A DNA stretch of 35,763 bases from an uncultured bacterium (GTDB taxonomy: Bacteria > Bacteroidota > Bacteroidia > Chitinophagales > Chitinophagaceae), in assembly GCA_903959965.1 (NCBI GenBank), contig CAJBZC010000549.1, positions 1-35,763 of the forward strand, read 5' to 3'. The notes under the pieces were generated by a model, which made no database searches, was not told the origin of the DNA, and was given only the letters and a program-made list of their open reading frames with translations. The position numbers and the translations under genes were made by a program. Positions 1 through 35,763 of this stretch are shown one piece after another (within the stretch, counting starts at the first letter, position 1; the number at the start of each line of letters is the position of its first letter).

Positions 1-33
1 AAAATAAATAGAAAGTTACAACCTCTATCGCAT

Positions 34-60
34 TGTCATCCCGAGGCCTCCGAGGGACCT
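34..60. repeat. Single copy resembling the dispersed intergenic 'GTCATCCCGAG...CGAGGGACCT' repeat class
   Basis: TGTCATCCCGAGGCCTCCGAGGGACCT, non-coding; contains the GAGGCCTC palindrome and CCGAGG twice. Resembles the short GTCATCCTGAGCGAAGCGAAGGATCT-type repeats known from many bacterial genomes. Confidence 0.45.
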
Positions 61-223
61 TGTATTGGCTGTTTGGTCTTTCACATCTTAGCATCATTTG
101 TATGAGTATGAAGATGAAAAATTGAAAAAATTGATGTTTTCATCAGGATCCTGAGGGGAAAATACATTCCGTTATCAGTATTCCAACCATAGCCTCGCCG
201 CGCTGGCATGGTAATATTGCGCC

Positions 224-1210
224 ATGAGGATCAACGCTGCCTTCATCCGCTGTTTACTCTTGCTCCCGTTCCTGGTGCTTATCACAAATCCCGCCTGGTG
301 CTGGGGATTCTATGCCCACCGCATGATCAACTACCACGCTGTTTTTCTGCTGCCACCGGGGATGATCGGATTCTATAAGCGCCACATCTCCTTTTTGAAA
401 GACCACGCGGTGGATCCCGATAAACGCAGGTATGCCTTGAAAGAGGAAGCCCCGCGTCATTACATCGACCTCGACAGTTATATCATCCCCCACCGGGATT
501 CCATGCCCAAACGCTGGGATGACGCTCTAGCGCGCTTTGGCGTCGACAGTCTGCATCGCCATGGCATTGCGCCCTGGTGGATCGAGCGCATGCGCCTGCG
601 GTTGACCCGTGCTTTTCGTGAGCGCAATGCCGCTCAGATCCTGAAGATTTCTGCGGATATCGGACACTATATTTCGGATGCGCATGTGCCGCTGCATGCC
701 AGCCGGAACCATAACGGGCAATTAACAGGGCAGCATGGCATCCATGGTTTCTGGGAAAGCCGGATTCCGGAGCGGTTTGCCGAATCGACCTTTGATTTCG
801 TGATCGGCCGGGCTGCCTATCTGGATCGTCCGACCGATTTTATATGGGCCCGGGTTTGGGAGAGCGGTGCCGCAGCCGATACGGTACTGGCCATGGAACG
901 TAGGCTTGCCACTCAGTATCCCGCCGATGCCCGTTTTGCATTCGAGCAGCGCAATGGGGTGGTTGTCCGCCAGTATTCGAGCGGCTATACCGCCCGCTAT
1001 CATCACCTGCTTCAGGGCATGGTCGAACGACGCATGCGGGCTTCGATATTTGCCGTAGCCTCCTATTGGTATACAGCATGGGTCGATGCCGGTCAGCCTT
1101 CGCTGGAAGCCTTGTCGGGTATGGCTTTCACGATCGCCGACACAGCGGCATGGGATGCCCTGGATCAGCGATGGCGCAGCGATGCAGCACTGGGCAGGAT
1201 ATGCGATTGA
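224..1210 (+). CDS. Zinc-dependent phospholipase C / S1-P1 nuclease-like secreted protein
   Basis: Signal peptide, mature N-terminus WGFYAHRMINYHAV, later ADIGHYISDAHVPLHASRNHNGQ...HGFWESRIPE typical of the zinc-dependent phospholipase C/S1-P1 fold. Confidence 0.8.
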   Translation: MRINAAFIRCLLLLPFLVLITNPAWCWGFYAHRMINYHAVFLLPPGMIGFYKRHISFLKDHAVDPDKRRYALKEEAPRHYIDLDSYIIPHRDSMPKRWDDALARFGVDSLHRHGIAPWWIERMRLRLTRAFRERNAAQILKISADIGHYISDAHVPLHASRNHNGQLTGQHGIHGFWESRIPERFAESTFDFVIGRAAYLDRPTDFIWARVWESGAAADTVLAMERRLATQYPADARFAFEQRNGVVVRQYSSGYTARYHHLLQGMVERRMRASIFAVASYWYTAWVDAGQPSLEALSGMAFTIADTAAWDALDQRWRSDAALGRICD

Positions 1211-1221
1211 TTTTATTGAGT

Positions 1222-1229
1222 TAATTTTG
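1222..1229 (+). promoter_or_regulatory. Candidate Bacteroidota -7 element (TAATTTTG) upstream of serC
   Basis: Matches TAnnTTTG, 18 nt upstream of the ATG at 1247; -33 TTG not convincingly placed. Confidence 0.35.
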
Positions 1230-1246
1230 TGGCCATCCCTTACAGC

Positions 1247-2314
1247 ATGGTTCACAATTTTAATGCAGGCCCCAGTATTCTCCCCGCAGAAGTCTTTGAA
1301 CAGGCGGCCGAAGCTATCCATGATTTCAACGGCACCGGACTATCCATCCTGGAAGTCGGTCATCGCACGCCCGTTTTCGAGGCGGTCATGCAGGAAGCGC
1401 TGAGTCTTTCCCGAGAACTGATGCACCTCTCTGATGATAAGGAAGTGATGTTCCTGCACGGAGGCGCCACTACCCAGTTCTTTCAGGTGCCGATGAATTT
1501 CCTGCCCGAAAATGGCCGGGCCGCCTATCTTGACGGTGGTACATGGGGCACTAAGGCGGCCGGGGAGGCGCGTCTTTACGGACAGGCGGACATCATTGCC
1601 AGTTCCAAGGACCGCAACTATACCTACATCCCCAAGGGATATCAGATACCTGAAGATGTTTCCTATTTTCATCTGACCACCAACAACACGGTTGAGGGTA
1701 CACAGATGTGGGAATTTCCGGAAACAAATGTCCCCGTGGTGGCGGATATGAGTAGTGACATCCTTAGCAGGGAGATGGATTTCAACCGGTTCGATTTCAT
1801 CTATGCAGGTGCCCAAAAGAACATCGGCGCAGCGGGTGTGTGCATGGTGGTCATCGATAAGGGTATGCTGGGCCGGAACTGCCGGAAGGTGCCTGGCATG
1901 ATGGATTATCGCAAGCACATCGAAAATGGCTCCATGCTCAACACCCCGCCGGTTTTTGCCGTGTATGTCTGCATGCTCACCCTGCGCTGGTTGAAGCGTA
2001 CGGGAGGCTTGGCCGCCATTGAAGCGATAAATCGTCAAAAGGCTTCGCTCCTGTACGATACGCTGGATGATTTACCCATACTCAGACCCACGGTAGATCG
2101 GGCCGACAGAAGCCACATGAATGCTGTGTTTGTGATGGAAGACCCCGCACTGGAAAAAGAATTCCTCGATCTCTGCAAGTCCGAACGAATGGTAGGCATC
2201 AAGGGACACCGCAGTGTCGGCGGATTCCGTGTCTCCATGTATAACGCATTACCGCTGGAAAGCGTAAAAATCCTCACCGATCTGATGAAATATTTCGCCC
2301 AAAAACATGGATAA
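1247..2314 (+). CDS. serC: 3-phosphoserine/phosphohydroxythreonine aminotransferase
   Basis: MVHNFNAGPSILPAEV, YAGAQKNIGAAG PLP-lysine region, C-terminal RVSMYNALPLESVKIL. ORF track starts at an upstream GTG (1229); the ATG at 1247 fits the family better. Confidence 0.95.
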   Translation: MVHNFNAGPSILPAEVFEQAAEAIHDFNGTGLSILEVGHRTPVFEAVMQEALSLSRELMHLSDDKEVMFLHGGATTQFFQVPMNFLPENGRAAYLDGGTWGTKAAGEARLYGQADIIASSKDRNYTYIPKGYQIPEDVSYFHLTTNNTVEGTQMWEFPETNVPVVADMSSDILSREMDFNRFDFIYAGAQKNIGAAGVCMVVIDKGMLGRNCRKVPGMMDYRKHIENGSMLNTPPVFAVYVCMLTLRWLKRTGGLAAIEAINRQKASLLYDTLDDLPILRPTVDRADRSHMNAVFVMEDPALEKEFLDLCKSERMVGIKGHRSVGGFRVSMYNALPLESVKILTDLMKYFAQKHG

Positions 2315-2355
2315 GTGTCATTACCGGCACGATCAAATTCAATCAACCCAACCAC

Positions 2356-3588
2356 ATGTGTGATATCTCTCCCTTCAGGGCACTCCGTCCCGACCCGACA
2401 TTTGCTGAAAAAGTAGCCGCCCCGCCTTACGACGTCCTCAATAGTGACGAGGCCCGTGAGCAGGCTGCCGGCAATCCATATTCATTTCTCCATGTGACCA
2501 AGCCGGAGATCGATCTGCCGACGAATGTGCATGCCTATTCTAAGATCGTATATGAGAAGGCTGGGGAGAATATCCGTGCACTTCGGGATCAGGGCATTCT
2601 CCTGCGGGAAGACGCACCCTGCTATTATATTTATCGCCTGACCATGGATGGACGCACACAGACGGGCCTGGTCTGTGTTTCCTCTGTCGATGATTACGAA
2701 CAAGGGATCATCAAGAAGCACGAGTTCACCCGACCTGAGAAGGAGCAGGATCGCATCAATCACATCGCGATCTCCGGAGCGCAGACGGGCAATGTATTCC
2801 TGGCTTACCCGCAGGTAGCTGACATGGATGCCCTGGTGGACACTTGGATGGCTGCGCACGCCCCCGCATATGATTTCACCGCTGCAGACGGTATCGGACA
2901 TGCGGTCTGGGTGGTGAATGAGCAGGAGGTAGTAAATACCATCACCTCCATCTTCAGCGAACAGGTCCCATTCACCTACATCGCCGATGGACATCACCGC
3001 GCCGCCAGCGCCGCAAAGGTCAGGGCCGCCCTGCCGGAGGAAGAAAGAGCAGCAGCATCCCATTTCCTGACCACCCTTTTCCCGGCAGACCAGCTTCGGA
3101 TCATGGACTACAACCGGTTGGTATGCGATCTCAACGGATATTCCGTTGAATCCTTCATCTCGGCATTGGCGTCGGATTTCAAGGTGAGCAATCACTCCGA
3201 AGCAGTGAAACCGGCATATCTGCATCAGTTCGGCATGTATCTTGCAGGACACTGGTACCTATTGGAATCCAAAGAAGGCACCTTTACCACTGATCCGATC
3301 GGCGTCCTGGATGTCAGTATCCTGTCGGATAATGTATTGGACAAGCTGCTGGGTATCAAAGATCAGCGTACGGACAAGCGCATCGATTTTGTCGGAGGCA
3401 TCCGTGGATTGACGGAACTCGAACGTCGTGTGGACAGTGGCGAAATGGCCGTGGCCTTCTCTCTTCATCCGGTCACGATCCAGCAATTGTTCGACATTGC
3501 CGACAGCGGAAATGTGATGCCGCCGAAGAGCACCTGGTTCGAGCCAAAGCTGCGTGACGGACTGCTTACTCATCTCATCAGAGAATGA
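2356..3588 (+). CDS. DUF1015 family protein
   Basis: SPFRALRPDPTFAEKVAAPPYDVLNSDEAR and YIADGHHRAASA motifs. Confidence 0.93.
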   Translation: MCDISPFRALRPDPTFAEKVAAPPYDVLNSDEAREQAAGNPYSFLHVTKPEIDLPTNVHAYSKIVYEKAGENIRALRDQGILLREDAPCYYIYRLTMDGRTQTGLVCVSSVDDYEQGIIKKHEFTRPEKEQDRINHIAISGAQTGNVFLAYPQVADMDALVDTWMAAHAPAYDFTAADGIGHAVWVVNEQEVVNTITSIFSEQVPFTYIADGHHRAASAAKVRAALPEEERAAASHFLTTLFPADQLRIMDYNRLVCDLNGYSVESFISALASDFKVSNHSEAVKPAYLHQFGMYLAGHWYLLESKEGTFTTDPIGVLDVSILSDNVLDKLLGIKDQRTDKRIDFVGGIRGLTELERRVDSGEMAVAFSLHPVTIQQLFDIADSGNVMPPKSTWFEPKLRDGLLTHLIRE

Positions 3589-4667
3589 ATATAAATATGA
3601 TAAACTTCCGCAGGGATTCCTTTATTCATGCATTTACATCCGCGACCTGGTGGAGGATGTGTGTAATGACGGTGTTGATCCTGAGCGTTCTTCAGGTTTC
3701 AGCGCAACAGACGGCATCGCAGATGCGCGAGACCGCCATGGCCTTCCAGCGGCAGGGTGACTATGGCAATGCCGTCATTGTGCTGAATCGCGCCATTGAA
3801 CAGGCCCCGGGCAGCATGGAGTTGCTGACAGATCTCGCATACGTGTATTACCTGCAGCGCGACTTCGGAAAGGGGATCGATATCATCAAGCCGCTCACTG
3901 AACGGGACGATGCAGAGATCCGTACCTATCAGATCGCGGGCAACATTTATCGTGCTATTGCGGAGATCAGCGCCTGTGAAAGGATGTACCGCAGGGCACT
4001 CAAGAAGTATCCTGACAGTGGACCATTGAATGCAGAGTACGGCGAAATGCTTCAGGCGAGAAGGGATGGCGCAGCCGCTGTGGCTCAATGGGAGAAAGGC
4101 ATCCAGCTTGACCCTTCTTTCCCCGCCAATTATTATCACGCTGCCCGCTATTATTTTTCCAATGGAGAGATGCTGCGCAGTCTGATTTACGGAGAGATCT
4201 TTCTGAATATGGACACCTATTCCGTGAGGTCAGCTGAAGTCAAGGAACTGCTGCTGGAAGCTTACAAAAACTTCTATGCCAATCCGACCGGCCCAAAATT
4301 GTCGAATTTGCGCAAACGGACACCCTTCGAAGAGGCATTCAAGGCAGCCCTGCTGGCCCAATCACCGGTCGCCTCCATGGGCATCGATGTAAACCGCCTC
4401 ATCATGATCCGTACTAGGTTTGTGCTTGAATGGTTCAACACCGCGGGTATAACCTATCCTCATCGCCTGATTGATCAGCAGCGGCAACTGCTGCGGGAAG
4501 GACTGTTTGAGGCCTACAATCAATGGCTTTTCGGAGCCGCCAGTAACGCTGTCGAATATCAGATGTGGGCAGGCACGCATGCAGAGGATATCGCCGCTTT
4601 TTCGCGATTCCAGCAGAACCGTGTGTTCCGGATGCCGGCGGGACAGAATTACGGGGCAGCCGATTGA
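3585..4667 (+). CDS. Tetratricopeptide-repeat protein, probably exported
   Basis: N-terminal hydrophobic segment followed by TPR-like helices (AMAFQRQGDYGNAVIVLNRAIEQAPGSMELLTDLAYVYY); ATGA overlap with the DUF1015 stop. Confidence 0.8.
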   Translation: MNINMINFRRDSFIHAFTSATWWRMCVMTVLILSVLQVSAQQTASQMRETAMAFQRQGDYGNAVIVLNRAIEQAPGSMELLTDLAYVYYLQRDFGKGIDIIKPLTERDDAEIRTYQIAGNIYRAIAEISACERMYRRALKKYPDSGPLNAEYGEMLQARRDGAAAVAQWEKGIQLDPSFPANYYHAARYYFSNGEMLRSLIYGEIFLNMDTYSVRSAEVKELLLEAYKNFYANPTGPKLSNLRKRTPFEEAFKAALLAQSPVASMGIDVNRLIMIRTRFVLEWFNTAGITYPHRLIDQQRQLLREGLFEAYNQWLFGAASNAVEYQMWAGTHAEDIAAFSRFQQNRVFRMPAGQNYGAAD

Positions 4668-4700
4668 TATTCAACTGGTCCGAAAGACAGTTATACACGC

Positions 4701-4754
4701 GAAATAAATAAAAGGGGCGATGAAAATATTTTCATCGCCCCGTTTATTTATTTC
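4701..4754. terminator. Long palindromic bidirectional terminator between convergent genes
   Basis: GAAATAAATAAAAGGGGCGATGAAAATATTTTCATCGCCCCGTTTATTTATTTC: near-perfect 54-nt palindrome (one mismatch, 4713/4742), GC core with A/T tracts on both sides. Confidence 0.9.
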
Positions 4755-4766
4755 AAATGATCATCA

Positions 4767-6566
4767 TCAGGCATAGATCCGCTCGATAGCATCCCGGTAT
4801 TTCTCCATGATGACCTTGCGTTTCAGTTTAAGGGTGGGCGTCAGTTCTCCGCCGTCTATATTCCATTCCGTATTCAGCAGTTCGAATTTCTTTACTTGTT
4901 CGACATGGTTGAATTGCTGGTTAAAGTTCTCCACCGTCTGCTTGAAGAGTTCGATGACGCGGGGATTGCTCAGCATATCCTCATTGGTCTGAACGGCAAT
5001 GCCGTTCTTCGTGCACCATTCCTTCAGATTCGGGAAGGACGGCACAATGAGGGCTCCGGCGAATTTGCGTTCCGCACCGACAACCATCATCTGCTCGATG
5101 TAGGGTGATTCCTTCATCTTGTTTTCGATGGGCTGGGGTGCCACATATTTACCTCCGCTGGTCTTAAAGATCTCTTTCTTGCGGTCGGTGATCTTCAGGA
5201 ATTTATTGTCGACCCAAACGCCGATGTCTCCCGTATGGAACCATCCGTCCTGGTCGATGCATTCAGCCGTAAGATCCGGGCGCTTGTAGTAGCCCAGCAT
5301 CACATTCTCTCCGCGGCAGCAGATCTCTCCGTCTTCCGCCAGTTTGACTTCAGTATTTCTGATGACCGGACCTACGGTGCCGAAGCACCTGCCTTCGGCC
5401 TCATATCTATTGACACTGATCACGGGTGACGTTTCTGTCAGGCCATATCCTTCCATGATCACTATGTTGCCCGCGGTGAAGACCCTGAGCAGTCGCACCT
5501 GGCAGGCGGCAGCACCGGTTACGATGGCTTTCACATTGCCACCCAGTCCTTCGCGCCATTTCTTGAAGATCAACTTATTGGCCAGGCCGAGCTGGAAATC
5601 ATACCACCAGCCCATCTTCTTGCCCACCTCAAAGCGGCTACCCAGGTCAACAGCCCAGAAGAACAGTTTCTTCTTGATCCCTGTCAATTCCTGGCCTTTG
5701 CCCATGATCCGCTCATATACTTTTTCCAGCAGTCGCGGTACGGTGGAGAAGACAGTGGGTTGAACCTCCTTCAGATTATCTCCGATCTTATCCAGCGATT
5801 CGGCATAATAGATGGCGATGGCCTTGAACATGTATATGTAAGACACCATCCGCTCGAAGATGTGATTGAGCGGCAGAAAACTCAGGGAGCGATCACCCTG
5901 GCGAATGCCGATGGCGTCGAACACTTCGTCAACATTTTGCACGTTGCTCAGGATGTTTCGGTGGCTGAGCATTACACCTTTGGGAAAGCCCGTTGTACCG
6001 GAGGTATAAAGGATGGTGCAGAGGTCTTCTCCCTGGATGGTCTGGCGATGTGCCTTCATCTTTTCCATGCTCTCATCATCGGCCTTGGTCAGGATGTCTT
6101 TCCAATGCAGGGCTTCCTGCAGATAGTCGAAGGTGTAAACAGCGGCAACTGTGGGTACCTTGTCGCGGATGCTCTGTACCTTATAGTAAAGGTCTCGGTC
6201 GCTGACAAAGACCAGTTTTACGGAGGCGTCATTTAGGATAAACTCCAGTTCATAGACGCTGATGGTGGGGTAGATGGGCGTCAGTACCGCTCCGGTCTGT
6301 TGAACGGCGAGGTCCAGCATCAACCATTCCGGACGATTGTTGCTGAGTACCGCGATCTTGTCGCGTCCCTCAATGCTTCCGTCGTTCGGGCCCATGCCGA
6401 GATGCATGAGTCCTGCGCTGAGTTTGTCCACCGTTTCCCGAACCTCCCGGGTACTGTATTTCTTCCAGATACCGCCTTCCTCCTTGGCGGAGAACATGTC
6501 ATCGAGTGGGGCATTCTCCAGTTGCCAGTCGATGCAATCGAAGAGTCTGGTTGGCTTCATGTGCAA
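4767..6566 (-). CDS. Long-chain fatty acid--CoA ligase (AMP-dependent synthetase/ligase)
   Basis: ILYTSGTTGFPKGVMLSHRN, GYGLTETSPVISVN, GWFHTGDIG, TDRKKEIFKTSGGKYVAPQPIE motifs. Confidence 0.95.
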   Translation of the reverse strand: MHMKPTRLFDCIDWQLENAPLDDMFSAKEEGGIWKKYSTREVRETVDKLSAGLMHLGMGPNDGSIEGRDKIAVLSNNRPEWLMLDLAVQQTGAVLTPIYPTISVYELEFILNDASVKLVFVSDRDLYYKVQSIRDKVPTVAAVYTFDYLQEALHWKDILTKADDESMEKMKAHRQTIQGEDLCTILYTSGTTGFPKGVMLSHRNILSNVQNVDEVFDAIGIRQGDRSLSFLPLNHIFERMVSYIYMFKAIAIYYAESLDKIGDNLKEVQPTVFSTVPRLLEKVYERIMGKGQELTGIKKKLFFWAVDLGSRFEVGKKMGWWYDFQLGLANKLIFKKWREGLGGNVKAIVTGAAACQVRLLRVFTAGNIVIMEGYGLTETSPVISVNRYEAEGRCFGTVGPVIRNTEVKLAEDGEICCRGENVMLGYYKRPDLTAECIDQDGWFHTGDIGVWVDNKFLKITDRKKEIFKTSGGKYVAPQPIENKMKESPYIEQMMVVGAERKFAGALIVPSFPNLKEWCTKNGIAVQTNEDMLSNPRVIELFKQTVENFNQQFNHVEQVKKFELLNTEWNIDGGELTPTLKLKRKVIMEKYRDAIERIYA

Positions 6567-6785
6567 TCGTTGATTTGATTCCGTTCAAGTTAATCATTAT
6601 TCATAAAAATACAACAAAGCCCCCCGTTCATGCATGTGTGCCACCGTTCATCAGGGTGCCTCACAAGCCCGGAAAAGTGTATCTGAATGAAGGGGGGGAA
6701 TCCGGGTTGCAAATGGATGTAACCCTCCGAAATTAATCTGTAACTTGTAACCTTCTTATTCATTATCGCCATAACCTCAACTCAG

Positions 6786-8945
6786 ATGAAGAATGTTCTC
6801 ATCGTGCCAATCCTTGGCATGATTACCCTGGCTGCCACGAGGCTCCCGGCGCAGCAGCGTTTCACTGATGCCCAGCTCCTGCGCGGACTTCCGTCCGATA
6901 TCACCGCCCCACTGCCTCAGGTTGTCGGTTGGCTGGATGACAGTCGGCTCCTGATCAATAGTCGCCCACATCCCGACTCTCCGCAACGCAAGATGATACT
7001 CGATTGCAAGAGCGGGAAAGAGATGCCTGCGACCGATGAGATGAAGGCGCCGCAGGCGGAAGCCCCCGTTCGGTCAGTATATGTGAGTGAGGATGATCTG
7101 TTCGTGCGCGATGGATCCGCGCCGTCTGTCAGACTGACAAAAACAGCCGGACGTGAGCAGAACCCCGTCCTCTCGCCGGATACTCGGTATGTGGCCTTCA
7201 CCCGAGGCAACGATCTCTATACCATCGATCTGGAATCAAAACAGGAGCAAAGACTGACCACCGACGGATCCGATCTGATCCTCAACGGATGGGCCAGCTG
7301 GATCTACTACGAAGAGATCCTCGGTCGCGCCTCCCGTTATCGCTCCTTTTGGTGGAGCCCCGATAGTCGCCACATCGCTTTTATGCGGATGGACGATCAT
7401 CGCGTCCCGATGTTTCCGCTCTACAATGAATCCGGCGTGCACGGCTTCCTGGAGAACACCCGCTATCCCAAGCCAGGTGATCCGAATCCTGAAGTGCGTG
7501 TCGGTGTGGTAACGCCGCGGGGTGGTACGATCGTGTGGGCGGATTTCGATGAAAAGGCCGATCAATACTTCGGAATGCCCTACTGGCGGCCCGATGGTCA
7601 GGCCCTTTGGATCCAATGGATGAACCGCGGTCAGGACACCCTGCGCATCTATGCCATGGACCTTACCAACGGATCGAAAAAGGAAGTATATCTAGAACAC
7701 CAGAACACCTGGATAGACCTCGACGACCAGGGTGGCAGGCTGCAGTTCCTGGCTTCCGGCAAGGGCTTCATCCTTCAGAGCGATCAGGACGGATGGGATA
7801 ATCTGTATCTCCACGGAATGGACGGAGCACTGCAGAGCCGCATTACAAACGACCGTTTCTGGTCAACCTCCATCCAGCATGTGGATGAAACCAAAAAGCG
7901 GGTCTGGTTTACTGCCCGCCGCGAGAACTCCGCCCGTACGGATTATTATGTCGCCTCCTTCGACGGGAAGCTGATGCAGCGTTTAACCTTTGGGGAGTAC
8001 ACGCACCGCGTGCAGCCCTCTCCAGGGGCTTCGTATTTTGTTACCACTTACTCCAACGCCGGTGAACCGGATCGCTTGGCTGTGGCGGATGCGAAAGGAA
8101 AGATCGTGCGCGAGCTCGGCGGTGGCAGGGGCGCCTCCTTCGACAAGTATCTCATGGCCAGGACCGAGATCGTTCGGGTTCCTTCAGAAGACGGATCGTA
8201 TCAATTGCCCGTCCGTATTACCTGGCCGCTGGATTATGATCCGTCGAAGAAATATCCCCTCATGATCAACATCTATGGCGGTCCGAATGCCGGTACTGTT
8301 CGTGATGGCTGGCAGCTCAATGGTACGCAGCAGTGGTGGGCGAAGGAAGGCCTCATACAGGTGGCGATGGATCATCGCGCCAGCGGGCATTTCGGGAAGA
8401 ACGGCATCAATTATATGCACCGCAGCCTTGGTCAGTGGGAATTGAAGGACTGGATCACGATCGTGAAATGGCTGCACACGAAAGGGGCAGATCCCGCACG
8501 CGTGGGCATTGCCGGCTTTAGTTATGGCGGATACATGACCTGCATGGCCCTTACGGCCGGAGCCGGCTATTTCACGCATGGGCTGGCCGGCGGCAGCGTG
8601 ACTGACTGGCAGTTATATGACACGCATTACACCGAGCGGTTCATGGATACTCCTGCCGAGAATCCGGAAGGATACAAACAGGGATCCGTCATGACGCATA
8701 CCGGAAAATATAAGGGACTGCTGCGTATCTACCATGGCACGATGGACGACAATGTGCACATGCAGAACAGCATGCAGTTGGTCAAAAAGTTGCAGGAGAC
8801 GCGCAAGCATTTCGAATTCATGGTCTATCCCGGCGGACGACACGGATGGCCGGGCGCACAGATGGCGCATTCGACCAATGAGAATAATATGTTCATCTAC
8901 CGGAATCTGCTGAAAAAGGAGATGCCCGCGGAATTCATGCGGTGA
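6786..8945 (+). CDS. S9 family peptidase (dipeptidyl peptidase IV-like)
   Basis: DPPIV N-terminal propeller (WASWIYYEEILGRASRYRSFWWSPDSRHIAFMRMDD) and catalytic GFSYGGYMT, with C-terminal GRHGW. Confidence 0.95.
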   Translation: MKNVLIVPILGMITLAATRLPAQQRFTDAQLLRGLPSDITAPLPQVVGWLDDSRLLINSRPHPDSPQRKMILDCKSGKEMPATDEMKAPQAEAPVRSVYVSEDDLFVRDGSAPSVRLTKTAGREQNPVLSPDTRYVAFTRGNDLYTIDLESKQEQRLTTDGSDLILNGWASWIYYEEILGRASRYRSFWWSPDSRHIAFMRMDDHRVPMFPLYNESGVHGFLENTRYPKPGDPNPEVRVGVVTPRGGTIVWADFDEKADQYFGMPYWRPDGQALWIQWMNRGQDTLRIYAMDLTNGSKKEVYLEHQNTWIDLDDQGGRLQFLASGKGFILQSDQDGWDNLYLHGMDGALQSRITNDRFWSTSIQHVDETKKRVWFTARRENSARTDYYVASFDGKLMQRLTFGEYTHRVQPSPGASYFVTTYSNAGEPDRLAVADAKGKIVRELGGGRGASFDKYLMARTEIVRVPSEDGSYQLPVRITWPLDYDPSKKYPLMINIYGGPNAGTVRDGWQLNGTQQWWAKEGLIQVAMDHRASGHFGKNGINYMHRSLGQWELKDWITIVKWLHTKGADPARVGIAGFSYGGYMTCMALTAGAGYFTHGLAGGSVTDWQLYDTHYTERFMDTPAENPEGYKQGSVMTHTGKYKGLLRIYHGTMDDNVHMQNSMQLVKKLQETRKHFEFMVYPGGRHGWPGAQMAHSTNENNMFIYRNLLKKEMPAEFMR

Positions 8946-8960
8946 TCCAATCCTGATTCC

Positions 8961-9013
8961 AAAGCCGGCACTGGATCAGCGGGCATCAATCCCGGTAATC
9001 CAGCGCCGGCTTT
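8961..9013. terminator. Inverted repeat at convergent gene ends, candidate terminator
   Basis: AAAGCCGGCACTGGAT (8961-8976) / ATCCAGCGCCGGCTTT (8998-9013): 16-nt arms, one mismatch. Right arm lies in the 3' end of the minus-strand M20 gene. Confidence 0.7.
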
Positions 9014-10443
9014 CTGTCTCCCAGCAGGGCCTTGTATTGGTATGCACCTTTCTTTTGAAGGAACTCATCCTTTGCACGTTTGATCAGGGCCGCATCATTG
9101 AATAGCTCGATGCCCATATTGGTGAGGGCTTTTGCAGCGACCATCATACCCTTGGTGCCGATCTCCGTTCCACCGCAGGCCACGGCTTGCCAGCTGTGCA
9201 TGGGTGTGCCAGGCACCCAGGTGGCCGCACCGATGCCGGCTGTTGGTACATTATAACTGACATCACCCACATCGGTCGAGCCGGGCGCCATGTCATCGGG
9301 CGCATCAAACGCTTTGATCTCGGCTGCTTCGGCAACAGGAGGAACTTTCCCGGGGAAGGTCTTCCTGATCTCTTCTGCAAAGGCCAGATCCTGTGTTGTG
9401 TATTGCACGCCTCCCGCGAGTACGAGGTTCCTATGGAAGGCTTCGGATAGACTGCGATTTACCAAGAGGTCGTGCGTCCCGCCGATGATCTCGAATTTCA
9501 TCTGGGTCTCTGTGCCCAGGGCAGCTCCCGTCGCGGCTTGCGCGACCCGGTCGAAGATATTCACCACAACATCCTTGTCCGGGTGGCGGACATAGTAGTA
9601 AACTTCCGCGAAGTCGGGCACGACATTCGGCGCCTTGCCGCCCTGCGTGATCACATAGTGGATACGCGCATTTGAAGGGATGTGCTCACGCATCATATTC
9701 ACCATGTGGTTCATGGCTTCGACGCCATCCAGCGCGGAACGCCCAAGTTCGGGGGAGGCGGCGGCATGGGCAGCTTTGCCATAGAATCGGAATTTCGCAG
9801 ACTTGTTCGCCAGCGCGCCATCCAGTGCCACTCTGTTCTCACTGCCCGGATGCCAGTGTAGTACCGCATCTACATCCCGAAACAATCCTTCCCGAACCAT
9901 GTACACTTTTCCGGAACCACCTTCTTCAGCGGGACAACCATAAACGCGGATGGTACCCTTCCAGCCCTGCTGCTCGAGCTGACGCTTCAGCTCGATGCCG
10001 GCGGCAACGGAGGCGGTGCCGAACAGATGGTGGCCACAACCGTGTCCGGAAGTACGGCCCGAAGCCGGCATTTTTTCCGTAGCCGCCTGCTGCGACAGCC
10101 CCGGCAGGGCATCATATTCTGCGAGGATGCCGATGACCGGTGATCCACTTCCGTAACTGGCCACAAAAGCTGTAGGAATGCCGGCTACGCCCGCTTCTAC
10201 CCTGAAACCCGCGTTTTTAAGGCTTTCCTGCAGCAGGGCGGAACTCTTCACTTCCTTGTAGCCAAGCTCTGCATGCTCCCATATCCGCAGAGAAATATCC
10301 CGGTAGCGCTCATATCCTTTCTGCAGGTTGTCCATCGCCGCGCGTTTCACCAGGTCGGTGGCCGGGACGACCGGCTTACGTTGAGCCAAAGCCGCGTTCA
10401 CCAGGGCAGTCAGGCAGAAACAAAGGATATGTATTTTCTTCAT
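8986..10443 (-). CDS. M20-family amidohydrolase/peptidase (AbgB-like), secreted
   Basis: Signal peptide MKKIHILCFCLTALVNAALAQ; GILAEYDALPGLSQ, GHGCGHHLFG, GCPAEEGGSGKV, HWHPGSEN motifs. Confidence 0.9.
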   Translation of the reverse strand: MKKIHILCFCLTALVNAALAQRKPVVPATDLVKRAAMDNLQKGYERYRDISLRIWEHAELGYKEVKSSALLQESLKNAGFRVEAGVAGIPTAFVASYGSGSPVIGILAEYDALPGLSQQAATEKMPASGRTSGHGCGHHLFGTASVAAGIELKRQLEQQGWKGTIRVYGCPAEEGGSGKVYMVREGLFRDVDAVLHWHPGSENRVALDGALANKSAKFRFYGKAAHAAASPELGRSALDGVEAMNHMVNMMREHIPSNARIHYVITQGGKAPNVVPDFAEVYYYVRHPDKDVVVNIFDRVAQAATGAALGTETQMKFEIIGGTHDLLVNRSLSEAFHRNLVLAGGVQYTTQDLAFAEEIRKTFPGKVPPVAEAAEIKAFDAPDDMAPGSTDVGDVSYNVPTAGIGAATWVPGTPMHSWQAVACGGTEIGTKGMMVAAKALTNMGIELFNDAALIKRAKDEFLQKKGAYQYKALLGDRKPALDYRD

Positions 10444-10515
10444 GGTCAAAATCATATTTGAGGAACAATATTAGCAGACTATCGTCATATTTCATGCTTG
10501 CCTGGTTGCCATAGT

Positions 10516-10678
10516 AACCCTCCAAGCGTTGGGTAACCCTCCAAGAGTGGGGGTACCCTCCAAGCGTTGAGGACGCTCCGAGAGCCGGCAACTCTCCAAG
10601 AGTGGGGGTACTCTCCAAGCGTTGAGGACGCTCCGAGAGCCGGCAACTCTCCAAGAGTGGGGGTACCCTCCAAGGGTT
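10516..10678 (-). repeat. Micro-hairpin tandem array 1 (9 units, 18-19 bp period)
   Basis: 13-nt units with variants of ACTCT-CCA-AGAGT beginning at 10517, 10536, 10555, 10573, 10591, 10610, 10628, 10646 and 10665, separated by 5-6 nt linkers (TGAGG, CGGCA, GGGGGT, TGGGTA). Called minus relative to array 2. Confidence 0.95.
10554..10663. repeat. 55-bp higher-order direct duplication within array 1
   Basis: 10554-10608 and 10609-10663 are identical except for one base (10557 C / 10612 T). Confidence 0.95.
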
Positions 10679-10804
10679 TATTGGTCGCATTTTTTGACAT
10701 ACCTCAACAATAGCCGCAATCCCCGATACGGCGAATATCGGTAAGGGTGTTATCTTCATGTGCGGGGATCTTCCCTCAGAAATTTTCCAATCCACTATTC
10801 TCAG

Positions 10805-13138
10805 ATGCGTATCATCCGCCTGTCATCCCTCATCCTCGCCGCGTCCGCCTCCATGATGGCCGGCGTCTTCGCACAATCTGTTCCAACGACCGGATCTTTC
10901 CGCTTTGAGGCATTTGCAAGGCATCAAGCCCTGGCGAAAGCGTCACCGTACAAGGACATCAGCTGGCGCAACATCGGCCCGGATCACATCAGCGGCCGCG
11001 TTACAGAAGTGGCGGGCATTCCCGGCAACCGGAATATCATGTTTGCCTCCTTTGCCACCGGCGGGTTCTGGAAGACGACGGATGCCGGTGAAAACTGGAC
11101 CCCGCTTTTCGATGCACAGGCAACCCAGTCGATCGGCGCATTCAGGCTGGCTCCATCAAACCCAGACATCATCTATGTAGGCACTGGCGAAGCGAATATC
11201 TTCCGGGCATCCCTGCCAGGCACAGGTATGTATCGTTCTGCTGACGGTGGTAAAAACTGGCAGCATATCGGTCTGGAAAATTCAGGAACGATAGCACGGA
11301 TCATCGTGCATCCCCGAAACCCTGAAAAGGTTTGGGTGGCCGCCGGTGGCAACGAGTGGAGTCGCAACCCGGAGAGGGGCGTGTACTACACGGAAGATGG
11401 CGGTAAATCCTGGCAACGCGTGCTGGGTGAGGATGACAAGACCGGCGCCATCGACCTGACGATGGATCCCTCCAACCCGGATGTCATCATCGCATCCATG
11501 TGGAATCGCATCCGACGCAGGTGGAGCGACCCCGTCCCGGAAGATGGTGATCATCTGTACAAGACCATCGATGGCGGACGTACATGGAAGATCATCACTA
11601 ACGGTCTGCCACACACGAAGTTCACTGGCCGCATCGGTATCGCCTTCGCCCCATCGAAACCAGATCGGGTATATGCTTATGTCGACAACCACACATCGAA
11701 GCGCGAACCCCGCCCCGGTGAGTTGGATCCCTACGGACGACCCATTCAGGTCATCCCCTTTGGCGTACAAGTATATCGCAGCGACGACAAGGGGGAAAAC
11801 TGGCAGAAGGTAAGTACAGAGGATGATAAGTTGGAAAGATTTGCCGGTACCTACGGATGGGTTTTTGGTCAGATCCGCGTCGATCCTGTGGATCCGGAAG
11901 TCGTGTACATTATGGGCGTACCCCTCGCGAAGTCGGTCGATGGAGGGAAGACATTCACCATCATGCGGTCAACCGACAAGGAGAGCGACCGAACCCATGG
12001 CGACCATCATGCACTATGGATCGATCCGACGGATACAAAGTACATCATCAACGGCAACGACGGAGGTGTCGTGGTGTCATATAATGGAGGCGCACGGTGG
12101 AAGAATTTCTTCCGAAAAATTCCCACGACGCAGTTCTATAACGTGACTTGGGATATGCGCACGCCTCACACGGTCTTTGGCTCCGTTCAGGACGAGGGAT
12201 CCTTCAAGGGATTGGTCACTAGCGATTACGATCACCCTAAAAAGGATCAGCAAGGCTGGACTTCTGCACCGGGGGGCGAGGGCACCATCATCGCCATAGA
12301 CCCCACATCACCGGACATCGTTTATGCCTCCAGTTTTTACGGAAGACTGATGCGCAGCGATCTCTCCAAACCGGACTCCATCCGTTCAACAAATATCTAT
12401 CCCAAGCGTGTAGAAGGGGAGCAGGTGCATCGTGGGGAATGGCTGGCCTATACAATGCTGTCGCCTCATGACCCGAACACCATCTATCATGGTTTTCAGT
12501 ATCTTTTCCGCTCGACGGATCAGGGCAAGACCTGGAAGCGTATCAGCGGGGACCTGACTTACAATGATACATTAAAGATGGGTCGTACGCCTTATGCAAT
12601 CAATCATCAGGCAATCACCGCGATCGATGAGTCACCGCTTGTTAAGGGACTGCTTTACGTTGGGACTGACGACGGCCGAGTATGGAAGCAGGGTGCTCCG
12701 GACGCAGCCTGGAAGCCCTCGATGACAGGTATTCCCCAAAATGCACATGTGTCAAGGATTGTAGCTTCCAAGTATGACGCATCGATGGTTTATCTCACGT
12801 TGAGCAATCGCCGGGAGGATGAAAGCCGTGCTTATATTTATTTTTCATCAGATCGCGGGGAGACATGGCAAGACATCGGTAATGGATTACCGTCAGCACC
12901 CGTTAACGTGGTGCGCGAGGATCCCGTGGTGAAGGGAATGCTATATGCAGGTACGGACATGGGCGTATATGTCAGCAATGATCAGGGGAGGACATGGAGC
13001 TCTTTGAAGGCTAACTTGCCAGCTTCCGTGTCCGTGCAGGACCTGTACATTCATCCTCGTGATGGCCAGCTGGTGATTGCCACCTATGGCCGGGGTGTCT
13101 GGGTGCTGGATGATATGAGCAAGATTAGAAAACTTTGA
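10805..13138 (+). CDS. Sortilin/VPS10-like BNR-repeat (glycosyl-hydrolase-like beta-propeller) secreted protein
   Basis: Signal peptide MRIIRLSSLILAASASMMAGVFAQ; repeated Asp-box motifs (KTTDAGENWTPLF, RSADGGKNWQHI, YTEDGGKSWQRV, RSTDQGKTWKRI, SSDRGETWQDI); GRGVWVLDD C-terminus. ORF track begins at 10760; 10805 fits the signal peptide. Confidence 0.92.
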   Translation: MRIIRLSSLILAASASMMAGVFAQSVPTTGSFRFEAFARHQALAKASPYKDISWRNIGPDHISGRVTEVAGIPGNRNIMFASFATGGFWKTTDAGENWTPLFDAQATQSIGAFRLAPSNPDIIYVGTGEANIFRASLPGTGMYRSADGGKNWQHIGLENSGTIARIIVHPRNPEKVWVAAGGNEWSRNPERGVYYTEDGGKSWQRVLGEDDKTGAIDLTMDPSNPDVIIASMWNRIRRRWSDPVPEDGDHLYKTIDGGRTWKIITNGLPHTKFTGRIGIAFAPSKPDRVYAYVDNHTSKREPRPGELDPYGRPIQVIPFGVQVYRSDDKGENWQKVSTEDDKLERFAGTYGWVFGQIRVDPVDPEVVYIMGVPLAKSVDGGKTFTIMRSTDKESDRTHGDHHALWIDPTDTKYIINGNDGGVVVSYNGGARWKNFFRKIPTTQFYNVTWDMRTPHTVFGSVQDEGSFKGLVTSDYDHPKKDQQGWTSAPGGEGTIIAIDPTSPDIVYASSFYGRLMRSDLSKPDSIRSTNIYPKRVEGEQVHRGEWLAYTMLSPHDPNTIYHGFQYLFRSTDQGKTWKRISGDLTYNDTLKMGRTPYAINHQAITAIDESPLVKGLLYVGTDDGRVWKQGAPDAAWKPSMTGIPQNAHVSRIVASKYDASMVYLTLSNRREDESRAYIYFSSDRGETWQDIGNGLPSAPVNVVREDPVVKGMLYAGTDMGVYVSNDQGRTWSSLKANLPASVSVQDLYIHPRDGQLVIATYGRGVWVLDDMSKIRKL

Positions 13139-13139
13139 T

Positions 13140-14678
13140 TTGGTCAATTTGAAAACATTACCAGGAATCCAATTGAAGAAGATCGATCTGAATTCATATT
13201 TATTTTGGATCATCTTTTTCATTGCAACTTCATCATTCGTCGCATCAGCTCAGATACAATCGTCTGATAAGAACCGTCCCAACGTACTGTTCATAATGGT
13301 GGATGACCTCCGGCCTGAGCTGGGATGTTACGGTCACGCATATGCGAAGACACCCAATATCGACAGACTCGCAGCGCGATCCGCTGTCTTCAACAAGCAT
13401 TACGTGGTGGTACCAACATGTGGCGCATCGCGTGCTGCGTTACTAACGGGTAGGCTTCCACGAAAACCGGAGGATCTCACCAATGAGGTGATGGAACACA
13501 GGTCCGGCATCGGCAGTGGTGATCGTTCGGCAGATCCGGAATCTTTTGTTGAGCAGTTTCGAAGGAACGGGTACTACACGGTGGGGATCGGAAAGATCAG
13601 TCATTCCACAGATGGTTATGTATACAAGTATCTCGATCCCGTAAGTGAGCGTCGTGAACTTCCGAATAGTTGGGATGATTTATTTTTCAACCCGGGCAAG
13701 TGGAAGACCGGATGGAATGCCTTTTTTGGGTATGCAGATGGCACCAACCGCAATGCCCTCAAGGGAGAGGTAAAGCCCTACGAAGCCGCGGATGTCACGG
13801 ATGAAGGATATCCGGATGGCTTGACAGCGGCGCGCGCTGTGGAAAAGATCGGTGAGTTGGCATCACGGGGAAAGCCTTTCTTCCTGGGTGTAGGATTCTT
13901 CAAGCCGCATTTGCCATTCAACGCTCCGAAACGTTACTGGGATTTGTACGACCCGCGTGAGATTCCACCTGTGCCTTATCCGGGATTGCCAGAAGGGGTG
14001 CATCCCGCCAGTTTGCAGGCCAGCGGAGAATTCAATGCGTATCGGCGCGGCGAAGCAAAGGCTTCACTGTCGGGTACACTCAGCGAGGATTATGCGCGAA
14101 AGCTTCGGCATGGCTACATGGCATCAGTCAGTTATGTAGATGCCCAGATCGGGAAATTGCTGGATGCCCTGCGTGCGTCTGGACTGGAGCGGAATACGAT
14201 TGTAATTCTCTGGGGCGATCACGGCTGGCATCTGGGTGATCACCGGGTTTGGGGTAAACACACCCTCAGTGAATGGTCGTTGCGGAGTCCGCTCATCATG
14301 GCTGTACCCGGTATCCGTAAGGGTTCTGTCAGTGATCATGTCGTAAGCTCAATTGATATCTATCCGACGCTTATGTCGCTATGTCATTTGCCAGCGCCGG
14401 ATTCCCTGGAAGGCAAGGTGATACTGCCACGGTCAGGTTTTTTTTCAATATCCCGTCACCATCGCCAGGCCTTTGGCTTCTTCAACCGTGGGGTGACCAT
14501 GCGAAATTCCCGATATCGTCTGACCCGTTATTATCGGGTGGAAAAGCCAGACATTGAACTATACGATCATCTCACAGATCCCTATGAGCATGTGAACATC
14601 GCCGCCCGCCGCCCTGGGCTCACCCGCAGACTGATCCGGCGCCTGCCACCGAGCGCCGCATTGTACAATGTGCGATAA
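13140..14678 (+). CDS. Sulfatase (iduronate-2-sulfatase/choline-sulfatase-like), non-ATG start
   Basis: NVLFIMVDDLRPELGCYGHAYAKTPNIDRLA, formylglycine motif CGASRAALLTGR, GDHGWHLGDHRVWGKHT. First Met of the ORF is encoded by TTG. Confidence 0.92.
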   Translation: MVNLKTLPGIQLKKIDLNSYLFWIIFFIATSSFVASAQIQSSDKNRPNVLFIMVDDLRPELGCYGHAYAKTPNIDRLAARSAVFNKHYVVVPTCGASRAALLTGRLPRKPEDLTNEVMEHRSGIGSGDRSADPESFVEQFRRNGYYTVGIGKISHSTDGYVYKYLDPVSERRELPNSWDDLFFNPGKWKTGWNAFFGYADGTNRNALKGEVKPYEAADVTDEGYPDGLTAARAVEKIGELASRGKPFFLGVGFFKPHLPFNAPKRYWDLYDPREIPPVPYPGLPEGVHPASLQASGEFNAYRRGEAKASLSGTLSEDYARKLRHGYMASVSYVDAQIGKLLDALRASGLERNTIVILWGDHGWHLGDHRVWGKHTLSEWSLRSPLIMAVPGIRKGSVSDHVVSSIDIYPTLMSLCHLPAPDSLEGKVILPRSGFFSISRHHRQAFGFFNRGVTMRNSRYRLTRYYRVEKPDIELYDHLTDPYEHVNIAARRPGLTRRLIRRLPPSAALYNVR

Positions 14679-14746
14679 TACCTTGTTTGAGAGTCAACTG
14701 GTCATTTACGGGAACAATCTCTCATGTTTGTCCTTACGAAAACCCA

Positions 14747-14886
14747 ACTCTTGGAGAGTCCTCAACTCTTGGAGAGTCCTCAACTCTTGGAGAGTTGCCC
14801 ACTATTGGAGAGTCTCCCACTCTTGGAGAGTCCCTAACTCTTGGAGAGTACCCCCACTCTTGGAGAGTCCCTGACTCTTGGAGGGT
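14747..14886 (+). repeat. Micro-hairpin tandem array 2 (8 units, 18 bp period, one 19)
   Basis: 13-nt ACTCT-TGG-AGAGT units starting at 14747, 14765, 14783, 14801 (ACTAT variant), 14819, 14837, 14856 and 14874 (AGGGT variant); linkers CCTCA, CCTCA, TGCCC, CTCCC, CCCTA, ACCCCC, CCCTG. Confidence 0.97.
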
Positions 14887-14934
14887 TTTGGTGGTCTCCC
14901 CGAAAAATTAGTATATTCAGACATAAACTCTGCC

Positions 14935-17900
14935 ATGCGACTGCCTGCCGTCATCCAACTCCTTACACTTTGTTGTCTGCCCTTCAGCCTCATCGCACAA
15001 TCCCCTTCCAGGGCGAGGGAGTACAAACAAACCTTTGTCACCTATCCGTTCTCAGATCCGGATCCGGTTCCTTCGCAGACTGCGATCTATCCCTATCATA
15101 GGTTTGATGGATTTACACAACAGCCCATAAATAAAGAATGGAATGTGGTGGAGTTGGAGAACGACTATATCCGCGTGATCATACTACCCGAGGTTGGCGG
15201 AAAGATCTGGTCGGCCATAGACAAGACCACCGGCAAGCCATATATCTACGCTAATAGTGTCGTGAAATTCCGGGATGTCGCCATGCGCGGACCCTGGACG
15301 AGCGGCGGCATCGAGCCCAACTACGGCATCATCGGACACACCCCTAACTGCGCTACCCCTGTTAATTATCAGGTTAGAAATCATCCGGATGGCAGCGTCA
15401 GCTGTTATGTCGGGGTGCTCGACCTCCTCACCCGCACCCGCTGGCAGATGGAAGTCCACCTGCCCAAAGACAAGGCCAGCTTCACGACCCGCTCCATCTG
15501 GCAGAACCCCACAGGCCTCGAGCAGCCATACTACCACTGGATGAACACGGGCATCAAAACCGCCGGAAATCTTGAATTCATTTTCCCCGGCACCCGGTAC
15601 ATCGGGCATGATGGAGAACATTCATCCTGGCCCAAACACGAGCAGAATGGTAAGGACCTGCAGTTCTATGAGCAGAATGACTTCGGAATGTACAAGTCAT
15701 ATCATGTCTCAGGGCGACTCACGGATTTCTTCGGTGCCTACTGGCACGACGACGGATTCGGGATGGTGCGATACGCTCCGTACGATGAGAAACCAGGCAG
15801 GAAGATATGGATATGGGGCCTGTCCCGACAAGGTATGATCTGGGAGAAGATCCTGACCGATACAGACGGACAATACGCTGAAATCCAATCCGGCAGGCTG
15901 TTCAATCAGAATGCACAGGCGAGTTCCTTCACGCCATTCAAACATCACGGATTCACACCACATGCAACCGATAAGTGGACGGAACATTGGTATCCGGTCA
16001 ACCGCACACGCGGCATGGTCGTTGCCAATGCCGACGCAGCCCTTAATCTGCGGGTGGAAGATGGTTGGCTGAAGTGGTACTGCTCGCCCGTAGCCTTCTT
16101 CACAGACGAACTCGTGATCCGAGAGAAAGACAGAGAACTGCTCCGCCGCCGCATCGACGCCAAACCACTTGTCACCATCGCGGATTCCATGCGCTGGAAC
16201 GGATCCGCCGTTGATCTGTCCATCACCCTCGAAAACCAGCACCTTGAATGGGAAGCATCGCCCGACCATCAACAGCTATCCCGTCCTTTCGATGCCCCCG
16301 CCAAATTTGATTGGACATCCGCCGCCGGACTCACCCTCATGGGAAAGGAATTGATGGATCAGAAACTCTTCCGCGAAGCTGTAGAAAAGCTGAAACAGGC
16401 GCTGGTACTGGATTCTAACCACATCGAGGGACTGGTGCGCATGTCACAGCTACTGCTTCGCAACGGCGATCCGGAAACCGCATTTAAACTCAGCCGCAGG
16501 GCACTTGCCATCGATGCACATCACGGCGCCGCCAACTACTACTATGGATTGAGCGCCGTCCAGACCGGTCATATCGCAGATGCTTACGATGGCTTCGCCC
16601 TTTCCTCCCAAAGCCTCGAATACCGATCCGCCGCCTTCGTGGAAACCGCCCGCCTGCATGCCCGACAACGCCGGTGGAAGGAAGTTCTTGAATATGCGGA
16701 GAAGGCCACCGATTACAATCGGCATGATGCCGTCGCCGCACAGTTGAAAATCATCGCCTACCGGCATCTCCGGAATCCGGCCGCTGCAAAAGCAGAGCTC
16801 GACCGCCTGGAAGCCAGCCAGCCACTGGACCCCTTTGTGATGTGGGAACGCTCCCTTTCAGCCTCCGGAAAACAGGACCCCGTTTTCCGCCTGCAGGGAG
16901 AACTCCCGGATGAGAGCATCCTCGAACTGGCCACCTTCTACCTGAGCATCGGAGAAGAGGCTCAAGGGCGTGCACTGCTGTCGACATTGACGTCCAATCC
17001 GCAGGCAGTTGCCTGGCTGGCCTGGCTTGACCGCGACGATCCCGCAAAAAAGACGGCGGCCCTCTCTCGACTTGAAACGCTGTCGCCCGCCATGGTCTTT
17101 CCCTTCCGAACGGAACTCATTCCGGTACTGCGCTGGGCGGTCCGCAACAGCACAGATTGGAAACCTGCCTACTACCTGGCACTGCTGCTGCACGACAAAC
17201 TTCAATTTGCCGAAGCGACGACCCTGGTGAAATCCCTGGGAGACCGCCCCGACTACGCGCCATTCTACGCCCTGCGGGCGCAATGGCTGAAAACTGATGC
17301 AGCCACTGTTGAAAGGGATCTTCGCCGTGCCATGAGCCTCGACCCCGCCGAATGGCGCTATCCGAAGATGCTGGCCCAGCACCACATCGCACAAAACGAT
17401 GCAGTCGCTGCCCTGGCTGTTACGGAAGCCTATCTCAAGACAGGCAAGCCCTCCTATATCATCGACATGCTCCATGCGAAGACCTTGTTGCTCAATAAAC
17501 GCTATCGTGATTGCGATGCCCGGCTTGCAAAAATGAACATCATTCCCTTCGAAGGCGCCACCGAAGGCCGTGCGCTCTACTGGGAGGCAAAGATGATGCA
17601 GGCCATCGACGCCCTCGGACGGAAGCGCCCCAAGGAAGCACTGTCCTTCATCGAGGCGGCCGGGAAATGGCCCGAAAACCTCGGTGTCGGAAAACCCTAT
17701 GACGCAGACATCGACAGCAGGCTGGAACAATATCTGACCTCGGTCTGCCTGAAAGACCTCGGCAGGACACAGGATGCTGCAAAGTTGCACGCACGGATCC
17801 TCGATTTCGTACCCGAAATACAGAACACCGTTGCCAACTTCCAGCCGGTAAACCACCTCGTCGTTAAATGGGCGGCCGAAGCCACCGGCAACGCCTTCGA

Positions 17901-18060
17901 CTGGGATACATGGATGAAAACACAGGAAGCACGCCATCCGCAGCACGCTCAAGCCTTTGGATGGGTACGCGCCCTGGCGTCAGGAAATCCACCCGGGAAA
18001 ACGCCGGATAACGCATGGGCGCGGGTGATAGAGGCATATCGAACACCAACGGGCCGTTGA
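14935..18060 (+). CDS. DUF5107 domain-containing protein with TPR repeats, secreted
   Basis: Signal peptide MRLPAVIQLLTLCCLPFSLIAQ; VIILPEVGGKIWSAIDKTTGKPYIY...GGIEPNYGIIGHTP typical of DUF5107, then extended TPR region. ORF-track start 14878 lies in array 2; 14935 preferred. Confidence 0.88.
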   Translation: MRLPAVIQLLTLCCLPFSLIAQSPSRAREYKQTFVTYPFSDPDPVPSQTAIYPYHRFDGFTQQPINKEWNVVELENDYIRVIILPEVGGKIWSAIDKTTGKPYIYANSVVKFRDVAMRGPWTSGGIEPNYGIIGHTPNCATPVNYQVRNHPDGSVSCYVGVLDLLTRTRWQMEVHLPKDKASFTTRSIWQNPTGLEQPYYHWMNTGIKTAGNLEFIFPGTRYIGHDGEHSSWPKHEQNGKDLQFYEQNDFGMYKSYHVSGRLTDFFGAYWHDDGFGMVRYAPYDEKPGRKIWIWGLSRQGMIWEKILTDTDGQYAEIQSGRLFNQNAQASSFTPFKHHGFTPHATDKWTEHWYPVNRTRGMVVANADAALNLRVEDGWLKWYCSPVAFFTDELVIREKDRELLRRRIDAKPLVTIADSMRWNGSAVDLSITLENQHLEWEASPDHQQLSRPFDAPAKFDWTSAAGLTLMGKELMDQKLFREAVEKLKQALVLDSNHIEGLVRMSQLLLRNGDPETAFKLSRRALAIDAHHGAANYYYGLSAVQTGHIADAYDGFALSSQSLEYRSAAFVETARLHARQRRWKEVLEYAEKATDYNRHDAVAAQLKIIAYRHLRNPAAAKAELDRLEASQPLDPFVMWERSLSASGKQDPVFRLQGELPDESILELATFYLSIGEEAQGRALLSTLTSNPQAVAWLAWLDRDDPAKKTAALSRLETLSPAMVFPFRTELIPVLRWAVRNSTDWKPAYYLALLLHDKLQFAEATTLVKSLGDRPDYAPFYALRAQWLKTDAATVERDLRRAMSLDPAEWRYPKMLAQHHIAQNDAVAALAVTEAYLKTGKPSYIIDMLHAKTLLLNKRYRDCDARLAKMNIIPFEGATEGRALYWEAKMMQAIDALGRKRPKEALSFIEAAGKWPENLGVGKPYDADIDSRLEQYLTSVCLKDLGRTQDAAKLHARILDFVPEIQNTVANFQPVNHLVVKWAAEATGNAFDWDTWMKTQEARHPQHAQAFGWVRALASGNPPGKTPDNAWARVIEAYRTPTGR

Positions 18061-18124
18061 GTTGGCTTGATGTTAAAACGAATCGCCAGATATTGATCTG
18101 AGGCCAAGCCCCTTCCGATCTCCG

Positions 18125-18132
18125 TACCTTTG
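18125..18132 (+). promoter_or_regulatory. Candidate Bacteroidota -7 promoter element (TACCTTTG)
   Basis: Exact TAnnTTTG match 16 nt before the ATG at 18149; no well-spaced -33 TTG. Confidence 0.5.
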
Positions 18133-18148
18133 CAGCATAATACATCAC

Positions 18149-19237
18149 ATGCTGAAAAGGGCGCTGCTATTCCTAATCCCCGGCATCCTGGCCTGGCTGC
18201 TGATCGATCAGTACATTCTATGCCCGGACTACCGGTTCGAGTCCCCCGGACCGTTCAAAGGCGAAACATTCTACAATCCCTATGAGGGATATGAGCCTTC
18301 AGCATGGACGCTGGCAAATATGCACGCCCATACGAGCTCCTGGTTCGGACTCACCAACGGAAAAGGTGATGCAAAAGACGTACATGAAGCCTATGACTCC
18401 ATGGGATATGGCTTCCACCTGATCTCCGAATATCAGAAAATCAGTGACTATGGGAAGGGGGCACCGAACTATATCACGGCATACGAACACGGGCTGAACC
18501 TGCCCAAGGCCCACCAGCTGGTGGTCGGAAGTGAGCGGTCGGTATGGAAGGATTATCTCTTCCCGCAGACCCTGGCAAACCGTCAGCACATGCTTGACAT
18601 GCTTTCTGCAGATACCGGCAATGTAGTCGTGGTCAACCACCCGGCTATGCGCATTGGATACAATCCTGCCGATATGAAATTTCTGTACAACTACGATTGC
18701 ATGGAAGTGATCAACTCCTACGAGAATGCCTTCCACTACTGGGATACGGCCCTCTCCAACGGACATATGGTGTTCATCGTCGGGAATGATGACACGCATA
18801 ATGCAGGCAATCGCCGGGCGGTCGGCAAATTCGCCACCCTGCTCCACGCACCTGACCGGACCCGTGCACAGGCCCTTCGGTCTCTGCGCGAAGGTCGCAC
18901 CATTGGCGTGCAGATCCCCCAGGATACAACCATGTCCTTCGCTCAGAAGATCGCCATGCTTAAGGCGGCAAGCCCTTCAATTATCTCCGTTTCGGCCGAT
19001 TCCTCCCTTTTTCGGGTTCGTTTCGACAAAATCGTCTCGGATGTCGTGGTTACCGGACAGGGTGGCGTCGTTCGCTGGCAGGCAGACAGTACATCAGCCA
19101 TCAGCCTCCCCATCCTGCTCGCAGACACCTATCTGCGGGTGTCGTATAAAACACCTGATGGCATTCGCTATCATCTGAACCCCGTATGCAGGTTTCAGGG
19201 CGTCATCGGCAATCGACGCAGCACGCAGCAACTGTAA
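18149..19237 (+). CDS. PHP-domain metallo-phosphoesterase-like protein, membrane-anchored/exported
   Basis: ANMHAHTSSWFGLTNGKGDAKDVHEAYDSMGYGFHLISEYQ, later VVNHPAMR and IVGNDDTHN metal-ligand motifs; N-terminal hydrophobic segment. Confidence 0.8.
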   Translation: MLKRALLFLIPGILAWLLIDQYILCPDYRFESPGPFKGETFYNPYEGYEPSAWTLANMHAHTSSWFGLTNGKGDAKDVHEAYDSMGYGFHLISEYQKISDYGKGAPNYITAYEHGLNLPKAHQLVVGSERSVWKDYLFPQTLANRQHMLDMLSADTGNVVVVNHPAMRIGYNPADMKFLYNYDCMEVINSYENAFHYWDTALSNGHMVFIVGNDDTHNAGNRRAVGKFATLLHAPDRTRAQALRSLREGRTIGVQIPQDTTMSFAQKIAMLKAASPSIISVSADSSLFRVRFDKIVSDVVVTGQGGVVRWQADSTSAISLPILLADTYLRVSYKTPDGIRYHLNPVCRFQGVIGNRRSTQQL

Positions 19238-19245
19238 AAAATGCT

Positions 19246-20064
19246 TCAGAGAAAAAGATCCGGATAAAGCATAGCACCCGGAACAACGGAATACCCTGAG
19301 AGATCAGTGATTCCCTCCTCTGCCAGCACGTCCTCATCGATAAAGAATTTACCCGTGCAGCTGCCTGAAGGGCGCTTGAGAATGTGAAAGGCAGCGTCAG
19401 CAATGATTTCCGGTGTGCGGCTCATTTTCATCAACATCTCCCCGCCCAGCAGGTTCTGAACGGCGGCCGTGGCGATGGTCGTCTTCGGCCAGAGTGCGTT
19501 GGCGGCAATACGGTCCTTCTTCAATTCCTCCGCCAGTCCGAGGGCGACCATCGTCATGCCGTACTTGCTCATCGTGTAGGCGAGATGATTGCCAAACCAT
19601 TTCGGGTCGAGATTCAGCGGAGGGGAGAGGTTGAGGATGTGCGCGTTCACACCTTTCCGAAGCTGTGGGATGCAGGCCCGGCTGACCATGAAGGTCCCGC
19701 GTACGTTGATGTCATGCATCAGGTCATATCGCTTGGGCTCCGTCTGTTCCGTGCGGGTCAGCGAGATTGCTGAGGCATTGTTCACCAGGATGTCGATCCC
19801 GCCGAAGGCGGAGACTGCCTGATCTACGGCCGCCTGTATCTGGTCCTCAAAACGAATGTCGCAGGCTACTGCCAGCGCACGGGATCCGAGGCCTTCTACC
19901 TCGGCGGCTACAGAGTGGATCGTACCGCCCAGTTTCGGATTTTCCTCGACCGATTTGGCGGCAATGACGATGTTGGCTCCTTCAGAAGCGAGTTTTAGTG
20001 CGATGGCTCTGCCAATACCCCGACTGGCTCCTGTGATGAAGGCGGTACGACCCTTGAATGTCAT
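19246..20064 (-). CDS. SDR family oxidoreductase (HSDL2-like)
   Basis: TAFITGASRGIGRAIALKLA, ILVNNASAISLT, YTMSKYGMTM motifs. Confidence 0.93.
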   Translation of the reverse strand: MTFKGRTAFITGASRGIGRAIALKLASEGANIVIAAKSVEENPKLGGTIHSVAAEVEGLGSRALAVACDIRFEDQIQAAVDQAVSAFGGIDILVNNASAISLTRTEQTEPKRYDLMHDINVRGTFMVSRACIPQLRKGVNAHILNLSPPLNLDPKWFGNHLAYTMSKYGMTMVALGLAEELKKDRIAANALWPKTTIATAAVQNLLGGEMLMKMSRTPEIIADAAFHILKRPSGSCTGKFFIDEDVLAEEGITDLSGYSVVPGAMLYPDLFL

Positions 20065-20107
20065 GGTGTTTGATTGAAACGTATGGAAATATCAGTACCT
20101 GCCGACA

Positions 20108-21094
20108 TCAGGAAAGATCCATGTGCGGCTTGTTCTGCAGGATGCCTTCAATGCTGTTCATTACCTCAGGACTGAGCAGGGGCAATACATCCAGCGCCTT
20201 CAGGTTTTCTGTCAACTGTCCTTCCTTCGTAGCCCCCAAAATGGCCGTGGTCACATTCGGGTTCCGGATCGTCCAGGCGATGGCGAGGGAAGCCATCGAA
20301 ACACCCAGTTCGTTGGATAGCGCCATCAGCTTTTTCAACTTATCGATCTTCTGCTCCTGCAGCCAGCGATTTTTCAGCCAGTCGAAGCCCTCGATCGCCA
20401 GCCGTGAATCTGACGGAATGCCATCCAGGTACTTTCCGGTGAGGAACCCAGCGGCCAGCGGACTCCAGATGGTGGTGCCCAGACCGACATTCTGATAGAC
20501 CGGCTTGTAGTCCAGTTCCACCTTGTAGCGTTCGAACATGTTGTACTGAGGCTGTTCCATCACAGGTCCGATCAATCCGTACTGCTGCGCAACCCGATGG
20601 GCTTCCATGATCTCTGCACCGCTCCACTGGCTGGTGCCCCAGTACAGGACCTTCCCCTGCTGGATGAGGTTGTGCATCGTCCATACCACCTCTTCGATCG
20701 GCACGTTCGGATCCGGACGATGGCAGAAGAACAGGTCGAGATAGTCGAGCTGCAGTCTTTGCAAGGCCTCATGACAGGCCTCGAAGACATGTTTACGGCT
20801 CAATCCGGTCTGGTTTGGTTTGTTGGGATCGCGCCAGCCGAAATAGACCTTGCTGGACACCACATAAGAGCTGCGGTCCCAGTTCTTCAGTTTCAGTACA
20901 CGGCCCATCATCAGTTCACTCTGGCCATAGGCATAGCCTTCGGCATTGTCGAAGAAATTGATCCCCGCGTCATAGGAGAGTCCCATCAGCCGATCCGCCG
21001 TATTGTCCTCGATCTGTTTGTGAAAGGTTACCCAGCTGCCATAGGATAGCACGCTCAACTGAAGGCCGGTTCTGCCCATGTACCTGTATTCCAT
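20108..21094 (-). CDS. Aldo/keto reductase (Kv-beta-like)
   Basis: MEYRYMGRTGLQLSVLSYGSWVTF, FFDNAEGYAYGQSE, YLDLFFCHRPDPNVPIEEVVWTMHNLIQQGKVLYWGTSQW. Confidence 0.93.
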   Translation of the reverse strand: MEYRYMGRTGLQLSVLSYGSWVTFHKQIEDNTADRLMGLSYDAGINFFDNAEGYAYGQSELMMGRVLKLKNWDRSSYVVSSKVYFGWRDPNKPNQTGLSRKHVFEACHEALQRLQLDYLDLFFCHRPDPNVPIEEVVWTMHNLIQQGKVLYWGTSQWSGAEIMEAHRVAQQYGLIGPVMEQPQYNMFERYKVELDYKPVYQNVGLGTTIWSPLAAGFLTGKYLDGIPSDSRLAIEGFDWLKNRWLQEQKIDKLKKLMALSNELGVSMASLAIAWTIRNPNVTTAILGATKEGQLTENLKALDVLPLLSPEVMNSIEGILQNKPHMDLS

Positions 21095-21178
21095 CGTCGA
21101 TAGTTTGTGTTTTGTTGGATATCCGAAATTAAACATAGCGGACGAGAACCTGTTCGATTCCCGGTATTGAAATTCCTA

Positions 21179-21793
21179 TTACCGCACATTGGTCGGAACC
21201 GCTGCCGGAGCCGTGCTGTCGGCAGTGGTTCCCAGTCCTGCATCCTTTACCCTCAGAATGCTGTTGGTGATGCTGAAGATCGTGAAGGTCTTGAAATCCT
21301 GCGGGGCCTTCAGGCCGACGCCATTGATGATCATCCCCGGGCGATGTATGCGGACCGGCTTGTCGGTATGAAATTCCATCGCATTTTGTTCCCACCATAA
21401 CTCCTGGCAGAATAGCGTGTCTCCCTGCAAATTGAAGACGCGCACACTGTCTTTGAGCAGGATCCGGTTCTGCGCTTCCAGATAGCGGGCAAATCTGGCG
21501 TCGACCTGGCTTTGCACCTGCATCGTAGAGTCGAAGAAATCGACATGCAGGGATTTGGGGAATTCCATCCGGGGCAGGGTATCCTGATACCTGAGCATCA
21601 GCGGAGATCTGAGCCTCGCCTTCATGCGTCCTCCCTGGCTCATATAACTTTCCATGTCCACCGCCTCGTCAACACCTGTCTTCTGCTGGAAGAATGCATT
21701 GACCTGCTCTACGTCATTCGAACAGGAGGGAAAGAAAAGGCAGCCACTGAGGGCTGCCAATATGAGTAGCTTATGAAAGATGCGAACTTTCAT
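21179..21793 (-). CDS. lptC: LPS export ABC transporter periplasmic protein LptC
   Basis: Lipoprotein signal ending FFPSCSN; repeated YMSQGGRMKARLRSPLMLRYQDTLPRMEFPKSLHVDFFDS, LFCQELWWEQN typical of Bacteroidota LptC. Confidence 0.85.
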   Translation of the reverse strand: MKVRIFHKLLILAALSGCLFFPSCSNDVEQVNAFFQQKTGVDEAVDMESYMSQGGRMKARLRSPLMLRYQDTLPRMEFPKSLHVDFFDSTMQVQSQVDARFARYLEAQNRILLKDSVRVFNLQGDTLFCQELWWEQNAMEFHTDKPVRIHRPGMIINGVGLKAPQDFKTFTIFSITNSILRVKDAGLGTTADSTAPAAVPTNVR

Positions 21794-21799
21794 GATGCA

Positions 21800-23101
21800 T
21801 CAATCGTATTTGCGAGGGTTGAACCAAAGATCACTCAGGTTGAGTCCCATGGACAGCCTCAACAGGCTTTCACGCATCGGCAGGTTCTTGTTGCCCCTGG
21901 CCCCTGCTTCGATGGCAAAGTTGATGCTGGTGAATTGATTGGTGTAGAAGTTGCGACGCACCGGCAGGGAAACTCCCGCAGATATCAGGTATTGATTCAG
22001 GTCTGCGACTGAGATCGGATCCGGTCCATAAGAAAACCCTACCCGGTAAGCCACTTTCGACCAGTAACTCTTTCCTGTGATGTTGGGCAACAATTGTGCG
22101 CCTAGACGAAAGGTCCAGCTGTCGCGCAGGTTATCGGGCTTGTCGTAGTAACGGTATTGGCTCCAGGCGGTATTGTTCAGTTCCGCACCAATGCCCCATT
22201 TGTCCTCTACCTCGAACATCAGACCGAAGCCATAGCTGGAGGGATAGATGATCGTACCCTCTTCTCCGGTGGCTTTATATACGCTGTCGAGAACGTCCAC
22301 GCCATTGGTGGCGCTGAACTCGAATGTTTCGCGTGAAATGTCTCGGACTGCACTGAGCTTGTTGCTGAGGCTTCCGTTGGCACCTATGCGTAGCCAACTC
22401 TTTTTACCCAGATGGATCCTCCAAAGAAGACCGGCTTCCAGAAACAGTCCGCCAAAACGGGTGGTATCCGCAGAGTTTGTTTTCTGATAAGGGACCGTGT
22501 CGTTGAGGATCACTACCCGGGTATTGTAGAGCTTGTTGCCAAAGCGGTAGCCGCCATTCACCCCGACAGAGAAATTCTTAGTACCGATGCCCGTCCCAAT
22601 GAAGGCCTGATAGGATCCTCCGTTACCGATGAAATTGTACGCCACACTGTCTATCCCGCTCAGTCTGCCGCTGGATCTGAGATTATAGTTGATGCGGCTT
22701 AACGGGCGCATGCCGAGATTCAAACCCCAATGCCCCTTCTTGCTCAGAGGCATGCCCAGCTGCACGTAGCTGGGGATCATGTACCTGGACGTGTATTTCT
22801 GAACAGGCTCAGTCGTTCGAAGCGTGCGCTCGCTGATGTCAACCCCTACGTCCAGGGTCGTCACCTTTAGTCGGGCGTAACTGGCCGGGTTGATGAAGTT
22901 GACGGATTGATAGTCGTTGTAAGGAATGGAGAGTCCACCCATTGACCGGCTCAGGATGTTCTGGCCAGACAATTGATCTCCCAAGCCAAATCGGGAGTAG
23001 GGGGAGTTCTCCTGGGCCCTTATGGCCAACGAGGATATCAGCAGAACCGACGACAGTTGAAGAGCTCTTTTACAGTTTGTTATTGGTCTCGCTGATTGCA
23101 T
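21800..23101 (-). CDS. Outer-membrane beta-barrel protein (hypothetical)
   Basis: Signal peptide then NSPYSRFGLGDQLSGQNILSRSMGGLSIPY; alternating strand pattern; follows coaX as in many Bacteroidota. Confidence 0.8.
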   Translation of the reverse strand: MQSARPITNCKRALQLSSVLLISSLAIRAQENSPYSRFGLGDQLSGQNILSRSMGGLSIPYNDYQSVNFINPASYARLKVTTLDVGVDISERTLRTTEPVQKYTSRYMIPSYVQLGMPLSKKGHWGLNLGMRPLSRINYNLRSSGRLSGIDSVAYNFIGNGGSYQAFIGTGIGTKNFSVGVNGGYRFGNKLYNTRVVILNDTVPYQKTNSADTTRFGGLFLEAGLLWRIHLGKKSWLRIGANGSLSNKLSAVRDISRETFEFSATNGVDVLDSVYKATGEEGTIIYPSSYGFGLMFEVEDKWGIGAELNNTAWSQYRYYDKPDNLRDSWTFRLGAQLLPNITGKSYWSKVAYRVGFSYGPDPISVADLNQYLISAGVSLPVRRNFYTNQFTSINFAIEAGARGNKNLPMRESLLRLSMGLNLSDLWFNPRKYD

Positions 23102-23807
23102 ACAGGCCTTTGAATAAAAAATCGGAGTCGGCAAATATCCTATTTTTTAACAGGCCTGCAAAATAGCCGTTATCACCCCCGGTTAAGACCACGTTAAAGT
23201 TGTCATATTTTTCGGCATGAGCGTCAATCATTCCGTCGATCTCTTTGGCCATACCCATGACGACCCCGCTCAGGATATTGGTTCGGGTATCATAGCCGAC
23301 CAGTGGAAAATCCCATGCTTTACTGACCAGGGGCAACAAGGCGGTATAATCACGCAGGGATTTGAACCGCATCTCCATGCCCGGAGAGATGGCTCCTCCG
23401 ATGAACTGATTGTATTGGTTGATAAAATTATAGGTGATGGCCGTACCCAGCCCGATCACCAGATTATTCTTTCCAGGATAGAAATGAACCGCTGCCGCCG
23501 CCAGGGCCAGCCTGTCGGCACCCATTTCCTCGGGTTTACCGACGGGCACCGTGATGGGCAGTTTCGTCTCATGCGAAAGACGGTGAAACTGGCAGGATCC
23601 TGCCAGCAGGGCTTCCGTATTCGGATCATGATTGATCACGGAGGATAAGATCGTCTTCTCCGGACGGAGTCTTTGCAACAATATCTGCATGGTATCCGGA
23701 TGACCGTCAGGCAGGGCATCGGATTCGAGCAGGCGATCCTGTTCGAAGAGGGCGTATTTCAATCGCGTGTTCCCAAAGTCGAGGCAGAGCGTCTTCATGC
23801 GTTCCAT
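23070..23807 (-). CDS. coaX: Type III pantothenate kinase
   Basis: CLDFGNTRLKYALFEQD, MGADRLALAAAA, VIGLGTAITYNFI, FIGGAISPGMEMRFKSL, VVLTGGD. Confidence 0.95.
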   Translation of the reverse strand: MERMKTLCLDFGNTRLKYALFEQDRLLESDALPDGHPDTMQILLQRLRPEKTILSSVINHDPNTEALLAGSCQFHRLSHETKLPITVPVGKPEEMGADRLALAAAAVHFYPGKNNLVIGLGTAITYNFINQYNQFIGGAISPGMEMRFKSLRDYTALLPLVSKAWDFPLVGYDTRTNILSGVVMGMAKEIDGMIDAHAEKYDNFNVVLTGGDNGYFAGLLKNRIFADSDFLFKGLYAISETNNKL

Positions 23808-23826
23808 TTGTTTGATGGCCTGATGT

Positions 23827-24483
23827 TCAATCCTTGGTTCCTTCTATATTAAAGCCCAGTCCCGACAGATCCCTGAAATGTCCGTTCAGTTTTACACGCT
23901 CTTTCAACGCCTCCATGCCGATCACAATGGGCAATGCCTTTTGCAGGTGACGCCTGAGCAGTTCAAGCCGCTGCCGCTCATCAAAATGAGCCAGCAGTTC
24001 GTATTCCGCAGTCTGCGGCAGTCCCATATGGTGGGCCAGGTCGTAAGATAACAGATCATCCCCCTTATCTGGCAAAGGTTTGGAGATTTTCAGCATGGCA
24101 TGCAATTGCAGGAGGCCATCCTTCACCTTTTGTATCAGTCGGGGTCTGGCCGTCAGGTCATTTGCGGGATAGTCCACAATGGCCCCGCTGTACAACTTAT
24201 CGGGTACTTCGGCGATGAACTCCATCAACCGGAATACGGAGATTCCCCGGCAGCGGATGTCCATCTTCCCATCATCATAGGTTTTGGAGATCTCCGTGAC
24301 CTCTACAAGTGTCCCCAGTTCCCTCAACCTGTTATCCATCACCACAGGAATCCCGAAGGGCTTGCCCGCTTCCGAACATTCCCGGATAAGTTGTCGATAC
24401 CTGGGTTCGAAGATGTGCAGGTTCATTGCTTCGCCGGGATACACGACCATGGACAATGGGAAAACAGGGATAAAATTCATCAT
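23827..24483 (-). CDS. LON peptidase substrate-binding domain protein
   Basis: IPVFPLSMVVYPGEAMNLHIFEPRYRQLIREC...FGIPVV. Confidence 0.93.
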   Translation of the reverse strand: MMNFIPVFPLSMVVYPGEAMNLHIFEPRYRQLIRECSEAGKPFGIPVVMDNRLRELGTLVEVTEISKTYDDGKMDIRCRGISVFRLMEFIAEVPDKLYSGAIVDYPANDLTARPRLIQKVKDGLLQLHAMLKISKPLPDKGDDLLSYDLAHHMGLPQTAEYELLAHFDERQRLELLRRHLQKALPIVIGMEALKERVKLNGHFRDLSGLGFNIEGTKD

Positions 24484-25745
24484 GACCGGGTGGTTTTCTG
24501 ATCTGGGACATTTGTTTTCTCAATCGTTGCAGTCCTGCCCATAAAAAGCCATGCCCAGCAGCCGAGGAATGCATAGATGAAGATGCCATACTGGGTTTCC
24601 AGGCCGATCTCATACATAAAACCTGCGAGTGCGAGGGCGTGAAAACTGATCCAGGCGGAGGAATTTCGGTATCCGGACAATTGAAAAGGAGCCAGCACCA
24701 CGATCAGGAAGAGGATCGTAAGTGGAATTCCGGCCGCCGCGGCATGCAGCAGCACTTCATTGCTGGGGAGCAGCTGCTCGTATTCCTTCATGAACGGGGC
24801 GTGCTGCCCGTACCAGTCGTTCATCATGCGTCGCAGGTCGCCGAAGCCCGTCCCCAGCCAGGGATGTTCAGACACCAACTGCCATCCGGCGTCGAAAGAC
24901 AGCACCCGGGGCGTATCGGAGAGTCCCTCCGTATACCCCCCGCGGGTGTAATGCTGGAAGTCCCACAGGATAAACTTCAAGCGGTTCCGAAAGGTCGGCA
25001 GCACGAACCAGGCTATCACCGGCAGAAGCAGGGTAGCTCCCGTCATCCAGCGCACCCAGGCCTTTCGGCGATGAAAGATGGCCCATATCCCGATCGACAG
25101 ATACAAACCGAGCAGGCCTGTCTTAGAGGCCAGCAGGTGCAGATAGCCGGCGATGAACACCGTCAAAACCACCACCGCCTTGTATTCCGCCCTCTTGAAC
25201 GAATGGCGATATGCTGTAAGCGCATGCAGGAGCCAGGCAAAGATCAGGGCGAGCAACCATCCGTAACGGACATGGTCGCCATGCATGTCCACCGCCATCA
25301 CCTTCGCCTTCAGGTAGGCTTCCGTAACCTCCCGGTGGTTGATCAGGTAGCCAATGATGGATTTGGTCATACTGAGCGCGACAACAACCAGGGCGAATCG
25401 TGTCAGTTTTTTCCGCATGTCTTCGCTGATTCGCTTCAAGGCCAGGCAGCAGAAGGGAATGCATAGCAGTGGCAACTTGTCTTGCATGACTTTCAGCCAC
25501 CAGCGGAAGTCTTCGCTCCATAGTATTGTTACCAGCGGGATGAAGAAAAGGATTACCAAACCGATCAAGAAGGGCGATCTTCTGACATACTTCCAGTTTT
25601 CACCTATTCCGACAGCCAGCAGCGAGAGTAAGACCAGCAGTCCCATGCCAATGGATAGCAGTGCACGGCTCCAAAAGACACCTGCCCACATCACCGCGAG
25701 GCTGAATGGAATCCCAAAATGCTCCCATTTCCGGGCTGCTTGCAT
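24480..25745 (-). CDS. O-antigen ligase family membrane protein
   Basis: Multiple TM segments; HPWLGTGFGDLRR...LPSNEVLLHAAAAGIPLTILFL is Wzy/WaaL-like. ORF track extends antisense into meaB; ATG at 25745 preferred. Confidence 0.8.
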   Translation of the reverse strand: MQAARKWEHFGIPFSLAVMWAGVFWSRALLSIGMGLLVLLSLLAVGIGENWKYVRRSPFLIGLVILFFIPLVTILWSEDFRWWLKVMQDKLPLLCIPFCCLALKRISEDMRKKLTRFALVVVALSMTKSIIGYLINHREVTEAYLKAKVMAVDMHGDHVRYGWLLALIFAWLLHALTAYRHSFKRAEYKAVVVLTVFIAGYLHLLASKTGLLGLYLSIGIWAIFHRRKAWVRWMTGATLLLPVIAWFVLPTFRNRLKFILWDFQHYTRGGYTEGLSDTPRVLSFDAGWQLVSEHPWLGTGFGDLRRMMNDWYGQHAPFMKEYEQLLPSNEVLLHAAAAGIPLTILFLIVVLAPFQLSGYRNSSAWISFHALALAGFMYEIGLETQYGIFIYAFLGCWAWLFMGRTATIEKTNVPDQKTTRS

Positions 25746-25772
25746 GAATTCGGTAATTTTGAGGACTTGTCG

Positions 25773-26711
25773 ATGACCGAAATTAGAACGCAAATACCGA
25801 AAACCGACGATCAGACCCCGGAACTTTGGGACCGGGCGTTGCTGGGGGATGTTCGCAGCATCGCACGTTGTCTCTCGCTCATCGAGCGTGAGGGCCCTGA
25901 TATTCCCGATCGCCTGGCCCGGCTGCCAGCCTCTTCGGCCCGCCGGATCGTCGGGATCACCGGCCCGCCGGGTGCCGGTAAGAGCACCCTTACGGATGCA
26001 CTGATTGCTGAATTGCTGGCGGCAGGTCAGCGGGTGGCCGTGCTCTGTGTGGATCCCAGCTCGCCATTTCACCACGGCGCATTGCTGGGAGACCGGATCC
26101 GGATGAACCGTTGGCACGACCATCCGGACGTCTTTATCCGCTCCCTGGCCAGCCGGGGATCCCTCGGGGGGCTTCATCCCGCCATTTGGGAGATGGTCTC
26201 CTTCCTGTCCGCTTGCCCCTTCGATCGCATCATCATCGAAACCGTCGGCGTGGGTCAAAGCGAAGTGGATATTGCCGCCCTGGCCGATCTGACGGTGGTC
26301 GTACTCGTTCCAGAATCCGGTGACGAAGTGCAAACCATGAAAGCCGGACTCATGGAGATCGCGGATATCTTTGTGGTCAACAAGAGCGACCGGCCGGATG
26401 CGGATCGATTCCTGCGCACCCTGCGTCAATTGATTCCTGCCAACGATCAGGATGCACATGACCCGGTTCCTGTGATGGCAACGGTGGCTGACAAGGGAAC
26501 GGGGCTAAAGGAATTGCATGCGGCCATCGAAGCTGGATTGAACAGGGATATGCGTCCGGCAGACAGACTTCGGATATGGACAGAACGGGCGCTGTATCTC
26601 ATTCGTAAAAAACGCATGAAAGACCTGCAAAAGGAAGACCTTTGCGCATCGATCTCGGAGGAGCTCAACAAAGGAGCGTTCAACTTGTATAAATTCATCG
26701 ATAAATACTGA
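25773..26711 (+). CDS. meaB: Methylmalonyl-CoA mutase-associated GTPase MeaB
   Basis: GITGPPGAGKSTLTDALIAELL, VLCVDPSSPFHHGALLGDRIRM, FIRSLASRGSLGGL, ETVGVGQSEVD, VVNKSDRPDA. Confidence 0.95.
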   Translation: MTEIRTQIPKTDDQTPELWDRALLGDVRSIARCLSLIEREGPDIPDRLARLPASSARRIVGITGPPGAGKSTLTDALIAELLAAGQRVAVLCVDPSSPFHHGALLGDRIRMNRWHDHPDVFIRSLASRGSLGGLHPAIWEMVSFLSACPFDRIIIETVGVGQSEVDIAALADLTVVVLVPESGDEVQTMKAGLMEIADIFVVNKSDRPDADRFLRTLRQLIPANDQDAHDPVPVMATVADKGTGLKELHAAIEAGLNRDMRPADRLRIWTERALYLIRKKRMKDLQKEDLCASISEELNKGAFNLYKFIDKY

Positions 26712-26714
26712 ACC

Positions 26715-26981
26715 ATGGATACGATTCCCAACGAAGGATTTCCCAAAGCGGCGAAGAACGAACCCTGTTGCGTGCAGGCCGAAGCAGGCAAGACCATTGC
26801 CTGGTGCACCTGCGGTTTGAGTGAAAAGCAGCCTTTCTGCGACGGACGGCACAAGCAGATAGAAGGTATGCCATATAAGAGCCTGAAAGTGACCTTCGAA
26901 CAGCAGGAGGAAGTATGGCTCTGTCAGTGCAAGCAGACCAAAAATCCGCCATACTGCGACGGTAGCCACCGGAATCTCTGA
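26715..26981 (+). CDS. CDGSH iron-sulfur domain protein with two CDGSH motifs
   Basis: WCTCGLSEKQPFCDGRHK and LCQCKQTKNPPYCDGSHRN. Confidence 0.95.
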   Translation: MDTIPNEGFPKAAKNEPCCVQAEAGKTIAWCTCGLSEKQPFCDGRHKQIEGMPYKSLKVTFEQQEEVWLCQCKQTKNPPYCDGSHRNL

Positions 26982-27026
26982 ACAGACGAATTACTCGACA
27001 CAGACCGTTCACCCGTTTCTGATCGC

Positions 27027-28625
27027 ATGCAGACCGATTTTCTCGTGATTGGTTCCGGCATCGCCGGACTTACTTTTGCCCTCAAGGTGGCGGAAGCCCG
27101 ACCGGACAAGCGGGTGACGGTCATCACCAAGACCATCTCCGACGAGACCAATACGAAATACGCACAGGGTGGCGTGGCAGCGGTGTGGGATGAGGATTCT
27201 GACGATTTCAACAAACATATTGAAGATACCCTGATCGCGGGAGATGGTCTATGTCAGCGTGAAACCGTGGAAGTGGTGGTGAAGGAAGGGCCGCAAAGGG
27301 TCCGGGAGATCATCGAATGGGGCGCACGATTCGATAAGGATGCCGACGGAGAGTATGCCCTGGGAAAGGAAGGTGGCCACAGCGAATCCCGGATCCTGCA
27401 CTACAAGGATGTCACCGGCAAGGAGATGGAACGCGCACTGCTGGAAGCGATTCGACAGCGTCCGAATATCGAGCTCATGAGCCACTGGTTCGTGGTCGAC
27501 CTGATCACCCAGCATCACCTGGGTTACCTGGTCATGAAATCCACCCCAGACATCGAATGTTACGGGGTATATGCACTGAATCTGCAGACGAACCGGATCG
27601 ATAAGATCCTGGCGGGGGTGACCTTGCTGGCAACCGGAGGGAATGGTCAGATCTACCGCACCACTACCAATCCCGCCATCGCTACGGGCGACGGCGTGGC
27701 CATGGTCTATCGGGCCAAGGGCCGTATCGAGAATATGGAATTCATCCAGTTCCATCCTACCGCCCTGCACGAGCCCCATGTAAAGGGTCATTCCTTCCTC
27801 ATCACTGAGGCGGTGCGTGGAGACGGAGGCATCCTGCGCAATCATGCCGGGGAGGCCTTCATGGAACGATATGATGAAAGAAAAGATCTTGCCCCCAGAG
27901 ACATTGTCGCCCGCGCCATCGATAGTGAGATGAAGATCCAGGGAACAGAGCATGTATGGCTCGACTGCCGTCATATGGATCCCGGTAATTTCAGCCGACA
28001 TTTTCCGAACATCCTGGAGAAATGCCGCAGCATCGGCATCGATCCGGTGAAGGACTTGATCCCGGTCGCCCCGGCCGCCCATTATAGCTGTGGCGGAATC
28101 AAGACAGACCTGCAGGGTCGGACAAGCATCCGCCATCTGTATGCGGCAGGAGAATGTGCCTCCACCGGTCTGCACGGAGCGAACCGCCTTGCCAGCAATT
28201 CCCTGCTGGAGGCAATGGTCTTCGCCCACCGCATCAGTGTAAATGCCGCGGATGCCATCGACCGGGTCATCATTCGTGAAGACATCCCCGACTGGGATGA
28301 GGCCGGAACCACCGAACCCCGTGAGAAGATCCTCATCACCCAGAGTCTGAAGGAATTGCAATGGCTCATGTCTGACTATGTAGGTATTTTGCGATCTGAC
28401 ATGCGCCTGCAGCGCGCCAGCCGGCGTCTTGATCTGCTGCATGAGGAGACCGAGGCGCTTTATCAGAAGACCATCCTCTCCCCACAGCTTTGCGAACTGC
28501 GGAACATGATCACGGTATCCTACCTTGTGGTCAAAGGCGCGCAGTTCCGGAAAGAGAGCAGGGGACTGCATTACAACACGGACCATCCTTACAAGCAGCG
28601 GCTGGTGCAGAACATCGTACTTTGA
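27027..28625 (+). CDS. nadB: L-aspartate oxidase
   Basis: FAD-binding FLVIGSGIAGLTFALKVAE; KYAQGGVAAV; MEFIQFHPTAL; AAHYSCGGIKTDLQGRTSIRHLYAAGECASTGLHGANRLASNSLLE. Confidence 0.97.
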   Translation: MQTDFLVIGSGIAGLTFALKVAEARPDKRVTVITKTISDETNTKYAQGGVAAVWDEDSDDFNKHIEDTLIAGDGLCQRETVEVVVKEGPQRVREIIEWGARFDKDADGEYALGKEGGHSESRILHYKDVTGKEMERALLEAIRQRPNIELMSHWFVVDLITQHHLGYLVMKSTPDIECYGVYALNLQTNRIDKILAGVTLLATGGNGQIYRTTTNPAIATGDGVAMVYRAKGRIENMEFIQFHPTALHEPHVKGHSFLITEAVRGDGGILRNHAGEAFMERYDERKDLAPRDIVARAIDSEMKIQGTEHVWLDCRHMDPGNFSRHFPNILEKCRSIGIDPVKDLIPVAPAAHYSCGGIKTDLQGRTSIRHLYAAGECASTGLHGANRLASNSLLEAMVFAHRISVNAADAIDRVIIREDIPDWDEAGTTEPREKILITQSLKELQWLMSDYVGILRSDMRLQRASRRLDLLHEETEALYQKTILSPQLCELRNMITVSYLVVKGAQFRKESRGLHYNTDHPYKQRLVQNIVL

Positions 28626-28662
28626 TGCCGTCAACGCCGCGCATTCAGATAACGCAACTTAC

Positions 28663-29583
28663 ATGTATCATATCGTCAAGGCCCTGCTCTATCTACTGTC
28701 CCTCCTGCCCTGGTTTATCATCTACGCCTTGTCGGATCTGATGTATCTTTTGGCATTCCACGTGTTCGGATATCGAAAGCGCGTCGTGTACGAAAATCTC
28801 CAACGTGCCTTTCCGGAGCTGTCTGATGCGGAGAGGACCCGCCTCGCAAAGCAGTTTTACCACAATTTTACGGATACGCTGCTCGAGACCATCAAGATCA
28901 TCAGTATGAGTGATCGCGCGTTTGACAGACATTTCAAGGTGAATGAGGAGACCATGTCCCTGATCTCGGGGATTGTGAAATCCGGCCGCACTTGTCAGAT
29001 CCATGCCATGCATAATTTCAACTGGGAATTTGTGAATCTGGGTGTAGCCAGGGCCCTGGATGTTCCGTTTCTGGGGGTTTACATGCCATTGAAAAACAGG
29101 GTGCTGGAGCGGATCTTCAGAAGATTTCGAAGCCGGTACGGTACGGTATTGGTTCCGGCCACGGCCTTCAAGCGAAACTTCGAACAGGTCGAGCGGGAAT
29201 ATGCTCAGACCGCCTATGCCCTGGCGCTGGTGGCGGATCAAAGTCCGGGAAAGCCCGCAGAGGCCTGGTGGCTCAATTTCTTCAATACCCCCACAGCTTT
29301 CATCCCCGGGCCGGAACGGGCTGCCAGGGAAAGAAAGCTGGGCGTCGTATTCGCCCATTTTTACAAGATTCGAAGGGGATGCTACACTTTTGACGCAGTG
29401 GTCGCAGCCGAGGATGCATCAGTCACCATGCCAGGCGAGCTCACCCTGGCCTATGCCAGGTATGTGGAGGTATGCATCAGGAAACAGCCCCATAACTATC
29501 TCTGGAGTCACCGTCGCTGGAAGCATGCCTATAAACCCGAATATGCCGATCGGGTGTTGGAGCCGTTGACCGGGATCAGTTGA
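28663..29583 (+). CDS. Lysophospholipid / lipid A acyltransferase (LpxL/HtrB-like)
   Basis: RKRVVYENLQRAFPELSDAERTRLAKQFYHNFTDTLLETIKI; LVADQSPG; TAFIPGPERAARERKLGVVFAHF; YLWSHRRWKH. Confidence 0.92.
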   Translation: MYHIVKALLYLLSLLPWFIIYALSDLMYLLAFHVFGYRKRVVYENLQRAFPELSDAERTRLAKQFYHNFTDTLLETIKIISMSDRAFDRHFKVNEETMSLISGIVKSGRTCQIHAMHNFNWEFVNLGVARALDVPFLGVYMPLKNRVLERIFRRFRSRYGTVLVPATAFKRNFEQVEREYAQTAYALALVADQSPGKPAEAWWLNFFNTPTAFIPGPERAARERKLGVVFAHFYKIRRGCYTFDAVVAAEDASVTMPGELTLAYARYVEVCIRKQPHNYLWSHRRWKHAYKPEYADRVLEPLTGIS

Positions 29584-30229
29584 GTTTATCTGTGTCCTTT
29601 TCTATGGGGATCCCTTTTTGTACACGTATCGCATCCCAACCACCATCCACCGTTCGGAGTAGTGTATATCCCTGATGCAGCAGCACCGAGGCGGCCATCA
29701 TGCTTTTTTCATCCGAAGAACCGCAGATGTACAGATGCTGATCCTCTTCTATCAGCGAAAGGGTCATCATGTCTGACAGGCTCCGCAAAGGGATGTTCAT
29801 TGCGTCTTTCACATGTCCTTCTGCGAACTCCGCTTCTGTACGAACATCCACCACCAGTAACAACTCGTCATAGGGCAGATCCATCGCCAACTCATCTGTC
29901 TCCACCCGGATGACCAGGTGGTAATCATTGTTGTCAGCAAGCCAGGCTTTCATGCAGCCTTTCAGCCAACCCAGCGGAGCCTTGCGTCCGCTGCGCTGCA
30001 TTCGTTCCGCTACATCAGGGGCTATTTGTTCGTCAAATACCAGCAGGATATCACGTTCTGTAGGAATCAGATTCGTGAGCCATTGCTCGAAATAGTTATC
30101 GAACGGAATGAAAAGAGCGCCGGGGATATGTGTTTCCGCAAATGCATCCGACGTACGAACGTCAAGCACAATAATGCTGTCGTCTGTTGCTAATAATTGT
30201 TTGAAATCCAGTGGATTCAGCGCGCGCAT
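29576..30229 (-). CDS. Tandem rhodanese-like domain protein
   Basis: Two DVRTxxxFAExHxxxAxxIP motifs; only the second domain has a catalytic-loop Cys (YICGSSDEKS). Confidence 0.9.
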   Translation of the reverse strand: MRALNPLDFKQLLATDDSIIVLDVRTSDAFAETHIPGALFIPFDNYFEQWLTNLIPTERDILLVFDEQIAPDVAERMQRSGRKAPLGWLKGCMKAWLADNNDYHLVIRVETDELAMDLPYDELLLVVDVRTEAEFAEGHVKDAMNIPLRSLSDMMTLSLIEEDQHLYICGSSDEKSMMAASVLLHQGYTLLRTVDGGWDAIRVQKGIPIEKDTDKLN

Positions 30230-30280
30230 CTGTGTAATTTTGATCCGGAGGTAACCATACCGGGATGCGAAACTACATCA

Positions 30281-30311
30281 AAAATCACCGGAATGGGGCT
30301 GGTGTTCCGGT
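30281..30311 (-). terminator. Candidate terminator downstream of the ArsR-family gene
   Basis: ACCGGAA (30287-30293) / TTCCGGT (30305-30311); minus-strand reading is AACCGGAACACC...TTCCGGTGATTTTT. Confidence 0.6.
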
Positions 30312-30317
30312 TGAGGA

Positions 30318-30674
30318 TCAACTCAGGAGGGTCTCAACAAAACTGTTGATCCGGCGAACCCTTTCCTCATTAATGCGGTAGTATATGAATTTCCCATCCC
30401 TTTCTGCCTTTACAATCCCCGCACGGCGTAGTATGGCCAGGTGCTGTGATGCGACAGACTGTTCGAGCCTGAGTTGAACATAGAGATCCGTTACGGTCAT
30501 ACGCTGATGTTCTTCCAATAGCTTGATCATCTGTTGTCTCAGCTTATGATTCAATGCGCGGAGCACAAGTGCAGCCTTTTTGATGCTGAGGTAGTCGATC
30601 TGCAGAGGTCCTTCCATGGATGCAACCGACTCATTTGGGGATGGCGAATTTATATGGTCGTTGGTATTATTCAT
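30318..30674 (-). CDS. ArsR/SmtB-family winged-helix transcriptional regulator
   Basis: ALNHKLRQQMIKLLEEHQRMTVTDLYVQLRLEQSVASQHLAILRRAGIVKAERDGKFIYYRI. Confidence 0.92.
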   Translation of the reverse strand: MNNTNDHINSPSPNESVASMEGPLQIDYLSIKKAALVLRALNHKLRQQMIKLLEEHQRMTVTDLYVQLRLEQSVASQHLAILRRAGIVKAERDGKFIYYRINEERVRRINSFVETLLS

Positions 30675-30797
30675 ACGGCATATTGGGGGTTTGTACGGAT
30701 TAAATTCGATTCGAAAACTAAGTTAGGGCAAGAATTCGCACACCGTTATCATATGATGAGACATTTTAATGTGCCGTAGTGATTTGTAGTAGTCGGA

Positions 30798-31469
30798 TTA
30801 ACGCGGTGTCATCGTGCTGTGGAATGCTTTTCCATAAAAAGGTTCCGCATAGGCGACATTGTTGAAATTTCGCTGTTCATAAGAACCGATGCCATGCCGA
30901 ATGAGTTCCTGGCTGCCGGCGATTGGGTCGCCAAAGCGGGCGTTCGGATCGGTGCAGATCTCCCTGAATTTCCCTGAGCCGTTTCCAAAGAAAAGGATGT
31001 GCCTCTCCCGCAGCCAGCCATTGAAACTGTCGGCGGTAAGGATGATCGGGGAGGATGGCATGATCGTCTGGCCGTCAGCGTCGAATATGGCGGCGAATAC
31101 CTCCATCCTGCGTGCATCTATCATTGGGCAGCGAAGCATTTCCGGGGGTTGATCCAGGGTGCCGGAGGCCATCCAGACCAGGGTGTTGCAAGTGATCAAC
31201 GGAATAGACAACGCATAACAAAGTCCCTTGGCCGCAGCCATCCCCACACGAAGTCCAGTATAGGAACCAGGGCCATCCACCACCTGGACGGCCTCCAGGT
31301 CGGTCATGTTCATGCCAGCGTCCCGGAGCAGCTCCCGGATGCCGACATGCAGGAAGGCTGCATGATCCCGCTGGCTGGGGTTGGTGCGCTCCCCAAGCAT
31401 CTTTTCCCCATCCGATAAGCAGATGATCGCCGTTTCCAGCGCCGTATGAATATGAAGAATCTTTGCCAT
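30798..31469 (-). CDS. tsaB: tRNA threonylcarbamoyladenosine biosynthesis protein TsaB
   Basis: HIHTALETAIICLSDG, VQVVDGPGSYTGLRVGMAAAKGLCYALSIPLI. Confidence 0.92.
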   Translation of the reverse strand: MAKILHIHTALETAIICLSDGEKMLGERTNPSQRDHAAFLHVGIRELLRDAGMNMTDLEAVQVVDGPGSYTGLRVGMAAAKGLCYALSIPLITCNTLVWMASGTLDQPPEMLRCPMIDARRMEVFAAIFDADGQTIMPSSPIILTADSFNGWLRERHILFFGNGSGKFREICTDPNARFGDPIAGSQELIRHGIGSYEQRNFNNVAYAEPFYGKAFHSTMTPR

Positions 31470-31562
31470 CTGTAGATGAGGTATGGTTGATTGGAATCTG
31501 AATGCAAGCTGCATGCCGTTGATTTTCCAGTCAACATATGGGAGAACAGCGCCTGCATCCGC

Positions 31563-31570
31563 TACCTTTG
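31563..31570 (+). promoter_or_regulatory. Candidate -7 promoter element (TACCTTTG) upstream of ridA-like gene
   Basis: TAnnTTTG match 21 nt before the ATG at 31592. Confidence 0.5.
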
Positions 31571-31591
31571 TTGCTCAAAATTACGCCAGCC

Positions 31592-31972
31592 ATGCCCAAA
31601 ATCATCATCAATACCCCGGACGCACCCGCACCTATCGGTCCTTACAATCAGGCCGTCAAAGTCAACGGTATGCTGTTTGTTTCAGGACAGATCGCCATTA
31701 ATCCGGCCACCGGTGCCATGCGCACAGAAACCCTGGCCGAAGAAACCTGCCAGGTATTGCGCAACCTGGAGGCTGTGCTCAAGGCAGCCGGAATGGATTT
31801 CTCCCATGTGATCAAGACCACCATCTTCCTGAGCGACATGTCGCTCTTCACGGAAGTCAACGAGTTGTATGCCACCTGCTTTCAGGGTGACTTCCCCGCA
31901 CGGGAAACCGTGGCTGTCAAAGGACTTCCGCGTAATGTTAATGTCGAGATCAGTATGATTGCGGCTGAGTGA
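31592..31972 (+). CDS. RidA family (YjgF/UK114) reactive-intermediate deaminase
   Basis: APAPIGPYNQAVKVNGMLFVSGQIAINPATG; FPARETVAVKGLPRNVNVEISMIA. Confidence 0.95.
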   Translation: MPKIIINTPDAPAPIGPYNQAVKVNGMLFVSGQIAINPATGAMRTETLAEETCQVLRNLEAVLKAAGMDFSHVIKTTIFLSDMSLFTEVNELYATCFQGDFPARETVAVKGLPRNVNVEISMIAAE

Positions 31973-32020
31973 CTTTTGTCATCGGATATATAACATATTT
32001 TGATTAAATTCAGTTAATAT

Positions 32021-32593
32021 TTGCCTTCTCTGAAAAGGTTGCTTGCCATATCCCTGATTTCCATTCATCTGTTCACACAGACGGGGTATCATTTTTTGTT
32101 TGACCAACTCGAAATCGGCAGTCACCGCAGCATGGTTGATCGACTGGACGGAAGAGATTATCGTCCGGAGGAGTTGATCGAGATCCGTGTACCAGTGCCA
32201 TTGCCCTATCAGTTAAATGGGCAGGCATTTGAACGGGTTGACGGCGATATTGACATAGACGGGATTCATTACAACTATGTCAGCCGGAAGATGGTGAATG
32301 ATACACTCATCCTGCTGGTCATACCCAACCACGATAAGACCCGGATCCGACATGCGCGTGAGACGTTCTTCGCGCTGGTGAACGATATGCAGGATCACGC
32401 ATCCAAAGGAAGGGATGCTTCCCTGCCCGCCGGTGCCAAAAAGCCATTCAGTTGCGAGGCTGCCGAATTGCCGGTCGTACCATGCGGGCCGGATCCGGAA
32501 GATCCCGCCCGCTCTTTGATTGTATGTCATCTTGCCGGGTACTTATCCCTCTCCCTTTCAGTTCCGGAACCGCCCCCGGATCTAATGGTCTGA
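32021..32593 (+). CDS. Hypothetical exported protein (Bacteroidota-restricted type), TTG start
   Basis: LLAISLISIHLFTQTGYHFLFDQLEIGSHRSMVDRLDGRDYRPEELIEIRVPVPLPYQ...; N-terminal hydrophobic segment; no usable upstream ATG. Confidence 0.7.
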   Translation: MPSLKRLLAISLISIHLFTQTGYHFLFDQLEIGSHRSMVDRLDGRDYRPEELIEIRVPVPLPYQLNGQAFERVDGDIDIDGIHYNYVSRKMVNDTLILLVIPNHDKTRIRHARETFFALVNDMQDHASKGRDASLPAGAKKPFSCEAAELPVVPCGPDPEDPARSLIVCHLAGYLSLSLSVPEPPPDLMV

Positions 32594-32637
32594 GTACACG
32601 ATCAGTCCATCAGATTCATCACCAAATTTCACTCAAC

Positions 32638-33963
32638 ATGAAGACCGCATCGGCGCTTTGCGTCCTTGTTGTGCTGTTTTCCTCCTGCGGGAACAGCAAC
32701 GACACATCCTACCGTTCTGTAACCAACGATCCTTTGCTTTACAGCCGGACCGTGAAGAACCTCAACGATATCGTCCTGGAGAATAATTTCGCCCCGATGG
32801 TGGCCGCGCGGAATTATGTCTATGCCAACATCGCCGCCTATGAATGTATCGCTGCCGGAGATTCGACCTATCCCAGCCTGTCCGGACAGATCCGCCATCT
32901 GCCCGCCCTGCCCAGGCCTCAAAGCACTGAGATCGACTTCTCTCTGGCCGCCATGCTGGCGCTGGTGAAGGTTGGCAACGCCGTCACCTTTCCGGAGGGC
33001 AGCATGATGTCTCACTACGAGCGGCTGGTTCACCTGGCCGACAGTGCGGGTATGTCTGGTAAAATGCTGCGGGAGACAAAGAAGTTTGCCGACAGCATCT
33101 CGTCCGCAATCCTGGCCTGGAGTAAAAAAGACAACTATGCCAGGACCCGGGGAGCCTCCCGCTTCAATGTCCTTGATTCTCCCGGCCGTTGGACACCTAC
33201 ACCGCCCATGTACGCGACCGCCCTCGAGCCGCACTGGCGGCTGATCCGTCCGATGATGATGGATTCGGCAGCTCAGTTCATGCCGCCAAGACCTCCGGAT
33301 TTCAACCTGAGCGACAAGCAGGGCATTTATATGCGTTCATTGATGGAGGTGAAAAATACCGTTGACAGCCTGACGGATGAACAGAAGCATATCGCTGACT
33401 TCTGGGACGACAACCCTTTCAAAATGAACGTCACCGGCCATGTCATGTATGCCACCAAGAAGTTTTCGCCGGCCGGTCACTGGATGAACATCGTGGGCAT
33501 TGCCGCCAAACATGCCGGCGCCGGTTTCAACCAGACCGTGGCGGCTTATGCTGCGACGTCCATCGCCCTGTTCGATGGCTTCATCAGCTGCTGGGATGAG
33601 AAGTTCCGCAGCAATTATATCCGTCCGGAGACGGCCATCAACACGTACATCGACCAGGACTGGCGGCCGTACATCCAGACGCCGCCGTTCCCGTCCTATA
33701 CCAGCGGCCACTCTACCATCTCCGCAGCGGCGGCAGAGATGATGACCAAGCATTTTGGGGATCAGCTGGCCTTCACCGACACATCGCTGCTGGAGTTCGG
33801 TATCGCTAACCGGGAAATACGTTCTTTCCGGTCAGCCGCACAGGAGGCCAGTATTTCCAGGCTTTATGGAGGTATCCATTATCGATTCGACCTGGATGAG
33901 GGCAACAAAGCCGGAACGGCCCTGGGAACCTGGATCGCTCAAAGGCTGAAGATGCCTAAGTGA
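32638..33963 (+). CDS. Vanadium-dependent haloperoxidase / PAP2-superfamily lipoprotein
   Basis: Lipoprotein signal MKTASALCVLVVLFSSCGN; PSYTSGHSTISAAAAEMM and SRLYGGIHYRFDLDEG active-site motifs. Confidence 0.9.
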   Translation: MKTASALCVLVVLFSSCGNSNDTSYRSVTNDPLLYSRTVKNLNDIVLENNFAPMVAARNYVYANIAAYECIAAGDSTYPSLSGQIRHLPALPRPQSTEIDFSLAAMLALVKVGNAVTFPEGSMMSHYERLVHLADSAGMSGKMLRETKKFADSISSAILAWSKKDNYARTRGASRFNVLDSPGRWTPTPPMYATALEPHWRLIRPMMMDSAAQFMPPRPPDFNLSDKQGIYMRSLMEVKNTVDSLTDEQKHIADFWDDNPFKMNVTGHVMYATKKFSPAGHWMNIVGIAAKHAGAGFNQTVAAYAATSIALFDGFISCWDEKFRSNYIRPETAINTYIDQDWRPYIQTPPFPSYTSGHSTISAAAAEMMTKHFGDQLAFTDTSLLEFGIANREIRSFRSAAQEASISRLYGGIHYRFDLDEGNKAGTALGTWIAQRLKMPK

Positions 33964-33993
33964 ACCAAATGCTCCCCTGATTGTAAGCAACTG

Positions 33994-34030
33994 AGGCACC
34001 GTCGTGAAACATCGCCGGTGCCTTCTTTTT
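33994..34030 (+). terminator. Rho-independent terminator downstream of haloperoxidase gene
   Basis: AGGCACCG (33994-34001) ... CGGTGCCT (34016-34023), then TCTTTTT. Confidence 0.85.
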
Positions 34031-34059
34031 AGTTAACTTCCCTCCAAATCAACGATACC

Positions 34060-35484
34060 ATGGTAGCTGCAGCAGCGGTCAACATTGAACAAACTGTCGA
34101 TTTTCTGGATAGGGCCGAACGAGTCTTCCAGGCACAGCAGGCTTTTTTCAGGAGTGGCGCCACGCGTCCGATCGCGTTCCGAAAGCAAATGCTGAAGCGC
34201 CTACGGCAGTCGGTGGAACGCCGGGAAAAGGACATCTCTGCTGCATTACACCGCGATCTCCGGAAGTCGGAGTTCGAGGCCTTCGCCTCCGAGATCGGTG
34301 TATTTTACCAGGAGATCCGGCATACCCTTCGGAACTTGTCAGACTGGATGGAACCGCAACGGGTGCCGACCCCGATGATATTTTTTCCGTCCTCAAGCCG
34401 CATCATGCGCGATCCCCTCGGACAGGTGCTGATCATGGGTCCATGGAACTATCCGTTCCTGTTGATCATGCATCCCCTGGTAAGTGCAATCGCAGGGGGG
34501 AACACCGCATTTCTGAAGCCTTCGGAACAAGCTCCGCATACGGCCGCGATCGTTGAGGAGATTGTCCGGGAGACCTTCGAGGAGGAATTTGTTGCCGTCT
34601 TCCAGGGATTCGGGCATATTGTCGGACCGGGACTTATGGAGCGCTATCATTTCGATCATGTATTCTTCACCGGCAATCCAACCGTGGGCCGGAGCATCAT
34701 GGAACTGGCCGCAAGGCAGCTGACGCCGGTCACCCTTGAACTCGGAGGTAAGAGTCCCTGCATCGTCGATGTGTCTGCGGATCTGACGCAAGCAGCCCGG
34801 AAGATCGCATGGAGCAAACTCTTCAATGCCGGACAAACCTGCGTCGCGCCTGATTACGTACTCGTGCATGCTGATGTCAGGGATGCATTCCTGGAAAAAC
34901 TGAAAGCAGCCTTCGCTTCCATGACGGGAGAAGATCCACGTCAGGCACCCGATTTCGGACGATTGATCAATCGTAAGCGATTCGATGCCGTCAGCAGCTA
35001 TCTCGCCTCTGGCCGCATCGCCTACGGAGGGCAAACAGACGCCGATGATTTGTTCATTGCACCAACCATCCTGACGGATATCGATCCGGCTGATCCGGTC
35101 ATGCAGGAGGAGATCTTCGGTCCCGTCCTCCCCCTGATCACCTGGAGCGACCGTAGCGAGGTGCTGGACTGGATAGAACGCAATCCTTACCCGCTGGCCC
35201 TTTATGTATTTGCAAAGTCCAGGGATGCAGAGGATTTTTTTATCAATAATGTTCGCTTTGGCGGTGGTTGCGTGAACAACGGAATCATTCATGTTGGAAA
35301 TCCGGACCTGCCCTTCGGCGGCGTGGGTCCGAGCGGGATCGGTCAGTACCATGGCAAGTCAGGGTTCGAGACCTTCACCCGACCCAAGAGCGTACTGAAA
35401 TCCCCGACCTGGTTCGATGTACCGCTCTGGTATCCGCCTTACAAGGATCATCTGAAATGGGTGAAACTGCTGTTTCGTCTTTGA
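34060..35484 (+). CDS. Aldehyde dehydrogenase family protein
   Basis: MGPWNYPFLLIMHPLVSAIAGGNTAFLKPSE, VTLELGGKSPCIVD, FNAGQTCVAPDYVLV, EEIFGPVLPLI. Confidence 0.96.
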   Translation: MVAAAAVNIEQTVDFLDRAERVFQAQQAFFRSGATRPIAFRKQMLKRLRQSVERREKDISAALHRDLRKSEFEAFASEIGVFYQEIRHTLRNLSDWMEPQRVPTPMIFFPSSSRIMRDPLGQVLIMGPWNYPFLLIMHPLVSAIAGGNTAFLKPSEQAPHTAAIVEEIVRETFEEEFVAVFQGFGHIVGPGLMERYHFDHVFFTGNPTVGRSIMELAARQLTPVTLELGGKSPCIVDVSADLTQAARKIAWSKLFNAGQTCVAPDYVLVHADVRDAFLEKLKAAFASMTGEDPRQAPDFGRLINRKRFDAVSSYLASGRIAYGGQTDADDLFIAPTILTDIDPADPVMQEEIFGPVLPLITWSDRSEVLDWIERNPYPLALYVFAKSRDAEDFFINNVRFGGGCVNNGIIHVGNPDLPFGGVGPSGIGQYHGKSGFETFTRPKSVLKSPTWFDVPLWYPPYKDHLKWVKLLFRL

Positions 35485-35511
35485 CCGTACCGAACCAGAA
35501 CACATTGCAAT

Positions 35512-35763
35512 ATGAAAAAATGGCTTCTGCTGGCGATCCTGCCGCTGCTCATCATCCTATTCGTACTCATTCAAAACCGAGACGCCGTGAACATGACCTT
35601 CAGACAGAAGATGCTGCGTACGATCTATCCGATGCTGGCCCGGGTGACGAAAAAGGCCGGTCCCAACGGGGTGACAGCCAGGCCTGACAAGCCCGTCACA
35701 CCACCGGCCAGTCTTTTTGATCTCAGGATCAACCTGATCAATGGAGACAGTTGCACGCTGGAA
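35512..35763 (+). CDS. Glutathione peroxidase-like protein, N-terminal part (truncated by window edge)
   Basis: MKKWLLLAILPLLIILFVLIQNRD...KPVTPPASLFDLRINLINGDSCTLE; the last segment resembles the SFYDLKATLNNG start of Bacteroidota glutathione peroxidases. Confidence 0.55.
   Translation, partial: MKKWLLLAILPLLIILFVLIQNRDAVNMTFRQKMLRTIYPMLARVTKKAGPNGVTARPDKPVTPPASLFDLRINLINGDSCTLE

Follow-up and report, generated by a model that had tools for sequence, protein, structure and literature searches.

The RAYT (TnpA_REP) proteins of subclass 2.6 (RAYT group 5), which occur in Bacteroidetes, are reported to be flanked by 'atypical' hairpins with further copies in the genome (PMC6006769). REPs, BIMEs, and REPINs are short extragenic palindromes of about 20-60 nt that lie near the 3' ends of genes and flank the RAYT gene of their genome; tandem REP arrays are known among them, and REPIN doublets have set spacings, which in P. 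fluorescens are 71 bp and 110 bp (PMC3116915, PMC3733652). That an HUH enzyme of this kind cuts DNA is known from E. coli TnpA_REP (PMC8266576). CGTC-tagged REPs are likewise families of extragenic palindromes, but they have no dedicated flanking transposase (PMC3733652), whereas the hairpins described below have one. Intergenic TAACTGA direct repeats, some of them in Bacteroidetes, resemble the present repeats in being short, tandem, intergenic, and patchy in distribution; they are, however, heptamers closely upstream of start codons, and the abstract describing them states no link to a transposase (PMC4679880). We describe here an array of nine small hairpins that are very probably dwarf REP elements clustered in tandem, in a Bacteroidota variant of the REP/RAYT system; a RAYT (an HUH/Y1 nuclease) is presumed to use them as substrates. 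We read it in this way because matching hairpins adjoin a RAYT gene in the genome that carries the array and in its relatives. The hairpins are therefore more likely passengers of the RAYT than a promoter switch.

The window, by which we mean the whole stretch of 35,763 nt that was analysed, belongs to a genome (G000) of 3.70 Mb in 583 contigs. Its features are as follows.

8986 to 10455, minus strand: gene of the M20 peptidase family on the left side of array 1, listed for context
10517 to 10677, plus strand: array 1, nine 13-nt hairpin units ACNCT-CC(A/G)-AGNG(T/C) with 5/6-nt linkers and a period of 18/19
10591 to 10603, plus strand: unit 5 of array 1, ACTCTCCAAGAGT, with a perfect 5-bp stem and a CCA loop
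10665 to 10677, plus strand: unit 9 of array 1, ACCCTCCAAGGGT, with a perfect stem; the same 13-mer surrounds the RAYT gene of the congener G047
10805 to 13138, plus strand: sortilin/BNR-repeat gene on the right side of array 1, listed for context
14743 to 14886, minus strand: array 2, eight units of the array 1 family, one of them degenerate, in the orientation opposite to array 1

The units of array 1 start at 10517, 10536, 10555, 10573, 10591, 10610, 10628, 10646, and 10665, with spacings of 19, 19, 18, 18, 19, 18, 18, and 19. Each has a 5-bp stem and a CCA or CCG loop, and the linkers are 5 or 6 nt. This agrees with the original prediction of nine units on an 18/19 rhythm, except that its consensus ACNCT-CC(A/G)-AGNGT does not hold for units 4 and 7, in which the 3' arm is AGAGC. 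Every unit is an inverted repeat, as was also claimed, though the 5-bp stem is perfect in only three of the nine. TRF gives a period of 19 with 8.6 copies, and also a three-unit, 55-bp higher-order repeat (95%). The pattern CTCCRAGNG is found at 17 sites in the window, whereas 100 shuffled versions gave 2.7 on average and never more than 8. As single-stranded DNA, each strand of array 1 folds better than any of its 200 shuffles, with z-scores of -3.9 and -3.8. No RNA family of Rfam 15 matches the array at the gathering score. A 139-aa open frame on the minus strand (10376-10795) spans the array; it would encode a repetitive peptide and is probably spurious. CRISPR loci consist of repeats of about 23-50 bp separated by unique spacers of similar length. 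Array 1 has regularly spaced repeats in common with them, but its 13-nt unit, its recurrent and often identical 5/6-nt linkers, and the presence of such arrays at dozens of loci bear out the earlier view that it is not a CRISPR.

A search of G000 for adjacent unit pairs found 152, with 76 on each strand, while a reversed control pattern gave 0. About 37 arrays were parsed, many of them cut by contig ends, and the most frequent unit across them by unit counts is ACTCTCCAAGAGT. Adjacent pairs are also abundant in two congeners that are sister species, G018 (148) and G003 (89), so that the further arrays that the original prediction had proposed to look for do exist in the genome and its relatives. 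A few pairs occur in G044, G050, G046, and G006, and the pattern is absent from all other congeners examined. A 399-genome sample of the order yields, apart from G000 itself, no more than three isolated hits. Period-17 arrays with the core of these units are found at many loci of two Bacteroidota assemblies, MAG.246 and an Aureispira-labelled MAG, and the array period differs by lineage, being 15, 17, 18, or 19 bp. Matches in RUG216 (Prevotellaceae), and isolated ones in other phyla, were rejected as other repeats or chance. The RUG216 sequence (L186, L220) is a long period-19 repeat, CTCCAAGAGTTACTCCNCC, which has core letters in common with the units, does not share their kind of palindrome, and seems to be another repeat. 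Among viral contigs, the unit search gave no clear phage family, and one 21-kb contig has two units: IMG/VR 3300007520_000094 (L280:2908-2938), with two ACCCTCCAAGGGT units and a 5-nt linker, is filed as viral and may be cellular.

The RAYT gene of G000 is on contig C288 (186-851, minus strand), and a seven-unit array lies about 57 bp beyond its 3' end; the contig begins inside this array and shows one side of the gene only. The G018 homolog (C174) has at least eight units 38 bp beyond its 3' end. Upstream of that in KR_bin-2786 there are five units, the first 18 bp away, and the homolog of the Aureispira-labelled MAG is flanked by units on both sides. Altogether, RAYT homologs with lineage-specific hairpin units alongside are found in seven genomes besides G000, and the gene is flanked by its cognate palindrome, as in REP systems, in G000 (C288), G018, G047, G435, G436, and G014. 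G000 and G018 share their adjacency by descent and count as a single event; further cases are G047, KR_bin-2786, the Aureispira MAG, and G014. By our own estimate of chance, an array would fall within about 160 bp of a given gene for about 1 in 200 genes (about 40 arrays in 3.7 Mb). The RAYT gene is syntenic in six congeners, adjoining a fatty-acid-hydroxylase gene, with a proline-racemase-family gene also at this place where the contig reaches far enough. Among 41 congeners, RAYT is present in 5 of the 8 unit-bearing genomes and in 2 of the 33 unit-free ones (Fisher p = 0.0014, with relatedness ignored), and G014, one of the two unit-free carriers, has its own unit family. A cognate RAYT was not detected in the unit-bearing genomes G003 (60% complete), G050, and G006, and in MAG.246 the search gave no more than a distant Y1 protein, which has no units close to its gene.

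Another Y1_Tnp gene, represented by G000:C184 and its relatives, was at first suspected as the partner because it was present in all seven array genomes then known. It was rejected: no unit cluster lies within 1.5 kb of it, and it is present in array-less congeners too. A Y1_Tnp gene of the HPAQN type, distinct from the RAYT (L168, L165, L166, and relatives), is found in many congeners, mostly as a single copy without nearby units, and is possibly domesticated. Contig C99 of KR_bin-2786 (L335) carries a second RAYT homolog with other palindromes on each side, AACCCCGAGGAT...ATCCTCGGGGT and AACCCCGAGGGT...ACCCTCGGGGT.

The unit beside the RAYT gene differs from lineage to lineage. It is ACTCTCCAAGAGT in G000; ACCCTCCAAGGGT in G018, together with TACCCG, which on the opposite strand reads CGGGTA, the most frequent linker in that genome; ACCTCCAAGGT, on both sides, in G014; GGTTTCCAAAACC in G046; and GTTCTCAAAAC-like in G044, with a spacing of largely 19. 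When the match between this unit and the repeats of the same genome was put to a prediction test, ten G014 contigs picked arbitrarily, 92 kb in all, contained 20 copies of ACCTCCAAGGT, and the samples of the other genomes contained none. The GTTCTCAAAAC-like unit of G044 differs from the ACCCTCCAAGGGT family of that genome; it is enriched at G044 loci selected for the other unit, but not in 30 kb of arbitrary G044 contigs. In G046, GGTTTCCAAAACC was not found in 75 kb of arbitrary contigs, and an array on another contig mixes GGTTTCCAAAACC and ACCCTCCAAGGGT units. By eye, the GGTTTCCAAAACC units of the G046 arrays at L236:1180-1420 and L326:1180-1435 follow GTAG, ATAG, or CTAG, and one of these two arrays switches from GGTTTCCAAAACC to ACCCTCCAAGGGT units. 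GTAG is the tag of classical REPs.

An exact search for the 13-mer ACCCTCCAAGGGT over the genus turned up 30 copies in G047, whose genome is complete and has no tandem arrays. Here, two palindromes 2 bp apart make up a 28-bp module, and all 26 modules are paired, at 13 loci, with spacings of 56/57 bp (4 loci), 117-121 bp (8), and 695 bp (1). The 695-bp pair encloses the Y1/HUH transposase (RAYT) gene, and the other 12 pairs are gene-less. The DNA held by the module pairs (L290-L295) is unrelated and measures 28 or 90-92 bp, lengths that are about six helical turns apart.

The G000 RAYT is an intact protein of 221 aa with HUH and YIHANP motifs, and H52/H54, Y131, and N135 are invariant in an alignment of nine homologs. 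The best PDB match of its predicted structure (pLDDT 85) is 4ER8, a RAYT-REP hairpin complex (E = 5e-9; TM 0.49 by query and 0.64 by target), followed by IS200/IS605-family transposases. The sole NCBIfam match is REP_Tyr_transpos (NF047646), at 57.7 bits, below the cut-off of 80; the G000 protein has no Pfam match at E 0.01, and the G047 RAYT just passes for Y1_Tnp. Judged by motifs against the published table, the protein is like subclass 2.6 in having HUH and Y-x-x-x-NP motifs, an SS motif, and a Bacteroidota host, and in being encoded beside atypical hairpins with copies elsewhere, and the HUH-Y distance is 77 aa compared with a reported median of 82. It differs in that its HUH motif is NHFH rather than NH[LIV]H and its Y motif is YIH[AS]NP rather than YIH[QN]NP, and long tandem arrays like those seen here go unmentioned in the passages on subclass 2.6 (PMC6006769). 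The repeats themselves are, like REPs, short, many-copy, extragenic palindromes: besides the 152 pairs in G000, none of the 72 parsed arrays overlaps a gene called by our own simple codon-score method. The unit is, however, 13 nt rather than about 20-60 nt, and head-to-tail arrays with 5/6-nt linkers are the main form. The module pairs of G047 resemble REPIN doublets in their set spacings (PMC3116915, PMC3733652), but such inverted pairs are found in G047 alone (13/13 loci), whereas the arrays of the window are head-to-tail. The GTAG/CGTC tag of classical REPs is present in none of the 331 linkers of G000, G018, G003, and G006.

An array is found at the matching place in another of the three genomes G000, G018, and G003 for 28 of 30 G018 records (one locus appears twice among them), for 17 of the 18 G003 arrays, and for 27 of the 37 G000 arrays. 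The matched arrays are mostly in like orientation with differing unit numbers; array 2, which separates a sulfatase gene from a DUF5107/TPR gene, has counterparts of 3 units in G018 and 9 units in G003. The comparison, which took in only array loci from G003 and G018, shows that the arrays are old; sites may nevertheless have been gained or lost. The divergence of units versus flanks is noisy, with arrays in the flanks of two loci, and in the clean ortholog pairs, which alone were used, the core bases seem by eye better conserved than the flanks. Of 196 distinct contexts, 136 show the variable stem position paired inside its own unit, where 95 are expected, and 146 show it paired with the adjacent unit (AGNGT-linker-ACNCT), where 98 are expected. 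In statistical terms, pairing between units is thus no weaker than pairing within them. From the sequences, we favour the hairpin within the unit, because the stems change across lineages while the CCA loop stays constant. The between-unit signal can also arise from cassettes moved blockwise between identical cores.

Array 1 does lie between divergent genes, as first described, the M20 gene starting at 10455, or at an internal ATG at 10443, and the sortilin-like gene at 10805. The array had been suggested to be a nucleic-acid structural element acting on transcription, mRNA stability, or a DNA-binding protein; the structural part of that proposal stands, and a regulatory role for the array here is not supported. 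We regard it as very unlikely that the arrays act in cis on neighbouring genes, through a promoter, mRNA stability, or binding of a regulator, even with array 1 in a divergent intergenic region, place and orientation kept across three species, and a core that seems, by eye in clean ortholog pairs, better kept than its flanks. By the same gene calls, the 43 arrays with both neighbours called comprise 26 tandem, 9 divergent, and 8 convergent cases, a distribution like that of background gene gaps (100 tandem, 27 divergent, and 21 convergent), so that the expected bias to divergent promoters is not seen, and array strand relative to transcription is mixed, without bias. In short tandem gaps, the array is closer to the 3' end of the upstream gene in 13 of 14 cases; a sign test gives p = 0.0009, which overstates the significance because some of the 14 arrays are orthologs. 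Published REPs likewise sit near the 3' ends of genes (PMC3733652). Furthermore, the M20-sortilin gap is 349 bp here and 47-136 bp in nine congeners measured, which keep the divergent gene pair although the gap carries no array, and the lack of an Rfam family also speaks against a cis-acting role. Array 1 probably has no dedicated promoter function, and single arrays may carry a secondary role.

An enzyme-free origin is unlikely as well. The arrays would then be a self-amplifying palindromic minisatellite, made from chance quasi-palindromes by polymerase slippage and snap-back synthesis, and the adjacency to RAYT would be incidental. The variation of copy number at conserved places, the 55-bp higher-order repeat, and the occasional inverted neighbouring units are all in keeping with this, and the growth of the arrays very likely owes something to slippage. 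However, such a process leaves unexplained the dispersal to dozens of loci, the presence of RAYT beside matching units in several lineages, and the success of the G014 prediction. Scarcely credible, in our view, is a binding array for a nucleoid or chromosome-organising protein that recognises double-stranded DNA. The strict unit spacing would suit such a protein, as would the G047 module spacings, which are about 63 bp, or near six helical turns, apart, but periods of 15, 17, 18, and 19 bp place neighbouring units on different helical faces, and a folded single strand better fits a stem whose sequence varies by lineage with its pairing kept.

If the arrays are tandem dwarf REPs mobilised by RAYT, we infer a mechanism like that of E. 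coli TnpA_REP, with single-stranded DNA as the form in which the enzyme would bind the hairpin and cut it. Through transposition, such cutting would have placed copies between many genes of an ancestor; neither a transposition event nor a clean insertion junction was seen in the loci compared. Later, the arrays would have kept their place, growing, shrinking, and staying uniform by duplication, loss, and exchange of units at the invariant CTCCAAG core. We also put forward, tentatively and with some doubt, that RAYT itself might build and maintain the fixed-period arrays, with enzyme and stem co-diversifying around the CCA loop, which would be a distinct, array-forming mode of REP replication.

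The literature searched gave no account of long tandem arrays of Bacteroidota RAYT hairpins. The arrays account for many contig ends in these assemblies. The genus provides a natural series, in which one syntenic RAYT locus has a differing hairpin in each lineage, with matching repeats across the genome, and which spans the range from paired modules (G047) to long arrays (G000). The co-evolution of RAYT with its hairpin and the origin of tandem REP arrays thus become directly testable.
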